Assembly: GCF_009498035.1 (NCBI RefSeq) | Contig: NZ_CP034550.1 | Location: forward strand, 10,230,001-10,294,000 | DNA: 64,000 bases | Direction of reading: 5' to 3' | Origin: Saccharothrix syringae | GTDB lineage: Bacteria; Actinomycetota; Actinomycetes; Mycobacteriales; Pseudonocardiaceae | Shown: piece after piece, positions 1 to 64,000 of the stretch | Layout: each line of letters opens with the position of its first letter | Numbering within the stretch: position 1 is the first letter of the stretch | Notes under the pieces: model-generated | What the model was told of the DNA's origin: nothing | Database searches by the model: none | Seen by the model: the letters and a program-made list of their open reading frames with translations, nothing else | Program-made: the position numbers and the translations under genes

Positions 1-1173
1 CGCTTCAAGAAGCGAGCCCTAGACGGACACCGAGGACTCAAGAAGACCAACCGGTGGGCAGGGGGACAGCCACCATACGGCTATCAGGTGATCTCGAACC
101 CAACCGGCGGCAAGATCCTTGCCATTGACCCAGTGTCGTCCGAGGCAGTTCGGTTTGCGGGTCGAATGGTCTTGCAGGACAAGAGCCTGTGGGAGATCGC
201 AACGGCGCTAACTGAAGCCGGGTTCCCAACTCCCGCCCGCCACGTAGCGAACCAGCAAAACGCCGACAGTCGCAGTCGCCGTAAGACCAAGGTCTCCGAC
301 GATTGGAACCAGTCGAGCATCGGAAAGATCCTCAGGTCTCCCGCGACTATGGGCCTGAAGCTGGAAGGCCGCACCGCCAAAGAGAAGCGCGTGGTCCGGG
401 GCGAGGATGGCCTACCAATCCGGATGGCCGATGCTTTGTTCAGCGATGAGGACTGGACGAGCATTCAAGAGAAACTCACTAAGCGATCTCGAACCAAAGA
501 ACGGACTCACGGGGCGGCACCCCTACTCGGCGTGGCCTACTGTGGCGGCTGCCAAGAAAGGCTGTACCGCGCGGTCACCACGTCCAAGGGAATTCAGTAC
601 AGCTACTACCGCTGTATCCCCATGTCGGGAAAGCCGCGGTGCGAGGGCCACACGTTCAAGGAAGCGGAAGTGACCACCAACCTCGAAGAGGCCATTTCGA
701 TTCACCTTGCGGACATCCCGGTGATGCGTCGGACGTTCGTTCCCGGAGAGGATCACACGGCCGAACTGGACGCCGTCGTCAAAGCAATGGCGGAAGTTCG
801 AGAAGAGAAGGACCTCGGACTGTATGACTACCCCGGTGGCACGGAGGAGTACAAGGGACGGCTTTCAGCACTGGCCGCACAGCGAAAGATCCTGGCCGCA
901 CTTCCGCACCGTCCCGCAAGGTGGATTGAAGAACCAACCGGAGAGACCTACGCGCAGGCTTACTTCCGAATGACTCCGGACGAACGGCGCATGTTGCTCC
1001 TGGGCGCAGACGTCAAGTTCTACATCAAGCCGAGTGGCCAGCCCTGGCAATACGCGCTTGTGACCCCCAAAGAGATCACTAGCCGCGTCCAAACCGCAGG
1101 CCGTGAGATTGAGCCATCCGGCGAACAGCAGGAGATCCCGAACCCGACTTACATCATGGTCGATCAGAAATAG
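1..1173 (+). CDS. Large serine recombinase (integrase), C-terminal part; 5' end outside window
   Basis: Site-specific recombinase that would integrate and excise the element beginning here. The reading frame is open from base 1, so the N-terminal resolvase domain with the catalytic serine is off the window. What remains starts in the 'recombinase' domain (GGQPPYGYQ, the usual junction in large serine integrases), followed by a zinc-ribbon region around 540-660 with CGGCQ and a later C...C pair, and then a helical, probably coiled-coil C-terminal part. The family acts without host factors on short att sites, normally next to the gene. It is followed by a strong hairpin terminator and a 980-bp gene-poor gap. 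Its codon use and lower G+C match genes to 10.6 kb and not the chromosome further right, which makes it the likely mobility gene of that block. Confidence 0.9.
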   Translation, partial: RFKKRALDGHRGLKKTNRWAGGQPPYGYQVISNPTGGKILAIDPVSSEAVRFAGRMVLQDKSLWEIATALTEAGFPTPARHVANQQNADSRSRRKTKVSDDWNQSSIGKILRSPATMGLKLEGRTAKEKRVVRGEDGLPIRMADALFSDEDWTSIQEKLTKRSRTKERTHGAAPLLGVAYCGGCQERLYRAVTTSKGIQYSYYRCIPMSGKPRCEGHTFKEAEVTTNLEEAISIHLADIPVMRRTFVPGEDHTAELDAVVKAMAEVREEKDLGLYDYPGGTEEYKGRLSALAAQRKILAALPHRPARWIEEPTGETYAQAYFRMTPDERRMLLLGADVKFYIKPSGQPWQYALVTPKEITSRVQTAGREIEPSGEQQEIPNPTYIMVDQK

Positions 1174-1217
1174 ACCGTCGGCACTCCGGTAGCTGATTCG
1201 CCACCCGCGATTACAGG

Positions 1218-1244
1218 CCCCGCCTTCCCCACCGGAAGGCGGGG
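1218..1244 (+). terminator. Intrinsic terminator after the integrase
   Basis: A perfect 11-bp stem (CCCCGCCTTCC, loop CCACC, GGAAGGCGGGG) is followed by CTTTGT. It lies 45 bases after the integrase stop and should end that transcript. Confidence 0.85.
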
Positions 1245-1927
1245 CTTTGTCGTACCCGCCTCCGAGTGCTGGAGCACTTGGTGCACGGCGGGAGCTGCCT
1301 CGCCGTGACCGGACAGGCCGGACAGGACCAAGCCGGACGGGACCGCTCAGAGGACCTGCGAGCCACAGGGCACCCCACCACCGGAGAGCACCGATCGGCC
1401 GTCAACGGCCGTCCTAGGCGGGCAATACGGCCCAGGGTCGGGAACCTCGGGTGACAGGCCGGGCCGAAGCCGCGCCAACCGCCACCCATCCTGTGACTTG
1501 CGACACATCCAGGAGGTCCACCGTTCTGTTCGGCGGAGATGACACCCATACACACCCGAATGAGGACAGCGAGAAGCCAACAGGGGACGCCCTCCCAACG
1601 TGACGTCGATCACAAGTACGGCTCTCTGGTGTCCGGTTCTCCGGAGATCGCACCCAAGTACGTATGCCTGGGGGGAACCAACGGAGGGGACTATTAGAGC
1701 CTCAAGGGAGCCTTTCACAGGCTCCCGGTAGGTAGTTACTAGATTACTTATTAGAGGCTCTTAAGAGCCTCTTGATTGGCAACTAATCAAGGGCGGCCTT
1801 CGAGGGCCGCCTAAATAAGAAGTACTAATGCGATCCTTGAGGGCTCGCTAACTGGTGCTCATAGCAGCCAACGAGAGGCGCACGGTTCCCGCGTCGCCCC
1901 TTCCTGAGTCGGTCATGTGGTGTGGAT

Positions 1928-1952
1928 GCGCCCGGTCTGGTCCACCGGGCGC
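1928..1952 (+). terminator. Terminator-like hairpin
   Basis: Perfect 9-bp stem GCGCCCGGT / ACCGGGCGC with a 7-base loop, followed by TTCCCTT. No protein gene ends nearby, so it may close a small RNA made from the 1690-1905 segment. Confidence 0.5.
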
Positions 1953-2083
1953 TTCCCTTACCCGCCGATGCACAAGAACTTGACCGCGTTCACCCGGCGC
2001 GGTTCCTGCCCGCGTTGCTGCCATTGCGCGGGCGCTCCTGAAGCTGGGTGGCCTTGCCGGGAGGCATTGCCCAACCTAGCGAA

Positions 2084-2114
2084 ACCGCCGACAATGGCGG
2101 TGCCCCCTTTTTTT
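2084..2114 (+). terminator. Hairpin with T-tract upstream of the small zinc-finger genes
   Basis: A 6-bp stem (ACCGCC / GGCGGT, loop of 6) is followed by GCCCCC and seven T. Such a T-tract is rare in this genome. It lies about 40 bases before the GTG of the next gene, so it either ends an upstream non-coding transcript or acts as an attenuator. Confidence 0.55.
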
Positions 2115-2155
2115 GTCCAGTAATTGTTAGCCAATCAACCCGGAAGGGAACGGCG

Positions 2156-2317
2156 GTGACAGAGACGTACAGGTGCGGCCACGCACGCACCCGAGAGAAC
2201 ACCTACGAATCGTCCGGTATTCGGCGCTGCCGCGCCTGTTATCGGGCTTATCAGAACAAGCGACGCCGGGACGCAACAGCGGCGTTGCGCGCTCTCCGCG
2301 CACAGGAACAGTCCTAG
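2156..2317 (+). CDS. Small Cys/His zinc-binding protein (53 aa), unknown role
   Basis: Starts at GTG 2156, with a purine-rich GGAAGGGAA seven bases upstream; earlier in-frame starts run through the terminator hairpin and are less likely. The 53-residue product has a CGH motif near residue 7 and a CRAC pair near residue 25, then a strongly basic helix (KRRRD), as in small nucleic-acid-binding zinc fingers common in actinophages and integrative elements. It is first in a same-strand run with the 43-aa zinc-ribbon gene and the 264-aa gene. The function is not known; DNA or RNA binding is an inference from the Cys pairs and basic charge. Confidence 0.6.
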   Translation: MTETYRCGHARTRENTYESSGIRRCRACYRAYQNKRRRDATAALRALRAQEQS

Positions 2318-2337
2318 CCGAACAGGAGTCACCGCAG

Positions 2338-2469
2338 ATGCTTTGCCGTCTCTGCGGCGCGTTCAAGCGTGCTGCCGACCTCGTGGACGCTAAGCCCCGA
2401 ACGAACCGGGGAAAGAAGTCGGGTAGCCGTCAGGGCTTGTGTAAGTCCTGCGCCTTCCCGGTCCAGTAA
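2338..2469 (+). CDS. Small zinc-ribbon protein (43 aa), unknown role
   Basis: ATG at 2338 follows AGGAG at good spacing. The 43-residue product has two CxxC knuckles (CRLC near residue 3 and CKSC near residue 35) separated by a basic loop (RTNRGKKSGSR), a typical treble-clef/zinc-ribbon outline. It sits 20 bases after the preceding small zinc-finger gene and 39 bases before the 264-aa gene, so the three are probably one transcript. Similar tiny Cys4 proteins are frequent beside HNH endonucleases in actinophage genomes. No function can be given. Confidence 0.6.
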   Translation: MLCRLCGAFKRAADLVDAKPRTNRGKKSGSRQGLCKSCAFPVQ

Positions 2470-2508
2470 GACCGACCCACTGCAAGCCACACCACAGGAG
2501 AAAAGAAC

Positions 2509-3303
2509 ATGACCAAGGCAAACAGCGACTACGCGCAGACGGACCTGATCGTCAAGCTGATCAAGGATCTCGGGAAGGTCGTCAACATCCCTGCCGCGCT
2601 TGCGGCTGAGTCCAAGCTCATTGAAGACCTGCGGCGTGATGAGTTCGGCGCTGGGGCTGTTGTCGCATCCGCACGAACCGACCTGTTGAGCGCACCCACA
2701 CCGGCCGACTACCTCAAGGCACGGGAAGCACTCTCTACCGCCCTCGTGACGACATTCGGCACTCAGTCGGACGCCTTCCGCGCAGCCGAAGCAGACGCCC
2801 TGTACCGGCGCGCTGTCGGTTCGCTCTACGACCACTCGAACGAACTTCAGTCGGCCCTTTCCGAGCGGTTCAACGACTTGGTTGCTGCGCACAGCCTGAA
2901 TGACGCTGCCGCGTCGCTCCCAGATTTCGCGGACCCGTACCTGAACCTGTTGAACGTCTCCCCGGCGCAGGCGAGCGCCGTAGCCACGTGGCAGAACGTC
3001 ATTGGTGAGCTGAGCGCGGTTTGGTCCGCGTACATCCGACTTGCCCGCCACCTCGGGCACACGTTCGGAGGCAGTGAGGCCAGTGAAAATCTTGAACTCG
3101 CATTCGTGCTGTTCGACATCCCCGCGTTCGACGTGGCTCGGAGTGCGGCCGTGTTGCTGGCGTCCTGGAAGGGCGGCACCGATGCCGCCAAGCGATACGG
3201 CCCGTTGCTGCCGTTCGTCGCGGGTCCGTTGTCCGGCGCTGCGCTTCACCTGAAGCCGATTTCCGATGCTGACGCTCTGTGGAGAGCGGTTCAGGGGATC
3301 TGA
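2509..3303 (+). CDS. Hypothetical protein (264 aa) of the mobile element
   Basis: Not recognised. ATG at 2509 with a strong AGGAG nine bases upstream. The protein is largely helical and acidic in its first 200 residues, with no clear signal peptide, no Cys clusters and no catalytic motif. A moderately hydrophobic stretch near residues 215-245 (AKRYGPLLPFVAGPLSG) is too weak to call a membrane segment. The regular heptad-like Ala/Leu pattern suggests a helical bundle. It lies between small zinc-ribbon genes and an HNH endonuclease in one direction, in a position where actinophage genomes carry lineage-specific early or accessory proteins. Confidence 0.7.
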   Translation: MTKANSDYAQTDLIVKLIKDLGKVVNIPAALAAESKLIEDLRRDEFGAGAVVASARTDLLSAPTPADYLKAREALSTALVTTFGTQSDAFRAAEADALYRRAVGSLYDHSNELQSALSERFNDLVAAHSLNDAAASLPDFADPYLNLLNVSPAQASAVATWQNVIGELSAVWSAYIRLARHLGHTFGGSEASENLELAFVLFDIPAFDVARSAAVLLASWKGGTDAAKRYGPLLPFVAGPLSGAALHLKPISDADALWRAVQGI

Positions 3304-3371
3304 CGAGCCACAAGACGAGAAGGCGGCCGGGGCTGATCACCCCGGCTTTCGTTTACCCGAGGAGAGAACTC

Positions 3372-3947
3372 ATGAGCACTAAGACGTGTACCAAGTGCCG
3401 CACACTGAAGCCACTAGACGACTTCTACCGCGATTCGTCGCGCTCCGACGGTCGCAGCCACCAATGCAAGGAATGCAAGCGCCCGAAGGTGCGCGCAACC
3501 GTCCGTGAGTGGAAGGCCGCCAACCGGCAAGCGACGCTTGCACAGAAGGCGCGTTACCGCTCCCGCCACAAGGGCCGCATTGCGATCGACAACGCCATTA
3601 GGCAGGCGAAGCGCACCGCTGATCGACTCGGCGTGAACACAGAGCCGTACACCGTGGCGGAATTGGTCGAGGCATGGGGAGAGCGCCACGAATGGCACTG
3701 TGTGTACTGCGGTACCGCCGACGCCCTAAGCATTGACCACGTTCACCCCATGAACCGAGGCGGCGTCAACGCGCTGGCGAACATCGTCCCGGCGTGCGTC
3801 GCGTGTAACCAGTCCAAGCGCTCAAAGCCTGTTGGCGAATTCCTGGCCGGAAAGCATGTCCCCGAAGTCCACGGACCGGGCCGATACGCGCACGCCGTCA
3901 ACGTGCTGCACCGCGCTGCATCCCCGTTCCTGGACTTCCAGGAGTAG
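3372..3947 (+). CDS. HNH endonuclease (phage type)
   Basis: The chosen ATG at 3372 follows GGAGAGAAC; an upstream in-frame start would overlap the previous gene. The 191-aa product opens with a zinc-knuckle segment (CTKC...CKEC within residues 6-32), then a basic helix, and ends with the HNH fold: CVYCG, the catalytic DH (SIDHVHP), the asparagine region (GGVNALANIVPACVACN) and a closing KR-rich helix. HNH proteins of this form lie next to the terminase in cos-type tailed phages, where they nick DNA during packaging. The terminase small-subunit gene follows in the same direction after about 550 bp, which supports a packaging role over a homing role. Confidence 0.85.
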   Translation: MSTKTCTKCRTLKPLDDFYRDSSRSDGRSHQCKECKRPKVRATVREWKAANRQATLAQKARYRSRHKGRIAIDNAIRQAKRTADRLGVNTEPYTVAELVEAWGERHEWHCVYCGTADALSIDHVHPMNRGGVNALANIVPACVACNQSKRSKPVGEFLAGKHVPEVHGPGRYAHAVNVLHRAASPFLDFQE

Positions 3948-4501
3948 GGCCGCAGACAAGACGCGCTCACAGCCACCGAGCGCCTTACGGGGTGCCTGCG
4001 GTCCGGCCGCACCTCGGGAGCGGCTAGGCGTGGCGTACAGCCCCGTTTCCGGGGCTTTCCTGTGGCTAGCTACGTGCGAGCGGCACCCCTGGCCGCTCGG
4101 GTGTGCGTGGGGAGCTGCTCCCCCGCGACCGGGCAAGCAGGCCCGGCAGGACAGAGGCACGGGGGCACCCCTGTTTTAGTGGGGGGTACCTGTCGCGCAT
4201 TTACGCAGGTAGGTGGCTTGTAGGCGCTTCCGCGGAATTGGCTTCCGCTACGGGTACAGGGTATCTGACCTGCGCTTACGCGGACACGTGTGGTCGCATA
4301 CCCCCACGGGGGATACCCCTACCCCGGCCACCCCCACCGGTACGTATAGCGGTCCTGCGCCTTTATGCGTCACATCGGCTCTCTGCGTTTTTCCACACCG
4401 CCCTAAGCGGCGGTTTCGTCTGCGTGCCTGCCGTTGCCCCTGGTCGGCTGTCACCCGAACGGCACCAAAACACCCACTGATCGACTACGAAAGGACCAGA
4501 A
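3948..4501. other. Non-coding gap between HNH endonuclease and terminase small subunit (candidate packaging site)
   Basis: No convincing gene. Open frames here have poor codon use and no ribosome-binding sites. The stretch holds several inverted repeats, for example a CCGCAG...CTGCGG pair at about 3951-4002 and a C5/G5 hairpin at about 4301-4316. In cos phages and in satellites that borrow phage packaging, the cos site lies beside the HNH/terS genes; this is the only large gap there. That is inference from position alone. Confidence 0.35.
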
Positions 4502-4903
4502 ATGACCACCTCTCCGCGTCCACCGCGCGGTCTGGGAACCAGCGGTAAGCGACTCTGGCGCGAAATCACCGACGCCGAGACGGGTTGGGAGTTGCGGCCC
4601 GATGAGTTCCGGATGCTTGAGGATGCGTGCCGAGAGGCAGACCTCATTGACCGCCTTGAATCGGCCCTAGCTACGGCCGAGCTGATCGTCCGAGGTTCGA
4701 TGGGGCAGCCTGCCCCGTCACCTCTCCTGACCGAAGTCCGTCAGCACAGAACCGTATTGGCGAACCTCCTGGGGAAACTGAAGCTGAGTGAGCCCGTGGA
4801 AGACGAGACGACTTCCGATGATTCGACAGGCGTTGTGGTGCCCTACAGCCGTTCGGAGGCTGGCCGTATCGCCGCTAGGGCACGGTGGGGTGGTACGCGG
4901 TGA
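4502..4903 (+). CDS. Phage terminase small subunit, P27-like
   Basis: DNA-recognition subunit of a phage packaging motor. The 133-aa protein has the features of actinobacterial P27-family small terminases: an N-terminal PRGLGTSGKRLWREI segment, a central helical stretch (LRPDEFRMLEDACREADLIDRLE), a G-rich turn before PSPLLTEVRQHRTVLANLLGKLKL, and a C-terminal tail ending SEAGRIAARARWGG. ATG at 4502 follows GAAAGGACC. The stop overlaps the next start (GTGA at 4900), so the two are translationally coupled. A large subunit, portal and capsid normally follow; here they do not, which is the main reason to suspect a satellite or a decayed prophage. Confidence 0.75.
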   Translation: MTTSPRPPRGLGTSGKRLWREITDAETGWELRPDEFRMLEDACREADLIDRLESALATAELIVRGSMGQPAPSPLLTEVRQHRTVLANLLGKLKLSEPVEDETTSDDSTGVVVPYSRSEAGRIAARARWGGTR

Positions 4904-5226
4904 GCCGATCTCGAAAGCGTTCCCGCCTTTCAGTAGGTCCGGCCACTGGTATTGACATCCGCGCACAGGTGCGTCACAAACTGACCGCCCGACTCGCACG
5001 GGCTCGGGCTGGGTGGGCTTACCAATCACGGGCTAGTGAGATGACCGCCGACGAACACGCGGCGGCTGTCGAAGAACTGATCTACAACGCGCAGGGTCGC
5101 CTGTTGGAAGCCCTCACTTCCGGGGAACGGGTGGAGCTTCCCGGTTGGATGCTCAATGACTGGTTTCCGGTCGAGGTCAGCCGTACGTATTGGCTGATGC
5201 CCGACGGCTCGGTTCGTAGGATGTGA
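4900..5226 (+). CDS. Hypothetical protein (108 aa), coupled to terminase small subunit
   Basis: Not recognised. The GTG at 4900 overlaps the terminase stop (GTGA). The protein has a basic N-terminus (SRSRKRSR), a helical middle with a MTADEHAAAVEELIYNAQ segment, and a C-terminal part rich in aromatic residues (GWMLNDWFPVEVSRTYWLM). No Cys, no membrane segment. Its stop overlaps the start of the following gene in the same way, so three genes from 4502 to 5900 form one tightly coupled operon. Confidence 0.7.
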   Translation: MSRSRKRSRLSVGPATGIDIRAQVRHKLTARLARARAGWAYQSRASEMTADEHAAAVEELIYNAQGRLLEALTSGERVELPGWMLNDWFPVEVSRTYWLMPDGSVRRM

Positions 5227-5900
5227 CCGGAATGGGCCTGAAAGAGTCCTACGCGCGGGCTGCCAGCCGCGCACCGGGAGCCACCGCGCACACCGACGCC
5301 GTTGTGAAAGCTCTCCTTGAAGCCGTCCAGCCGGACGGGACAGCACCGTTCCCGGAGGTCTTCCCGTTCACTCGGGCTGACACCGACGTAGAGGTTCAGC
5401 GGCTTGTCAGGGCTGGACTTCTGGCGGTCACGCCGAACGGTGTCCAGCTCGTTCCACCAGCCCCATCTAGGCCGTCTGAGAGGCCCGTAGAGCAGCCGAA
5501 GTCGTCAGCGCCTAAGCGGCCTGACGCGAAGCCGCCCGCAACCCGTAGGGAGCCACCTCGGGCGAAGGTGCCCACACAGGCCGGGGTGGACCAGGCCGAA
5601 CACATGCGCCGGTTGCGCTGGTCGAAGGTGCTCAAGGAAACGCCGCAGGCTCACCACTTGGCGCTAGCGCTTCACCTGCAAATGGGATCGAAGCACGGAA
5701 AACGTTTCGGTGAAACGCCGTTGAATGTGTCCGCGGTTCTCCTATCGAAATTGACGGGAATGTCCGAGCGAACCGTTAAGCGGCATATTCCGCTACTGGT
5801 CGAGAGCGGCTTTTACCGCCGAGTGGACACCGGTAAGGGAGGCTACTCGGGCAAGGCGTCTGCGGCGGCTTGGTTGCCGACGCTGCCCGACTTCGAGTGA
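5223..5900 (+). CDS. Winged-helix DNA-binding protein of the element
   Basis: GTG at 5223 overlaps the preceding stop (GTGA); ATG at 5232 is an alternative start. The 225-aa product has an N-terminal region with its own small helical domain, a Pro/Arg-rich linker around residues 80-125, and a C-terminal winged helix (residues about 145-215: LNVSAVLLSKLTGMSERTVKRHIPLLVESGFYRR, with SERTVKRHI as recognition helix). This domain resembles helix-turn-helix proteins in actinobacterial integrative elements that control replication or excision. Directly downstream lie inverted copies of a TGTCAGATTGGCACA-type sequence, which may be its binding sites. The specific role is inferred. Confidence 0.65.
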   Translation: MTGMGLKESYARAASRAPGATAHTDAVVKALLEAVQPDGTAPFPEVFPFTRADTDVEVQRLVRAGLLAVTPNGVQLVPPAPSRPSERPVEQPKSSAPKRPDAKPPATRREPPRAKVPTQAGVDQAEHMRRLRWSKVLKETPQAHHLALALHLQMGSKHGKRFGETPLNVSAVLLSKLTGMSERTVKRHIPLLVESGFYRRVDTGKGGYSGKASAAAWLPTLPDFE

Positions 5901-5913
5901 TCCCCCTCGGGAT

Positions 5914-6060
5914 GGGGTGTCAGATTGGCACACATAGATTAAAGAACCTACGTCTAGGGAACGTAGAGATCCCTTGAGGGGATCTCCTACAGCCATCGAA
6001 CACAGCCAACGAACAGGACTACAGGGTTCCCGTGGTGTGCCAGATTGACACCCCTCTCGG
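5914..6060. promoter_or_regulatory. Paired inverted TGTCA/TGGCACA sites and hairpins upstream of the pentapeptide gene
   Basis: GGGGTGTCAGATTGGCACAC near 5914 is repeated in inverse orientation as GTGTGCCAGATTGACACCCC near 6034. Each copy is itself nearly palindromic. Between them are CTACGT...ACGTAG and the hairpin GAGATCCCTTGAGGGGATCTC's arms (GAGATCCC / GGGATCTC), then CAGCCAACGA and GGTTCCCG in the same order as at 1832-1900. The layout resembles paired operators or iterons flanking a control region; the factor is not known. Confidence 0.5.
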
Positions 6061-6108
6061 TGCTCGTGTCGCAGACCGCCGAGAGCGGCTGACTGATATT
6101 CTGCTGGT

Positions 6109-6768
6109 ATGGACTTCCACAAGATCGCTGGTAAGACCATCCAGCGCCCGAACTTCGAAGATGAGGACTTGACGGAGGACTCACCAGCGTTCCGAGGGGA
6201 ATTCGACTTCGACTCGGCTCTACTGAGCGACGGAGACCAGGAAGGCGTTACCGGTGAGGGGTCGCTCTTTACCTCCCTGGTGAAGTCGGTTGACCTGTCG
6301 AAGTCCCGTCTTACTCCGCTCACGCTCTCCGATGTGCGGTTTGACGACGTGAGCCTTTCCAACGCCGTGTTGTCGGAGACCACTGCACGGCGGGTCGAGT
6401 TCCAGCGGTGCCAGGCCATCGGCCTACAGGCCGGGCTGGTCCAGGCCCAGGACGTCTACGCGGAAGACTGCCGATTCGACTACGCGACACTTCGGTTCGA
6501 TCAGGTGAAGAACGCCGTTGCGTTCCGGCGTTGCTCGTTCCGGGAGACCGTCCTTGTGGGTGACCTGTCGAACGTCGTGTTTGACGATTGCGAGTTGATC
6601 GAAACGGAATTCGAGGCGACTCGGGCCGTTGGCTGCGATCTCACAGAGTCGAGGTTGATCGGCGTTCGCGGATTGCTGACGTTGCGTGGCGCGAGGCTTA
6701 GCGCCGATCAGGCCAGCTCCCTTGCCAGTCAGATTGCCTCGGAAGCTGGCCTGACCATCGTCCGCTAG
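6109..6768 (+). CDS. Pentapeptide-repeat protein (219 aa), possible self-protection protein of the RiPP cassette
   Basis: ATG at 6109. From about residue 60 on, the protein shows the five-residue periodicity of right-handed quadrilateral beta-helices (L/F at the centre every fifth residue, for example DLSKSRLTPL, DVRFDDVSLSNAVL, DCRFDYATLRFD, RCSFRETVLVGDLSNVVFDDCEL, DLTESRLIGVRG). The first 55 residues are acidic and not in the repeat. Known relatives include McbG, AlbG and MfpA/Qnr, which protect DNA gyrase from peptide or drug poisons. The gene converges on the cyclophane precursor gene and ends 15 bases from it. A self-immunity role is an inference from this neighbourhood; the sequence alone shows only the fold. 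Confidence 0.75.
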   Translation: MDFHKIAGKTIQRPNFEDEDLTEDSPAFRGEFDFDSALLSDGDQEGVTGEGSLFTSLVKSVDLSKSRLTPLTLSDVRFDDVSLSNAVLSETTARRVEFQRCQAIGLQAGLVQAQDVYAEDCRFDYATLRFDQVKNAVAFRRCSFRETVLVGDLSNVVFDDCELIETEFEATRAVGCDLTESRLIGVRGLLTLRGARLSADQASSLASQIASEAGLTIVR

Positions 6769-6783
6769 CTCATGATCCGCTAG

Positions 6784-6969
6784 CTACTTGTTCTTCCAGT
6801 TGTCCCACGTGGGGCGGTTGTCGAACCCGCCGTTTCCGGTTGCGTTGTCCCACGTGGGTTCGTTGTTGAACGAGCTGACCACTACGGGAGCGCCGCCCAC
6901 TCGGGTGAGCAGGGCGGTGAATCCCTCGTTACGCGCTTGAATCCGCTCTGCCAACGGTGTCGGGCTCAA
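6784..6969 (-). CDS. amcA: Multiple-cyclophane RiPP precursor peptide (AmcA-like, 61 aa)
   Basis: Substrate peptide for the radical SAM enzyme encoded just upstream. Reading from the TTG at 6969, residues 1-30 form a helical leader with LAERIQ, and residues 31-61 are a short core holding five three-residue motifs that begin with an aromatic residue and end with Asn: FNN (34-36), WDN (40-42), FDN (49-51), WDN (55-57) and WKN (58-60), then a terminal Lys. PTWDN occurs twice. Aromatic-X-Asn is the motif in which SPASM radical SAM enzymes join the aromatic ring to the beta-carbon of the third residue. The start lies inside the maturase 3' end (41-base overlap) behind an AAGGGG; TTG at 6972 is equally possible. 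Export or protease genes are not seen nearby. Confidence 0.8.
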   Translation of the reverse strand: MSPTPLAERIQARNEGFTALLTRVGGAPVVVSSFNNEPTWDNATGNGGFDNRPTWDNWKNK

Positions 6970-8059
6970 CAATCTTAAGCACCCCTTCAAGTAATGCAAT
7001 CTTGCTGTTTCGACAGAAGTCGGTTTCCGTTCCGTCCATCCGGCCGTGTTCGAAGTAGCGGTTAGCCGGTTGACCACCTCCGCAGAAGTCGAAGTAGGGA
7101 CAGGTCTTCCGACACGTGTCCACGCCGTGTACGAATTCGGCCACCCACGGAACGTCCGCGCCACGCGAAATGATTTCGTCTAGGGTGGTGTCCAATACGT
7201 TGCCGCTTGCGAAGCTGCCTTGCGCGTTGCCGAAACCGGCCAACTCAGGGGAGATGAGCGTCACCGATCCGTCGTAGGCCACGGTCGGCAACGGGTCGAT
7301 AAACGGCGGCTGGCGGATCGGCTCACTGCCACCCTTTAGAACCGCGTCCGCATACGCGAGGGTCCGCCCTAGCTCCCGCAGACGGACCGCCGGGTTCTCA
7401 CTCCAAGCCGCCATCAGTTCAGCCCAGAAGGCGATGACCGTTCCTCGGTCGTAGGCGTTGGTTGAGACGTTGACGCCTTCCTGTTCTTCGATGTTGACGC
7501 CCAGTTCCGACAGGCCGGTTTCAACGGCGAAGTTGTAGAGCCTGCGGGCACGTTCGGACGTCGGGTCGGACACGACCGCGATTGCGTAGACCTCGTGGCC
7601 GTGAGCGATGAGACGACGAATCCCCTGCATCGTCTTTTCGTAGGCGGGCGCTCCCTTTCGGTCCACGCGGCTAGCGTTGTCCGAAGGGCCACCGTCGATA
7701 CTGACACCGACGTACATGTTCCGTTCGGCGAAGAAGTCGCACCAGGCGTCGTCAATCAGCGTGGCGTTTGTCTGGACGCCGTGTTTCACGTCGAGCCCGG
7801 CGAACGTGTCCATTAGCCGCCCGAGGTGCGTTCTGCCGGTTGCGAGCGGTTCCCCACCGTGCCAACAGACGTCAACGGTCCCGTAGGCCGTCCAGGGCCG
7901 CACCGACTCGGCTACGGCCTGCGCCACTTCCACCGACATCCTGTTTCGCTTGTGTCGAAACGGCAGATAGCAGTAGCCGCAATCGAGGTTGCAAAGTGTC
8001 TCGGGTTGCACGATGACCGATCGCGCCGAACGGAATAGGCGCGTTTGCGGTGCACTCAC
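6929..8059 (-). CDS. amcB: Radical SAM/SPASM peptide maturase, cyclophane-forming (AmcB-like)
   Basis: Predicted to cross-link aromatic-X-Asn motifs of the adjacent precursor. The 376-aa protein has the radical SAM cluster motif CNLDCGYC (Cys 23, 27, 30), the usual glycine-rich and WHGGEPL segments of the TIM barrel (SAM binding), and a C-terminal SPASM-type cysteine set (316, 320, 326, 349; CRKTCPYFDFCGGG...FC) for auxiliary iron-sulfur clusters. Length and motifs fit the peptide-modifying branch and not the anaerobic sulfatase maturases. GTG at 8059 has AGGGGGA upstream, 15 bases after the preceding gene's stop. The assignment to the AmcB subgroup rests on the precursor type and is from memory of the family. 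Confidence 0.85.
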   Translation of the reverse strand: MSAPQTRLFRSARSVIVQPETLCNLDCGYCYLPFRHKRNRMSVEVAQAVAESVRPWTAYGTVDVCWHGGEPLATGRTHLGRLMDTFAGLDVKHGVQTNATLIDDAWCDFFAERNMYVGVSIDGGPSDNASRVDRKGAPAYEKTMQGIRRLIAHGHEVYAIAVVSDPTSERARRLYNFAVETGLSELGVNIEEQEGVNVSTNAYDRGTVIAFWAELMAAWSENPAVRLRELGRTLAYADAVLKGGSEPIRQPPFIDPLPTVAYDGSVTLISPELAGFGNAQGSFASGNVLDTTLDEIISRGADVPWVAEFVHGVDTCRKTCPYFDFCGGGQPANRYFEHGRMDGTETDFCRNSKIALLEGVLKIVEPDTVGRADSSA

Positions 8060-8073
8060 TTGGTCCCCCTCGT

Positions 8074-8304
8074 TCAGGCTGTCCGGGTGAGGTTGAATCC
8101 GACAGGCAAACGGTGTCGGCCCGCAGACTTGACCGCCGGTATTTCTTCGGTCGGGCTGTCCACGCGCCGTAGTACCGGCAAGATCAGAGTCGGTTCTGTC
8201 GTAAGTCGTCGGTTCTCGGCATGGATCAGGTACGGGCGGACCATTGCGGGTGCGTCCGGATCGTCGGCCCAGTAGATCCGGTAAGGCGACTCTGACTCAG
8301 TCAC
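8074..8304 (-). CDS. Small conserved-looking protein (76 aa) upstream of the maturase
   Basis: Not recognised. GTG at 8304 overlaps the stop of the membrane-protein gene before it. The 76-residue product begins TESESPYRIYWADDPDAPAM, continues with two beta-strand-like stretches (RPYLIHAENRR, PTLILPVLRRV) and ends basic. Its overlap with its neighbour and short distance to the maturase GTG make it part of the RiPP operon. It is shorter than a RiPP recognition element normally is and no clear winged-helix pattern is visible, so a precursor-binding role is only a possibility. Confidence 0.6.
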   Translation of the reverse strand: MTESESPYRIYWADDPDAPAMVRPYLIHAENRRLTTEPTLILPVLRRVDSPTEEIPAVKSAGRHRLPVGFNLTRTA

Positions 8305-8503
8305 TCTGCCCCCTAGGCCGCTTCCTTTTCTGTGGGTGGCGTTTCCAAGTCCAGTCGCGGAGGTACCGAATCGTGGTTGCGTCCTTGATTCGCTCCCAGA
8401 GCAGCACACCGAGGATGAACGCGACCGCCGCCAATGCAAAGCCAAGGCCGATCCACTGATCGGTGCCCCACTCGTAGCCGAAGTAGTTCGCGGCGATGGT
8501 CAT
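8297..8503 (-). CDS. Small single-pass membrane protein (68 aa) in the RiPP operon
   Basis: ATG at 8503 overlaps the end of the upstream gene. One strong hydrophobic helix (about residues 16-35, WIGLGFALAAVAFILGVLLW) is followed by a highly basic tail (KRHPQKRKRPRG), so the C-terminus should be cytoplasmic. Its stop overlaps the start of the 76-aa gene. A membrane anchor, immunity or transport helper would be plausible in a peptide cassette, but nothing in the sequence decides among these. Confidence 0.65.
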   Translation of the reverse strand: MTIAANYFGYEWGTDQWIGLGFALAAVAFILGVLLWERIKDATTIRYLRDWTWKRHPQKRKRPRGQSD

Positions 8504-8811
8504 ATCCGGTCCCCCGACGCCGAAACGATCTGCGGCCAGCCGAGCACAGCCGAGACCACTTCGCGGGCGTGTCCTTCCGCCCGTTCTTTGGGCAGACCGC
8601 CGACCAGTCGAACGGCGCTGGCCTGATCCTCGCCGTAGACGCGGATAAGTTCTTGGATGTCCCACCGGAGGCGCACGAACCCGAGTTCGTCAGGGTTGCT
8701 CGGATCGTCTCCGTACGGAACGGCGATGAACCCGCTTTTGAGTAGCCGCTGAAGCGCCAACATCGTTTCGACCTGTTCGGCGGTCGCCGTCTCAGCGTTG
8801 CTGTTGCTCAT
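8500..8811 (-). CDS. Small protein (103 aa), first gene of the RiPP operon
   Basis: Not recognised. ATG at 8811 with GGAAGG upstream; longer in-frame starts run into the divergent promoter region. The protein is mostly helical, acidic, without Cys or membrane segments (LALQRLLKSGFIAVPYGDD, LRWDIQELIRVYGEDQASAV, HAREVVSAVLGWPQIV). It overlaps the next gene, and five genes in a row to 6784 share a strand with overlaps or 15-base gaps, so they are probably one operon read away from the XRE regulator. Confidence 0.65.
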   Translation of the reverse strand: MSNSNAETATAEQVETMLALQRLLKSGFIAVPYGDDPSNPDELGFVRLRWDIQELIRVYGEDQASAVRLVGGLPKERAEGHAREVVSAVLGWPQIVSASGDRI

Positions 8812-8974
8812 GTCGGTGGGCCTTCCGGTGGACCGTGGTACGGCCACCCCCACCCCGGCCGAGGGGGAAGCCCACAGGGCGGGGGCGACCTACCGTTGTT
8901 CCTACCGGCCGCACTCCCGATTTATGCTGCTAGGCGCGTTTACAAGAGTTGACAACGCGGACCGGGGGTTAGCC
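8812..8974. promoter_or_regulatory. Divergent promoter region between the RiPP operon and its XRE regulator
   Basis: About 160 bp between divergent starts. On the plus strand TTGACA occurs at 8949-8954, inside GTTGACAAC, a short palindrome-like sequence. On the minus strand TTGTAA is followed after about 16 bases by CATAAA, a plausible -35/-10 pair for the RiPP operon. Overlap of the two signals would let the XRE protein control both. Confidence 0.45.
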
Positions 8975-10072
8975 GTGTCGGAGCTAAGCGACGCTCTGAG
9001 AGCAGCGCGTGAGACAACCGGGCTGAGCCTCACTCGAATGGCACAACTCACCCACTACAGCAAGCCCTATCTGAGTTTGATCGAGACCGGGAAGCGTCGC
9101 CCTGTTCCGGAAGTCGTCACGGCCTACGAACAGGTTCTAGGCGTGCCGATCGGCAGTGACCCGCTTCGCCGCGCCCATGAGTGGCTTGTCTCGGACTCTC
9201 CTACGGCCGTACAGCGCCGTTCAGGCCGCAGGGTGGGTGACTCCCTGGCTGACGCCCTTGACGCCCGTGTGGTCGAGCTGAGGCACCTTGACGACGTGGT
9301 CGGGAGCGCAGACCTGTTGCCCGCAGTGCGGCAGGAGCTAGCCGAGGTGGAATCGTTGGTGCGCAACGGTTCTTACACCGAACCGGTCGGGCGGAGGTTG
9401 CTCACGGCGACCGGGGAGCTTGCCCAGCTTGCCGGGTGGGTGGCGTCGGACGCGGGCAAGTACGCGGACGCCCAGCGGCTCTACCTCGGGGGCGTGGATG
9501 CGGCAGAGGAAGCGGGCAACGATTCCCTTGCGGCACAACTGTTTTCGTCGCTGAGCTACCAGGTTGCGAACGTGGCTGACCCTCACGACGCGCTGCTCCT
9601 GGCACGCACTGCGGCCAAGGGTGCCCGGAGCGCTACGCCCGTGGTTCGGGCGCTGCTGTTGGAACGGGTGGCATGGGCCAGCGCCAAGACCGGGGACCGT
9701 GACGCGACCCTCCGCGCGCTGGACGCGGTAGACGACACGTACGAACAGCGCTCCCCCGGCATCGAAGAACCCGAGTGGGTCTATTGGCTCAACAGAGCCG
9801 AAATCGACGTCATGGCCGGACGTTGCATGATCGAGTTGGGCACACCCGACAGGGCCGAACCCCTGCTGTCCGCCGCCGTTGCCACCTACCCCGAGGAGCA
9901 CTCCCGAGAGGTGGCGCTCTACCTGTCGTGGCTTGCCGAGTCCTACGCCCGGACGGGGGAGCTGGACGCGGCAACGGCCACGCTCGAACGCGCCAGGAGG
10001 TTCGCGGCGCGGATGCCATCCGCGCGCACTGACGAGCGCTTCAAGACCCTTGAGGGTCTGCTTCCCTTGTGA
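8975..10072 (+). CDS. XRE-family regulator with TPR-like domain, divergent to the RiPP operon
   Basis: Transcription factor of 365 aa. Residues about 5-60 form a classical XRE helix-turn-helix (LRAARETTGLSLTRMAQLTHYSKPYLSLIETGKRRP). The remainder is a helical repeat region of tetratricopeptide type (GKYADAQRLYLGGVDAAEEAG, DRDATLRALDAVDDTYE, GELDAATATLERARRFA), as in actinobacterial peptide-sensing or developmental regulators of the same outline. GTG at 8975 is chosen because it follows a GGGGG ribosome site and starts right before the HTH; the longer frame upstream passes through the promoter. Its position opposite the maturase operon suggests it controls the cassette. It overlaps the convergent 201-aa gene at the 3' end by 32 bases. 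Confidence 0.85.
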   Translation: MSELSDALRAARETTGLSLTRMAQLTHYSKPYLSLIETGKRRPVPEVVTAYEQVLGVPIGSDPLRRAHEWLVSDSPTAVQRRSGRRVGDSLADALDARVVELRHLDDVVGSADLLPAVRQELAEVESLVRNGSYTEPVGRRLLTATGELAQLAGWVASDAGKYADAQRLYLGGVDAAEEAGNDSLAAQLFSSLSYQVANVADPHDALLLARTAAKGARSATPVVRALLLERVAWASAKTGDRDATLRALDAVDDTYEQRSPGIEEPEWVYWLNRAEIDVMAGRCMIELGTPDRAEPLLSAAVATYPEEHSREVALYLSWLAESYARTGELDAATATLERARRFAARMPSARTDERFKTLEGLLPL

Positions 10073-10646
10073 GCCGCTTCCGACGGGAGTCGGTTACCTC
10101 AACCACTCCGACTCGTTCGCCGGACAACTTCGCCAACTCGGTGCGGTAGACCTTGCGTAGTTCGGCCATCGCGTCGGCTGCTTGTGATGCGAACGTGTTG
10201 GCCTGATACCGCAAGCCGTCCTCAGCTTGCCCGTCATGTTGGGCACTGCCGATGGCCAGGCTCACAGCGAAGCTCAGGCTTGATACCGCGTTGAAGGCCC
10301 TGTGCGTAACTTCAATCGCCTCAGCCGAGCACACGAGATCAACCGCGACCAAACCGCTTCTCGCTGCTTCCTCAAGCTCAGGGAACCTGTCTGCGTTCCC
10401 CATGCGGAACGCGCTGGCGTTGAGGTGCAGGGCCAGCGCGAACGATTCAGAGTGCCACTTGTCGAACGCCAACAGGCACTCTGCGAAGGCCGCCTTCTGT
10501 GAGTCCAGTTCCCGCTGCTGTCGCTCCTGTGCCCACCTGAGCCTGTCCCTGTGACTCTCCCGGCGGGTGGTCAGCCACTGGGTACCCCAGACGCCCAACA
10601 GTGCCGCTGAAGCGCCGGTCAAGGCCGACCACATGGCGGGCTCCAC
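10041..10646 (-). CDS. Membrane-anchored coiled-coil protein (201 aa), probable last gene of the element
   Basis: Not recognised. The protein starts with one membrane helix (residues about 5-24, MWSALTGASAALLGVWGTQW), followed by a charged coiled-coil-like stretch (TRRESHRDRLRWAQERQQRELDSQ) and a helical cytoplasmic body. GTG at 10646 lies only four bases after the exodeoxyribonuclease III stop on the same strand, but its base composition is lower in G+C, like the genes to its left. This makes it the last gene of the inserted block, and the right junction probably lies within a few tens of bases of 10650. Confidence 0.65.
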   Translation of the reverse strand: MEPAMWSALTGASAALLGVWGTQWLTTRRESHRDRLRWAQERQQRELDSQKAAFAECLLAFDKWHSESFALALHLNASAFRMGNADRFPELEEAARSGLVAVDLVCSAEAIEVTHRAFNAVSSLSFAVSLAIGSAQHDGQAEDGLRYQANTFASQAADAMAELRKVYRTELAKLSGERVGVVEVTDSRRKRLTREADPQGS

Positions 10647-10650
10647 GGAG

Positions 10651-11460
10651 CTACGCCTTCGGCCAGTCGAACGTCACCGTCACGGGCGCGTGATCGGACC
10701 ATCGTTCCTGGTAGGTGGCTGCGCGCTCTACCACGGCAGTGGTCGCCGTGCGTGCGATACCCTCGGTTGTACAAACCAGATCGATCCGCCAGCCGGAGTC
10801 GCTGTCGAACGCCTTGCCGCGGTAGGACCACCACGTGTACGGCCCGGCCACGTCCGGGTGCAGCGACCGCACCACGTCCACGTACCGCGCCTCGCCGAAC
10901 ACCCGGTCCAGCCAGGCCCGCTCCTCCGGCAGGAACCCGGACGACTTCTGGTTGGTCTTCCACGCCTTCAGGTCCTCGGGCCGGTGCGCGATGTTCCAGT
11001 CGCCGCACACCAGCACCTCCCGCCCACCGGCGGCGGCCTTGTCGCGCAGCTCCACCAGGTACGGCAGGAACGCGGCCATGAACCGCTCCTTCTCCTCCTG
11101 CCGCGGCGTGCCCACGTCACCGCTGGGCAGGTACAGCGAGGCCACCACCACGTCCGGCAGCTCGACCTCGACGTACCGCCCGGACCGCTCGAACTCGGGC
11201 GCGCCGAAGCCGACCCGGACGGCCCGCGGCTCGGCCCGCGTCAGCACCGCGACGCCGTTGCGCCCCTTGACCTCGCAGTGCGCGTGCGCCACGTGCCACC
11301 CGTCGGGCGAGCGCACCTCCTCGGGCAGCTGCCCCGGCTCCGCGCGCACCTCCTGCAGGCACACCACGTCCGCGGTGGTGGCGGCGAGCCACTCGACGTA
11401 GCCCTTCTTCGCGGCCGCGCGCAGCCCGTTGACGTTGACGGTGGAGACGGTCAGCACCAC
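10651..11460 (-). CDS. xthA: Exodeoxyribonuclease III (AP endonuclease)
   Basis: Repairs abasic sites and removes blocked 3' ends in base-excision repair. The 269-aa protein is full length for the ExoIII/EEP family: STVNVNGLRAA, LQEVRAEPGQLPEEV with the metal-binding Glu, YLPSGD, CGDWNIAHRPEDLKAWKTNQ, GRVFGEARYVDVVR-type segment, WWSYRGKAFDSDSGWRIDLV and the final SDHAPVTV with the catalytic Asp-His. It is last in a minus-strand run after the 75-aa and SH3-like genes (gaps of four to six bases). It is the first typical high-G+C chromosomal gene right of the inserted element and its 3' end appears intact. Confidence 0.95.
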   Translation of the reverse strand: MVLTVSTVNVNGLRAAAKKGYVEWLAATTADVVCLQEVRAEPGQLPEEVRSPDGWHVAHAHCEVKGRNGVAVLTRAEPRAVRVGFGAPEFERSGRYVEVELPDVVVASLYLPSGDVGTPRQEEKERFMAAFLPYLVELRDKAAAGGREVLVCGDWNIAHRPEDLKAWKTNQKSSGFLPEERAWLDRVFGEARYVDVVRSLHPDVAGPYTWWSYRGKAFDSDSGWRIDLVCTTEGIARTATTAVVERAATYQERWSDHAPVTVTFDWPKA

Positions 11461-11466
11461 CGCAGC

Positions 11467-11694
11467 CTAACCGCGTTCCGCGACCGCCCACCCGTGCGGG
11501 TACTCGGCCCCGCAGCCGGTGCAGGAGGCCACCAGGCCCAGCATCAGCACCAGCGGGCTGCTGCCGCCCGGCGAGGGCCGACCGGGCACCTGGTGCCCGT
11601 CCAACTCGGCCCGCAGCCCGGGCCACTCGGGTGAGCACGCGCACGTCGTGACGCCGCGCCGCGACGACCTCCACTTGAAGAACACGCCACCCAT
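11467..11694 (-). CDS. Small Cys-containing protein (75 aa), probable
   Basis: Not recognised. ATG at 11694 begins four bases after the stop of the SH3-like gene, and the stop is six bases before the xthA start, which argues for a real gene in the operon. There are two pairs of Cys (TCACSPEW near residue 17 and CTGC near residue 58, followed by GAEYPHGW) that could bind a metal, with a short hydrophobic stretch between them (SPLVLMLGLVAS). The Cys pairs flanking a degraded middle resemble a zinc-ribbon protein, but no family can be named. Confidence 0.45.
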   Translation of the reverse strand: MGGVFFKWRSSRRGVTTCACSPEWPGLRAELDGHQVPGRPSPGGSSPLVLMLGLVASCTGCGAEYPHGWAVAERG

Positions 11695-11698
11695 GAGA

Positions 11699-12013
11699 TC
11701 ACGAGCAGTCGCTGTCCGAGGTCGGCAGCACGAACTCGTCCTTGACCCACCGGCCCTCGTCGAGCATCCGGAACCCGTTCTCCACCCGCCGCTCGGCCGG
11801 CACCACGGCGTCGCGCCGCATGGTCGACACGATCGGCTGGGTGTCGGCGGGCCCCGACCTCACGTTGAGGATGTCCGCGATCACCGTCACCCGGCACGGC
11901 CCGGTGCCCGACTCCTCCGCGCCCAGCCTCGCACCGCCGTTGGCGACGTACATGAGCCCGGCCGTGGCCAGCACGCCGAGCACCACCAAGCCCCGTACGG
12001 GAACACCCAGCAT
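11699..12013 (-). CDS. Small membrane-anchored SH3-like protein (104 aa)
   Basis: The start used here is the ATG before LGVPVRGL; a longer frame upstream has no coding character. One N-terminal hydrophobic segment (residues about 6-24, VRGLVVLGVLATAGLMYVA) exports or anchors the protein. The rest is a bacterial SH3-type beta domain: CRVTVIADILNVRSGPADTQPIVSTMRRD, ending EGRWVKDEFVLPTSDSDC. ILNVRSGP is the hallmark of SH3_3 domains, which bind cell wall peptides. Two Cys at either end (about 40 and 103) could form a disulfide outside the cell. First of three minus-strand genes ending in xthA. Confidence 0.75.
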   Translation of the reverse strand: MLGVPVRGLVVLGVLATAGLMYVANGGARLGAEESGTGPCRVTVIADILNVRSGPADTQPIVSTMRRDAVVPAERRVENGFRMLDEGRWVKDEFVLPTSDSDCS

Positions 12014-12479
12014 CACGCCTCCAGGCACCTCTCCTGAAGTGCAGATATAGCGCCCGGAGGGCCGGCGGAAACCGGGTCGGCGGCGAATCCACCCCGGCGG
12101 CGAACCGACCGGGTGACGGGGTCGCCCCGCGATTACGGGAGAACGACCGCGGGCGGCCGACCGGTCCGGTCCCGGCAGGCCGCGCAGGGGGTTGTCCGAG
12201 GCTTGCCGCCCGCGCCACCTCGCCTGGTCGGGGTGGTCCCGCACGAGGTCGCGTTCGGCGGGGGGGCGGGCCCCCACCGCCGGGTCGCCGATGAGCACCG
12301 CCGAGTACCGGGCGGCACCGCGGGCGCGCCCGCTGTCGTCCCGGAGGAAGGCGGCTGAGCGGCCACGGGTGAGCTGCCCTTCGGAATCCGGGCGCGGGTG
12401 GGGACGTGGTGATCCCCCGAACAGCGGAGGGCCCGACCGCGGTTCCGCGGTCGGGCCCTCGCCGAAGAGCCGCCCGGTG
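12014..12479. other. Intergenic stretch between icd and the SH3-like gene
   Basis: Apart from the icd terminator at 12427-12460 there is no gene or strong signal that can be supported. Open frames on both strands are products of high G+C and lack ribosome sites. Confidence 0.6.
12427..12460 (-). terminator. Terminator of icd
   Basis: Perfect 16-bp stem (GAGGGCCCGACCGCGG and its complement) with a two-base TT spacer, 20 bases after the icd stop. No T-tract follows, as is usual in actinobacteria. Confidence 0.85.
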
Positions 12480-13700
12480 TCAGCCGGCCATCTTCTTCTG
12501 CAGGTTCTCGTCCAGCGTGCCGAGGAAGTCCTCGGTGGTCAGCCACTCCTGGTCCGGGCCGATGAGCAGGGCCAGGTCCTTGGTCATCTTGCCGCTCTCG
12601 ACGGTGGAGATGATGACCTGCTCCAGCGTCTCGGCGAAGCCGGTGACCTCGGGGGTGCCGTCCAGCTTGCCGCGGTGCTTGAGGCCGCCGGTCCACGCGT
12701 AGATCGACGCGATCGGGTTGGTCGAGGTCGGCTTGCCGGCCTGGTGCTGGCGGTAGTGCCGGGTCACCGTGCCGTGCGCCGCCTCGGCCTCGACGGTCTT
12801 GCCGTCCGGCGTCATCAGCACCGAGGTCATCAGGCCGAGCGAGCCGAAGCCCTGCGCGACCGTGTCGGACTGCACGTCGCCGTCGTAGTTCTTGCACGCC
12901 CAGACGTAGCCGCCCTCCCACTTCAGGGCCGCGGCGACCATGTCGTCGATCAGGCGGTGCTCGTAGGTCAGGCCCTTGGCGTCGAACTCGGCCTTGAACT
13001 CCTCCTCGAACACCCGCTGGAAGATGTCCTTGAAGGCGCCGTCGTACGCCTTGAGGATGGTGTTCTTGGTGGACATGTACACCGGGTAGTTGCGCTGCAA
13101 CCCGTACGAGAACGAGGCGCGCGCGAAGTCCTCGATGGACTTGTTGAAGTTGTACATGCCCAGCGCCACGCCGCCGTCGGGGCCGAAGTTGGCCACCACG
13201 TGCTTGATCGGCTCGGAGCCGTCCTCGGGCGTGAAGGTGATGGTCAGCTCACCGGCGCCGGGGACCTTGAAGTTCTGCGTCTTGTACTGGTCGCCGTGGG
13301 CGTGGCGGCCGATGATGATCGGCTTGGTCCAGCCCGGCACGAGCCGCGGGATGTTGTTGATGATGATCGGCTCGCGGAACACCACGCCGCCGAGGATGTT
13401 GCGGATCGTGCCGTTGGGCGAGACCCACATCTTCTTCAGGCCGAACTCCTCGACCCGCGCCTCGTCCGGCGTGATGGTGGCGCACTTCACACCGACGCCG
13501 TGCTTCTTGATCGCGTGCGCGGCCTCGATCGTGACCTGGTCCTCGGTCGCGTCCCGGTGCTCGATGCCCAGGTCGTAGTACTCCAGGTTGACGTCCAGGT
13601 ACGGGTGGATCAGCTTGTCCTTGATGAACTGCCAGATGATCCGGGTCATCTCGTCGCCGTCGAGTTCGACGACGGTCCCCTGAACCTTGATCTTGCCCAT
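12480..13700 (-). CDS. icd: NADP-dependent isocitrate dehydrogenase, homodimeric type
   Basis: TCA-cycle enzyme that oxidises isocitrate to 2-oxoglutarate with NADP. The 406-aa protein is full length for the eukaryote-like IDH type: [13 protein letters not shown] at the N-terminus, the substrate segment [17 protein letters not shown] with the conserved Ser/Asn/Arg, [31 protein letters not shown] with metal-binding Asp residues, and [12 protein letters not shown] for cofactor binding. ATG at 13700 is preferred over the longer frame, whose 59 extra residues lack family similarity. It is monocistronic, with its own hairpin terminator. Together with mdh and sucCD it gives three TCA loci in the window. 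Confidence 0.97.
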
Positions 13701-13960
13701 ACTCCGGGCGCTCCTCTCGCAACAGTGCAAGCAAGACAAGCGTACTGCTATGTCGGGCTGCTTGCGTCCACCCCGGCCGAAAAGGGAACGGGCGTCACAC
13801 CGCCGACCGGGTGGCGGCCGTGGTTCTTCGTGCCAATACAACCAGCACGGCGGCCGGCGCGCGTGCCGGGGCGACACTCGAACACGCGTTCGCCGTTCGG
13901 CGGCGTCCCGGGCGTCCGGGCCGCTAACCTCGTCCCAGTCGAGTGATCAAGGGGGCAACG

Positions 13961-14767
13961 TTGTCGACGGGTCCTACCCACGCCATGAGCGGCCTGCTGG
14001 CCTGGGCCGCGGTGACCGCGTTCGCCCAGGACCACCCCATCGGGCAGCTCACGCCGCAGAGCTGGGCGGTCGGCGCGGTGCTGTCCACCGGCGCCGCCCT
14101 GCTGCCCGACCTCGACCACCCCTCGTCGACCATCTCGCGCACGTTCGGCCCGGTCAGCCAGGGCGCGTCGGCCCTGATCAACACCACCAGCTCGTTCGTC
14201 TACCGCACCACGCGCACCCGCAAGGACTCCAAGCGCGACGGCGGCCACCGCGGCCTCACCCACACGTTGGTGTTCGCCGTGATCGCCGCCGTGTTCACCA
14301 CCGCGGTCGTGCAGCAGTCGCAGAAGTGGGCCCTGCCCGCGCTGATGTTCGTGTTCGCGGGCCTGGCCGTGCGCGGCATCATGAACGACTGGTGCCCGCA
14401 GAAGGACGCCCTGCTCATCACCGGCGTCTCGGCCGGGATCACGGTCCTGTGCCTGGCCTGGACCGCGCAGACCCCGGCCAGCGCGGCGGCGTGCGGGCTG
14501 GCCGTGGGCATCGGGTGCGTGGCCCACTTCCTGGGCGACGCGATCACCGAGCAGGGCTGCCCGATCCTGTGGCCGATCCCGATCGCGGGCAGGACGTGGT
14601 TCCCGGTCGCGCCGCCGAAGGTCATGCGGATGCAGACCGGCGGCAAGGTCGAGATGGCCGTGGTCGGGCCGCTGATCACGATCCTGGGCGTCTGGCTGTC
14701 CGCCGCGGCCCTCCAGCGGGCCGGCGCGCTGCCGTTCCTCGACTCGTTCGACCTGCTGCCGGTGTAG
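13961..14767 (+). CDS. Membrane-bound metal-dependent hydrolase, YdjM/DUF457 type
   Basis: Integral membrane protein of about 268 aa. The start is taken as TTG 13961, with AAGGGGG seven bases upstream; GTG 13943 is an alternative. It has the family's LLPDLDHPSSTI motif (metal-binding Asp-x-Asp-His), GGHRGLTHT with two conserved His, and GDAITEQGCPILWPI toward the C-terminus, with five to six hydrophobic helices in between. This is the pattern of LexA-regulated YdjM-type inner-membrane proteins, whose biochemical role is not settled. It stands alone, divergent from icd. Confidence 0.85.
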   Translation: MSTGPTHAMSGLLAWAAVTAFAQDHPIGQLTPQSWAVGAVLSTGAALLPDLDHPSSTISRTFGPVSQGASALINTTSSFVYRTTRTRKDSKRDGGHRGLTHTLVFAVIAAVFTTAVVQQSQKWALPALMFVFAGLAVRGIMNDWCPQKDALLITGVSAGITVLCLAWTAQTPASAAACGLAVGIGCVAHFLGDAITEQGCPILWPIPIAGRTWFPVAPPKVMRMQTGGKVEMAVVGPLITILGVWLSAAALQRAGALPFLDSFDLLPV

Positions 14768-14873
14768 TCCGGCGCGGTTCGGACAACGGCCATTCGGCGG
14801 CTACCAGCACATCACCCGATCGGAGTAGCCTCCTCGCACCAGTCCCGCGCAGACCCCGCGTCGAGGAGGACCT

Positions 14874-14918
14874 GTGCCGAAGTGCCCGCGCGACAGCGAC
14901 GTCGAGGTCGCCGGATGA
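14874..14918 (+). CDS. 14-codon leader ORF coupled to the next gene
   Basis: GTG at 14874 behind GAGGAGGA opens a 14-codon frame (PKCPRDSDVEVAG after the start) whose TGA overlaps the ATG of the next gene (ATGA at 14915). The strong ribosome site belongs to this mini-frame and the main gene has none of its own, so its translation is probably coupled to the leader. Confidence 0.45.
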   Translation: MPKCPRDSDVEVAG

Positions 14919-15394
14919 CCACCTGGCTGGGCCTGGACGCCGGTCACGAGGACGCGGCCAAGGCGGACGCGATCGCGGTGTCGCTGTACGAGACGCTGCT
15001 GTTCCACGCGCAGGTCGTCTGCGTCCACGCGGTGGGCGACCACCACGCCCTGTCGTTCCGGCTCACCGACGAGCCGTCCGAGAACACCGTCTCCACCCTG
15101 ATCGAACGCGGCTACGGGGTGGCCGTGCACAACGGCAGCCTCCAGCGGCTGGCCGGGCCGGAGGAGCTGGCGCGCGGCGCCCTGCGCGCGGCCCTGGCCC
15201 ACCGGCACCGGCGGGAGGGTCGCGCGCTGCGGTTCCCGGGGCAGCGCGCGCTGCGCGGCCGGTACGGGGTTTCCGACATCATCGCGTTCAGCGCGATCGA
15301 GGAGGTCCTGCCGCACGGGATCAAGAGCGTCGACGCGCGGGGCGACCTGCAGCCGTTCTTCGCCAACGGCAGGCTGGTGCTGCGGGCCGGTTGA
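14915..15394 (+). CDS. Hypothetical protein (159 aa)
   Basis: Not recognised. The frame begins MTTWLGLDAGHEDAAKADAIAVSLYE and continues with alternating strands and helices; HAVGDHHALSFRLTD and RGYGVAVHNG suggest a mixed alpha/beta fold. No Cys, no signal peptide, no membrane helix. Codon use is typical of the chromosome. The ATG at 14915 sits in an ATGA overlap with a 14-codon leader that carries the only good ribosome-binding site. A distal half rich in Arg (RAALAHRHRREGRALRFPGQRALRGR) might bind nucleic acid, but that is weak. Confidence 0.6.
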   Translation: MTTWLGLDAGHEDAAKADAIAVSLYETLLFHAQVVCVHAVGDHHALSFRLTDEPSENTVSTLIERGYGVAVHNGSLQRLAGPEELARGALRAALAHRHRREGRALRFPGQRALRGRYGVSDIIAFSAIEEVLPHGIKSVDARGDLQPFFANGRLVLRAG

Positions 15395-15825
15395 GCCGTT
15401 CGCCCGGAGCCCGACCGCGCGCCTCCGCAGGAGTCGCCCGCCGGGGCGGGGTTCCGGCGAAGTCGTTCGTGTTGGTCAGTCGGTGATTCCGAGCAGGGCC
15501 GGTGGCCGTGTCGGGCCGCGGTCCGCGACCCGGCGGCGATGTCGGTGCGGGCGGTGCGCAGCTCGCAGCGCCCGTGCCCACGGCCGCGCGCGACCACCAC
15601 CGGCATCTCCTGCCAGGGCAAACCGTCGAGCAGCGGGGTGAACCCCACGGGTTCCTCGCCGGTGGGCACCCGCCGCTGCGCGAGCACCGCCCCGGCGGCG
15701 TGAACCGACCCCGGCCCGCGTCGACCCCTGCCCGCCAGGGCCCACCGCTTCCACCCTGCCGGCACGAACCGACAATCGCAGCAGGTCAGGCGCGGCCTGT
15801 GGACAACCGCCCGCGCGTCCCGCCG
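15395..15825. other. Intergenic region, possible gene remnant
   Basis: No gene can be supported. A minus-strand stretch at about 15560-15700 reads like protein (GFTPLLDGLPWQEMPVVVARG) but lacks a credible start and runs on past any family boundary, so it may be a decayed gene. Confidence 0.35.
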
Positions 15826-16083
15826 TCAGCCCGGGTGGGCGCCCACCGTGTCCTTGATCTGCGCACCCAGCTCCCCCGCGCTCCGCGCGCAGTGGGCGCA
15901 GCAGAAGAACCGCCCCTCCACCTCGACCCCGTGCCCGAGGATGCGGCACTCGCAGTGCTCGCAGCGCGGCGCGAGGCGCTGGATCGCGCACTCGAAGCTG
16001 TCGAACGTGTGCACCCCGCCGCCGACGGTGCGCACCTCGAAAGCCATCCAGTAGTCGTTGCCGCAGACGTCGCAAGTCGCCAT
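15826..16083 (-). CDS. Small cysteine-rich metal-binding protein (85 aa), metallothionein-like annotation class
   Basis: ATG at 16083 (MATCDVCGNDYW); a start six codons earlier lacks similarity. Nine Cys lie in knuckles: residues 4/7, 32, 41/44/46, 61/62 and 65, with His 25, 51 and 64 nearby (FDSFECAI, PRCEHCECRILGHG, FFCCAHCAR). This arrangement is common in small actinobacterial proteins often labelled prokaryotic metallothionein; the fold is more like paired zinc ribbons. Likely a zinc-binding or zinc-buffering protein. It is located just downstream of the tRNA-like sequence on the same strand. Confidence 0.75.
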   Translation of the reverse strand: MATCDVCGNDYWMAFEVRTVGGGVHTFDSFECAIQRLAPRCEHCECRILGHGVEVEGRFFCCAHCARSAGELGAQIKDTVGAHPG

Positions 16084-16130
16084 GGGCGCAGCGTGCGGCA
16101 CCCCCGGTACCCCGGCAACTCGAACCAGGC

Positions 16131-16203
16131 GGACCAGGCCGGATTCGAACCGGCGTCCTCCCTCCCGGGGGAGGGCGCGTCAACCACTGCGCTACATGGT
16201 CCC
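16131..16203 (-). tRNA. tRNA-like sequence with irregular anticodon arm (possible tRNA pseudogene)
   Basis: On the minus strand there is a clear D-arm (TAGCGCAGTGGTTGACGCGC), a perfect T-arm (GCCGG TTCGAAT CCGGC) and acceptor halves GGACCA / TGGTCC. The anticodon arm is irregular: CCTCC/GGAGG closes an 8-base loop CCCGGGAG, or CTCCC/GGGAG closes a 6-base loop. Neither has the standard 7-base loop with U33, and the spacing between acceptor and D stems is one base too long. The anticodon therefore cannot be assigned. It is either a decayed tRNA or an unusual one with an expanded loop. Confidence 0.45.
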
Positions 16204-16293
16204 GAGCCGCGGTGCCCCGAGGGGGCGCGGGCTCACGGCCACAACACTAACCATTCCGACCACTTTTGAGACAGTGCCGCTAAGGTCTGCCGG

Positions 16294-17403
16294 GTGCGCG
16301 GGGTGGACTACTACGAGCTACTGGGGATCGGTCGCAACGCCTCCGACGCCGAGATCCGGTCCGCCTACCGCTCGCTGGCCAAGGTCATGCACCCCGACGC
16401 GGGCGGCTCCGCGGGCACCTTCCGCATGCTGCAAGAGGCATATGACACCTTGCGGGACCCGGCCCGCAGGCGCGACTACGACCGGGGCTGGACGCACACC
16501 CGGCCCGGTGCCCGACCGGGCTCGCCGACCCGCCCGCCGCGTTCCGCCCGGACCGGCCGAACCCGCCACTTCGGTGACGACCCGGACTTCGTACCCCCGA
16601 AGCCGACCGTGGACGTGGGCGGCATCGCGTGGTGGCACCTGGTGGACGTCGGGCAGCGCGTGCGGTACGTGCCGACCTCGGGTCCCGGGCACGCGCCCGC
16701 GCTGGCGGCGGTGTGCGGGTGGGCCCTCCTGCTGCTGCCGGTGGTCGTCATCGACTTCTCGCCGCTGGCGCTGGGCGTGTGGCTGCTGGTGGTGGCAGCG
16801 GCGGCGGCCGCGGTGTTCCGGTTGGCCCGGCGGTACCAGCGGGCGGTGCGCGAGGACCGGGCGTTCGCCCGCGACCTCGACACCGGGGTGGTGCACGGGA
16901 CCACCGACGACCGGGTGTGCGAACGCCTCACCGCCGACCTGCTCAGCCGCTACCTGACCCGCCTGCCGGGCGCCCGCGTCTTCCACGGCCTGGCGTGGCC
17001 GGGGTCGGTGTTCGCCGACGTCGACCACGCCGTGCTGTGCGGGCGGCGGCTGGTGCTGATCGAGTCGAAGTCGTGGCTGCCCGGCCACTACGAGGCCGAG
17101 GACGACGGGACGCTGTGGCGCAACGGCCACCCGTTCCGCGGCGGCGGCACGCGGCTGCCGCGCAGCCTGGCGGTGTACCGGAAGCTGCTGCCGTGGCTGG
17201 ACATCCGGTGCGCGCTGCTGCTGTACCCGAGCCGGGCGGGCGCGGTGACCACCCGCGAACCGGCGGACGCCGTCGTGCCGCCGATGACGCCCGCCCAGTT
17301 CGTCGAGGAGGTCGGGGACTGGCTGGCCGAGGACCCGGCCGCGGTGGACCGGGAGGCGTTGCGCCTGCTCCTCGACCAGGTCGTGCCGATCAAGAGGGCC
17401 TAG
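16294..17403 (+). CDS. J-domain/NERD-domain fusion membrane protein (369 aa)
   Basis: Residues about 4-67 are a J-domain with the HPD tripeptide at 33-35 (KVMHPDAGG), the part that recruits and stimulates Hsp70. An Arg/Pro-rich linker follows. Two close hydrophobic helices lie around 143-180. From about 205 to 340 there is a NERD (nuclease-related) domain: RVFHGLAWPGSVFADVDHAVLCGRRLVLIESKSW, with the Asp...Glu-x-Lys pattern of restriction-endonuclease-like folds. GTG at 16294 starts directly at the J-domain. A J-domain joined to a membrane-tethered NERD domain is found in actinobacteria but the function is unknown; nucleic-acid processing is inferred from the fold. It converges with the GH26 gene, overlapping by four bases. 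Confidence 0.8.
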   Translation: MRGVDYYELLGIGRNASDAEIRSAYRSLAKVMHPDAGGSAGTFRMLQEAYDTLRDPARRRDYDRGWTHTRPGARPGSPTRPPRSARTGRTRHFGDDPDFVPPKPTVDVGGIAWWHLVDVGQRVRYVPTSGPGHAPALAAVCGWALLLLPVVVIDFSPLALGVWLLVVAAAAAAVFRLARRYQRAVREDRAFARDLDTGVVHGTTDDRVCERLTADLLSRYLTRLPGARVFHGLAWPGSVFADVDHAVLCGRRLVLIESKSWLPGHYEAEDDGTLWRNGHPFRGGGTRLPRSLAVYRKLLPWLDIRCALLLYPSRAGAVTTREPADAVVPPMTPAQFVEEVGDWLAEDPAAVDREALRLLLDQVVPIKRA

Positions 17404-18767
17404 TACACGCCCATTTCCCACAGCGAGTAGCCGTAGGGCGTGCCCCGCTGGAACGCGTACAACTTCACGTACCGCGCGGTGGCGTTGACGGTGACCTCGT
17501 CGGTGCCGCCGTCGGCCGCGTAGTCCTCGTGCACCGTGGTCCACGTGACGCCGTCCAGGGAGGTCTGGACCTGGTACTGGCGCGCGTAGGCGGCCTCCCA
17601 GACCAGCCGGACGCGGCCGACCTGGCGGGCCGACCCGAGGTCGACCCACAGCGAGTGCTGGTCGGTGTGGGCGCTGCTCCAGCGGGTGGCCGGGTTGCCG
17701 TCGACCGCGTTCGCGGCCGGGTAGGCCGGGCCCTCCACCGCCGTGGAGTACGCCGGTCGGCCCAGCGCGAGGTTGGCGCCCGCGGTGAGCTGCCCCTGGT
17801 TGACCGCGCGGGGCGAGCCGTAGGTGGCGCGGACGGCGCTGTCGGGGTTGAGGGTCTTGTCGTCGAAGAACTCGGGCCACGCCATGAAGTAGGTCCAGTC
17901 GGGCTGGGACGCGAGTTCCTGCGGCGACGGCACCCGGCCGACCTCGGCCAGCGCGATCGGCTTGCCGTTGGCGATGGTCTTGAGGGTGTTGTAGTAGGTC
18001 GTGGAGGGCCAGAAGCTGTTCCACGCGTCGAGCGACACGACGTCCGCGTACGCCGCGCCCGGGTAGTAGCCGGCCATGCCGGCCGCGTCGAGGTCCTTGA
18101 CGTTCCAGACCCACGCCATGCCGGTCAGCCCGCGCGTGCGGACCAGGTGGTCGTGGGTGATCTGGTAGAGCCGGCGGCTGCCGCTCGCGCCGGGCCGGCC
18201 GCCCCACCACGCCCACGGGTCGTTCATCTCGTGCAGGGGCCGGAACAGGGGCTGCACGCCCGCGTCCAGCAGTTGCCGCAGGAACGGCACGACCTCGTCG
18301 AGGCGGGCCTTCCAGGCGTTGTTGAGGGCGGTGCCGTCGGTGACCAGCTGCGACCACTGGGCGTCGGTGAGGCGGTCCTGGACCCCCGCGTCCCAGGCGC
18401 AGGCGCTGCCGCGCGTGGGCGGGCAGACGTGCCAGGTCAGGGCGACCAGGGAGCCGTTGCGCCACTCGGTCTTCGCCTGGTCGACCATGGTCTGGCGGTG
18501 GGCGACGTCGTCGGCGGCGAACAGGAAGTCACCGCCCCACAGGCCGGGGTAGACGCCGGTGACGGCGTGGACCTTGGCGGTGTGGCGGGCGGGGTCGGAG
18601 TTGGGCTCCTTGTTGTGCATCCCGGTCACCGTGCGGGTGCCACTGATGCGCTTCAGGTAGTCGACCACGGGCACCGGCGGAGGTGCGGCCGAGACCGGTG
18701 GAGCGACTGTGACGATCAAAAGTGCTGCTAGCAACGCTGCTCTACGCACTTGTCCTACCTTCCTCAA
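17400..18767 (-). CDS. Secreted GH26 beta-mannanase with F5/8-type carbohydrate-binding domain
   Basis: Exported glycoside hydrolase of 455 aa. Residues 1-27 are a signal peptide (RRAALLAALLIVTVAPPVSA, cut near APP). Residues about 33-320 are a GH26 (beta/alpha)8 domain: acid/base Glu180 in RPLHEMNDPWAWWG and nucleophile Glu275 in IALAEVGR, with MAWVWN on the expected strand. Residues about 335-455 form a discoidin/F5-8 C (CBM32-like) domain (AVDGNPATRWSSAHTDQHSLWVDLGS). The likely substrate is beta-mannan or galactomannan. An imperfect 24-bp palindrome about 45 bases upstream of the start could be the operator for a sugar-responsive LacI/GntR-type repressor. Confidence 0.9.
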   Translation of the reverse strand: MRKVGQVRRAALLAALLIVTVAPPVSAAPPPVPVVDYLKRISGTRTVTGMHNKEPNSDPARHTAKVHAVTGVYPGLWGGDFLFAADDVAHRQTMVDQAKTEWRNGSLVALTWHVCPPTRGSACAWDAGVQDRLTDAQWSQLVTDGTALNNAWKARLDEVVPFLRQLLDAGVQPLFRPLHEMNDPWAWWGGRPGASGSRRLYQITHDHLVRTRGLTGMAWVWNVKDLDAAGMAGYYPGAAYADVVSLDAWNSFWPSTTYYNTLKTIANGKPIALAEVGRVPSPQELASQPDWTYFMAWPEFFDDKTLNPDSAVRATYGSPRAVNQGQLTAGANLALGRPAYSTAVEGPAYPAANAVDGNPATRWSSAHTDQHSLWVDLGSARQVGRVRLVWEAAYARQYQVQTSLDGVTWTTVHEDYAADGGTDEVTVNATARYVKLYAFQRGTPYGYSLWEMGVY

Positions 18768-18811
18768 GGTGGCGGCCTTTGGGAGGTCGGCGACGGATTT
18801 CGGACGCTACT

Positions 18812-18835
18812 GGTTAACCGCTTAAGCGGTCAACC
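18812..18835. promoter_or_regulatory. 24-bp imperfect palindrome upstream of the GH26 gene (candidate operator)
   Basis: Eleven of twelve base pairs match across a centre at 18823/18824, with core ACCGCTTAAGCGGT flanked by GGTTA on the left and CAACC on the right. It lies between the divergent mannanase (start 18767) and oxidoreductase (start 18908) genes, where it could control either. Confidence 0.6.
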
Positions 18836-18907
18836 GTTCGGCCCATGTCCTTTTCCAGGTCGGGGGGCTACGTTTCCCCGGCGGGCCACCGGGCGTGAGG
18901 AGCGGGC

Positions 18908-20086
18908 ATGAAGGTCGACGTGTTCAACGAGATCCAGGACCCCCGCCCGTGGCAGGAGGGCCACCAGGGCGCGCGGATCGCCGAGGCCCTGGAGCAGGCC
19001 CGACTGGCCGACTCCCTCGGCTACGGCTGCTGGTGGCAGGTCGAGCACCACGGCGCCGAGGAGTTCAGCCTGTCGTCGGCGCCCGAGCTGCTGCTGGCCG
19101 CGATCTCGCAGCAGACCTCCCGCATCCGCCTGGGCCACTCCGCGGTCCTCGCCCCGGCCCGGTTCAACCACCCGATCCGGGTCGCCGAGCGGGCCGCGAC
19201 GCTCGACCACCTCAGCGGCGGGCGGCTGGAACTCGGCCTGACCAGGTCGACCGGACCGGAGTGGCGGCTGTTCAACATCGACCCCGCGGACGTGCGGCGG
19301 CAGACGCAGCAGGCGTTCGAGATGATCCCCCGGATGTGGGCGTCGGAGCGCTTCTCGCACTCCAGCGAGGACTTCGAGATCCACGACGTGCCGATCGTGC
19401 CCAAGCCCGTGCAGCGGCCCCACCCGCCGCTGTGGCAGGCGGCGGCCAACCCCGCGTCGTTCGAGGAGGCCGGCCGCCGCGGCGTCGGGGTGCTGGGCAC
19501 CACGATCTGGGAGTCGGCCGAACGGGTCCGCCGGATGATCGGCCTCTACCGCGCGGCGGCCAGGGCCTGCACGTCACCGGTCGGCTCCTACGTCAACGAC
19601 CAGGTCGCGTTCTTCACCTTCGTGCACTGCGCCGAGACCGACGAGCAGGCCGCCCGCAACGGCGCCGTCGCGGCGGCCGCCTGGTACACGGTCAAGGCGC
19701 TGACGTTCTTCGAGGCGGCCGACGCCTTCGTCGAGAACACCCGCCGCCAGGAAGAACTGCTGAACTCCCCCACCGGCGGCGGCCTGACCGGCGACTTCCT
19801 GCGCACCGAGGCCGCGAACTCCACCGGCCCGACGCGGGCGCAGCTCGTCATCGGCCGGGTGCTGCAGGGCGAGGAGGTGGACCCGGAGGAGATCTTCGAG
19901 GCGCTGAACGAGCAGGACTCGCTGATCGTCGGCAGCCCGGAGACGTGCCGGAAGAAGATGCGGGTCTACGCGGACATGGGCATCGACCGCCTGATGACCT
20001 TCCACCAGGTCGGCGGGATGAAGCACGAGGACGTCATGCGGAGCCTGCAGCTGATCGGCGACCTGATCCCCGAGTTCGACAAGTGA
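18908..20086 (+). CDS. Luciferase-like (LLM-class) flavin-dependent oxidoreductase
   Basis: Flavin-dependent monooxygenase-type enzyme of 392 aa with the bacterial luciferase fold. Visible family segments are ADSLGYGCWWQVEHH near residue 36, SRIRLGHSAVLAPARFNHPIRVAERAATLDHLSGGRLELGLTRST (split here only by function), PKPVQRPHPPLWQA, and IVGSPETCRKKMRVYADMGIDRLMTF near the end, all typical of the F420- or FMN-using group. The last is the common 'G-x-P-x-x-V/C' loop that closes the pocket. ATG 18908 follows GAGGAGCGGGC. The substrate is unknown; it has no pathway neighbours. It is divergent from the mannanase gene. Confidence 0.9.
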   Translation: MKVDVFNEIQDPRPWQEGHQGARIAEALEQARLADSLGYGCWWQVEHHGAEEFSLSSAPELLLAAISQQTSRIRLGHSAVLAPARFNHPIRVAERAATLDHLSGGRLELGLTRSTGPEWRLFNIDPADVRRQTQQAFEMIPRMWASERFSHSSEDFEIHDVPIVPKPVQRPHPPLWQAAANPASFEEAGRRGVGVLGTTIWESAERVRRMIGLYRAAARACTSPVGSYVNDQVAFFTFVHCAETDEQAARNGAVAAAAWYTVKALTFFEAADAFVENTRRQEELLNSPTGGGLTGDFLRTEAANSTGPTRAQLVIGRVLQGEEVDPEEIFEALNEQDSLIVGSPETCRKKMRVYADMGIDRLMTFHQVGGMKHEDVMRSLQLIGDLIPEFDK

Positions 20087-20215
20087 GCCGCCACCATCGG
20101 GAAAAGCATCAACCGCGTTACCGACACGACTCCGAACGAGTGAAGAAAGGACAATCCGTAACAGAATCACCGACGGTCGCGATGCCTCAGTAAATCGGAA
20201 CTGAGGACGTGCCCC

Positions 20216-20983
20216 ATGACTTCACCCCAAAGCATTCACGAGCAGTACTCGCCTGTGCCGAAACCGCCGAAACCGAGCAGGTTCGGCGCCCTGGCGTGGA
20301 CGGCGCTGATCCTGGGGATAGTGGGGGTCGTCGGTTCGCCGATCATCATCCTGAACAACCTCACCGCCGTCGCGGCGGGCGTCGGACTGGTGCTCGGCGT
20401 CATCGCGCTGTTCGGCACCCGGAAGGTCCTCGCGGTCGCCGGCACGGCGCTCTGCGTCCTCGCCGTCGTCTTCACCGTCATGGCGCAGGCCGCCGCCGTG
20501 AAGGAACTCGACGAGATCATCGGCGGCACGACCAACGAGGGTCGGGTGGGCAGCGGCGGCACCACCGCCCAGACCGACGCCGCCCAGACCCCGCCCACCT
20601 GGGGACAGCGCTACACGTGGCGGGACGGCCTGGCCGTCGAGGTCTCCGCCCCGACGACGTGCGCACCGGGCCAGTACGCCGCCCCCCAGGGCGTGGTCCG
20701 CGGCGCCAAGGTGACCGTCACGATCGTCAACGGCACCGACAAGGCGTTCGACACGGCCCTGCTGTCCCTGGGCGACGCCCAGTTCGACGGCAGGAAAGCC
20801 GAATCCGTGTTCGACAGCAACGGCCCGTGCGGTGGCGGCGGTTTCGAGAGCACCACGGTGCTGCCGGGCAAGACGTACACCTACGAGTCGGCCTTCTCGG
20901 TGGGCGCGCAGCCCGGCGAACTCCAGATCACGCTGCAACCCGGGTTCGGCGACGACAAGGCCGTTTTCGTGGGCCAGGCTTAG
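20216..20983 (+). CDS. Membrane protein with extracellular DUF4352-like domain
   Basis: ATG 20216 after GAGGACGTGCCCC. Residues about 20-95 contain two to three hydrophobic helices (ALAWTALILGIVGVVGSPII, LVLGVIALFG, ALCVLAVVFTVMAQAA); the N-terminus is a short Pro-rich cytoplasmic tail. After a Gly/Thr linker, residues about 135-255 look like the immunoglobulin-like DUF4352 domain used for extracytoplasmic stress or cell-wall sensing (KVTVTIVNGTDKAFDTALLSL, LPGKTYTYESAFSV). Two Cys (CAPG near 148 and GPCGG near 203) may form a disulfide. It stands alone. Confidence 0.75.
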   Translation: MTSPQSIHEQYSPVPKPPKPSRFGALAWTALILGIVGVVGSPIIILNNLTAVAAGVGLVLGVIALFGTRKVLAVAGTALCVLAVVFTVMAQAAAVKELDEIIGGTTNEGRVGSGGTTAQTDAAQTPPTWGQRYTWRDGLAVEVSAPTTCAPGQYAAPQGVVRGAKVTVTIVNGTDKAFDTALLSLGDAQFDGRKAESVFDSNGPCGGGGFESTTVLPGKTYTYESAFSVGAQPGELQITLQPGFGDDKAVFVGQA

Positions 20984-21087
20984 CCGAAATCCCCATTTCG
21001 GCGAGCATCCGCCAGAATTCGGTGCCGGGAGACGGCATTACCACCGCGCCACCTCCCGGCACCGCGGGTCGGGCACACCGTGCCACC

Positions 21088-21651
21088 ATGTCCCGCATGG
21101 TGTGCCTGGCGCAGAACCCCGAAGCCGACGAACTGCTGGCCAACGACATGTTCGCCCTGCTCGTCGGCATGATGCTCGACCAGCAGATCCCGATGGAGAA
21201 GGCGTTCAGCGGCCCCAAGGTGCTGGCCGACCGGCTCGGCGCGTTCTCGCCGCAGGCCATCGCGGACGCCGACGCCGACCGGTTCGCGGCCCTCATGGCG
21301 CAACCACCCGCCGTGCACCGGTTTCCCGGGTCGATGGCCGGGCGGGTGCAGGCGTTGGCGCGGGCCGTCGTGGAGGGGTACGGCGGGGACGTCACCGCCA
21401 TCTGGGCCGACGGGGACGGGGCGGCCGTGCTCAAGCGGCTCAAGGGGTTGCCCGGGTTCGGGGACCAGAAGGCGCGGATCTTCCTGGCCCTGCTGGGCAA
21501 GCAGTTCGACGTTCAGCCCGACGGGTGGCGGGAGGCGGCCGGGGCCTACGGGGAGGCCGGGTCGCGGCGCAGTGTGGCCGACGTGGTGGACCGGGTCTCC
21601 CTGGGCGAGGTCAGGGAGTTCAAGAAGGCCGCCAAAGCCGCGAAGAAGTGA
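21088..21651 (+). CDS. HhH-GPD family base-excision repair protein (187 aa)
   Basis: ATG 21088 is the first start that fits the family; the long frame upstream overlaps the previous gene. The protein has MFALLVGMMLDQQIPMEKAF, the helical N-terminal part, and LKRLKGLPGFGDQKARIFLALLGKQF, a helix-hairpin-helix (GLPGFG-x-x-KA) that contacts DNA backbone. Residues DQQIPM...F form the substrate-pocket helix. No iron-sulfur Cys cluster. Actinobacteria encode a conserved group of such short HhH-GPD proteins whose base specificity is unknown. The final KKAAKAAKK tail is basic. Confidence 0.8.
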   Translation: MSRMVCLAQNPEADELLANDMFALLVGMMLDQQIPMEKAFSGPKVLADRLGAFSPQAIADADADRFAALMAQPPAVHRFPGSMAGRVQALARAVVEGYGGDVTAIWADGDGAAVLKRLKGLPGFGDQKARIFLALLGKQFDVQPDGWREAAGAYGEAGSRRSVADVVDRVSLGEVREFKKAAKAAKK

Positions 21652-21940
21652 CGTCCGGTTCGGTGGACGTCGCGGGTGGGGGCTCGGGGGTTCTTCGTCG
21701 CCCTGCTCGCGGGTGAGGTGAGCACCACCGCGAGCACCGCGGCGGCCTGCTCACCCTCCGGGGTGCACGACCGCCACCTGCCCCGGGGCCGGCGCGACCC
21801 GGCTTCTCCGCCGGCGGGAGCCGGGGCCGGGGCGGGTTCAAAGGGACCAGCACCCCCTACACCGGCAGCGGGCCGGAGCTGCCCGGACCGGACGGCGGGA
21901 ACGCGTCCACCAACCGATCCCCCGCGGTTAGAGTCCCGGC

Positions 21941-23368
21941 GTGCAGTTGCCGGGACTCTCCGACCTCACCCCGCTCGGCCGGGGCGGGTTCGCCACCGTC
22001 TACCGCGCCCGCCAGGTCCACCTCGACCGCGACGTCGCCGTCAAGGTCGACGACCGGGTGCTGCGGACCGAGCGGGACCGGCGGCGGTTCCTGCGCGAGG
22101 TCCACGCCGCCGCCCGCCTGTCCGGGCACCCGCACGTCGTCTCGGTGCACGACGCGAACTTCACCCCCGAGGGCACGCCCTACCTGGTGATGGAGCTGTG
22201 CGCGGGCGGGTCGCTGGCCGACCTGGTGCGGCGCGAGGGGCGGCTGCCCGCCGAGCGCGTGCGGCAGCTCGGGGTGCAGCTCGCGGACGCGCTGGCGGTC
22301 GCCCACGCCGAGGGCGTCCTGCACCGCGACATCAAGCCCGGCAACATCCTGCTCGACCGGTACGGCACGGCGAAGCTGGCCGACTTCGGGCTGGCCGCGC
22401 TGCTGGACGCCGAGGGCTCCAGCACCGTCACCCGCGACTCGCTGAGCCCCAGCTACGCGCCGCCCGAGGCGTTCGCGATGGCGCACCCGACGCCGGCCGC
22501 GGACGTGTACTCGCTCGCCGCCACCCTGTACGACCTGCTCGCCGGCAGGCCGCCGCGGCCGGTGCCGTGGCCGATCGAGTCGTTCGACCACCTCGGTGAG
22601 GTGCTGCGCTCGCCCGTGCCGCCGGTGCCGGGGGTGCCGCGCGACCTGCACGAGGCGCTGGTGCGGGCGTTGGAGCCCGACGTCGCGCACCGGACGCCCA
22701 GCGCCGCCCGCCTGCGCCAGGAGCTGGCCGGGGCGACCACGCCCCGGCCACCGCTCCAGCCCCGACCCCAGCCGGCACCGCGGTACGTCGCCCCCCTGTC
22801 GTCACCCGTCCCGGTGAAGCGGAAGCCGTGGCCGCTGGTGGTCGGCGCGGCGGTGCTGGCCGTGGTCGTCGCGGGCGGCACGTGGTGGTGGGCGACCCGC
22901 GGCACCGCCGCCGCCGGTCAGCCCTCCGACCCGACGACCACCACCGGAACCACCGGAACCACCGGCACCGGAACCCGGACCGACCCGCCGCCGTACCTCG
23001 CGCAGTGCGGCACGGGCTTCTGCGTCGACAGGCCCACCTGCTACCACGGCATCAACAACGCCGGTGGCCAGGCCGCCACCGCCCGCCGCACCGCCGACTG
23101 CTCGGTCGAGCACTTCTGGGAGGCGTTCGCGGGCGGCTGGTTGTCGGGGCCGGTGCCCAGGGTCGGCAGCGACGAGCTGGCGCGGGCCGCCGAGGTGGCC
23201 GGGGTGTGCACGAGGGAGGCGATGCTGGCCAACACCCGCCCGAAGGTGGACACCTCGACCTGGGAGATCACCGCGGTGGGCTTCACCGACGGCGACCGCG
23301 CCTACTTCCACTGCCTGGCCAGCGAGCCCGCCGCGGGCGAGGTCACCACCAGCGCCTTCGGCTCCTGA
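21941..23368 (+). CDS. Ser/Thr protein kinase, membrane-anchored, with Cys-containing sensor domain
   Basis: Hanks-type kinase of 475 aa. The kinase domain spans residues about 8-265: glycine loop GRGGFATV, ATP-anchoring Lys35 (VAVKVDD), HRD 128-130 (HRDIKPGN), DFG 148-150 and the APE-type PPEAF. A Pro-rich linker leads to one membrane helix near residues 295-315, and an extracellular Thr/Gly-rich stalk carries a C-terminal domain with at least six Cys. That domain resembles no PASTA repeat and is unassigned. GTG 21941 starts right at the kinase domain. The last 67 bases overlap the convergent MFS gene. Confidence 0.9.
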   Translation: MQLPGLSDLTPLGRGGFATVYRARQVHLDRDVAVKVDDRVLRTERDRRRFLREVHAAARLSGHPHVVSVHDANFTPEGTPYLVMELCAGGSLADLVRREGRLPAERVRQLGVQLADALAVAHAEGVLHRDIKPGNILLDRYGTAKLADFGLAALLDAEGSSTVTRDSLSPSYAPPEAFAMAHPTPAADVYSLAATLYDLLAGRPPRPVPWPIESFDHLGEVLRSPVPPVPGVPRDLHEALVRALEPDVAHRTPSAARLRQELAGATTPRPPLQPRPQPAPRYVAPLSSPVPVKRKPWPLVVGAAVLAVVVAGGTWWWATRGTAAAGQPSDPTTTTGTTGTTGTGTRTDPPPYLAQCGTGFCVDRPTCYHGINNAGGQAATARRTADCSVEHFWEAFAGGWLSGPVPRVGSDELARAAEVAGVCTREAMLANTRPKVDTSTWEITAVGFTDGDRAYFHCLASEPAAGEVTTSAFGS

Positions 23369-24501
23369 ACGGGCCGCAGCGCGAACACCAGCAGCACCAG
23401 CGCCACCACGGCGGGCAGGGCGGCGACCGGCGCCAGCGGCACCAGGCCGAACCGGTCGACCACCAGCCCGCCGAACACGCCGGACAGGCCCACGCCGAGG
23501 TAGATCGCGGACGCGTTGAGCGAGAGCAGCAGGCCGCTGTTGGCGGGCGCGAGCTGGATCAGCCTGCTCTGGATCGGCGGGTTGGCCGACCAGGTCAGCG
23601 CGCCCCAGGCGAACAGCGCGACCGCCGCGGTCACCGGGGTGGTCGTGGTCAGCGGCAGGGTGGCCAGCACGACCACGCAGGCGCCGAACAGCACCAGCAG
23701 CAGCCTGCCGGTGTCGAACCGGTCGGTGAGCCGGCCCGCGCCCCAGTTGCCGGCCATCGCGCCCAGGCCGTAGGCGACGAGCAGCGCGCCGACCGCGCCA
23801 CCCGACACGCCCGCGGTCTCGGCCAGCAGCGGTGCGATGAAGTTGAACACCGAGAACGCCGCCAGGCAGGCCAGCACGGTCAGCGCCAGCACCATGAGCA
23901 CCCGGCGGTCCGCGGCCGGGGCGAAGCGCGCGCGCAGGCCCACGGCCGGCGGCGCGTCCAGGCTCGGCAGCCACAGCCGCAGCGCGACCGCGGCCAGCGC
24001 GGAGACGACCGCGATCACCGCGAACACGCCCCGGTAGCCCAGGGGGCCGCCCAGCAGGTTGCTCGCGGGCACGCCCAGGACCAGCGAGGTGGTCAGGCCG
24101 CCGAACACCAGGGCGACCGCCCGGCCGCGGTGCTCCGGCGGGTTCAGCACGGTCGCGAACAGCGTGGCGCCGGGCGTGTAGACGGCCGCGCCGAGGGCGC
24201 TGACGACCCGCGCGACCAGCAGCAGCTCGTAGTTCGGCGCGATCGCGGCCAGCAGGTTCCCGGCCGCCGAGACGCCGAGCGCGGCCACCAGGAGCGTGCG
24301 GCGCTCCCACCGGCCGGTGAGCGCGGCCAGCAGCGGTGACGAGATCGCGTAGGCGATGGCGAACGCGGTGAGCAGCTGCCCGGCGGTGGCGTGCGAGACG
24401 TGCAGCTCCTCGCTCACCGCGGGCAGCACCCCGGACACGACGTAGCCGCTCGTGCCGACGGCGAACGCGCCGGCGGCCAGCAGGTGGGTGCGGGCTGACA
24501 T
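23302..24501 (-). CDS. MFS efflux transporter (DHA1/AraJ type)
   Basis: Twelve-helix major facilitator of 399 aa. The start is the ATG before SARTHLLAAG; upstream residues in frame (MMIFVVRFLSKFIRRG) lie in the promoter. Loop 2-3 has the family's basic motif in the form GRWERRTLL, and helix 5 has the glycine-rich antiporter motif (GVPASNLLGGPLGYRG). It resembles the drug/arabinose-efflux DHA1 group. It is divergent from an ArsR-family gene, so expression is likely controlled by that repressor. Its 3' end overlaps the kinase gene. Confidence 0.85.
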   Translation of the reverse strand: MSARTHLLAAGAFAVGTSGYVVSGVLPAVSEELHVSHATAGQLLTAFAIAYAISSPLLAALTGRWERRTLLVAALGVSAAGNLLAAIAPNYELLLVARVVSALGAAVYTPGATLFATVLNPPEHRGRAVALVFGGLTTSLVLGVPASNLLGGPLGYRGVFAVIAVVSALAAVALRLWLPSLDAPPAVGLRARFAPAADRRVLMVLALTVLACLAAFSVFNFIAPLLAETAGVSGGAVGALLVAYGLGAMAGNWGAGRLTDRFDTGRLLLVLFGACVVVLATLPLTTTTPVTAAVALFAWGALTWSANPPIQSRLIQLAPANSGLLLSLNASAIYLGVGLSGVFGGLVVDRFGLVPLAPVAALPAVVALVLLVFALRPVQEPKALVVTSPAAGSLARQWK

Positions 24502-24587
24502 GGGTTCCTTCCCCCGACGAATGAACTTCGACAGGAAACGTACTACGAAAATCATCAAAGTTCGACTGATCTCGTATTATGGGCGCC
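24502..24587. promoter_or_regulatory. Divergent promoter with candidate ArsR operator
   Basis: This 86-bp gap is A+T-rich for the genome. It contains ATCA...TGAT as an inverted repeat around AAAGTTCGAC and two copies of TTCGAC. The ArsR protein probably binds here to control itself and the transporter. Confidence 0.5.
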
Positions 24588-24896
24588 ATGACGAGCCTGC
24601 TCCCCCACCCCGCACGGGAGGAGATCCGCATCGAGGCGGTGCTGCACGCGCTGGCCGACCCGGTGCGGCTGCGGATCGTGCGGGCCCTGGCCGAGCACGC
24701 GGACGGCCTGTCCTGCGGCGTGCTGGACCTGGGCGTCACCGCGTCGACGCTCACCCACCACGTGCGCACGCTGCGGGAGGCGGGCGTGGTGCACGTCCGG
24801 CCGCGCGGCACCTCGCGGATCAGCACGCTGCGGCGCGACGACCTCGACGCGCTCTACCCCGGCCTGCTCAACGGCCTCCTGGCGGCACCCCGCTAG
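24588..24896 (+). CDS. ArsR-family transcriptional regulator
   Basis: A 102-aa winged-helix repressor: ALADPVRLRIVRALAE (helix 2-3), CGVLDLGVTASTLTHHVRTLREAGVV (turn and recognition helix) and a wing GTSRISTLRRDDLD. There is no CxCxxC metal site at the usual ELCVCDL position; only one Cys is present (SCGV), so it is more likely a non-metal sensor. ATG 24588 (MTSLLP) is chosen; ATG 24579 is possible. It is divergent from the MFS efflux gene, the usual regulator/transporter layout. Confidence 0.85.
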   Translation: MTSLLPHPAREEIRIEAVLHALADPVRLRIVRALAEHADGLSCGVLDLGVTASTLTHHVRTLREAGVVHVRPRGTSRISTLRRDDLDALYPGLLNGLLAAPR

Positions 24897-24962
24897 GCAC
24901 CCCCTGAGGCCCCCGCCAGCGCGGCCGTAAACCGTTTGCCGGCCTTCCCAGGGTTGACAGAC

Positions 24963-25738
24963 GTGCGCGCTTACGCCCGTTTAGCGCTGGCAGGGTTCCG
25001 CAGGTACTCCACCTACCGACAGGCGATGTTCGCCGGCATGGCGACCAACGTCGTCTTCGGCGTGCTCCGGCTCGCCGTGCTGACCGCGGCCGTCTCGCAG
25101 GGCCCCATCGCGGGCTACGACGTCGCCGCCACCTCCACCTACACCTGGCTGGGCCAGGGCCTGGTGGCCTTCGTCGTGCTGTGGGGCGACCGGCAGCTCT
25201 CCGACCGCGTCCGCACCGGCGACGTCGTGGTCGACCTCTACCGCCCCTGGCACCTCCAACCGGCCCTGTACGCCGAGGACGTCGGCCGCGCCGGGTACGC
25301 GCTCCTGGTGCGGTTCGGCCCGCCGGTCGCGGTGGGCGCGCTGCTCTTCCCTTCCGGTGGCCCGCACCGGGCACGCTGCCCGCGTTCGCGGTCAGCCTGG
25401 CGCTGGCCCTGACGGTCAGCTTCGGCCTGCGGTTCCTGCTCAACGCCACCGCGTTCTGGCTGCTGGACAACCGCGGCCTGCTCCAGCTCTACACCCTGTC
25501 CACCTGGCTGCTGTGCGGCCTGGCCGTGCCGCTGGCCTTCTTCCCCGACTGGGCCCGGACCGCGCTGTGGTTCACGCCCTTCCCGGCCGTGCTCCAGGCG
25601 CCGATCGACGTGTTCCTGGAGCGCGGTCCACAGTGGATCACCCTGGCGCACCAGGCGTTCTGGGCGGTCGCCGTGCTCGCGCTGGGCCACCTGGTGCTCC
25701 GGCTGGCCGTGCGCAGGGTGGTGGTGCAGGGTGGCTGA
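24963..25738 (+). pseudogene. ABC-2 type exporter permease, first subunit, frameshifted near 25355
   Basis: Membrane subunit of a three-gene ABC exporter (with 25731 and 26417). The first part runs from GTG 24963 (RAYARLALAGFRRYSTYRQAMFAG) through several helices to GALLFP, then leaves the family and ends at 25412. The matching continuation (FRWPAPGTLPAF, then four more helices to 25738) is in the +2 frame. The join lies at the C-run in CTCTTCCCTTCC; one extra C would restore a continuous protein of about 258 aa that matches the size of ABC-2 (DUF990-like) permeases. It is a real inactivating indel, a sequencing error in a homopolymer, or a programmed shift; the first two are more likely. Confidence 0.75.
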
Positions 25739-26420
25739 CCCCGTCTACCCCAGGCTCGTCGCCGCGCGCCTGCGCGGCCAGGCGTCCTACCGGGTGTCGT
25801 TCGCCCTCCAGTGCCTCACCGCGGGCCTCGCGTTCGGCGTGGCCGACCTGGTCGCGGGCCAGCTCGACGAGCTGCCCGCCCACATCCGCACCGGTTCCTT
25901 CGACGTCCTGCTGCTGCGCCCCCTGAGCACGCTCGCCCAGGTGCTGACCGCGGACCTGCACCTGCGCAAGGTCGGCCGCGTGCTGGCGAGCCTGGCCACG
26001 CTGGTCTGGGCGTTGGCGCGCAACGACGTCGCGTGGTCGCCCGCCACCGCGCTGCTGCTGGTGGTCACGCCGGTCTGCGGCGCGGTGATCTTCGCGGCGG
26101 TCTGGGTGGTGGCCAACGCGCTGTGCTTCTGGCTGGTCGACGGCCAGGAGCTGGCCAACGCCGCCACCTACGGCAGCAACGCGTTCACCTCCTACCCGCT
26201 GACCGTCTACGGCCCGCTGCCGCGCCGGCTGTTCGCCTTCGTCCTGCCCGGGGCGTTCGTCGCCTACTACCCCGCCCTGGCCCTGCTCGACCGGCCCGAC
26301 CCGCTCGGCGGCCCCGCGCTGCTGTGCTGGCTGTCGCCGCCGGTGGCCCTGCTCACCGCCACCGCCGCCGTCCTGGTGTGGCGCTTCGCCGTCCGGCACC
26401 ACCGGGGGACTGGATCATGA
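25731..26420 (+). CDS. ABC-2 type exporter permease, second subunit
   Basis: GTG 25731 overlaps the end of the first permease. The 229-aa protein has six predicted membrane helices with the sequence style of paired ABC-2 permeases (YPRLVAARLRGQASYRVSFALQ at the N-terminus, FDVLLLRPLSTLAQVL after helix 2, YPLTVYGPLPRRLFAFVLPGAFVAYYP before the last helices). The LLLRPL segment is characteristic of the family's elbow region. Its stop overlaps the ATG of the ATPase gene (ATGA). Substrate unknown; such tripartite operons export lipids, peptides or drugs. Confidence 0.85.
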   Translation: MADPVYPRLVAARLRGQASYRVSFALQCLTAGLAFGVADLVAGQLDELPAHIRTGSFDVLLLRPLSTLAQVLTADLHLRKVGRVLASLATLVWALARNDVAWSPATALLLVVTPVCGAVIFAAVWVVANALCFWLVDGQELANAATYGSNAFTSYPLTVYGPLPRRLFAFVLPGAFVAYYPALALLDRPDPLGGPALLCWLSPPVALLTATAAVLVWRFAVRHHRGTGS

Positions 26421-27373
26421 TCGAGGTTCGCGACCTGCGCCGCGAGTTCACCCTGACCACCAGGACCGGCCGGTTCCGGCGGGAGCGGCGCACCGTGCGC
26501 GCGGTCGACGCGGTGAGCTTCGACGTCGCCGCGGGCGAGGCGGTCGGCTACGTCGGCCCCAACGGGGCGGGCAAGTCCACCACCATCAAGGTGCTCACCG
26601 GCATCCTGGTGCCGACCTGCGGGCACGTCCGGGTGTCCGGTGTGGACCCGTCGCGGTCGCGGCGCGAGCTGGCCCGGCGCATCGGCGTGGTGTTCGGCCG
26701 GCGCAGCCAGCTGTGGTGGGACCTGCCCCTGCGGGACAGCTTCGACCTGCTGCGGGCCATCTACCGGGTGCCCGCGGCGGCCCACGCCGAGCGCCTGCGG
26801 GAGTGCGCGGAGCTGCTCGACCTCGGGCCGTTCCTGGGCACCCCGGTCCGCCGGCTCTCGCTGGGCCGGCGGATGCGCGGCGAGGTCACCGCCGCCCTGC
26901 TGCACGCCCCGGAGCTGCTGGTCCTGGACGAGCCGACGATCGGGTTGGACCTGGAGTCCAAGGAGCGCCTGCGCGAGTTCCTGGCCGAGCTGAACACCCG
27001 GCGCGGCACCACCCTGCTGCTCACCACGCACGACCTGGACGACATCGAGCGGCTGTGCCCGCGGCTGGTCGTCATCGACCGGGGCACCGTGCTGGCCGAC
27101 GGCCCGCTGGACGGGCTGCGCGCCGAGGTGACCCCCGAACGGGTGCTCGTGGTGGACCTGGAGGAGCCCGCGGCCGACCTGTCCGGGCTGCCGGGCGTCA
27201 CCTCGGCGCGCAGCGAGCTGAACGGCATGCGCCACCACCTGGTGTTCCGCCGCGCGGAGACCACGGCCGCCGCGCTCATCGCGGCGGTCGCGACCCGGGC
27301 CGCCGTGCACGACATCAGCGTGGGCGAACCGGAAATCGACGACGTCGTGCGGCGGCTCTACGCGCGTCGGTAG
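26417..27373 (+). CDS. ABC exporter ATP-binding subunit
   Basis: The 318-aa ATPase has Walker A GPNGAGKST at residues 47-55, an unusual Q-loop region (FGRRSQLWWDLP), the signature LSLGRRMR in place of LSGGQ, Walker B LLVLDEPTIGLD and the switch His (LLTTHDLDDIE). LSLGxR signatures and an N-terminal extension RREFTLTTRTGRFRRERR are typical of the ABC-2 group paired with two DUF990-like permeases. A 70-residue C-terminal domain follows the switch. ATG 26417 overlaps the previous stop. If the first permease is truly broken, the exporter would be inactive. Confidence 0.9.
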   Translation: MIEVRDLRREFTLTTRTGRFRRERRTVRAVDAVSFDVAAGEAVGYVGPNGAGKSTTIKVLTGILVPTCGHVRVSGVDPSRSRRELARRIGVVFGRRSQLWWDLPLRDSFDLLRAIYRVPAAAHAERLRECAELLDLGPFLGTPVRRLSLGRRMRGEVTAALLHAPELLVLDEPTIGLDLESKERLREFLAELNTRRGTTLLLTTHDLDDIERLCPRLVVIDRGTVLADGPLDGLRAEVTPERVLVVDLEEPAADLSGLPGVTSARSELNGMRHHLVFRRAETTAAALIAAVATRAAVHDISVGEPEIDDVVRRLYARR

Positions 27374-27413
27374 AGTCGGGCGAAACGGGCATCACCAACG
27401 AACGGAGCCACCC

Positions 27414-27809
27414 ATGCGCGCAGGTCGTCCGATCGCCACCGCCGTGCTGGCGCTGGGCCTCGTCGGCGCGGTCTCCGGGTGCGAGGCCGTCCAGGAGGCG
27501 CAGGACACGGCCAACCAGGTCGGCCAGGCGGCCGACAAGGCGCAGCTGTGCCTCGACGCCCTCAAGCTGGCCGGCTTCACGCCCGACGCGACCGACCCGC
27601 AGAAGGCCGTGGAGGAGACCAAGCAGAAGGCCCAGGAGCTCAACGACCTCGCCGCCAAGGCCGGCGACACCACGCTCAAGGAGGCCATCGACGGCGTGTC
27701 GACCTCCATGCAGCAGGTGACCCCGGACGACCTGAGCCCGGCCAACATCGCCGCGTGGTCGCAGGAGAAGCTGGACCGGGTGGCGAAGCTGTCGAACGCC
27801 TGCGCCTGA
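27414..27809 (+). CDS. Small lipoprotein (131 aa), unknown role
   Basis: ATG 27414 shortly after the ABC operon. The N-terminus is a lipoprotein signal ending LVGAVSGC, with Cys23 as lipidation site. The mature part is helical and charged (EAVQEAQDTANQVGQAADKAQ, AVEETKQKAQELNDLAAKAGD), with two further Cys (near 38 and 130) that could pair. Anchored to the outer face of the membrane. No family recognised; proximity to the exporter is suggestive but the gap carries its own possible promoter. Confidence 0.75.
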   Translation: MRAGRPIATAVLALGLVGAVSGCEAVQEAQDTANQVGQAADKAQLCLDALKLAGFTPDATDPQKAVEETKQKAQELNDLAAKAGDTTLKEAIDGVSTSMQQVTPDDLSPANIAAWSQEKLDRVAKLSNACA

Positions 27810-27886
27810 GCCGAACTGAGCGGAAATACCACCCTGTCGGTACCTTCGGAACAGTCCTACGCTGTGACGCACCGGAGGTGTTGCAG

Positions 27887-28111
27887 ATGCACGCGACAGT
27901 AGGCGACCGGTTGCACGTCCACAGCCGCGCGGTGGGCCTCGACGAGACGATCGGCGAGATCCTGGAGGTCCGCGGCTCGGGAGGTGCGCCCCCGTACCTG
28001 GTCCGCTTCTCCGACGGCCACGAAGGGCTGGTCTACCCCGGCCCGGACAGCCTGGTGGAGCCCAGGACCCCCGAGTCACCCAGGATCAAGGACTCGATCC
28101 CGGCGCGGTAG
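27887..28111 (+). CDS. DUF1918 domain protein (74 aa)
   Basis: ATG 27887 with GGAGGTG upstream. The 74-residue sequence matches the short SH3-like DUF1918 group: MHATVGDRLHVHSRAVGL, GEILEVRGSGGAPPYLVRFSDGHEGLVYPGPDSLVEP. These small cytosolic proteins are widespread in actinobacteria and their role is unknown. Single gene. Confidence 0.9.
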   Translation: MHATVGDRLHVHSRAVGLDETIGEILEVRGSGGAPPYLVRFSDGHEGLVYPGPDSLVEPRTPESPRIKDSIPAR

Positions 28112-28748
28112 CGCGGCACCGGGCCGGCCCCCTCGGCCCGGACGGCCGCGGCCCGTGAACGCCCACACCGCGGTGAGCAGCACGGCGGGGGCACGTCCCC
28201 CCGCCCCGCGACCGCGCCCGGAAGCGGTAGTCCACAGTGGACTACGCCCTCCCGGCGCGCAGCGGTGCGCGCGGGAACGCGTCCTCGAAGGCACGCACCC
28301 GATCGGCTGGTTCCGCGCCCACGGCCGCCACACCTACGGCCGCCGTGCCCACGCCCGCCGCGCCTGCTCCGCCGCGCCCACGCCTGCCGCGCCCACGCCT
28401 GCCGCGCCCACGGCCCACCGCCCGCCGCCCGCCGCCCGCCGCGACCGTCCCGCCGCGCCTACGCCCGCCACACCCAACGCCCGCCGCGACCGACGCCTCC
28501 GCAGCGTCCGCCGAGTCCTGCCGCGCGGCGCGGATCAACCCGGTGCGCCCCTTGCCCCGGCGATGGAGCGCGGGCCCGTCACACCCGTGCACCCGGTCAC
28601 CGCACGGACCGCGCGGACCGCCGAGCGGTACCGAACAGCCTGGTGGACAGCGTGAGCGAAACGGTCACTTGGGAGCGCTCCCGCACCGTTTCGCCGACGC
28701 CGCCGCCCTGATCGTTACTCCCTGACCTGCTTTTTCACTCGTTCGTGT
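28112..28748. other. Long gap without a supported gene between convergent genes
   Basis: Open frames here are low-complexity (Ala/Pro/Arg or Ala/Gly) and come from a tandem CGCCCACGCCTGC-like repeat at about 28340-28430. No start has a ribosome site. The only structured element is the nested palindrome at 28656-28694. Confidence 0.6.
28656..28694. promoter_or_regulatory. CebR-like palindrome nested in a longer inverted repeat
   Basis: TGGGAGCGCTCCCG (28670-28683) matches the known cellulose-utilisation operator TGGGAGCGCTCCCA at 13 of 14 bases. It is enclosed by GCGAAACGGT and its complement ACCGTTTCGC. It lies between convergent genes, where an operator has nothing to control, so it may be a relic of a lost sugar gene or serve as a bidirectional terminator. 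Confidence 0.5.
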
Positions 28749-29558
28749 TCAGCCGAGGATGGTGGCGATGAGCTCGTCGGCCAGTTCGGGGCTCGCCGCC
28801 GCGATCCCCGACCACCGGCGGGTCAGGTCCGGGTCGAAGGTCAGCGGCCGGCCGTGCAGGTCGAGCAGCACGCCGCCAGCCGCGGGCACCGTCACCAGGG
28901 CCGCGATCAGGTCCATCAGGCGGTGGGTGTCCGAACCGGGGTCGGCGAACGCGTCCACCGCACCCTCCGCGACCAGCATGGCCTCCAGGCACGTCGTGCA
29001 CAGCACGCGCACCCGGTCGGCCTGGTTCGCCACCCGCAGCCACGCCTCCTCGGTGCCGCGCTTGGGGCGCAGCAGGCACACGTTCGCGCCCTTGAGCGCG
29101 GTGCGGCCGGTGGTGCGGAACGGCGTGGGCTCGCCCGCCCGGGCGTGCCAGCTGCGGCCGGTGTCGAACCAGGTGGTCAGCGCCTCGACCGGCCGGTCGT
29201 CCAGCACGAGCGCGCCCGCGAAGCACGACAGCGGCACGCCCGTGGCGGCGTTGGCGGACCCGTCCACCGGGTCGACCACCAGGGTGGCGGCGGAGCCGTG
29301 GTCGAGGAAGCCGGCCTCCTCCGACAGCAGGTTCACCCCCGCCGCCCGGGCCGCCTCGGCGACGGCCGCCTCCACGATCTCGTCCACGCGCATGGTCGGC
29401 GTGCCGTCCGCGCCGTCGGCGACCTCCTCGCGCAGCTGGGCGCGGGTGAAGCGCCCGCGGGCCTCGCCGTAGGCGCCGGCGGCGGCGCGGGCGGTCGCGG
29501 CGAGCGCCGGGTGGACGTCGGCGGGCAGGTCGGGCGCGGGCACGGGCCAGGGGTTCAT
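28749..29558 (-). CDS. Inositol-monophosphatase family phosphatase
   Basis: Metal-dependent sugar-phosphate phosphatase of 269 aa. The family's metal-binding residues are present: LLSEEAG (Glu-Glu near 80), VVDPVDGSAN (Asp-x-x-Asp-Gly, near 95-101) and FADPGSDTHRLMDLIAALV, corresponding to the WD-x-A motif in altered form. The changed last motif leaves the exact substrate (inositol phosphate, histidinol phosphate or other) open. ATG 29558 (MNPWPVP) starts the domain; the upstream frame overlaps the mdh terminator. Confidence 0.85.
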   Translation of the reverse strand: MNPWPVPAPDLPADVHPALAATARAAAGAYGEARGRFTRAQLREEVADGADGTPTMRVDEIVEAAVAEAARAAGVNLLSEEAGFLDHGSAATLVVDPVDGSANAATGVPLSCFAGALVLDDRPVEALTTWFDTGRSWHARAGEPTPFRTTGRTALKGANVCLLRPKRGTEEAWLRVANQADRVRVLCTTCLEAMLVAEGAVDAFADPGSDTHRLMDLIAALVTVPAAGGVLLDLHGRPLTFDPDLTRRWSGIAAASPELADELIATILG

Positions 29559-29571
29559 GCGCCCAACATGC

Positions 29572-29605
29572 CACGGGAGGGCCACCCGCGGGCGGCCCTC
29601 CCGTG
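29572..29605 (-). terminator. Terminator of mdh
   Basis: Stem of 12 bp (CACGGGAGGGCC / GGCCCTCCCGTG) with a 10-base loop, immediately after the mdh stop and just before the start of the phosphatase gene. Confidence 0.8.
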
Positions 29606-29614
29606 CGGTGTCGC

Positions 29615-30667
<1,053 letters not shown>

Positions 30668-30754
30668 TCAGCGGCGGTCTCTACACCGGGACCGCGGCGC
30701 CGGGCGGGTTGCCCGGCAGGTCGGAGGTTACCAACTGGTGGACGATGACAAGGT

Positions 30755-31348
30755 GTGACAGTGAACATCATCGGCGAGGACTACTCGGACGCGGTCTTGA
30801 ACGGGCAGCGGTGGGAGGGCCGGTCGTTCGTCCGGTGCGACTTCACCGAGGCCGACATGCGGGGGTTGGTGACGTCGGGCTGCACGTTCACCGAGTGCAC
30901 GTTCGACCGCGCCGACCTGGGCGGGTCCGCGCACCGGGCGTCGGCGTTCCGGTCGTGCCGGTTCAAGGGCGCGGTGCTGGCTTCGGCCTCGTTCACCTCG
31001 TGCACGTGGCTGGGCTCGACGTTCGTCGACTGCGCGCTGCGGTCGATCACCCTGGAGGAGACCGATCTCACCCTCGCGAGCCTGACCGGGGCGCGCCTGC
31101 GCAAGGCCCCGCTGCGCGGCCTGCGCCTGCGCGAGGCCAACCTGGAGGACGCCGACCTGCGCGACGCGGACCTGCGCGACACCGACCTGACCGGCGCACG
31201 CCTGCGCGGCACCCTCCTGGAGGGCGCCGACCTGCGCGGCGCGCGCCTGGACCCCAACGGCCTGGTGCAGGCCACCCTGCGCGGCGCCCACGTCGACCTG
31301 GACACCGCCGTCGCCTTCGCCGCCGCCCACGGCCTGAAGATCACCTGA
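30755..31348 (+). CDS. Pentapeptide-repeat protein (197 aa)
   Basis: GTG start at 30755. From about residue 20 to the end the sequence follows the A(D/N)LXX five-residue pattern with few breaks (DFTEADMRGLVTSGC, TFDRADLGGSA, DLTLASLTGARLRKAPLRGLRLREANLEDADLRDADLRDTDL is the clearest run, here described by type). It is thus almost wholly right-handed beta-helix, 20-22 coils. Cys at regular positions (TSGCTF, TECTF, RSCRF, TSCTW, DCAL) stack in the first half. Relatives of the MfpA/Qnr type mimic DNA and bind gyrase; most others have no known role. No partner gene nearby. Confidence 0.85.
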   Translation: MTVNIIGEDYSDAVLNGQRWEGRSFVRCDFTEADMRGLVTSGCTFTECTFDRADLGGSAHRASAFRSCRFKGAVLASASFTSCTWLGSTFVDCALRSITLEETDLTLASLTGARLRKAPLRGLRLREANLEDADLRDADLRDTDLTGARLRGTLLEGADLRGARLDPNGLVQATLRGAHVDLDTAVAFAAAHGLKIT

Positions 31349-31355
31349 CCACCCC

Positions 31356-31585
31356 TGAACGCAGAACTCGGGGGCCCTGAACGTTCGACACACCGGTCCT
31401 GGAGGTTCAACTCGCGAGTCCCCACCGCATGACACGCCGGACTTGAACGCATGACACGCCGGTCGAAAGCCCGGGAACCCGGGCGTGTCATGCGTTCAGG
31501 CTCGGCGTGTCATGCGGTCGGGGTGGGCGAGTCGAACGTTCAGGACCCCCGTGTCGAACGTTGGGGACCCCCGAGTTCTGCGTTC
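31356..31585. repeat. 230-bp modular long inverted repeat between convergent genes
   Basis: The left arm (from 31356) contains in order GAACGCAGAACTCGGGGG, TGAACGTTCGACAC, GTCCTGGAGGTTC, CCGCATGACACGCCGG and TGAACGCATGACACGCC; the right arm (to 31585) holds the complements in reverse order, with few mismatches, around a centre near 31470. The building blocks GAACGCATGACACGC and GAACGTTCGA occur more than once per arm. The whole would fold to a hairpin with arms of about 110 bases. It lies directly against the stop of the TNT toxin gene. Confidence 0.8.
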
Positions 31586-31589
31586 GCGG

Positions 31590-34322
31590 TCAGTGGGTGG
31601 GGGCTTCCTGGTTGGCGACCTCGACCAGGGCGCCGTCGGCGATCATGTCGTCGATCGACTTCGGCATCAGGTAGGCGGTGCCGCCGCCCGGCTGCTCGAA
31701 CCACGGCACGGCCACGCCGGTCAGCACCTCGACCGGGCGGCGCAGGCGGTACACCCGGTAGGGGCGGTTGACCCACGACGGCACGAGCGAGCGCTGCGGG
31801 AACGGGGTGCCCGCGGCGTAGACCAGGTTGCCCGAGCCGTCGCCGAAGCGGTCGACCTCCATGCCCGGCGGCAGCTCGGTCATCTTCTTGTGCCGGAACA
31901 GGGTGAGCGGCGGTTCGCCGCTCATCGGGTTGATCGGCCACGTGCGCGACGACTTCGGCTCCGGCTGGCGGTCCTGGCGGTCGGCGGGCGGGACGGGGCC
32001 GGCGGGCGGTTCGACCGGCGGGCGCCGGTCCGGCGGCGCGGGGCGGCGCGGCGGCTGGGGCTCCTCGCGGAAGCCGTTGTTCACCGGCGGGCGCGGGCGC
32101 TGCTGGGGCGGCGGGGGCGGTGGCGGCAGCGGGTTCGGGCGCGGCGGGCGGCGGTGCGCGAGGACCAGCTTGCCGACGAGGTAGGCGGCGGCGTCCTCGA
32201 CGCGGTCGAAGCGGACCGGGTTGGTGGGGCCGTGGTCGAACCACGACACCTCCCAGTCCTGGCCCTCGGTGCGCAGCAGCCACGTGCGGTCGGCCGGTTC
32301 GCCGCCGAACCGGTAGGCGGCGGGCGGCACGTCGAACTCGTCGAGCGCGCGCCGGACGTTGGCCAGCTCCCGCTCCTCCTCCGGGGTGACCTGGCGTGGC
32401 TCGACCACCTGCGGCGGCGGGGGCGGGGTGGGGGTCGCGTCGCGGAACGGTTGCGCGGCCTCGGCGAACCGGTCGGGCGCCTGGTCGGCGAAGGGCGGCG
32501 GCACCTGTTCGGCGAACTGGCCGGCGGGCGGCGCGTCCGTGAACCGGTCGGCCGGCGGCGCGTCCGCGAACCGGTCGGCCGGCGGGGCGTCGGCGAACCG
32601 GTCGGGCTGCGGTGCCTGGTCGGCGGGCTCCGGTCGCTGGTCGGTGAACTGGGCCGGGGCGTCGGTGAACTGCGTGGGGGGCTCGGCGTACTGGGTCGGG
32701 GTGTCGACGAACGGCGCGGGCTCCTGCTCCGCGTGCGACCCGGCCCCCTGCGCGGCCTCCTCGGCGAACGGCTGCTCCGCGAACTGCCGCTCAGCGAAGG
32801 GCTGCTCAGCGAAGGGCTGCTCGTCGAACGACCGCTCGGCGAACGGCTGCTCGGCCGCCTCCTCGAAGTCGTGCCGGTCGTGCTCGTGCCGGTCGTGCTC
32901 GTGCCGGTCGTGCTCGTCGAACCGGGCGTCCTCGCGCTCCCCGGCACCCTCGTCGTCCCCACCCACCGGGGGCGCGTCGAACGGCTCGTCCTCGCGCGCC
33001 TGGTAGAGCTGCTCCTGGTCGACCTCGAACTCGGCGGTCACCTCGTCCGGCGTCGGCTGCTCCACCACCGGCTCGGCGGGCGCCTCCTCGCGCGCCTGCG
33101 CGGCGGGCTCCTCCGGGGCCTCCCCGCCCCGCGCGGGCTCCGGCTCCTCGTCCGAGAACGGGTTCCACGCCTGCGTGTCGTTCAGCTCCCGCTGCTCGTA
33201 CTGGGCGGGCGTGAACAGGTCCATGCCCTCCACGTAGGTCTCGCGCCGGTACCGGTCGTCGATGACCGGGCCGTCCTCCTCGAACCGCACCCGGTACGGC
33301 GGCCCGTCCTGCTCGTACTCGACGGCCTCCGGCTTGACGTCGCCCAGGTCGGCGGTCCGCTCGACGTCGGCCCGCCCGCCCGGCTCGTCGTCGCCCACCA
33401 GCTCCGGCAGCGGCGCCGCGACCGTCGCGCCCACCTCGGCCGGCGGCTCGGCGGACGCCTCGACCGGTTCGGCCACCGGCAGCGCGGTGCCCTGCGGCGC
33501 GGCCGGCGCGCCGAGGTTCGCCGCGGCGGCGACGCGCGCCTCCTCGGTCACCTCCGGCAGCACGAAGTCCTGCGCCTTGGCCCGCTCCACCAGCTCCGGC
33601 TCCGGCGGCACGCCGTAGGCCCGCAGGTAGTAGCCGACCGCCGCGGGCCAGATCCACAGCCCGTCGGTCTGGAACGCCACCGGCACCACCTGCGGCGCGT
33701 CCGGGTTCAGCACGTCCGCGTCGAACCCGCGCCCCACCACCGCGACCGGCGCGCGGTCGAGGTAGCTCAGCAGCAGGTCGCGGTCGGCCTCGGCCACGGG
33801 CGGTCGGTTCACCGACGGCCGGCCGCCGGGTCCCGCGCCGTCGAAGACGCGGGCCGTGCGGAACGCGCGGGGCGGCGGCGGTGCCTGCTGGAGCTTGCGG
33901 CGCAGCCAGTCCGGCACGTTCTCGTCCGTGCGCGGGAAGAACCGCATCTCGTCCAGGTACGCCTGCGGTGGCGGCGGGGTCTGCCAGGAGGGCTCGTTGC
34001 GGTCGAAGTCCAGGTTGTAGCTGGACGGGTGGTCGAGCTGGTAGCGGGCGTTGGACCAGCTGCCCCGGCCCTCCCGGTACATGCCCGCGCGCAGCCGCGC
34101 GAACAGCGCCGCCACCTCCTGGGGCGGCGACCAGGCGCGCAGGGCACCGTCGGCCGACCTGACCTCGGCGGACAGCTCGGAGTACCGACCCGTCGCGCGG
34201 TACTCCGCCGTCACGTGGCGCCACTCCTCGGGAGCGGCCCGCATCAGCGTGAGGCCGATCTGCTTGACCAGTGCATCCTGCTCGGTCGGGTTCAGCGGCT
34301 TCAGCTCGGACACGTGCAACAT
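31590..34322 (-). CDS. TNT-domain toxin 1 (910 aa) with N-terminal YezG/DUF600-like domain
   Basis: Predicted NAD-glycohydrolase toxin. Residues about 1-145 form a domain homologous to the separate 156-aa protein at 35929 (GRGSW, FPRTDENVPDWLRRKL). Residues about 170-260 are an alpha/beta segment shared with toxin 2 (FQTDGLWIWPAAVGYYLRAYGV). A long Pro/Glu/Gln low-complexity linker follows, including HEHDR and FAEQP/FADAPPADR repeats. The last ~105 residues are the TNT domain: LPPGMEVDRFGDGSGNLVYAAG with the conserved Arg, RPYRVYRL, and VPWFEQPGGGTAYLM with the catalytic-site Gln. ATG 34322 follows GGGGGAAG. Its stop abuts the long inverted repeat. Confidence 0.85.
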   Translation of the reverse strand: MLHVSELKPLNPTEQDALVKQIGLTLMRAAPEEWRHVTAEYRATGRYSELSAEVRSADGALRAWSPPQEVAALFARLRAGMYREGRGSWSNARYQLDHPSSYNLDFDRNEPSWQTPPPPQAYLDEMRFFPRTDENVPDWLRRKLQQAPPPPRAFRTARVFDGAGPGGRPSVNRPPVAEADRDLLLSYLDRAPVAVVGRGFDADVLNPDAPQVVPVAFQTDGLWIWPAAVGYYLRAYGVPPEPELVERAKAQDFVLPEVTEEARVAAAANLGAPAAPQGTALPVAEPVEASAEPPAEVGATVAAPLPELVGDDEPGGRADVERTADLGDVKPEAVEYEQDGPPYRVRFEEDGPVIDDRYRRETYVEGMDLFTPAQYEQRELNDTQAWNPFSDEEPEPARGGEAPEEPAAQAREEAPAEPVVEQPTPDEVTAEFEVDQEQLYQAREDEPFDAPPVGGDDEGAGEREDARFDEHDRHEHDRHEHDRHDFEEAAEQPFAERSFDEQPFAEQPFAERQFAEQPFAEEAAQGAGSHAEQEPAPFVDTPTQYAEPPTQFTDAPAQFTDQRPEPADQAPQPDRFADAPPADRFADAPPADRFTDAPPAGQFAEQVPPPFADQAPDRFAEAAQPFRDATPTPPPPPQVVEPRQVTPEEERELANVRRALDEFDVPPAAYRFGGEPADRTWLLRTEGQDWEVSWFDHGPTNPVRFDRVEDAAAYLVGKLVLAHRRPPRPNPLPPPPPPPQQRPRPPVNNGFREEPQPPRRPAPPDRRPPVEPPAGPVPPADRQDRQPEPKSSRTWPINPMSGEPPLTLFRHKKMTELPPGMEVDRFGDGSGNLVYAAGTPFPQRSLVPSWVNRPYRVYRLRRPVEVLTGVAVPWFEQPGGGTAYLMPKSIDDMIADGALVEVANQEAPTH

Positions 34323-34390
34323 CTTCCCCCGCGACGCACCGTACCCGCACGGGACCCCGCTGGGCCGAACGGACTAATAACGCCCCGCGT

Positions 34391-35932
34391 TCACCCCTGG
34401 ACCTTCGGTGGCGGCGGCTGCGTGGTCACCTCCGGCACCTCCACCAGGGTCCCGTCCGCCAGCAGGTCCTGCACCGACGTGGCGAGGAAGTAGCCCGTGC
34501 CGCCGCCGACCTGCCCGAACCACGGCACCGCGACGCCCTGGAGCGCGGGCACCGGCTTCTGCACCCGATACACGTGGTAGCGGCGGTTCAGCCAATCCGG
34601 TGGCAGCGAGCGGTTGCCGAACATCGTGCCCGCCGCGTAGACGAGGTTGCCGGCCTCGGTGCCGAACCGATCCAGTTCGGTGCCGACCGGCAGGACCACG
34701 GGCTCGCGGTCGCGGAACAGCGACAGCGGCGGCTCGTCGGGCAGCGGCTGGATGTCCGGCACGAGCCGCACCGCGTCGGGCCGGGCGGCGGCCTGGCCCG
34801 CCCGCACCCCGTCCAGGTCCGGGCGCCACAGCAGCTCGGCGAGCAGCGCCTTCGCCGCGTCCACGGCGTGCTCGTGCACGCGCGGCCTGCCGTGCGGGCC
34901 GCGGCTGCCGTCCCAGAACTGCACCTGCCAGCCGGACGGGCCGGGCGCGGGCTCGATCACCAGCGCGTCCGGCTTGGGCTCGACGATGCCGTACTCGTCC
35001 TCGCCCACCCCGAAGTGGTCCAGCCGCGCCTTGAGCTGCTCCAGCGCCCGCCGGTCGGCCTCGGTGATCACCCGCGGGTGGTACTCGGGCAGCTCGGCGC
35101 CCGGCGCGCGCCCGGTGGCCACGGCGGTCGCCGCGGCCTCGGCCTGCGGCGACACCTCGGGCACGGCGTAGCCGTTGTCGCGGATGTGCTGCACGAGCTG
35201 CGGGACCGGCGCGACGCGGTGCTTGCGCAGGTAGTAGGCCACCGCGCCGGGCCACACCCAGGTGCCGTCGGTGTGGAAGGACAGCGGGACGGCGGCCGTC
35301 GCGGACGGGTCGAGCACGTCCGGCCCGTAGGAGCGGGCGGCCAGCACGACCGGCGCGCCCTCCAGGTAGGCCAGGACGTCGTCGAGCTCCTGCGGGTGCA
35401 CGGCCGGCCGGTCGCGCACCTGGCCGTCGGCCCCGTCGAACACCGGCGCCGCGTGGATCAGGCCCGGGTCGATCCGGGCGGCGCCGACCTGGGCCGGCGC
35501 GGCGAGCCCGGCGCGTTCCCGCAGCCACGCGGGCAGCGCGTCGTCGTCGCGCGGGTAGGTCTCCAGCTCTTCGAGGTAGTGCTCCCGCGCCGGCGGCCGG
35601 GTCCAGTCCGGCTCCTGGTCGCGGTTGAACTCCGCCGAGTAGGTGTCGGGGTGCACGAGGTGGAACTTCACCGACAGCCAGGTGCCCCGGCCCGGCCGCG
35701 CCATGCCGTCGCGCAGCTGCACGAAGAACGGCAGCGCGGCCTCGGGCAGCTCCCACTCGAACGACGAGCCGAACATGGTCAGCCCGGAGACCTGCGCCTC
35801 CAGGTGGCGGCCGACCATCCGGAAGTCGACCCACAGCTGCTCCCAGTCGCCCGGCAGGCGCTGCACCAGCAGCGTGGTGACCGAGCCGAGGACGGCGTTC
35901 TGGTCCTCGACGTCGAGCTGGGGGGCGGTCAT
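34391..35932 (-). CDS. TNT-domain toxin 2 (513 aa) with N-terminal YezG/DUF600-like domain
   Basis: Same plan as toxin 1 but with a short linker. Residues about 1-150 match the stand-alone protein and toxin 1 (GRGTWLSVKFHLVHPDTYSAEF, YPRDDDALPAWLRER). Residues about 185-270 carry FHTDGTWVWPGAVAYYLRKHRV. The last ~110 residues are TNT: LPVGTELDRFGTEAGNLVYAAG, RRYHVYRV, VPWFGQVGGGTGYFL, then a Pro-rich tail. In the M. tuberculosis toxin this fold hydrolyses NAD+ and NADP+. The ATG at 35932 overlaps the stop of the 156-aa gene, so the pair are translated together. Confidence 0.88.
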   Translation of the reverse strand: MTAPQLDVEDQNAVLGSVTTLLVQRLPGDWEQLWVDFRMVGRHLEAQVSGLTMFGSSFEWELPEAALPFFVQLRDGMARPGRGTWLSVKFHLVHPDTYSAEFNRDQEPDWTRPPAREHYLEELETYPRDDDALPAWLRERAGLAAPAQVGAARIDPGLIHAAPVFDGADGQVRDRPAVHPQELDDVLAYLEGAPVVLAARSYGPDVLDPSATAAVPLSFHTDGTWVWPGAVAYYLRKHRVAPVPQLVQHIRDNGYAVPEVSPQAEAAATAVATGRAPGAELPEYHPRVITEADRRALEQLKARLDHFGVGEDEYGIVEPKPDALVIEPAPGPSGWQVQFWDGSRGPHGRPRVHEHAVDAAKALLAELLWRPDLDGVRAGQAAARPDAVRLVPDIQPLPDEPPLSLFRDREPVVLPVGTELDRFGTEAGNLVYAAGTMFGNRSLPPDWLNRRYHVYRVQKPVPALQGVAVPWFGQVGGGTGYFLATSVQDLLADGTLVEVPEVTTQPPPPKVQG

Positions 35933-36399
35933 GCGTTCTGCTCCTCGGTGCTCGCCTCGACGAGCTTGGCGCGCAGCCAGTCGGGGACGTAGGCGTCGTC
36001 ACGGGGGAAGACCTGGAGGTCCCGGGCGAAGTCGGCGGCCGGGACCGGCGGCGTGAACAGCGGGTCGTGGTCGAAGTTGTAGGTGATGTCGATGCGGACC
36101 GGCGCGTTGACCACGCACCGCGCCGAGAACCACGTGCCGCGACCCGGCTGGTGCAGCACCTGCCGCATCTCCTGGAACGCCGCGGTCAGGCCCTCCGGCG
36201 GGAACACGTCGGGCGTGCTCCCGTCCGGCATGTAGACCGTCATCGCCACGTCCTGCACGGCCACCGTCATCCGCACCAGCACGTCGATCCGCCGGAAGCC
36301 CTCCGGAGCGACGTCCAGCAGCATGCCGCCGATCAGCTGGAGCAGCTCGTCGTGGCGCTGCTCAGAAGTCGGCCGGCCAGAGGGCTGCGTTGTGCTCAT
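35929..36399 (-). CDS. Stand-alone YezG/DUF600-like protein (156 aa), probable immunity or adaptor
   Basis: Sits between the giant toxin and toxin 2, overlapping the former by 38 bases and the latter by ATGA. The sequence has the YezG/DUF600 layout (helix, three strands with QDVAMTVYMPDGS, then GRGTWFSARCVVN, YNFDHDPLF and a final FPRDDAYVPDWLRAKL). The same GRGTW and FPRDD...PDWLR marks are at the N-termini of both TNT proteins, so all three are homologous. YezG-type proteins are antitoxins in LXG-toxin systems, and position right after a toxin is the classical place for immunity. An adaptor role is the alternative. Confidence 0.7.
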   Translation of the reverse strand: MSTTQPSGRPTSEQRHDELLQLIGGMLLDVAPEGFRRIDVLVRMTVAVQDVAMTVYMPDGSTPDVFPPEGLTAAFQEMRQVLHQPGRGTWFSARCVVNAPVRIDITYNFDHDPLFTPPVPAADFARDLQVFPRDDAYVPDWLRAKLVEASTEEQNA

Positions 36400-39300
36400 T
36401 CGGGTAGCTCCTGACGTAGATCTCGGTGGTGCCGTCGTCGAGCGTCACGCGCCAGCGCGTCTGGTACGTGTGCGGGTGCCGTTGCAGCGGGTCTCTCAGG
36501 GCGAACGTGTCGATCATCTCGACCGTACCGCCGGACCTCATGAACGCGGCGCGGTCCCGCTCCATGCGGTGCCAGGTCTCCTCGGTGACGAACGCCGGCC
36601 GCTCGTTGCCCTGGTTCTGGTCGCGCTGCTGGCTCGACTGGTTGGCCGCCTCGCCGGGACCACCGGTCTCGTTGCCCTGGTGGTGCCCGCCGTCGGAGAG
36701 CTTCCGGCCGTTCGAGTCCACCTCGCCGTGCGTGCCCACGTCGAGCTGCGCGGCGCTGTCGCGGCGGATCGCCCCGCCCGAGGACAGGTCGGGCCGGCCG
36801 GTCGTGGCGACCGTCTCGCCGTCGCCGTTGGTGCGGCCGCGCCACGTGTCGTTGTCCGCGACCAGCACGGCGTTGGGCAGCGGGTTGTTCAGGTCGGGGC
36901 TGAACGGGCGGAACGTGTGGACGTGCGAGGTGGTGCCGTCGCCGCCGGTCTGGAACGTGCCGTAGCCCTGGCCCTTGTGGTCGTCGAGCACGAACCGGGT
37001 GTTCGGCGGCAGGTCGGCGCGGGCCGAGAACGGGTCCCGGTTGTCGTACGGGCGCAGCACGGCGTCGCGCTGCTGCTGCGTCCAGCCGCTGGTGTCGCCG
37101 CCGACCACCTGGACCGAGTACTGCCACTCGCCGTCGACCTTGACGCGCTCGACGGCCAGCCGGACCTCGCCGTTGGCGGGCGTCGGCCAGTGCTGCGCGG
37201 GCTGCTCGGCCCGGCCGAGGCCGTAGAAGCCGTCGGAGGTGATCTGCGCGTGCGCCGGTGCCCGCGTGATCTCGTTGTTCACCCGGCTGCGCTGGCCCGA
37301 GAAGGTGTCCTCGAACACCACGTGGCCGTGCTCGTCGGTGAGGAACCGGCCGCGGTGCTGGCCGTGCTCGTCGGAGACGACGTACTCGGTGTTCGGGTCG
37401 TGCAGCTGGCCGGGCCGGCTGAACGGCTCGCCCTGCGCCAGGTCGGTGACCGGGGTCTGCCTGGTCGTGGTCGGCTCGGTGCGCGCCACGGCGTCCTGCG
37501 GGTGGCCGTCGGCGTTGGTGGTGAACTCCTGGTGCAGCGGCCCGCGGTCGATGTTGTAGTTCACGCCGCGCCCGGCGTGCGTGACCTCGGGGTTGCGGGT
37601 GTCGTTGGCCAGGTAGTCCGGTGCGGCCACCCACCTGGGCAGACCCGTGGCGTCGGTCTGCACCGTGCCCCGGTACGTGCCGTCGGTGTCGTAGACCTCC
37701 ATGCGCGTGTCCGGCGGGAGGTCGGTGCGGGCGGTGAACGCCTCGCCCGGCCGGGGCGCGAGCGGGTGGTTCGCGTCGATCACCTGGCGGCCGTTGGCGG
37801 GCTCGGGGACCGGCTCGACCGGCACGGTGCGCTCGACCGGGACGACCCGGTCGCCGACCTTGATGGTGTCCTGCGTGGTCGCCCGCGTGCCGTCCGGGTT
37901 GGCCACGAACACGTCGTGCCGGTGACCGACCTCGACGCGGTAGTGGGCGTTCGGCGCGGGGTGCCTGACCTCCGGGTTGTCGCCGTGGCGGGTGTTCGGC
38001 GCGACGGCGTCGACGTAGACCCGGCCGTCGGCGTCGACGTGGATGGTGGTGCGGACGTTGCCGTCCTCGCCCAGCACGGTGATCCGCGTGTTGGGCGGCA
38101 GGTCCTCGCCGCTGCGGAAGTACGACTGGTCGTCGCGCAGGCTCACCCGGCGCTCGTGCTCGGTGTGCGGGGCCGACCACGGCTCCTGCACCTGCGGCTC
38201 GATGTCCTGGCGGCCGCGGTGGGCCTGGTCGTCGCCCGCCAGGTCGCCCTTCGGCTCGTGGCCGGGCGGCATGCCGTTCTCGCCGACCGGGGCGTGCGTG
38301 CCGTCGGGCTCGAACGCGTGCCAGCCGCCGTCCGGCGGGATCCGCGGGCCGCCGGCCTCGTTGGGCGAGCTGGCGTAGACGTTGCCGTGCTGGTCGGACC
38401 AGGCGAGGGTGTCCGGCGCGATGACCCGCTGGCCGGTCTCGCGGGCCACGTGCGCGGCGAGGCTGTTCTCCCCGCCCGCGCCCGCGTCGCAGCCGACCAG
38501 GACGATCGGCCGGCCCGCCAGGTCCGGGTGGTTGTTGATCAGCTCGACCAGCTCGGCGCGGGTGTAGTGCGTGTCGCCGATGCGGACGCCGTCGCCGTCG
38601 GTGTGGATGTCGAGGACGACGTGGTCGTCGCTGCGCGGGATGCGGGCGGACAGGTCGCGCAGCCGGTCCTCGGTGTGCAGGGCGACGCCCGAACCGGTGA
38701 CCTGGCTGTTGCGGATGGCCTGGTCGACGCGCTGGGACACCTCGCCGAGCGGGATCGGGCCCCGGTGGGCGACCGCGCCGAGGTCCGGGTTCGGGACGGG
38801 GTTCGCGGGGCCGTCCGCCGGGGTGTAGTCGTCGAACGCGCCGTTCCGCGCGTCGGCGACCGACGCGGTGTCGGGCCTGAGCACGTTGCCGTCGCGGTCG
38901 AACGTGCCGAAGTCGGGCGCGAGCACCCGGCCGTCGGCGGGCGGCACGTCGACCTCGCGCATGATGCCGAGGTCGATCAGCCGCTGCACGCTCATCCGGC
39001 CCGTGGCGGGGTCGACGAGGTCCGGGCTCGCCACCGGCTGGAGCTGGCGGGCGCCGCCGTCCTGGTCGAACGCCGGGGCGACGGTGGACAGCTCGACGGT
39101 GAGCGGGGCGTCCAGGACGTAGACGTGGTAGCCCTTGCCGAGGCTGTCGGGCATGATCGCGCGCTCGCCGAAGCCGTACGGCTTGCCGTCCGGGCCCAGC
39201 GGGGAGAGGAAGTCGCCGCCCGGGGAACCGAACCGGTCGAGCACGGTGCCCGCCGGCAGCTCCACGACCACGCGCGGGCCGTCCGCGCCCTGGTTCGGCG

Positions 39301-42211
39301 GCCAGGCGATGCTGCCGTCCGGGTTGGAGTGGGCCTGCGTGAAGTCGGCGAAGTTCCCGTGAGGGCCGTAGGGCTGGTAGGTGGGCTCGACGATGGCGGC
39401 GGCGCGCTGGTCGTAGGTGCCGACGGACTGGTCCGCGGGGCCCGTGCTGTCGTGCACCGAGTGGTACGGGCCGTCGTGGGAGAAGCCGGGGACCACGCCG
39501 GCCGGTTGACCCCAGACGTTCTTGTTGGGGAACGGGTCGGTGGGGGTGGTGCCCGGGGTGGCCGGGGTGGGGTCCGCGGTCGGGGTGGTGTCGGCGGGCC
39601 ACTCGTGGCTGGACACCGGGGAGTGCTCGTCGCCGGGGGTGCCGGTGAGGTCGGCGGGGGTGTCCGGGGTGGGGGGGGTGTCCGGGGTGGTGCCGTCCGG
39701 GGTGGTGCCGTCCGGGGTGGGACCACTGGTCGGCGCCGGGCCGTCGGTCGGCGGGGTCGACGGGTCGGTGCCGCGCGATGCGGGTGCGTCGGTGCCGCGC
39801 GATGCCGGGGCCGGGGCGTCCGAGCGGGGCGGTGCGATGGGACCGGCGTCGGCGCGCGGCGTGACCGGGCGCGGCGCGGGTTCCGGGGTGCGGGCGGGGG
39901 TGGCGCCGTCCGGACGAACCGGGGCGGCGGGACCACCGGGGTGCTGACCGGTCGGCCCGAACCCACCCGGCTGAGGACCGAAACCACCGGGCTGAGGACC
40001 AAAACCACCCGGTTGGGGCCCGAAACCACCCGGCTGCGACGCGGCCGGGGGCTGAGCGGCCGGCGGCTGGACCGGACCGCGCTGCTCCGGCATCGACACG
40101 GGCCCGACATCGCGGATCGGCTGGACCGGCGCACCGGTCAACGAACTGGCGCTGACCGCGTCGGTCCCGCGGACGTCGTGGTCCCCGCCGGAGGGAGCGT
40201 CGAAGTACCCGCCCGCGGACGGCGCGACGGGCCCACGCCCGCCACCACCGCCACCACCGGCGGGAGCCCCGCTGGGAGGCGGCATGAACCCCGCCCCACC
40301 GGCCATCGGAGCACCGGCGGCGGGGTTGCCCGAAGGCGTCGGACCACCGGCCGCCGGAACACCGTTGCCGGCGGGTGCGGCAGGAGCGGCGTGAGCGGGA
40401 GCCGCACCGGCGGTGGGCTGGACACCGGGCGTGGGGCCACCGGTCGGCAGCGGACCACCCGTCGGCACTCCCCCGGCAGGCATCCCGGCACCCGGAACTC
40501 CGCCCGGCGTCGAACCACCCGGAGTCGGAATACTCGGAGTCGAACCGGAAGGCGTCCCGCCAGGCGTGGGACCGCCGGGCGTCACCCCGCTGTTCGAAGG
40601 CCCGGCGTGCGAGGGTCCGGCAGGCGAAGCCGCGGCGTGCGAAGGCCCAGCAGAGGAAGGCCCAGCAGGCGAAGCACCAACGTGCGAGGGCCCGCCAAGC
40701 GAGGTCCCCCCAACAGCAGGCCCACCAGTCCGAACCCCGGGCGCAGCACCCCCGCCCTGACCAGGCGTGAAAGCCGACCCACCCGGCACCGGCCCACCAG
40801 CAGGCACCCCACCGGGCCCCCGACCGGCAGACCCACCAGGCGCAGACCCACCAGGCGCAGACCCACCAGGCGCAGACCCACCAGGCGCGGCCCCACCAAC
40901 AGGAGCCCCACCCGCGGGCGCCCCACCACCGAGCCGACTGCCGATGGACGGAGCCGCCCCACCGGTACCGGCCGAGGTGGGCACCGAAGCACCACCGGTC
41001 CGCCCACCAGACGAACCACCAGACGAACCACCAGGCGAACCACCAGGAGCACCCCCGGGCGCCCCGGTGAACGCCGAGGGCCCGGCCGGAACCCCACCGG
41101 GCGAACCACCGTGCGACCCGGCGGAGTCACCGACCGAGGGCGGCGCGCTCACCGCGGGCCCGGGAGCGGGCGGCGCGGCCACCGCGGAAGTCGAGGTCGC
41201 ACCGGGCAGCCGGTTCAACCCGTCCCGGTTCACCGCGGGCCCGTCGGGCACCCCGCTCGGCGAACCACCGGGCGAACCGGCCGGCGTCCGGTCGGGCCCG
41301 CCCACCACGGGCGGCGGCGGCACGACGTTCGGCGCACCGCCCTCCGGCCCGCCGACGTCGACCCGCGGCGGCTCGACCGACAGCCCGTCCTTCGCCCCGC
41401 CGATCCCGCCGGACACCGCACCGGCGGACGCGCCCATCAGCACGTCCTTCACCGAGATGTCCTGCCCCAGGGCCGCCGCCGTGCCGACCGTGGACACCAT
41501 GCCCTCGACCGCGCCGCGGCCGGCGCCGACCGCGACCTGCCCGGCCAGCCCGCCACCCTGGAACTTCAGCCCGCCGGACACGCCGCCGACCAGGCCGGAC
41601 ACCACGCCGGAGACCGCGGCCTCGGTCGTCTTGCCCCAGTCCCACGACGTCCGGTCGCCGCGCACGACCTGCACCAGCTGGATGGCCGCGTCGATGCCCA
41701 CCGAGATCGCGACCTCGCGCAGGATCGCGATGACGAGCTGCCGGAACGTGAACTGCACGATCAGCCGGGTCGCCTGCTGCGCGATGGGGATGCCCGCGGT
41801 GGTCGCGCCGAACGTGCCGAACGCCGCGGCGACCAGCGCGGCGATCTCGATCGCCAGCGCGATCAGCGACGCGATGATCGACAGCTTGGTGTACTCCACC
41901 TCCAGCGCGGTGTTGTCGCAGCTCTCGGCCAGCTGCTCGCAGACCTTCGCCAGCTTCGGCAGGTAGGAGTCGTCGCCGTCGGCGAACTTCTTCCAGTACT
42001 CCTCGAACCGCTGGACCGCCTCGCCGGTCTGGCTGGCGAACACCGTCGACGCGGCGCCGTTGCCCTCGTCGAGCACGGCCTTCACGCCCTCGGCGGCGGT
42101 CCGGTAGGCATCGGCCATGCGCCGCAGCGCCGTCTCGTCGCCCTCCGGCCAGCTCTGCCCGACCACGATCGGGAAGAGCCAGGTGACCTCGCTCGGGATC
42201 TCGATGCCCAC
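36362..42211 (-). CDS. Giant polymorphic toxin (1949 aa) with type VII-style N-terminus, TNT-like domain and repeat tail
   Basis: Residues about 1-110 are a helical, WXG/PPE-like head (PSEVTWLFPIVVGQSWPEGD, QRFEEYWKKFADG) that should pair with the WXG100 protein. Hydrophobic helices follow (about 110-200), then Gly/Pro/Ser low-complexity to about 900, with GGFGPQP and GGSAP repeats. A TNT-like domain is at about 980-1090 (LPAGTVLDRFGSPGGDFL, KGYHVYVL). At about 1195-1290 is an alpha/beta segment with DIHTDGDG and IVLVGCDAGAGG (His...Cys, caspase-like outline). Four repeats of 80-130 residues with LPPNTR-type motifs follow, and a C-terminal ~60-residue module (YQTRWRVTLDDGTTEIYVRSYPNE). GTG start. 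The terminal module is unidentified. Confidence 0.8.
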   Translation of the reverse strand: MGIEIPSEVTWLFPIVVGQSWPEGDETALRRMADAYRTAAEGVKAVLDEGNGAASTVFASQTGEAVQRFEEYWKKFADGDDSYLPKLAKVCEQLAESCDNTALEVEYTKLSIIASLIALAIEIAALVAAAFGTFGATTAGIPIAQQATRLIVQFTFRQLVIAILREVAISVGIDAAIQLVQVVRGDRTSWDWGKTTEAAVSGVVSGLVGGVSGGLKFQGGGLAGQVAVGAGRGAVEGMVSTVGTAAALGQDISVKDVLMGASAGAVSGGIGGAKDGLSVEPPRVDVGGPEGGAPNVVPPPPVVGGPDRTPAGSPGGSPSGVPDGPAVNRDGLNRLPGATSTSAVAAPPAPGPAVSAPPSVGDSAGSHGGSPGGVPAGPSAFTGAPGGAPGGSPGGSSGGSSGGRTGGASVPTSAGTGGAAPSIGSRLGGGAPAGGAPVGGAAPGGSAPGGSAPGGSAPGGSAGRGPGGVPAGGPVPGGSAFTPGQGGGAAPGVRTGGPAVGGTSLGGPSHVGASPAGPSSAGPSHAAASPAGPSHAGPSNSGVTPGGPTPGGTPSGSTPSIPTPGGSTPGGVPGAGMPAGGVPTGGPLPTGGPTPGVQPTAGAAPAHAAPAAPAGNGVPAAGGPTPSGNPAAGAPMAGGAGFMPPPSGAPAGGGGGGGRGPVAPSAGGYFDAPSGGDHDVRGTDAVSASSLTGAPVQPIRDVGPVSMPEQRGPVQPPAAQPPAASQPGGFGPQPGGFGPQPGGFGPQPGGFGPTGQHPGGPAAPVRPDGATPARTPEPAPRPVTPRADAGPIAPPRSDAPAPASRGTDAPASRGTDPSTPPTDGPAPTSGPTPDGTTPDGTTPDTPPTPDTPADLTGTPGDEHSPVSSHEWPADTTPTADPTPATPGTTPTDPFPNKNVWGQPAGVVPGFSHDGPYHSVHDSTGPADQSVGTYDQRAAAIVEPTYQPYGPHGNFADFTQAHSNPDGSIAWPPNQGADGPRVVVELPAGTVLDRFGSPGGDFLSPLGPDGKPYGFGERAIMPDSLGKGYHVYVLDAPLTVELSTVAPAFDQDGGARQLQPVASPDLVDPATGRMSVQRLIDLGIMREVDVPPADGRVLAPDFGTFDRDGNVLRPDTASVADARNGAFDDYTPADGPANPVPNPDLGAVAHRGPIPLGEVSQRVDQAIRNSQVTGSGVALHTEDRLRDLSARIPRSDDHVVLDIHTDGDGVRIGDTHYTRAELVELINNHPDLAGRPIVLVGCDAGAGGENSLAAHVARETGQRVIAPDTLAWSDQHGNVYASSPNEAGGPRIPPDGGWHAFEPDGTHAPVGENGMPPGHEPKGDLAGDDQAHRGRQDIEPQVQEPWSAPHTEHERRVSLRDDQSYFRSGEDLPPNTRITVLGEDGNVRTTIHVDADGRVYVDAVAPNTRHGDNPEVRHPAPNAHYRVEVGHRHDVFVANPDGTRATTQDTIKVGDRVVPVERTVPVEPVPEPANGRQVIDANHPLAPRPGEAFTARTDLPPDTRMEVYDTDGTYRGTVQTDATGLPRWVAAPDYLANDTRNPEVTHAGRGVNYNIDRGPLHQEFTTNADGHPQDAVARTEPTTTRQTPVTDLAQGEPFSRPGQLHDPNTEYVVSDEHGQHRGRFLTDEHGHVVFEDTFSGQRSRVNNEITRAPAHAQITSDGFYGLGRAEQPAQHWPTPANGEVRLAVERVKVDGEWQYSVQVVGGDTSGWTQQQRDAVLRPYDNRDPFSARADLPPNTRFVLDDHKGQGYGTFQTGGDGTTSHVHTFRPFSPDLNNPLPNAVLVADNDTWRGRTNGDGETVATTGRPDLSSGGAIRRDSAAQLDVGTHGEVDSNGRKLSDGGHHQGNETGGPGEAANQSSQQRDQNQGNERPAFVTEETWHRMERDRAAFMRSGGTVEMIDTFALRDPLQRHPHTYQTRWRVTLDDGTTEIYVRSYPNEHNAALWPADF

Positions 42212-42222
42212 CGCAGTCCCCC

Positions 42223-42534
42223 TCAGTACACCCGGGAGATCCCGGTCGCGTTGCCCTGGTCCGAGCCCTCGTACGCGTCGGCGGTCTGCTGCACCCCGGT
42301 GCCGATGTCGGCCAGGGCCTGCGCGAGCGTGCCGAACGCCTCCAGCGTCGCCTGCGAGTTGGGCACGTAGCTCTTCGCGAACGCCTGCCCGGACTCGTCA
42401 CCGCCCCAGCACTGCCCCTCGGCCTGCAACGCCGAGGTCAACGCCTGGAGCACCCCGTCCAGCGAGTCGCCGGCCGCGGCGAACTGCCCGGCGCCCCGAC
42501 GCAGGCCGGGGACACTGACCTCGTAACCGCTCAC
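42223..42534 (-). CDS. WXG100-like protein (103 aa)
   Basis: Small helical-hairpin protein of the EsxA/WXG100 class, partner or export chaperone for the giant toxin that starts 12 bases downstream. GTG 42534 overlaps the previous stop. The two helices are LRRGAGQFAAAGDSLDGVLQALTSAL and ATLEAFGTLAQALADIGTGVQQTADAYEGSDQ, joined by a loop with CWGGDESGQAF, where WGG replaces the usual WxG. The YEGSD near the C-terminus fits the YxxxD/E secretion signal. No ESX core genes lie in the window, so export depends on a locus elsewhere. Confidence 0.88.
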   Translation of the reverse strand: MSGYEVSVPGLRRGAGQFAAAGDSLDGVLQALTSALQAEGQCWGGDESGQAFAKSYVPNSQATLEAFGTLAQALADIGTGVQQTADAYEGSDQGNATGISRVY

Positions 42535-43031
42535 CAGCCACTCCTGTCCATGACGCTGTCGCCTTCGTCGTCGTCGGGCGGTGCGGGCCGCCGTGACGGC
42601 GCCCGGTCCTGCGGCACGACCGGCGGCTTGGGGATGAGGTCCGAGAGCGACGGGACGCCGGGCAGCATCTCGGACAGGTCGATGCCGGGGCCCTGCTGCG
42701 CCGGGGCCAGCACGTCGTTCAGCTCGGTCCGCGCCTTGGCGACGGCCTCCCGCACGGTCTCGGTGACGAGCCGGGCCAGGCGGTCGGGGGTGGTGCGGTC
42801 GAACGCGTTCGCGGTGAGCTCCAGCGACGTCAGCGCGCCCGCCGAGTCGACGGTGGCGCGCACCGTGCCGTCCTTGGACGCCGCGGTCGCCGTGATCGCC
42901 ATGGCGCGCGCCTGCGTCTCCTGGAGCTGCTCGGTCTTCTTCCGCAACTCGCCCAGGAGGGAGTCGACGTGCTCGCGCATGGCGGCGTTGCGCGCCTCCA
43001 ACTCGGCCCGCCGTCCTGTCGGATCGGTCAC
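42531..43031 (-). CDS. YbaB/EbfC family protein of the toxin locus (166 aa)
   Basis: First gene of the toxin operon. Residues about 1-110 have the YbaB/EbfC fold: a long N-terminal helix (ELEARNAAMREHVDSLLGELRKKTEQLQE), the central beta hairpin (GTVRATVDSAGALTSLELT) and a C-terminal helix (LARLVTETVREAVAKARTELNDVL). The tail is Pro- and Asp-rich. YbaB-like proteins are common in front of WXG100/toxin genes in actinobacteria, where they are thought to assist expression or secretion. ATG 43031; stop overlaps the WXG100 start. Confidence 0.85.
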   Translation of the reverse strand: MTDPTGRRAELEARNAAMREHVDSLLGELRKKTEQLQETQARAMAITATAASKDGTVRATVDSAGALTSLELTANAFDRTTPDRLARLVTETVREAVAKARTELNDVLAPAQQGPGIDLSEMLPGVPSLSDLIPKPPVVPQDRAPSRRPAPPDDDEGDSVMDRSGW

Positions 43032-43141
43032 AGCAGTCCCCTCGTGAGCACCGGTGCAGAGGTGCTGACGCTAACCGAGGTCCCCCGGTTCCACGGATAT
43101 TCCGAAGGGCTTGTCGGTCCGGGGAGGCAGAGTGTGTCACC

Positions 43142-44353
43142 GTGCTGCGCCCGTACCGAGAACTCGCCGCCGTGCCCCACCTGCCCCGGTTGCTGCTGTG
43201 GTCGATGGTCGGCCGCGTGCACCTGCCGGGGACGCCGCTGGCCGTGTCCTTCCTGATAGCGGGGTGGACGGGCTCGTACGCGGTGGCCGGCGTGGTCGGC
43301 GCGGCGCTGACCCTGGGCATGGGGGTGGCGGGGCCGCTGCGCGGACGTGCGGCAGACCGAAGTCCCGCCCGGCGCCTGCTGCTGGTGACGTCCTGCGGCT
43401 ACGGCGTCGGCATCGCGGTGCTCGGCCTGCTGCCCGCGGTGCTGCCCGCCTCGGCGTGGGCGCCCGCCGTGGTGGTGGCGTTCCTGACCGGGCTGTCCAC
43501 CCCGCCGGTGACGGCGATGAGCCGGGCGAGCTTCCCGCGCCTGGCCACCGGCGCCGCGCGGCAGGCGGTGTTCACCGTCGAGGCGTCCCTCCAGGAAGTC
43601 CTCTACATCGTGGGCCCGGCGCTGGCCGCGACCGTGGTGGCGGTGTGGCACCCGCGGGCGGCGCTGTGGCTGTGCGGCGCGCTGGCGGTGCTCGGCGCGA
43701 TCGGGTTCGGCGCGGCCCTGCGCCGGGCGGGCCTGGACGAGCCGGTGGCCCGGGAGGCCGGGGCGGGCGAGCGGACGACGCTGATGGCGAACGCACCGCT
43801 GGTGCTGGCGCTGCTGTCGGCGCTGTGCATGGTGGCGTCGCTGGTGAGCATCGACATGGTGATCGTCGCCTGGGCCCGTGACCTGGGCACGCCCGCGCTG
43901 GCCGGGGTGCTCGCCGCGGTGTGGGGCGTCGGCTCGACGGTCGGCGGGCTGATCGCGGGCGGGCTGGCCGGGCGCGCCCACTACGCGCGGCGGGTGCTGC
44001 TGCTGGCGCTGGGCGTGGCGCCGCTGGTGCTCGTGCTGCCGCCGGTGCTGGAACCCTCGCCGGCGTGGCTGATCGGCCTGGTGCTGGGCATCGGCGGGAT
44101 GGCGATCGCACCGGCCATCGCGGCGGGCAACCAGCGGATCAGCGAGCTGGCGCCGGACGAGCGCAAGGCCGAGGCGTTCGGCTGGATGAGCACGTTCACC
44201 ACGGCGGGTTCCGCGCTGGCGCTGCCGCTGGCCGGGTCGCTGCTCGACCACGTCGGACCGGCCGCGGCCGCCGGGGCGAGCACGGCCGCGGCGCTGCTCG
44301 GCGCGCTGCTGGCGACCCGGGTCCGGGTGCGGAGCGCTGTTCCGGTTGGGTAG
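43142..44353 (+). CDS. MFS transporter
   Basis: A 403-aa major facilitator with twelve hydrophobic helices. GTG 43142 is the first start after the divergent toxin operon. After helix 2 it has GRAADRSPARRLLL in place of the standard loop motif, and helix 5 has EASLQEVLYIVGPAL. The mid loop near residue 205 is charged (EPVAREAGAGERTT). Overall it resembles uncharacterised actinobacterial MFS proteins of the sugar or drug efflux type. It ends in an 8-base overlap with the next transporter gene, so both are probably co-transcribed. Confidence 0.85.
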   Translation: MLRPYRELAAVPHLPRLLLWSMVGRVHLPGTPLAVSFLIAGWTGSYAVAGVVGAALTLGMGVAGPLRGRAADRSPARRLLLVTSCGYGVGIAVLGLLPAVLPASAWAPAVVVAFLTGLSTPPVTAMSRASFPRLATGAARQAVFTVEASLQEVLYIVGPALAATVVAVWHPRAALWLCGALAVLGAIGFGAALRRAGLDEPVAREAGAGERTTLMANAPLVLALLSALCMVASLVSIDMVIVAWARDLGTPALAGVLAAVWGVGSTVGGLIAGGLAGRAHYARRVLLLALGVAPLVLVLPPVLEPSPAWLIGLVLGIGGMAIAPAIAAGNQRISELAPDERKAEAFGWMSTFTTAGSALALPLAGSLLDHVGPAAAAGASTAAALLGALLATRVRVRSAVPVG

Positions 44354-45278
44354 GTGGGTCCGGCCGTTCGGTGCGCTCATCGCGGTCGTGGGCGGCGCGT
44401 TCCTGGCCGTGCAGGGTCGGGTGAACGGCGAGCTGGGGCACGTGTTCGACGACGGGTTCGCGGCCGCGCTGGTGTCGTTCGGCGGCGGGCTGGTGCTGCT
44501 GCTGGCGGCGGTGCCGACGACGGCCGCCGGGCGGGCCGGGTTCGCGCGGCTGGGCGCCGCGCTGCGCGGCGGGCGCATCCGCTGGTGGCAGTGCCTCGGC
44601 GGGGCGTGCGGCGCGTTCTGGGTGTCCTCGCAGGGGCTGGCGGTCTCGGCGCTGGGCGTGGCGGTGTTCACCGTCGCCGGGGTCGCCGCGCAGGCGGTGA
44701 GCAGCCTGCTGGTGGACCGGGCGGGGTGGGGCCCGGCCGGTCGGGTGGCGCTGACCTGGCCGCGCGTGCTGGGCGCCGGGCTGGCCGTGGTGGCGGTCGC
44801 GGTGGCCGTGTCGGACGAGTTCGGCGACCCGTCGGCGCTGTGGCTCGCGCTGCTGCCCGCCCTGGCCGGGCTCGGGCTGGGCTGGCAGCAGGCGGCGAAC
44901 GGGCTGGTCCGCGAGGCCGCGGGCAGCACCAGGGTGACCACCCTGGTCAACTTCGGCGTCGGCACGGTGGTGCTGCTGGCGGTGTGCGCGGTGGACGTGG
45001 CGGTGCGCGGGCTGCCCGACGCCGCGCCCGCCGAGCCGTGGTTCTACGCGGGCGGCGCGCTGGGCGTGGTCACCATCAGCACGGCCGTGCTCGCGGTGCG
45101 GTGGCTGGGCGTGCTGCTGGTGGGGCTGTGCCAGGTGGCCGGTCAGCTCCTCGGCGCGCTGGCGGTGGACGTGCTGGCTCCCGCCGCAGGTGGGCGGCTG
45201 TCCGCCTGGACCGTGGCCGGTACCGCGTTGACGCTGCTGGCGGTGGTGGTCGCCGCGCTGCCCGCGCGGCGGGAATGA
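44346..45278 (+). CDS. DMT-family transporter, YdcZ (DUF606) type
   Basis: Ten-helix membrane protein of 310 aa made of two homologous halves of five helices. [10 protein letters not shown] in helix 1 and [34 protein letters not shown] in the second half are the YdcZ marks, as is [16 protein letters not shown]. Start is TTG 44346, overlapping the MFS stop; no in-frame ATG or GTG lies closer. The substrate is unknown. It precedes folD by a short gap. Confidence 0.85.
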
Positions 45279-45291
45279 GAGGATGAGGTCC

Positions 45292-46149
45292 GTGACTGCG
45301 ACGATCCTCAACGGCAGGGCCACCAGGGACGCGATCTTCGAGGACCTGCGCGCGCGGGTCGCCGCGCTGCGCGAGCGCGGGGTGTCGGTGGGGCTGGCCA
45401 CCGTGCTGGTCGGCGACGACCCGGGCTCGCACTCGTACGTGCGGGGCAAGCACAAGGCGTGCGAGAAGGTCGGCATCACCTCGATCCGCCGCGACCTGCC
45501 CGCGGACACCACGCAGGAACAGCTCGAACAGGTCATCGACGAGCTCAACGCCGACCCGGCGTGCACCGCGTACATCGTGCAGCTGCCGCTGCCCAAGCAC
45601 CTGGACCCGAACCCGATCCTGGAGCGCATCGACCCGCGCAAGGACGGCGACGGCCTGCACCCGGTCAACCTGGGCAAGCTCGTGCTCGGCGACCAGGCCC
45701 CGCTGCCCGCGACGCCGCGCGGCGTGGTGGAGCTGCTGCGCCGCTACGACGTGCCGCTGGCGGGCGCGAACGTGACCGTGGTGGGTCGCGGCGTGACGGT
45801 CGGCCGCCCGATCGGGCTACTGCTGACCCGTCGTTCGGAGAACGCCACGGTGACGCTGTGCCACACCGGCACCAAGGACCTGGCCGCCGAGGTGCGGCGG
45901 GCGGACATCGTGGTGGCGGGCGCGGGCAGCCCCGGCCTGATCACCGCGGACATGGTCAAGCCCGGCGCGGCCGTGGTCGACGTCGGCATCACCCGCACGG
46001 AGGCCGGCCTGGTCGGCGACGTTCACCCGGACGTGGCCGAAGTGGCCGGGTTCCTCGCCCCGATCCCGGGCGGCGCGGGCCCGATGACCATCGCCATGCT
46101 GCTGACCAACACGGTCGAGGCGGCCGAGCGCGACCTCGCGACGGCCTAG
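45292..46149 (+). CDS. folD: Bifunctional methylenetetrahydrofolate dehydrogenase/cyclohydrolase
   Basis: One-carbon metabolism enzyme interconverting 5,10-methylene- and 10-formyl-THF. GTG 45292 gives the common N-terminus [14 protein letters not shown] and has GATGAGG just upstream; ATG 45283 is an alternative. The 285-aa protein has the catalytic Tyr-Lys pair ([15 protein letters not shown]), [10 protein letters not shown] with the Gln/Asp, [15 protein letters not shown], the NADP loop [14 protein letters not shown] and [15 protein letters not shown] at the end. It is full length. The DUF3017 gene follows within 10 bases, a linkage typical for actinobacteria. Confidence 0.95.
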
Positions 46150-46159
46150 GGCGGGAGCG

Positions 46160-46465
46160 GTGGAGCTGTTGCCGGAGCAGCGCTGGCGGTCGGCGGCGGG
46201 CAGGCACCTGCCGTTCGCGCTGGTGCTGGGCGTGGTCGCGTTGGGGCTCGTGCGGATCGTGCAGTACCACTGGCGGCAGGGCGCGGTGCTGATCGGCGTC
46301 GCGCTGCTGGTCGCCGCGCTGCTGCGGGTGCTGGTGACCGACGAGCAGGCGGGGTTGATCGCGATCCGGGGACGCGGCGTGGACGCGCTGCTGTACTCCG
46401 GGTTGGGCTTCGCGGTCATCGTGGTGGCGATGACGATCATCGGCGGGCCACTGGACCGCTACTGA
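46160..46465 (+). CDS. DUF3017 membrane protein (101 aa)
   Basis: GTG 46160, ten bases after folD. Three hydrophobic helices are visible (residues about 18-36, 41-60 and 78-96) separated by short charged loops (QYHWRQGA, IRGRGVDALL). The pattern HLPFALVLGVVALGLVRIVQYHWRQG and the folD linkage identify DUF3017, an actinobacterial family without known function. Confidence 0.88.
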   Translation: MELLPEQRWRSAAGRHLPFALVLGVVALGLVRIVQYHWRQGAVLIGVALLVAALLRVLVTDEQAGLIAIRGRGVDALLYSGLGFAVIVVAMTIIGGPLDRY

Positions 46466-46469
46466 CCCG

Positions 46470-46570
46470 CGGGCTTCTGCCGCCGACCCGCGGGCTTCTG
46501 CTGCCGCCCCGCGGGGTTCTGCTGCCAACCCGGGGCGTTCTGCTGCCAACCCGCGGGGTTCTGCTGCTGA
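46470..46570. repeat. Tandem repeat of about 27 bp (CGCGGG(G/C)TTCTGCTGCC)
   Basis: Four to five imperfect copies lie between convergent genes. On the minus strand the frame reads as QQNPAGW-type repeats, but there is no ribosome site or conserved end, so a protein gene is not supported. Confidence 0.5.
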
Positions 46571-46582
46571 CCCCGGGGCCAC

Positions 46583-46626
46583 GGACGGCCGGATGACCGG
46601 ACGGCCGTCCGGTCATCCGGCCGTCC
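46583..46626. terminator. Perfect 44-bp palindrome, bidirectional terminator
   Basis: GGACGGCCGGATGACCGGAC and its complement meet at 46604/46605 without mismatch. It sits between the convergent DUF3017 and TetR genes and can end both transcripts. Confidence 0.75.
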
Positions 46627-46686
46627 GCCCCCGGCAGCCCGCCCCCGGCAGCCCGCCCCCGGCTGCCCGTCACCGGCCCCCGCCAC

Positions 46687-47289
46687 TCATCCCCCTTCAG
46701 CCCCCGCGGCACCCCCCGCCGGCACGTCGGTGCGCTCGACCAGCGCGGTGATCAGCTCACCCACCTGCTCCTCCGGCAGCACGTCCGGCAGGGTCAGGTG
46801 CTCCACCATCAGCCCCGTCATCGCCAGGTAGAGCGACACCACCGTGGTGCGGTCACCGGGCAACCCCGCGTCCAGGTGGAACTTGACGTTCTGCTCCAGG
46901 GTCGTGCTGATCGTCCTGGTCAGCGCGGCCCGCAGCTCCGGCCGCCTGGTCGCCTCCAGCCGCAGCTCCAGCAGGGCCAGGTAGCCCGTCCGATCAGCCT
47001 GCAACCGCCCCAGCAGCTCCTGCAGCAGGCGCACCACCAGGCTCTTGTCCGGCGGGGCGTCCATGGTTTCCGCGAGCTTGACCGCGTTCGGGGTCAGCCG
47101 GACGTGGATGTGCTCGCCCACCTGCCTCAGCAGGTCGTCGCGGTTGGCGAAGTAGTTCGAGGCGGTGCCGTTCGGGACGCCCGCCTCGGCGTCCACCGCG
47201 CGGAAGGTCAACCCCCGCGCACCTTCGCGGGCCAGCACCTCGATGGCCGCGTTCACCAGCGCCGTTCGCCTGGTCGGGTTACTCGACAT
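46687..47289 (-). CDS. TetR-family transcriptional regulator
   Basis: A 200-aa repressor. The HTH is at residues about 8-55 (TRRTALVNAAIEVLAREGARGLTFRAVDAEAGVPNGTASNYFANRDDLL). The ligand domain is helical, LDAGLPGDRTTVVSLYLAMTGLMVEHLTLP near the end. ATG 47289 (MSSNPTRR) is preferred over one five codons earlier because of an AGGAGGAA upstream. It is divergent from the dihydrofolate-reductase-family gene and probably represses it and itself through the sites in the 94-bp gap. Confidence 0.9.
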   Translation of the reverse strand: MSSNPTRRTALVNAAIEVLAREGARGLTFRAVDAEAGVPNGTASNYFANRDDLLRQVGEHIHVRLTPNAVKLAETMDAPPDKSLVVRLLQELLGRLQADRTGYLALLELRLEATRRPELRAALTRTISTTLEQNVKFHLDAGLPGDRTTVVSLYLAMTGLMVEHLTLPDVLPEEQVGELITALVERTDVPAGGAAGAEGG

Positions 47290-47383
47290 GTTCCTCCTTG
47301 ACAACCACTACACCCAGAGTACTACAGTCGAAGCACTACATCCGGAGTGGTTGCTCCAACCACCCCACCCCAGGAGGAAGACC
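47290..47383. promoter_or_regulatory. TetR/DHFR-family divergent promoter and operator
   Basis: TTGACA at 47299-47304 and TACAGT at 47323-47328 form a plus-strand promoter with 18-base spacing. CAACCACT (47302-47309) and AGTGGTTG (47346-47353) are an inverted pair around it, and ACTAC occurs three times. The TetR protein probably binds these. Confidence 0.65.
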
Positions 47384-47950
47384 ATGCGAAACCTGACCTA
47401 CTTCATCGCCACCTCGCTCGACGGCTTCATCGCCGACCCGAAGGGCGGCTTCGGCGACTTCCTGTTCGAGGGCGACCACATGACGGCGCTCTTCGAGGAG
47501 TACCCCGACACGCTGCCCGCCCAGGGCCGCCAGGCACTGGGCATCGACGCACCCAACAAGCACTTCGACACGGTCCTGATGGGCCGCGCGACCTACCAGG
47601 TACCGGGCGGCCTGCCGAGCCCGTACCCGCACCTGCGGCAGTACGTGGTGTCGACCAGGCTCACCTCGACGCCACCCGACGTCGAGGTCGTCACCGACCC
47701 GCTCGCCACGGTCCGCGCCCTGAAGTCCGAACCGGGTCTGGGCATCTGGCTGTGCGGCGGCGGGAGGCTGGCCGCCGCCCTGCTGCCGGAGATAGACGAA
47801 CTAGTGCTGAAAATCCACCCGATCGTGTTTGGCAAGGGCATCCCCCTGTTCGCCGGCGAGTTCCCGACGGCCCGCTTCACCAAGGCATCGACGAGAACTT
47901 TCGACACAGGCGTCGTGTTCACCACCTACGCCAAGGAGGAGAACGCCTGA
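47384..47950 (+). CDS. Dihydrofolate reductase family protein (188 aa)
   Basis: ATG 47384 with AGGAGGAA upstream. Sequence features of the RibD C-terminal/DHFR-like group: LTYFIATSLDGFIADPKG at the N-terminus, LMGRATYQV, LRQYVVSTRL, and IWLCGGGRLAAALLPEIDELVLKIHPIVFGKGIPLF. The CGGG motif binds the NADPH phosphate. Enzymes of this group reduce diverse substrates and are not the essential folA. Divergent TetR control suggests induction by a compound. Confidence 0.9.
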   Translation: MRNLTYFIATSLDGFIADPKGGFGDFLFEGDHMTALFEEYPDTLPAQGRQALGIDAPNKHFDTVLMGRATYQVPGGLPSPYPHLRQYVVSTRLTSTPPDVEVVTDPLATVRALKSEPGLGIWLCGGGRLAAALLPEIDELVLKIHPIVFGKGIPLFAGEFPTARFTKASTRTFDTGVVFTTYAKEENA

Positions 47951-48220
47951 CCCCAACACCACGGCACTCCAACTCCCCGGCACCCCCGGGACCACAGCAC
48001 CCCCGGGACCACAGCCGACCACCAGCCCCGAGGCACCGCCCGCCCAGGACTCCGCCCCTGCAGGATCCCGCCCGTGCAGGACTCCGCCCCTGCAGGCCCC
48101 TGCCCGTGCAGGTCTCACGGCGAATCCAGGCGACCCCCGGCACCCGCCCCGGCACTCGCCGTCCGCACAGCCGCCTCTAGACAGCCGACCACGACCAACC
48201 ACCGGGATCACCAAAGCCGA

Positions 48221-51200
48221 TCAGCGGAAATCGCGAGAGCGGGAGGGAATGCGCAAATCCAATCGCTGCAAGCGCTCGGCGCGGATGCTCACCACACCTT
48301 CCGCCGACTCCACCACACCCCGGACCAGCAACGCGGGGCTCGTCCGGGCGACGCGGCGGTAGCGGGCCCACAGGCCCGGCGTGCACACCACGTTGACCAT
48401 GCCGGTCTCGTCCTCGATGTTGAGGAACGTGACCCCGCCGGCGGTGCCCGGGCGCTGCCGGTGCGTCACGGCGCCGCCGACCAGCACCCTGGTGCCGTTC
48501 GGCACCTCGGCCAGGGCGGCGGTCGTCAGGGCGCCCAGGCCGGTCAACCGGTCGCGCACGAACTCGGTCGGGAAGCTGTCCGGGGACAGGCCCATCGCCC
48601 AGACGTCGGCGACGGCCAGTTCCACCTCGTCCATGCCGGGCAGCGGCGGGGCCTCGGTGCCGACGGCGGTGCCGGGCAGCCGGTCGGGGCGGATCTTCGC
48701 CACGGCCCCCGCCGCCCACAGGGCCGCCCGCCGGTCGAGGCCGAAGCAGCCGAAGGCGCCTGCGGTGGCCAGGGCCTCGACCTGCGCGGTGGTCAGGTGG
48801 ACCCGGGCGCCGAAGTCGGCCATGTCCCGGAACGGGCCCGCGTCCCGTTGCGCGACAACGGCTTCGGCGACCTTCCGGCCGATGGTCCGGACGCCGGCGA
48901 GGCCGAGGCGCACCGCCTGCGCGCCGTCCAGCGGTTCCAGGGTGGCGTGCGGGAGGCTCGCGTTGACGTCGGGGCCGAGCACCCGCACGCCGTGGCGGCG
49001 GGCGTCGGCCACCAGTGACTGAGGGGAGTAGAAGCCCATGGGCTGAGCACGGAGCAGGGCCGCGCAGAAGGCGGCCGGGTGGTAGAGCTTGAACCAGGAG
49101 CTGACGAACACGAGGTGCGCGAAGCTGAGCGCGTGGCTCTCCGGGAAGCCGAAGTTGGCGAACGCCAACAGCTTCGCGTAGATCCGCTCGGCCAGCTCCC
49201 CGTCGACGCCGTTGGCCCTGGCGCCGCGGTGGAAGCGCTCGCGGAGGCGTTCCATGCGGTACGTGGAGCGCTTGGCGCCCATGGCGCGCCGCAGTTCGTC
49301 GGCCTCGGCGGGGCTGAAGTCGGCCACGTCGACGGCGATCTGCATCAGCTGTTCCTGGAACAGCGGCACGCCGAGGGTCTTCCCGAGCGCGCCGGCCAGC
49401 AGCGGGTGGTCGTGGTCCCACTGCTCCTGGCCGTTGCGGCGGCGGATGTAGGGGTGCACCGACCCGCCCTGGATCGGCCCGGGGCGGATCAGGGCCACCT
49501 CGACCACCAGGTCGTAGAACTCCCTCGGCTTGAGCCGGGGCAGGGTGGCCATCTGGGCGCGGCTCTCCACCTGGAACACGCCGACCGAGTCGGCGCGCCG
49601 CAGCATCGCGTACACCGCCTCGTCCCGCAGGTCGAGGTTGCCGATGTCCACCTCCACGCCCTCGTGCTCGCGCACCAGGTCGATGGCGTGGTGGAGGGCC
49701 GAGAGCATGCCGAGGCCGAGCAGGTCGAACTTCACCAACCCGATGGAGGCGCAATCGTCCTTGTCCCACTGCAACACCGTGCGGTCGGCCATGCGCCCCC
49801 GCTCGACCGGGCACACCTCGCTGACCGGCCGGTCGCAGATGACCATGCCGCCGGAGTGGATGCCCAGGTGGCGGGGGAAGCCCTCCAGCTGCGCGGCGAG
49901 CTCCAGCACGGGGCGCGGGATGCCGCCCTCCTCCACCGTCGACCGCAGCGGTCCCCGGCGGTCGACCTGCTTGCTCCACGCGTCCTGCTGCCCGGCGGAG
50001 TGGCCCAGGGCCCGTGCCACGTCGCGGATCGCCGACCGGCCGCGGTAGGTGATGACGTTCGCGACCTGCGCGGCGTGCCGGCGTCCGTACTTGCGGTAGA
50101 CGTACTGGATGACCTCCTCGCGGCGGCCGGACTCGATGTCGAGGTCGATGTCGGGCGGTCCGTCGCGCGCGGGGGCCAGGAAGCGCTCGAAGAGGAGGTC
50201 GAAGCGGACGGCGTCGACGTTGGTGATGCCCAGCGCGTAGCAGACCGCGGAGTTCGCGGCCGAACCCCGTCCCTGGCACAGGATGCCGTTGCGGCGGCAG
50301 AAGTCGACGATGTCGTGCACGACGAGGAAGTAGCCGGGGAAGCCCAGCTCCCCGATGGTCCTCAGCTCGTGCTCGACCTGCTGGTACGCCCTGGGGTTCT
50401 CGCCGATCGACCGGTAGCGGCGGGCGGCGCCCGCGTAGGTCAGCTCGCGCAGGTAGCTGTTCTCGTCGTGACCGGCGGGCACGTCGAACGGCGGCAACCG
50501 CGGCGCGACGAGCCGCAGGTCGAACTGGCACCGCATGCCGAGCACGGCCGCGCGGTGCACCGCGCCGGGGAACCGGGCGAACCGGCGTGCCATCTCCTCC
50601 CCCGAGCGCAGGCACGCGGTGCGGCCGGGCGGCAGCAGGCCGGTCATCTCGTCCAGGCTCCGCCGCGCCCGCACCGCCGCGACCGTCGCGGCCAGCCGAC
50701 CGCGCGCGGGCACGGAGTAGTGCACGGCGTTCGTCGCCACGGTCGGCAGGCCCAGGTCGTGCGCCATCGCCGACAGCAGGTCGTTGCGCGGCCCGTCCTC
50801 GGGGTAGCCGTGGTCGGTCAGCTCGACGAACACCCGGTCCGCCCCGTAGAGGTCGACCAGCTCCCGCAACCGCGCGAACGCCGCATCCGCGCCCTCCCGC
50901 GCCAACGCCCGGCGCACCGCCCCCTTGCGGCACCCGGTGAGCACGACGCAGTCGTCCCGGGTGTCGGCGACGACCTGCTCCAGCTCGTAGACCGGCCGCC
51001 CCTTCTCACCGCCGTCCGCGAGCTGACCGGTGGTGACCGTGCGACACAACGCGTGGTAACCGTCGCGGTTGGCGGCCAGCAGGAGCAGGTGCTCGCCCTC
51101 CGGGTCGGGCCGCCCGTTCCGCGGCGTGGCCGCCCCGAGGCCCAGCTCGGTCCCGAACACCGTGCGCACACCGAGTTCCCCGGCCGCCTCGGCGAACCTC

Positions 51201-51517
51201 ACCACGCCGTACATGCCGTCGTGGTCGGTCAGCGCCAGGCCGTCGAGGCCGAGCTGGTGCGCCGTCTCCACCAGCTCCTCCGGGTGGCCGGCGCCGTCGA
51301 GGAAGCTGAAGTTGGAGTGGCAGTGCAGCTCGACGTACGGCACGCGGGCCCGGGTCGCCCCCAGCTCGTCCACCTTGACCGCCAGGTCGGGCGGTGCCTC
51401 GTAACGCTCGCGCCGACGCGTCCACGCGGGGCCGTCACCACCGTCGGGCGGCTGCGCCTCCCCCGCCAAGGCGCGCTCCAACCCCGACCACCGCACCGGC
51501 GGGTTGTGCCACCCCAT
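48221..51517 (-). CDS. dnaE2: Error-prone DNA polymerase III alpha subunit, DnaE2
   Basis: SOS translesion polymerase, catalytic part of the ImuA'-ImuB-DnaE2 mutasome. The 1098-aa protein starts at ATG 51517 (MGWHNPPVRWSGLE), which overlaps the stop of the preceding gene (ATGA). PHP domain from about 61 (YVELHCHSNFSFLDG), polymerase core with CQGRGSAANSAVCY, PPDIDLDIESGRREEV (catalytic Asp residues) and LFQEQLMQIAVDVADFSPAEAD; then HhH and OB-fold domains (GVTFLNIEDETGMVNVVC). No beta-clamp motif at the end, as in other DnaE2. Fourth gene of the operon behind the LexA box. Confidence 0.95.
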   Translation of the reverse strand: MGWHNPPVRWSGLERALAGEAQPPDGGDGPAWTRRRERYEAPPDLAVKVDELGATRARVPYVELHCHSNFSFLDGAGHPEELVETAHQLGLDGLALTDHDGMYGVVRFAEAAGELGVRTVFGTELGLGAATPRNGRPDPEGEHLLLLAANRDGYHALCRTVTTGQLADGGEKGRPVYELEQVVADTRDDCVVLTGCRKGAVRRALAREGADAAFARLRELVDLYGADRVFVELTDHGYPEDGPRNDLLSAMAHDLGLPTVATNAVHYSVPARGRLAATVAAVRARRSLDEMTGLLPPGRTACLRSGEEMARRFARFPGAVHRAAVLGMRCQFDLRLVAPRLPPFDVPAGHDENSYLRELTYAGAARRYRSIGENPRAYQQVEHELRTIGELGFPGYFLVVHDIVDFCRRNGILCQGRGSAANSAVCYALGITNVDAVRFDLLFERFLAPARDGPPDIDLDIESGRREEVIQYVYRKYGRRHAAQVANVITYRGRSAIRDVARALGHSAGQQDAWSKQVDRRGPLRSTVEEGGIPRPVLELAAQLEGFPRHLGIHSGGMVICDRPVSEVCPVERGRMADRTVLQWDKDDCASIGLVKFDLLGLGMLSALHHAIDLVREHEGVEVDIGNLDLRDEAVYAMLRRADSVGVFQVESRAQMATLPRLKPREFYDLVVEVALIRPGPIQGGSVHPYIRRRNGQEQWDHDHPLLAGALGKTLGVPLFQEQLMQIAVDVADFSPAEADELRRAMGAKRSTYRMERLRERFHRGARANGVDGELAERIYAKLLAFANFGFPESHALSFAHLVFVSSWFKLYHPAAFCAALLRAQPMGFYSPQSLVADARRHGVRVLGPDVNASLPHATLEPLDGAQAVRLGLAGVRTIGRKVAEAVVAQRDAGPFRDMADFGARVHLTTAQVEALATAGAFGCFGLDRRAALWAAGAVAKIRPDRLPGTAVGTEAPPLPGMDEVELAVADVWAMGLSPDSFPTEFVRDRLTGLGALTTAALAEVPNGTRVLVGGAVTHRQRPGTAGGVTFLNIEDETGMVNVVCTPGLWARYRRVARTSPALLVRGVVESAEGVVSIRAERLQRLDLRIPSRSRDFR

Positions 51518-52290
51518 CAGCGCAGGTCGTCGGGCGCCCACCGGGGCAGGGGGATCGGTGGGCGCCACGCTTCTCCCGGCTGCCGCACCGGCAAGGGCGG
51601 CACCAGGCGCGGCGGGACGCGCGGCGGCGTCCAGCCGAAGTTCGTCGAGTAGGCCGACCCGCCACCGCGCTGCTCGGGCAGGTCGAACCCCGCCAGCCAG
51701 TCGGCGAAACCCCCATCAGCCGTCCCCCGGGCTCGCGAATCAGCCGGATCCCGATCCGACCCGGCCCGATCCGACCCGGCCCGATCCGACCCGGCCCGAT
51801 CCGGCCCACCCCGATCCGGCCCGGCCCAATCCGACCCAGACCGATCCGACCCAGACCGATCCGGCCCAGCCCAATCCGGCCCAGCCCAATCCGGCCCAGC
51901 CCAATCCGGCCCAGCCCAATCCGGCCCAGCCCAATCCGGCCCAGCCCAATCCGGCCCAGCCCAATCCGGCCCAGCCCAATCCGGCCCAGCCCAATCCGGC
52001 CCAGCCCAATCCGGCCCAGCCCAATCCGGCCCAGCCCAATCCGGCCCAGACTGATCCGTCCCGGAGCGGGCCGGCCGGTCGCCGAGACCGCGATCCGCCG
52101 CGCTGCCTGCCGCCGGGTCGCCAGGCCCCGAGCCAGCCGCGCCGCCTGCATGCGAATCGGCGATGCGCCGATCCGCCCTGCTCCGGACCGGCCGGCAGGC
52201 GGCACCCGGGTCCGCCTCCTCCCGCCCGTCCACCGGTTCCCGGCCGCCCGACCCGGCGAAGTCGGCACAATCGGCGAAGTCAGCGCCCAT
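51517..52290 (-). CDS. Unknown protein (257 aa) between imuB and dnaE2 with twelve GPDWA repeats
   Basis: Not recognised. ATG 52290 overlaps the imuB stop and its own stop overlaps the dnaE2 start, both as ATGA, which strongly supports a translated gene. Residues about 1-80 are Ala/Gly/Asp-rich (ADFADCADFAGSGG). Residues about 81-141 are twelve perfect GPDWA pentapeptides from a 15-bp tandem repeat, then degenerate G(S/P)DR(S/A) units. The last ~65 residues look conserved and structured: GFADWLAGFDLPEQRGGGSA, SAYSTNFGWTPPRVPPRLVP and ending LPRWAPDDLR. Expected cytosolic. The tail may dock to DnaE2 or ImuB, by analogy with small mutasome linkers; this is inference. Confidence 0.75.
   Translation of the reverse strand: MGADFADCADFAGSGGREPVDGREEADPGAACRPVRSRADRRIADSHAGGAAGSGPGDPAAGSAADRGLGDRPARSGTDQSGPDWAGPDWAGPDWAGPDWAGPDWAGPDWAGPDWAGPDWAGPDWAGPDWAGPDWAGPDWAGPDRSGSDRSGSDWAGPDRGGPDRAGSDRAGSDRAGSDRDPADSRARGTADGGFADWLAGFDLPEQRGGGSAYSTNFGWTPPRVPPRLVPPLPVRQPGEAWRPPIPLPRWAPDDLR
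51870..52049. repeat. Twelve perfect copies of a 15-bp tandem repeat
   Basis: CCCAATCCGGCCCAG is repeated twelve times without a mismatch, flanked to about 51748 and 52057 by degenerate versions (CCGATCCGACCCGG). The unit is a multiple of three, so it stays in frame in the gene that contains it. Confidence 0.95.
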
Positions 52291-53864
52291 CAGTCGTACA
52301 CCCCTTCCACCGCCCACTTCCCACCCGTGCGGATCAGCAGGAACGCCAGTTCCCCGCCGTCCGGCGCGGTGCCGAGGACCTGGAGCCGCGCGGCGCGCAG
52401 CGCGGTCGCCTCGTCCCACCAGCGCTCGTCCACCGGCCACGGCCCCGACCACGCCACGACCTGCCGCGCCCGGCCCGCGTGCACGATCCGGTGCGGCTGC
52501 GCGACCAGCTCGGCGTAGCCGGTGACCACCACGTCCGCGCCCGAGGAGTCCAGCAGCGCGACGGGTTCGGGTTCGGTGAACACCGTCGCCGGCGACGGCG
52601 CGGGCAACCGCCCCGGCCACGGCTGGTCCGGGTCGGCGGCGGGGACGCGTTCGTCGCCCCACGGCACCAGCCGCACCCGTTCGGCCGGGCCGCGCCCACC
52701 GCCGAGCACCGGCGTCAGCACGGCGTCCGGTCCGAGCAGGCCCTGGACGTGCACCATCGCGCGGGCCGCGCGTTCGGCCGCCTCGCCCTGGTCCCGTCCC
52801 GCGCCCGGCCACAGGCCCGGTTGCAGCGCGGAGGCGTTGACGACCTCCTCCGGGTCGAGCCGGAGCAGCCGGATGCCGGAGGCGGGGCGGTTGCGGGTGA
52901 GCCAGCCGTCGAGCTGCCAGCGGACCCGGTCGGCGATGCCCTGCGGGGTGAGCGGGTCGGCGCAGCGCCACACCCGCCGCAGCTCCCCGCCGTCCTCGGT
53001 GGTCGCCCGGACGGCCAGGCGCGTGCAGGCCAGGCCGCGGTCGGCGAGGTGGGCGTGCAGGCGTTCGGCCAGGCCCTTGGCCGCGAAGGCCGCCGCGTCG
53101 ACCCGGTCGACGGGCGGGTCGAGTTCCCGGGCGACCGACAGCTCGGGCGGTGGCCGGCGCCGCGACGGCGGCCGCTCCACCCGTCCCGCGGCCAGCCGGT
53201 GGGCCAGCACGGCGTGGCGGCCGAAGCGGGTGGCGATGTCCCGCTCGGGCACGGCGGCGAACGCACCGAGCGTGCGCAGCCCCAGCCGGCGCAGCAGGTC
53301 GACCAGCCCGGCGCGGTCCTCGCGGTGCTCGGCGGGCTGGTCCAGTTCGTGGATGCCCAGCGGCGCCAGGAACTCCCGGCTCCGACCGGGCGGGACGACC
53401 AGCCCGCGGTGCGCCGCGAGGGTCGCCGCGAACAGCCCGTCGGCGACTCCGACCTGCGCCTCGACCCCGGCGCGCACGGCGACGTGGTCGACGATGCGCT
53501 CGGCGGCCGACTCGGCCGACCCGTGGTACCCCGCGGGTCCCCGCGCCGCGACGACCACCAGCCCCGGCCGCACCACCTCGATGCCGGGCGCCAACTCCTC
53601 CACCGCCGCCGCGACCGGTTCGAAGAGGCGGGCGTCGCGCGCCTCGTCGTGGTCGAAGACGACCAGCTCGGGGCACCGCCCCTGCGCCGCGCGCTTGCGC
53701 TGGCCGCGCCGCACTCCCCCGGCCCGGGCGACCGCGGAACAGGCGACGACCTCACCCGACCGCACGACGGCGGCGGGCACGTGCGGCGGCAGAGCAGCCT
53801 CGGCCGCGGCCGCCACCACCGGCCAGTCAGGACACCAGACAGCGAGCGTGTACAGCGGGTTCAC
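52290..53864 (-). CDS. imuB: ImuB, catalytically inactive Y-family polymerase-like protein
   Basis: Adaptor of the mutasome that links ImuA' and DnaE2 to the sliding clamp. The 524-aa protein starts at ATG 53864 (MNPLYTLAVWCPDWPVVAAA); the usual catalytic Asp segment (D-x-D-x-F) of Y-family polymerases is replaced by VWCPDWP. Further marks: GVRRGQRKRAAQGRCPELVVF (finger-like), GVADGLFAATLAAHRGLVVPPG, LRRLGLRTLGAFAAVPERDIATRFG (HhH, palm-thumb), and a C-terminal domain after residue 370. Overlaps imuA' by 38 bases and the next gene by ATGA. Confidence 0.93.
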   Translation of the reverse strand: MNPLYTLAVWCPDWPVVAAAAEAALPPHVPAAVVRSGEVVACSAVARAGGVRRGQRKRAAQGRCPELVVFDHDEARDARLFEPVAAAVEELAPGIEVVRPGLVVVAARGPAGYHGSAESAAERIVDHVAVRAGVEAQVGVADGLFAATLAAHRGLVVPPGRSREFLAPLGIHELDQPAEHREDRAGLVDLLRRLGLRTLGAFAAVPERDIATRFGRHAVLAHRLAAGRVERPPSRRRPPPELSVARELDPPVDRVDAAAFAAKGLAERLHAHLADRGLACTRLAVRATTEDGGELRRVWRCADPLTPQGIADRVRWQLDGWLTRNRPASGIRLLRLDPEEVVNASALQPGLWPGAGRDQGEAAERAARAMVHVQGLLGPDAVLTPVLGGGRGPAERVRLVPWGDERVPAADPDQPWPGRLPAPSPATVFTEPEPVALLDSSGADVVVTGYAELVAQPHRIVHAGRARQVVAWSGPWPVDERWWDEATALRAARLQVLGTAPDGGELAFLLIRTGGKWAVEGVYD

Positions 53865-55002
53865 CCCTGACGGTTGTTCGGCTGCGAGGGAGGCGGAGGG
53901 GACGGTTCAGCGGGGAGTGGGGCGAGGAGAGGGGGAGGCGGGAGGGGAGGGAGAGGAAGGAAGGGGCTGCTGTCGAGGAGGCAGCGGCAGGCAGGAAGCG
54001 CCATAAGACCGAAGTGGAGGGTGATGGGGCGGGTTTTGGCCGGGGGGCAGGGCTGAGTGGCTGGGTGGAGCTGCGCGGTGGGGCTGGGCCAACCGGCGCG
54101 GCAGGGCTGAGTGGCCGGGCGGAGCTGCGCGATGGAGCTGGACCAACCGGCGCGGCAGGGCTGAGCGGCCGGGCGGAGCTGCGCGATGGAGCTGGACCAA
54201 CCGGCGCGGCAGGGCTGAGCGGCCGGGCGGAGCTGCGCGATGGAGCTGGACCAACCGGCGCGGGAGGGCTGAGCGGCGCGGGAGGGCTGAGCGGTAAGGC
54301 GGAGTTTGGCCGTCCGGCAGGGCTGAGCGGTGTGGCAGAGCCGACCGGAGCTGTGGAGCCGACCCGAGCGGTGGGGTTGGGCGCGGGGCCGGAGAGGAGG
54401 AGGCGGGTTTGTCTTGGGCGGGCTGCCGGGCCTCGGCCTGTTGCGCGCACGGTCGCGGTTCGGCTGGTCAGCACGCCGTGGCCTCGGCCCAGGCCGGTCC
54501 ACGGGTCCGGGGTGGCGCTGAGCTCCACGTCGGCACCCGGCCACGGGGTGGCGAACGGCAGCAGGACCGCTTTGCGGTGCCTGGCCCTCGCCGAGAGCTT
54601 GCGGGCCGTTGCCCCGGTGACCGGGGTGGCCACCGACACCAGGTCGAAGCCGTCCAGGAGGGCGGCCACCGTCTTCTCGACCTCGCTCCGGTCCCCACCG
54701 GGGTGGGGGACCAGAGCGAGGCGGTGAACGGCCACCCCCAACTCGGCCGCCGCGAGCACCCCGCATCGCGGCAGGCCGACAACGGCCGCCCAGCACCCTT
54801 CTGCCGTCGCCGTTGCCACCAGCGTGAGCAGCAACGATGTCGACCCGCGCACCGACACCGTGCTGCCCCGCCGCAGGCCGCCCCACGGAAGGAGCTCTGC
54901 CAGTTCCCCGCGAACCGGCAGAGCTTGGGCTGGTGTCGCGGTCAGCTCGCTCGCCGCGCCTACCCCGAGCGCGATCAGCGTCGCCGTTGCCGACCTGGAC
55001 AC
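53827..55002 (-). CDS. imuA': ImuA' with expanded C-terminal repeat tail
   Basis: RecA/SulA-like accessory of the mutasome. GTG 55002 (SRSATATLIALGVG) has GGAGGAGGGG in front; the longer frame would cross the LexA box. Residues about 20-235 have the ImuA' features: AQALPVRGELAELLPWGGLRRGSTVSVRGSTSLLLTLVATATAEGCWAAVVGLP in the ATP-loop position (altered), then strands with VHRLALVPHPGGDR and LLDGFDLVSVATP. Residues about 246-318 are four 18-residue repeats (VGPAPSRSSARPLSPA type), followed by another 70 residues of Pro/Ser low complexity. Family members are usually around 220-260 aa, so the tail is a local expansion. Confidence 0.88.
   Translation of the reverse strand: MSRSATATLIALGVGAASELTATPAQALPVRGELAELLPWGGLRRGSTVSVRGSTSLLLTLVATATAEGCWAAVVGLPRCGVLAAAELGVAVHRLALVPHPGGDRSEVEKTVAALLDGFDLVSVATPVTGATARKLSARARHRKAVLLPFATPWPGADVELSATPDPWTGLGRGHGVLTSRTATVRATGRGPAARPRQTRLLLSGPAPNPTARVGSTAPVGSATPLSPAGRPNSALPLSPPAPLSPPAPVGPAPSRSSARPLSPAAPVGPAPSRSSARPLSPAAPVGPAPSRSSARPLSPAAPVGPAPPRSSTQPLSPAPRPKPAPSPSTSVLWRFLPAAASSTAAPSFLSLPSRLPLSSPHSPLNRPLRLPRSRTTVRGEPAVHARCLVS
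54050..54265. repeat. Four 54-bp tandem repeats within imuA'
   Basis: Units at 54050, 54104, 54158 and 54212 differ by a few bases; units two to four are nearly identical. Each encodes 18 residues in the ImuA' frame. Confidence 0.9.
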
Positions 55003-55019
55003 CCGCCCCTCCTCCCACT

Positions 55020-55047
55020 GATCCGCGCGCACCCCTGTGCGCGGATC
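55020..55047 (-). promoter_or_regulatory. Hairpin in the imuA' 5' leader
   Basis: A 12-bp stem with one G-T pair (GATCCGCGCGCA / TGTGCGCGGATC, loop CCCC) lies between the LexA box and the ribosome-binding site of imuA', ending about two bases before the purine tract. It could block translation or act as a transcription attenuator. Confidence 0.5.
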
Positions 55048-55074
55048 GCCGTGGGAAGTTCGGCGACCTGTCTG

Positions 55075-55090
55075 TCGAACACCTGTTCGA
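55075..55090. promoter_or_regulatory. LexA (SOS) box of the mutasome operon
   Basis: TCGAACACCTGTTCGA is a perfect match to the actinobacterial/Gram-positive LexA consensus (CGAAC-N4-GTTCG) and 73 bases upstream of the imuA' start. DNA damage should release LexA and turn on the four-gene operon. Confidence 0.9.
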
Positions 55091-55194
55091 ACGACGTCGT
55101 GATCATATCGCCAGGGGGGCACCCGGTGTCAATGCCCACGAAAGGGTGGCCGGCAGACTGCCTTGACGCACCGATCGCCGTTCAGGGGGGAACC

Positions 55195-56133
55195 GTGAAC
55201 GCACCGCAGGACTGGCCCAACGGGCCCCGGCAGACACCCGGGCCGACGGGAGCACCGGGCGCGCCCGGGTACCCCGCTCGACCGCACCCCAACCAAGCGC
55301 CCCAACCCAATGCGCCCCAACCCCAAGCGCCCCAACCCCAAGCGCCCCAGCCCACCGGGCCCTTGAGCGGGCAACCCGGCTACCCGCCGGCCGGTTACGG
55401 GCAGCAGCCCGGGGCCGGGTACGGCGCGCCTCCCGGTCAACCACACCCCGGGCAGTTCCCCGGGCAGCCGGGGTACGGGCCGGCGCAGCCGGTGGGGCCC
55501 GGTTCGCGCCCGCCCGCGAAGGGCAGGACGGGGCTGGTCGTCGGCATCGTCGCCGGCGTCGTCGTGCTGGCGCTCGCCGGGGTCGCGGGCGTGGTCGCGC
55601 TGGACTACTTCGAGGAACCGGGCGGCGACCCCGGCGAGCAGCCGATCGCCGAGTGCGACCTGAGCGCCGACCTGAAGTCGCAGGCCCACGTCAGCAGCTT
55701 CCGCCTGGTGGAGAAGCCCTCCGAGGAGCAGGGCTCGCTCAGGCGCGCCAACTGCGCGTGGGGCCAGACCAGGGGCAAGGACGGCCGCGACCCGCGCAAC
55801 CTGCAGTTCCTCATCTACGACTACAGCGACTTCTCCGCGAAGCCCGAGCAGAACACCGAGCAGGCGGAGAGCTCCTACGACGACCTGAGCGCGTTCGCCA
55901 ACGGCCTGCCGACCAAGCCGGCGGAGGGCCTGGGCGACGAGGCGCTGCTCGTCATCGAGCCGACCGCCCGCGACACGGTGGACGTGAAGCTCATCGCCCG
56001 CAAGGGCACGACCGTCTGGAGCATCACGTACTCCGGTCGGGACAAGGGGATCTTCAGCGACTCGCCCATGCCGCAGGGGGAAGCCGAGGCCGTGGTCCGC
56101 AAGGCGGCGGAGGAACTGCTCGCCAAGAGCTGA
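55195..56133 (+). CDS. Pro/Gly-rich single-pass membrane protein with extracellular domain (312 aa)
   Basis: GTG 55195 with AGGGGGGAA upstream. The first 105 residues are low complexity (QAPQPNAPQPQ and GYPPAGYGQQPG types) and cytoplasmic. One helix at about 112-134 (TGLVVGIVAGVVVLALAGVAGVVAL) is followed by an extracellular domain of about 175 residues with two Cys (AECDLS near 152 and ANCAWG near 187), similar in layout to DUF3558-type mycobacterial lipoprotein sensor domains. The function is unknown. It shares the gap containing the LexA box with imuA', so SOS control on this side is possible but its start is 105 bases away. Confidence 0.8.
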   Translation: MNAPQDWPNGPRQTPGPTGAPGAPGYPARPHPNQAPQPNAPQPQAPQPQAPQPTGPLSGQPGYPPAGYGQQPGAGYGAPPGQPHPGQFPGQPGYGPAQPVGPGSRPPAKGRTGLVVGIVAGVVVLALAGVAGVVALDYFEEPGGDPGEQPIAECDLSADLKSQAHVSSFRLVEKPSEEQGSLRRANCAWGQTRGKDGRDPRNLQFLIYDYSDFSAKPEQNTEQAESSYDDLSAFANGLPTKPAEGLGDEALLVIEPTARDTVDVKLIARKGTTVWSITYSGRDKGIFSDSPMPQGEAEAVVRKAAEELLAKS

Positions 56134-56136
56134 GGC

Positions 56137-56170
56137 CCCGAGGGGGTTCCCGCGCGGGAACCCCCTCGGG
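56137..56170. terminator. Bidirectional terminator between convergent genes
   Basis: A perfect 34-bp palindrome (CCCGAGGGGGTTCCCGC and its complement), right after the stop of the Pro-rich protein gene and right after the purH stop on the other strand. Confidence 0.85.
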
Positions 56171-56174
56171 TCGC

Positions 56175-57758
56175 TCAGTGCGCGAAGTGCCGCGTGCCGG
56201 TCAGGTACACCGTCGCGCCGGCCGCCTCGGCCGCCGCGATGACCTCGGCGTCGCGGACCGAACCGCCGGGCTGCACGACGGCGCGCACGCCCGCCTCCAG
56301 CAGCACCTCCAGGCCGTCCGGGAACGGGAAGAACGCGTCGGACGCGGCCACCGAACCCCGGGCCCGGTCACCCGCCCGGGCGACCGCCAACCGGGCGGCG
56401 TCGACCCGGTTGACCTGGCCCATGCCCGCGCCGACGGTCGCGCCGCCGGACGCCAGCAGGATCGCGTTGGACTTGACCGCCCGGCACGCCCGCCACGCGA
56501 ACGCGAGGTCGGCCAGGCCCTCCTCGTCCAGCGGCGTGCCGCAGGCGAGGGTCCACTTGGCCGGGTCGTCGCCCTCTGCCTCGATGGTGTCCGAGCTCTG
56601 CAGCAGCAGCCCGCCGGACACCGCGCGCATCTCCACGCCGCCGCGCACCGGCTCCGGCGCGACCAGGACGCGGATGTTCTTCTTGCGGGTCAGCACGTCC
56701 ACCGCGCCGTCGGCGTAGGAGGGCGCGATGATCACCTCGGTGAAGATCTCCGCGACCTGCTCGGCCATCTCCACGGTGACCTCGCGGTTGGCCGCGATCA
56801 CGCCGCCGAACGCGCTGACCGGGTCGCACGCGTGCGCGTTGCGGTGCGCCTCGGCGATCGCGCCCGCACCGTCCACCTTGGACACCGCGATGCCGCACGG
56901 GTTGGCGTGCTTGATGATCGCCACGCACGGCAGTTCGTGGTCCCACGCCGCCCGCCACGCGGCGTCCGCGTCGACGAAGTTGTTGTAGGACATCTCCTTG
57001 CCGTGCAGCTGCTCGGCGGTGGCCAGGCCGCCCCGCCCGTCGCCGCCGGTGTAGAGCGCGGCGCGCTGGTGCGGGTTCTCGCCGTAGCGCAGCACCTGCC
57101 TGCGCTGCCACGTCGCGCCGACCCAGCCGGGGAAGCCCGAGCCCTCGTCGTCGGGCGCGACCGCGCTGCCCAGGTACGACGCGACGGCCACGTCGTAGGA
57201 CGCGGTGTGCCGGAACGCGGCCACGGCCAGCCGCTGCCGGTCGGCGAGCGTGAAGCCGCCCGCCCGGACCTCCTCCAGCACCCACCCGTACCGGGCCGGG
57301 TCGACCACGACGGCCACGCTGGCGTGGTTCTTCGCCGAGGCGCGCACCATGGCGGGCCCACCGATGTCGATCTGCTCGACGCACTCGTCCGGTGACGCGC
57401 CGGAGGCGACGGTCTGCGCGAACGGGTAGAGGTTCACCACGAGCAGGTCGAACGGCGCGATGCCCAGCTCACGGAGGGTTTCCAGGTGCGCCTCGCGCCG
57501 GGTGTCGGCGAGCAGGCCCGCGTGCACGCCCGGGTGCAGCGTCTTGACCCGGCCGTCGAGCACCTCGGGGAACCCGGTCACGCTCTCCACCGGCGTCACC
57601 GGGATGCCCGCGTCGGCGAGCGCGCGCGCCGTGCCGCCGGTGGAGACCAGCTCGACCCCGGCCTCGTGCAGGCCGGTGGCCAGTTCCAGCAGCCCCGACT
57701 TGTCGGACACCCCGATCAGGGCCCGACGAACCGGTCGCCTCTCGGCAGGAGTGGTCAC
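56175..57758 (-). CDS. purH: Bifunctional AICAR transformylase/IMP cyclohydrolase
   Basis: Last two steps of purine synthesis, AICAR to FAICAR to IMP. The 527-aa protein is full length. The N-terminal IMP cyclohydrolase domain (about 10-200) has [37 protein letters not shown] and [13 protein letters not shown] segment. The transformylase domain has [30 protein letters not shown], the catalytic KHANPCGIA and [11 protein letters not shown], ending [12 protein letters not shown] and [13 protein letters not shown]. It overlaps the upstream purN by four bases. Confidence 0.97.
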
Positions 57759-58417
57759 GGGATGCTCACCTTTCGTCCGTTCACGGTGCAGCCCTCGCGG
57801 GCCAGTCGGGCGACCACGTCGACGAGCAGTCGCCGCTCCACCACCTTGATGCGCTCGTGCAGGCTCTCGACGTCGTCGTCACCGGCGACGGCCACCGCCT
57901 CCTGGGCCAGGATCGGCCCGGTGTCCACCCCGCCGTCCACCAGGTGCACGGTCGCGCCGGTCACCTTCACGCCGTAGTCCAGGGCGTCGCGGACGCCGTG
58001 CGCGCCCGGGAACGCGGGCAGCAGGGCGGGGTGGGTGTTGACCATCCGGCCGCCGAAGCGGGCCAGGAAGGCGGGTCCGAGGATCTTCATGAAACCGGCT
58101 GAGACGACCAGGTCGGGCTCGTGCGCGCCGACCGCCTCGGCCAGCGCGGCGTCCCAGGCGGCGCGGTCGGGGTGGTCGCGCAGCTTCACCGAGAAGACGG
58201 GGACGCCGGCGCGCTCGGCGCGGTGCAGGCCCTCGATGTTCTCGCGGTCCGCGCCCACGGCGACCACCTCGACCGGGTACCCGGGGGCGGCTGCCTCGTC
58301 CAGCAACGCCTGCAACAGGGTGCCGGAACCGGAGACCAGGACGACGACCCTGGCGGGGACTGGAAGCCGGAGTGTGGTCGCGGCGCTCAGCGTGCTCTCC
58401 TTGCTGGGGACTGTCAC
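57755..58417 (-). CDS. purN: Phosphoribosylglycinamide formyltransferase
   Basis: Adds the formyl group to GAR using 10-formyl-THF, the third purine step. The 220-aa protein has [17 protein letters not shown] (GAR phosphate loop), [18 protein letters not shown], the catalytic triad in [19 protein letters not shown] (Asn, His) and [19 protein letters not shown] (Asp). Start is ATG 58417, about 16 residues longer than the family norm; GTG/ATG near residue 15 is not available, so it is kept. It is transcribed with purH and downstream of a DUF6350 gene; folD elsewhere supplies the cofactor. Confidence 0.96.
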
Positions 58418-58445
58418 AGCAGCTCAAGAGCAGCCTAGGCGGTGC

Positions 58446-59984
58446 TCACCGAGGCTTGTCGGCCAGGTCCGGGTCGGGGGTGGGGTCGTCGTCCGGGGTG
58501 TCGTCCGGGGTGTCGTCCTGGGGGTCTTCCGGGTCGGGCTCGTCGTCTTGGTCGTCGGGCTCGTCGTCCTCGTAGTCCTGGTCGTCGTCCTCGTAGTCCA
58601 GGTCGTCGTCCAGGTCGAGGTCGTCGTCCAGGTCGTCGTCCGATTCGGGCTCGTCGTAGTCGTCCTGGTAGTCATCCTCGTAGTCGTCGTCGTAGTCGTC
58701 GTCCTCCGAGTCGTCCGAGTCACCCCCTTCGTCCGAGTGGTCCTCGGCCTCGACCGGTTCCTCCTCGACCACGGGCTCCGGCTCCGGGACGGGCGCCGCC
58801 ACGCGCGGCGGCCGCGGTCCGGAGAACCAGGCGACGACCCCGCCCGGCACGGCGATCCAGCCCACCGTCAGCACGGCCAGCAACCCGGCCGGGATGGTCA
58901 CCGGGTGGAACACCCCGGCACCCAGCGCCCCACCGGCGACCGCGGCCAGCACCAGCGCGCCCACCCCGGCGGTGACCGCCGCGACCAGCACCGCGCGCAC
59001 CCGCGACCGGGGCGCCTCGGACGCGTCGCGCAGCACGACCCCGACCAGCACGCCGATCGCGCCGGGCAGCACGAGCACCAGCGGCAGGTAGGCCGAGTGC
59101 TGCTCGGGCAGCGCGGCCAGCAGCGGCACGGCGGGCACCGGGCCGCCGGTGAACTCCAGCGGGCCCACCACGACCTGGCCGATCGAGAACCCGGAGCCCA
59201 CCACGTACGACAGGGCGCCGATCACCGCGTTCGGCAGGTAGGCCAGGCACAGCAGCCAGATGCCCAGGCCGGTGCCGAGGGTGCCGCCGGTCTGGTCGAA
59301 CAGCGACGCCGTGGTCGACCACGAGAGCAGCAGGCCGAGCGCCAGCACCAGCGCACCGGCCGCGGCCAGCGCGAACAGCGCCAGCGCACCGGCGCGCAGG
59401 CCCCGCCTGGCCACCGGGTCGATGCGCTCGAACACGACCTCCACCAGGCCGCAGCGCTGGGCGACGCCCGCCACCGCGGCCACCCCGGACACCACCGCGC
59501 AGCCGAAGAACGCGACCGCGGGCGTGGCGCGCACGGGCCCCTCGTCGCCCATCAGGAACGCGATCACCCCGCCGACCACGGCGTGCGTGCCGGCGATGCC
59601 GAACACGACCGACCGCGCCTGGAGGGGCTCGAACAGGCCCAACCGGTCGGCCGCGCCCGCCGCCGCCCGGTACACCAGGAGCATCACCAGCGCCGTCGGC
59701 AGCAGCGGCAGCAGGCCGAGCTGGCCCGCGTCGAACCGCAGCGGCACGTGGTGGGCGACCAGCCAGCCCGGCGCGGCCGCGGTGAGCACGCCGGTGGTGG
59801 AGAACGACGCGTGCGCGGCGGTCGAGGAGACCAGCGCGAGCAGCGCGGCGACCGCGGCGTAGCCGAGGACCACGGAACCCGCGGCCGTCGTGGCGAGCAC
59901 CCGCACCCGTTCGGCGCGGGAGAACTCGGGCGGGCGCACGGAGTCGGTCACCGCGCCGTGGGAAGTCGTCTGCAGCACCGGCAC
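58446..59984 (-). CDS. DUF6350 membrane protein with long acidic tail (512 aa)
   Basis: Integral membrane protein of the actinobacterial group next to purN (PerM-like in mycobacteria, linked to cell division and persistence). About ten hydrophobic helices span residues 28-400 (VVLGYAAVAALLALVSS, LLPLLPTALVMLLVYRAAAG, AVIGALSYVVGSGFSIG, VTIPAGLLAVLTVGWIAVPGGVV). From about 415 to the end there is a strongly acidic Asp/Glu tail with repeats of DDDYDD and DLDDD type, about one hundred residues long, in the cytoplasm. ATG 59984. The tail length is a likely lineage-specific feature. Confidence 0.85.
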   Translation of the reverse strand: MPVLQTTSHGAVTDSVRPPEFSRAERVRVLATTAAGSVVLGYAAVAALLALVSSTAAHASFSTTGVLTAAAPGWLVAHHVPLRFDAGQLGLLPLLPTALVMLLVYRAAAGAADRLGLFEPLQARSVVFGIAGTHAVVGGVIAFLMGDEGPVRATPAVAFFGCAVVSGVAAVAGVAQRCGLVEVVFERIDPVARRGLRAGALALFALAAAGALVLALGLLLSWSTTASLFDQTGGTLGTGLGIWLLCLAYLPNAVIGALSYVVGSGFSIGQVVVGPLEFTGGPVPAVPLLAALPEQHSAYLPLVLVLPGAIGVLVGVVLRDASEAPRSRVRAVLVAAVTAGVGALVLAAVAGGALGAGVFHPVTIPAGLLAVLTVGWIAVPGGVVAWFSGPRPPRVAAPVPEPEPVVEEEPVEAEDHSDEGGDSDDSEDDDYDDDYEDDYQDDYDEPESDDDLDDDLDLDDDLDYEDDDQDYEDDEPDDQDDEPDPEDPQDDTPDDTPDDDPTPDPDLADKPR

Positions 59985-60088
59985 CTGTCCACTGTCTCAG
60001 TCGCGATGGGCCGTTCGGGCGAGGCACGCCGGGTACGCGCCGGGGGCGTGGGGGCTCGCTGGGTGGAGGCGAGGTACGCCGGATACGC

Positions 60089-60120
60089 GAAAAGGGTGGC
60101 ACCGGAACACCGGTACCACC
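60089..60120 (-). terminator. Terminator of the DUF5336 gene
   Basis: An 11-bp stem (GGTGGTACCGG / CCGGTGCCACC on the minus strand, one G-T pair) with loop TGTT is followed by CTTTT, a classical Rho-independent terminator just after the stop at 60134. Confidence 0.85.
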
Positions 60121-60133
60121 CCTCCCGCGCTGG

Positions 60134-60790
60134 TCAGCCCTGCTGCTGGGGACCGCCGAACCCGCCGGGCGGGGTGCCCTGGCCGGGCTGCGGCTGGTTG
60201 AACTGGCCGGGCTGCGGCATGTACGAGGTCGGCTGCGGCTGGCCGGGCTGCTGGCCCTGCTGCTGCGGCGGCACCGGCTGGTTGAACTGGCCGGACGGCG
60301 GGCCGAACTGCTGCTGCGGGTGCTGGCCCTGCTGGGGGAACGCGCCGGACTGCGGGTTCCAGCCACCGGGCGGGCCGTAGGGGTTCGCCGGCTTGGGCTG
60401 GAGCTTCACCACGCCCGCGTCCAGCAGGACGGCGAGCACGACGGCGGCGGTCTGGAGCAGCGCCACGATCAGCAGGACGATCTGCATGCCCTCGACGTCG
60501 GCCTCGGTCTTCACGATGTCCTGGAGGAGGAGCAGCGTGGTGACCGCGGCGAGCACGGCGGCGGCGGGCAGCAGCCGCGGCGCCTTGGGCAGGACCGACA
60601 GGCCCGCCAGGACGGCCGCGGCCAGCAGGAACTGGATCTGCACCGACGAGACGTCGTCGGCGAACGCCAGCAGGTAGGCGATCAGCCCCAGGCCCGCGGC
60701 GACCAGCGGGAGGATGAGGTTCAGGTTGACGCCAACCGCCGGCTGCGCCGGTCCCGGCTGCTGCTGAGGGGCGCCGTACGGCTGGGACAT
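60134..60790 (-). CDS. DUF5336 membrane protein, 34-kDa antigen-like (218 aa)
   Basis: Residues about 1-20 are Gln/Pro-rich, then four hydrophobic helices (LNLILPLVAAGLGLIAYLLAFADD, QIQFLLAAAVLAGLSVLP, LLPAAAVLAAVTTLLLLQDIV, IVLLIVALLQTAAVVLAVLLDAG) to about residue 130, followed by a Gln/Gly/Pro-rich cytoplasmic tail with QQQ and GQFNQP repeats. This is the layout of the mycobacterial 34-kDa antigen family. Function unknown. ATG 60790; upstream of it lies the sucCD terminator region on the same strand. Confidence 0.85.
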   Translation of the reverse strand: MSQPYGAPQQQPGPAQPAVGVNLNLILPLVAAGLGLIAYLLAFADDVSSVQIQFLLAAAVLAGLSVLPKAPRLLPAAAVLAAVTTLLLLQDIVKTEADVEGMQIVLLIVALLQTAAVVLAVLLDAGVVKLQPKPANPYGPPGGWNPQSGAFPQQGQHPQQQFGPPSGQFNQPVPPQQQGQQPGQPQPTSYMPQPGQFNQPQPGQGTPPGGFGGPQQQG

Positions 60791-60909
60791 GGTGCGGTCT
60801 CCTCCAACTGCTGGACTGATCCGGGTCGTCGACAGAACGCTAGCCGATGCGCACTCTCCGACGACGACCGGACTCCTGTGGTTCCCCCGGACGCGCCCTT
60901 GAACGCGCC

Positions 60910-60941
60910 GGAGGCCACCCCCCGGGTGGGGGATGGCCTCC
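60910..60941 (-). terminator. Terminator of sucCD
   Basis: GGAGGCCA and TGGCCTCC enclose CCCCC/GGGGG, giving a 13-bp hairpin with one bulge about 78 bases after the sucD stop. Confidence 0.75.
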
Positions 60942-60965
60942 AGTGTCTGCCACTAACGGTGATAT

Positions 60966-61033
60966 GTCAGCCGATCGACTGGATGCGTGCACGTCGGCCG
61001 GTCGACCGCGACGGCACGTCAGCCGATCGACTG
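60966..61033. repeat. 16-bp direct repeat at the sucD 3' end
   Basis: GTCAGCCGATCGACTG occurs at 60966-60981 and at 61018-61033. The second copy is the sucD stop and last codons; the first lies 36 bases past the stop. Confidence 0.7.
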
Positions 61034-61909
61034 CATGATCTCCCGCATCAGGGCCGCGGTCTCGGACGGCGTCTTGCCGACCTTCACGCCGGCGGCCTCC
61101 AGGGCCTCCTTCTTGGCCTGCGCGGTGCCGGCCGAGCCGGACACGATCGCGCCCGCGTGGCCCATGGTCTTGCCCTCGGGGGCGGTGAAGCCCGCCACGT
61201 AGCCGACGACCGGCTTGGTGACGTTCTCCTTGATGTAGGCCGCGGCCCGCTCCTCGGCGTCGCCGCCGATCTCGCCGATCATCACGATCGCCGCGGTCTC
61301 CGGGTCGGCCTCGAAGGCCGCCAGCGCGTCGATGTGGGTGGTGCCGATGATCGGGTCGCCGCCGATGCCGATGGCGGTGGAGAAGCCGAAGTCGCGCAGC
61401 TCGTACATCATCTGGTAGGTCAGCGTGCCGGACTTCGACACCAGGCCGATCCGGCCGGGGCCGGAGATGTTGGCCGGGATGATGCCCGCGTTGGACTGGC
61501 CGGGGCTGATCAGGCCCGGGCAGTTCGGGCCGATGATCCGGGTCTTGTTGCCGGTGGCGACGGCGTGCGCCCAGAACGCGGCGGTGTCGTGCACCGGGAT
61601 GCCCTCGGTGATGACGACGGCCAGCTCGATGCCCGAGTCGATCGCCTCGATCACGGCGGCCTTGGCGAACGCCGGCGGCACGAAGATCACGGTGACGTTG
61701 GCGCCGGTGGCCTCGATGGCCTCCGACACGGTGCCGAACACCGGCAGCACGTTGCCGTCGAAGTCGACCTTCTCGCCGGCCTTGCGCGGGTTCACGCCGC
61801 CGACGATGTTGGTGCCCGAGGCCAGCATGCGCTTGGTGTGCTTGGTGCCCTCGGCGCCGGTCATGCCCTGGACGATGACCTTGCTGTCCTTGTTGATGAA
61901 GATAGCCAT
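61019..61909 (-). CDS. sucD: Succinyl-CoA synthetase (ADP-forming), alpha subunit
   Basis: Substrate-level phosphorylation step of the TCA cycle, with SucC. The 296-aa protein is full length: [21 protein letters not shown] (CoA-binding N-domain), [45 protein letters not shown], and the phosphohistidine segment [13 protein letters not shown] (His near 247). ATG 61909 is two bases after the sucC stop. Ends in a hairpin terminator. Confidence 0.97.
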
Positions 61910-61911
61910 CG

Positions 61912-63081
61912 TCAGACCCCCGCAGCCGCGAGCTCGGCGGCCTTGTCGGCCGCGTTGTCCATAGTGTCCACCACGGTCACCAGCGGGTGGTTGGCCTCGG
62001 CGAGGATCCGGCGACCCTCCTCCACGTTGTTGCCGTCGAGGCGGACCACGAGCGGCTTGGCGGCCTCGTCGCCCAGGATCTCCAGGGCCTTGACGATGCC
62101 GGTGGCGACCGCGTCGCACGCGGTGATGCCGCCGAAGACGTTGACGAACACGGACTTGACGTCCGGGTCGTTGAGGATGATGTCCAGGCCGTTGGCCATC
62201 ACCTCGGCGGAGGCGCCGCCACCGATGTCGAGGAAGTTGGCGGGCTTGACGTTGGCGTGCTTCTCACCCGCGTAGGCGACGACGTCGAGGGTGGACATCA
62301 CGAGGCCGGCGCCGTTGCCGATGATGCCGACCTGGCCGTCGAGCTTGACGTAGTTGAGGCCCTTCTCCTTGGCCTTGGCCTCCAGCGGGTCCTCGGCCTG
62401 CTTGTCCACCAGCGCCTCGTGGGCCGGGTGGCGGAAGGAGGCGTTCTCGTCGAGGGTGACCTTGCCGTCGAGCGCGACGATCCTGCCCTCGGGGTCGCGG
62501 ACCAGCGGGTTCACCTCGACCAGGGTGGCGTCCTCCCCGACGAAGGTGTCCCACAGCTTCACGATCACGTCGGCGACCTGGTCGGCCACCTCGGCGGGGA
62601 AGTTGGCGGCCTTGACGATCTCGTCGGCCTTCGCGCGGTCGACGCCCTTGATGGCGTCGACGGGGACCTTGGCCAGGGCCTCGGGCTTGGTCGCGGCGAC
62701 CTCTTCGATGTCCATGCCGCCCTCGACGGAGGCCATCGCGAGGAAGGTGCGGTTCGCGCGGTCGAGCAGGAAGGAGAAGTAGTACTCCTCGGCGATGTCG
62801 GACGCGGGGGTCACCAGCACGCGGTGCACGGTGTGGCCCTTGATGTCCAGGCCGAGGATCGCGTCGGCCTTGGTCTCGGTCTCGTCCGGGGTCTCGGCGA
62901 GCTTGACGCCGCCCGCCTTGCCACGGCCACCCGTCTTGACCTGGGCCTTGACCACGACGGTCTGGCCGAAGCGCTCGGCGATGGCCTTGGCTTCGGCGGG
63001 GGTGCTCGCCACGTCGCCCGGAAGTACCGGGACGTCGTGGGCGGCGAAGAGGTCCTTCGCCTGGTACTCGTACAGGTCCAC
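61912..63081 (-). CDS. sucC: Succinyl-CoA synthetase (ADP-forming), beta subunit
   Basis: Nucleotide-binding subunit of succinyl-CoA synthetase, 389 aa. GTG 63081 begins [25 protein letters not shown] and has AGGAGACC upstream; the longer frame has no family match. ATP-grasp features are present: [44 protein letters not shown] and [17 protein letters not shown]. It is followed closely by sucD. The 460-bp region upstream should hold its promoter. Confidence 0.97.
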
Positions 63082-63541
63082 TCGGGTCTCCTGCGACGTC
63101 GGTGTCGGACACCGCGTCATTGCTGGTGCGGTCCTCGATGGTCCGGCGCTCCAGGTTGGGGCCTGGTGCTCACCTACGTACCAGGCATCACCTGGAACGC
63201 CGGCATAGCCGTGGGGGGACCGGCTCGACGCGGCTGCGGAAGACACTATCGACCTGCTGGGACCTCGCCGCACGCCACACCCGTGAAGTCCGTCATAGAG
63301 GTGGTGAGGTCGATCACCACACCGATTCAGGCGGGTGTGGGGGTGGCGGGTTCGCGAGGGACGCTCGTGGTTTCGCCGGGAGCTGTTTCACGGGGGGCTG
63401 GTGGTTCACGGGCGGCGCTCGCCGCTGGGCAGGCCGCCAAGAGAGGGGACAAGCGGGCGAGGGGGCGGGTTGTGCGCGGTGGCGCGGCAGCCGTGGGCTG
63501 TGGCTGTGGCGTGCCGGAGGCGGTGGTGGTGGGGTGCCGGG
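63082..63541. other. Intergenic region upstream of sucC
   Basis: No protein gene can be supported on either strand. Open frames here have poor codon use. The sucC promoter is expected in it but no clear -10/-35 pair is visible. Confidence 0.55.
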
Positions 63542-64000
63542 TCAGCGGGTGGTGCGGACGGCTGCGGCGATGAGGAAGGCGGCCGTTGCGGTGGCGGCCA
63601 GCCAGAGACCCGGGCCCGGGGTGGCTTCGGTGGCTCGGGCGGCGGTCAGGGGGTACTCCAGGGCTCGGACGGCGGTCACCAGGGCCGCGCCCAGCAGGAG
63701 GGCGGCGCCCTGGTTGACGCGGGACCTGAGGGCGATCGCGGCGGCGGTGACGAGTGCCGCGAGTGCGATCAGCAGGCCCCAGGAGCCCGCTTGGAGGCTG
63801 AAGGCGCCTACCGGGGTGTAGTCCGGGGCCTTGAGCACCGGCATGCCGAATGCGCCCAGGGACAGCAGGACGGCGATCAGCACCACGGTCATCAGGGGTA
63901 GTGGGGGTTCGGTGGTGGTCGTGCCCGCCTCGTCGCGTTCGACGGCGCCGGCCAGGGCTGCGGCCAGGGCTGCCGCTCCGGCCAGGAGGACGGCCAGGGC
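63542..64000 (-). CDS. Multi-pass membrane protein, 5' end outside window
   Basis: The frame is open from the window edge to the stop at 63542, giving 152 residues of the C-terminal part. It starts in a hydrophobic helix (AVLLAGAAALAAALAGAV), then an acidic/Thr-rich linker (ERDEAGTTTTEPPLPL) and three to four more helices (TVVLIAVLLSLGAFG, SWGLLIALAALVTAAAIAL, QGAALLLGAALVTAV, LWLAATATAAFLIAAAV). No conserved catalytic residue is visible. An internal ATG at 63892 could start a shorter protein of 116 aa, but the upstream helix has coding character, so the longer reading is preferred. Family not recognised. Confidence 0.65.
   Translation of the reverse strand, partial: ALAVLLAGAAALAAALAGAVERDEAGTTTTEPPLPLMTVVLIAVLLSLGAFGMPVLKAPDYTPVGAFSLQAGSWGLLIALAALVTAAAIALRSRVNQGAALLLGAALVTAVRALEYPLTAARATEATPGPGLWLAATATAAFLIAAAVRTTR

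Follow-up and report, generated by a model that had tools for sequence, protein, structure and literature searches.

A pentapeptide-repeat protein beside type-1 AmcA precursor genes as a candidate immunity partner of a cyclophane RiPP

The stretch of DNA analyzed here, hereafter the window (64,000 nucleotides of Saccharothrix syringae, contig NZ_CP034550.1, positions 10,230,001 to 10,294,000), carries what profile matches identify as a cassette of the type-1 AmcA/AmcB multiple-cyclophane RiPP kind, with a gene for a pentapeptide-repeat protein (PRP) beside the precursor gene. The PRP is rather likely to provide producer immunity, the peptide probably being a poison of gyrase or a related type II topoisomerase. 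The AmcA/AmcB family is known; the PRP partnership appears to be new, no report of a PRP partner of cyclophane RiPPs having been found in the literature searched, a set that left out Sugiyama 2022 (JACS) and Nguyen 2020 (Nat Chem), which may mention a PRP. On a wider proposal the balance is even, namely that type-1 AmcA peptides would be the first cyclophane (triceptide) RiPPs to poison a type II topoisomerase, made by a compact, island-mobile maturase-precursor-PRP module whose PRP outlives biosynthesis as resistance in related soil actinobacteria.

Genes of the cassette and predicted rings

The genes of the cassette, with window coordinates, are as follows.

6109..6768, plus strand: PRP, 219 aa, predicted self-immunity protein, convergent with amcA; acidic, EfsQnr/AlbG-like predicted fold
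6784..6972, minus strand: amcA, precursor peptide, 62 aa from TTG 6972; NF041721 match and core motifs
6929..8059, minus strand: amcB, predicted radical SAM/SPASM cyclophane-forming maturase, 376 codons; NF041718 and PF04055 matches
8074..8304, minus strand: small frame upstream of amcB; no family match
8297..8503, minus strand: small frame, 68 aa, with a hydrophobic stretch seen by eye; weak match in Lentzea nigeriaca (40% over 45 aa)
8500..8811, minus strand: conserved frame, 103 aa, first gene of the minus-strand set; 72% in S. deserti, 36% in L. nigeriaca
8975..10072, plus strand: XRE/NsdA-type TPR regulator, divergent from the minus-strand set; NF053720, 255 bits (cut-off 75)

The original prediction placed the maturase in a cyclophane-forming family of the AmcA/AmcB type, and this is borne out by both proteins, which exceed the curated NCBIfam cut-offs: AmcB scored 439 bits against NF041718 (cut-off 425) and the precursor is detected by the model for AmcA type 1, NF041721, at 68.7 bits (cut-off 40). 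The gene order amcB-amcA is the same in the relatives. AmcB also matched PF04055 (3.5e-15), and inspection by eye identified its radical SAM CX3CX2C motif as CNLDCGYC and SPASM-type cysteines in the C-terminal stretch CRKTCPYFDFCGGG; the Pfam SPASM model gave no match on AmcB. Two characterized relatives are informative. TIGR04261 (GrrM/OscB) was the second-best NCBIfam match of AmcB, and membership was rejected because the 236.2 bits obtained lie below the cut-off of 310, although the links from Trp or Phe to Asn or Asp that OscB makes, as described in PMC11002830, fit the W/F-x-N motifs found here. ChlB (PDB 9gm3, 9gmc), named in a reference title as a radical SAM multiple-cyclophane synthase, matched AmcB in sequence at 3.9e-13, but only over residues 15-167.

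The minus-strand frame that closes at 6784 has the C-terminal end SFNNEPTWDNATGNGGFDNRPTWDNWKNK, in which the motifs FNN, WDN, FDN, WDN and WKN follow one another, PTWDN occurs twice and the last WDN and WKN abut, all as originally described for an aromatic-X-Asn core next to a radical SAM/SPASM gene. Among the 866 stop-to-stop frames of at least 30 aa in the window, only this one has more than two [FWY]xN motifs per 30 residues. Five motifs arose in 0 of 200,000 shuffles of the whole 71-residue frame and in 33 of 200,000 shuffles confined to its last 29 residues; the core is not a chance product. The 5' part of amcA lies over the 3' end of amcB, and the precursor would indeed start at a TTG within the maturase gene, as had been proposed. 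A start at TTG 6972 (62 aa, 44-nt overlap) nevertheless appears more likely than the 61-residue form from TTG 6969 put forward earlier, because GAAGGGG stands upstream with its end 9 nt away, and because a TTG occupies the equivalent site of the S. deserti homologue, preceded, as read by eye, by AGAAGGAG. No repeat was reported by the tandem-repeat finder at 6700-8100; the promoter scan found no sigma-70-type site, and terminator-like sites numbered 5, where shuffled sequence gave 2.6 on average.

Related loci also carry the aromatic-X-Asn core. Since the 32 related precursors were selected by such motifs, it is the number and pattern of motifs that is informative, not their presence. Counted by eye, [FWHY]xN motifs number five in 6 precursors, four in 21, three in 4 and two in 1, with Asp as the middle residue in 111 of 128; the position two places after the last Trp is occupied by Lys in 20 precursors and by Asn in 11, and one precursor has no such Trp. 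The usual core is a tandem unit, [F/W]-D/N-N-x-P-T-W-D-N, present twice (once in a few) and followed by Trp. Four motifs are thus conserved in type-1 precursors and the fifth is not, so that four rings would be the family pattern and the fifth optional, in place of the five rings first envisaged. Neither a maturase outside the cyclophane-forming families nor a core lost from related loci was encountered, given the AmcA and AmcB scores and the recurrence of the core.

Ring formation is probably to be expected from the chemistry of the family. In each [F/W]-x-N motif, AmcB would connect the ring of the aromatic residue with the beta carbon of residue three. The two tandem units would then hold about four rings of three residues each, and the C-terminal W-x-N possibly a fifth. 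OscB, as described in PMC11002830, links Trp C7 to the beta carbon of Asn or Asp and Phe C4 to that of Asn; one WDN of the S. deserti precursor is replaced by WDD, which agrees with OscB because that enzyme takes either residue. The back-to-back fusion of the last two rings that had been suggested was rejected, as WDN and WKN have no residue in common; these rings would be adjacent.

The stretch 8074-8811 upstream of amcB consists of the three small minus-strand frames listed above; frame 8500-8811, also in its longer form 8500-8853, has no family match. The regulator, whose start at 8975 was picked by eye, has relatives at 88% in S. deserti, 84% in L. nigeriaca and 76% in Actinokineospora iranica. 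None of the cassette genes was recognized as acting in leader removal or export, steps that enzymes encoded elsewhere may carry out. Further along the window, ARAGORN reported a tRNA at 16128-16202 with an undetermined two-base anticodon, which is probably spurious.

The pentapeptide-repeat protein and its pairing with type-1 precursors

The PRP gene (6109-6768) lies outside the stretch 6784..8811 first noted. Its product is acidic (pI 4.51, net charge -14), and pI is below 6 in 66 of 66 homologues. The predicted model is a right-handed square beta-helix with a C-terminal helix at 199-212, the element that gyrase-protecting PRPs use to dimerize, and this helix aligns with the EfsQnr C-terminus. 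This architecture is that of EfsQnr, QnrB1 and MfpA, the products of chromosomal or plasmid drug-protection genes that are not known to be tied to biosynthetic clusters. EfsQnr and AlbG are the closest structures, AlbG being 17% identical over the structural alignment. VIA-align 2 and the PDB sequence comparison both put EfsQnr first, while the Foldseek E-value ranking lists a Clostridium PRP first and EfsQnr second. Membership of the Qnr family (NF033086) was rejected at 21.6 bits, far below the cut-off of 240. Chance adjacency of PRP and amcA should be rare because PF13599 matches only 7 places in the 10.93-Mb genome, a count made with this PRP model alone. One other pentapeptide-repeat region was seen in the window, at 30878-31231 (PF13599); by position it is unrelated to the cassette.

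AmcB-anchored sampling covered 41 loci (one, L116, a duplicate of L026, and another, L125, the window itself) and, in 249 genomes of the host's family, 29 copies. A PRP was present in 18 of the 41; the 23 others comprised a type-3 clade of 21, whose core was read in 13 (12 plus a variant in L022) with the remainder placed by the AmcB tree, and two single loci. In one of these (L007, A. iranica) amcA is cut at the contig end, and amcA with a PRP stands on another contig of that genome (L204); in the other (L123) no amcA was found. The L007 precursor is interrupted (9120-9465) by what looks by eye like foreign, transposase-like sequence. Among the 29 copies, 17 had a PRP, one was split over two contigs and 11 had none; no WDN core was found in these 11, one of which (L221) encodes a 60% identical AmcB that is missing the C-terminal end, with no amcA and no PRP. 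In one locus (L199), amcA escaped the AmcB-based search and was found only through a search near the PRP.

After deduplication, a PRP stood beside a WDN-type amcA in 30 of 30 AmcB-anchored loci, one PRP copy (L214) being broken. Two further loci, L209 and L204, were reached from their PRP or across a split contig and bring the set to 32, with PRP and amcA convergent in 22 and co-directional in 10. The remaining 34 AmcB loci comprise 22 of type 3, with a FENIPTFYNWNN-like core in 14 of the 22 as read and an NF041722 match for the precursor of one (L009); 8 of a third group, with W-G-[R/K/S]-rich tails such as DWGRKGGSWGKEGEFWKK in 5; and 4 others. The PRP profile, which was built from type-1-locus PRPs and could let unrelated PRPs elsewhere escape, gave 0 matches in these 34 loci with other or no recognized precursor and 0 in the 49 loci with other radical SAM genes. 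Four Micromonosporaceae type-3 loci (L009, L010, L022, L120) have much chromosomal neighborhood in common and no PRP, so type 3 may have another role.

A generic pentapeptide-repeat pattern was set aside for the profile as non-specific, since it also flagged controls: at a score of at least 8 it marked 29/29 type-1, 15/21 type-3, 1/8 third-group, 2/4 other and 18/50 control loci, and at 9 or more 27/29, 8/21, 0/8, 0/4 and 2/50. These lists hold 21 type-3 loci and 50 controls; one control (L035) is type 3 by its core, hence the 22 and 49 given above.

Distances of AmcB and PRP are correlated across 24 loci (r=0.937; 0 of 2000 permutations as high), a value that is not decisive because linkage alone could produce it. 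In the AmcB tree, type 3 forms one clade and type 1 does not, with 7 label changes, a count inflated by three 'other' rows (L207, L216, L217) that duplicate type-1 loci (L030, L006, L008). When these duplicates are left out, as they were from the AmcB/PRP distance tree, the Nocardiopsis-and-kin part of type 1 groups with the third group (100/100) and most other type-1 AmcB fall elsewhere; support at the deepest forks is weak (39/0). The PRP thus tracks precursor type rather than maturase lineage, as type-1 AmcB occur in at least two parts of the tree, one of them shared with the PRP-less third group. That the two genes are hitchhiking neighbors with no common function, which would likewise yield correlated distance matrices, is scarcely credible against a pairing that is complete across at least two tree parts and two gene orientations and that the profile does not find at other precursor types.

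Retention of the PRP and its proposed role

Among genomes of the family, 38 carry the PRP: 17 beside AmcB, 1 split, 1 with an AmcB remnant (L209) and 19 without AmcB beside it, none of the latter being among the 26 genomes in which AmcB was found. Seven of the 19 lone PRPs come from one genus and form a clade that is sister to a complete locus of the same genus (100/96). Median dN/dS in this group is 0.17 (21 pairs), pointing to purifying selection on the largest lone-PRP group; two smaller groups gave 0.23 (3 pairs) and 0.40 (1 pair), and one lone PRP (L202) has an internal stop. Six loci combine a broken amcB with an open PRP frame, and the sole broken PRP among the 32 loci, that of L214, has an internal stop next to an AmcB lacking its N-terminal third. 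This one-sided loss is as expected for immunity. Were the PRP an accessory to AmcB, in biosynthesis or in regulation, it could follow precursor type as a substrate-binding accessory does; its retention in genomes lacking AmcB, under selection in the largest group, and its open frame where AmcB is broken make such a role very improbable.

Two lone PRPs (L185, 3813-5547; L191, PRP 4010-4669 minus strand, radical SAM gene 2938-4017 plus strand) are convergent with a different, PqqE-like radical SAM/SPASM gene, whose product has a C-terminal tail rich in Cys and which has an XRE gene close by; these are perhaps a second PRP-guarded peptide system.

Precedents for an immunity role come from clusters whose toxins are azole RiPPs, NRPS products or hybrids and not cyclophanes. 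McbG (microcin B17), AlbG (albicidin) and CysO (cystobactamid) are PRPs that confer immunity by freeing gyrase, as summarized in PMC9886550. For speirobactin, a PRP in the cluster led to the proposed target, which resistant mutants then confirmed (PMC12406682). By analogy, the mature type-1 peptide would trap gyrase or a relative, and the PRP would act as a DNA mimic of the EfsQnr/AlbG/MfpA kind that frees gyrase and protects the producer. If the PRP is indeed a gyrase-protecting immunity protein, the peptide is in turn probably a poison of gyrase or a related topoisomerase. Both the immunity role and the target are inferred, and at the level of search listings no paper on the target of AmcA peptides was found.

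It is unlikely that the PRP confers immunity against a peptide with a target other than gyrase, by guarding another DNA-associated enzyme or sequestering the peptide. The genomic and decay evidence is equally compatible with this, and the PRP superfamily is broad, HetL likewise matching the fold; however, EfsQnr and AlbG, two of the three best structures, are described as acting on topoisomerases, and EfsQnr also leads the PDB sequence matches. Under the gyrase reading, the conserved immunity-type neighbor directs the function of AmcA to one question, that of gyrase as target. If correct, the peptides would add a new chemical class to the gyrase poisons, and a WDN-type amcA together with a PRP would be a marker for picking clusters to express.

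Island setting and mobility

The cassette lies on an 11.3-kb island (window -482 to 10793; contig about 10229518-10240793) located within an exonuclease III-like gene, towards the 3' end of that gene. Features outside the cassette are listed below.

1..1173, plus strand: large serine recombinase, 535 aa, island integrase; PF00239 2.9e-13, PF07508 5.3e-12
3279..3947, plus strand: HNH/endonuclease VII-like island protein; phrog_1035 9.5e-32
4502..4903, plus strand: terminase small subunit-like island protein; phrog_1496 4.4e-25, no Pfam match
5223..5900, plus strand: replication-initiation-like HTH island protein; weak matches
10651-11460: exonuclease III-like gene, insertion target, with the 10781 repeat in its 3' part
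10781..10793 and -494 to -482: 13-bp TCGATCCGCCAGC, repeated at both island ends, probable attachment core

The recombinase gene begins 434 bp left of the window and sits at the left end of the island, where about 130 bp from the 3' terminus of the exonuclease gene remain. The names metallophosphoesterase, exonuclease III-like and flavodoxin-like, taken from Pfam matches and general family knowledge, are presumed. Twenty genomes of the genus were searched; in the 13 others that had both flanking genes, the gap between the phosphoesterase and the exonuclease III-like gene is 121 to about 2,000 bp, compared with 11.8 kb here. The S. deserti cassette is flanked by parts of a flavodoxin-like gene and is accompanied by a different serine recombinase, a prohead protease and a capsid-like gene. 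The gene set is therefore mobile, now or formerly, in at least two settings.

Such a location would also suit an island addiction or defense module, in which a peptide that is not exported would be lethal inside the cell, to the cell or to phages, with the PRP as its antidote; the phage-like genes adjoining the cassette in S. deserti and the lack of a recognized exporter agree with it. This reading is nevertheless decidedly unlikely. PADLOC gave only weak viperin-like and HTH matches on the region, and identity as a defense system was rejected on that account. AmcB had no match in the phage records searched, and tblastn with the window and S. deserti recombinases found neither in the sequence examined around other type-1 loci. 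Viral contigs gave two weak radical-SAM matches, and the six plasmid records similar to AmcB (31-33%) are all annotated GrrM; phage or plasmid carriage of AmcB was rejected.

In both S. deserti (L005, 5048-15342) and Lentzea nigeriaca (L008, 5186-10293), a flavodoxin-like gene in two parts encloses the amc cassette, and a further flavodoxin-like copy stands just inside.
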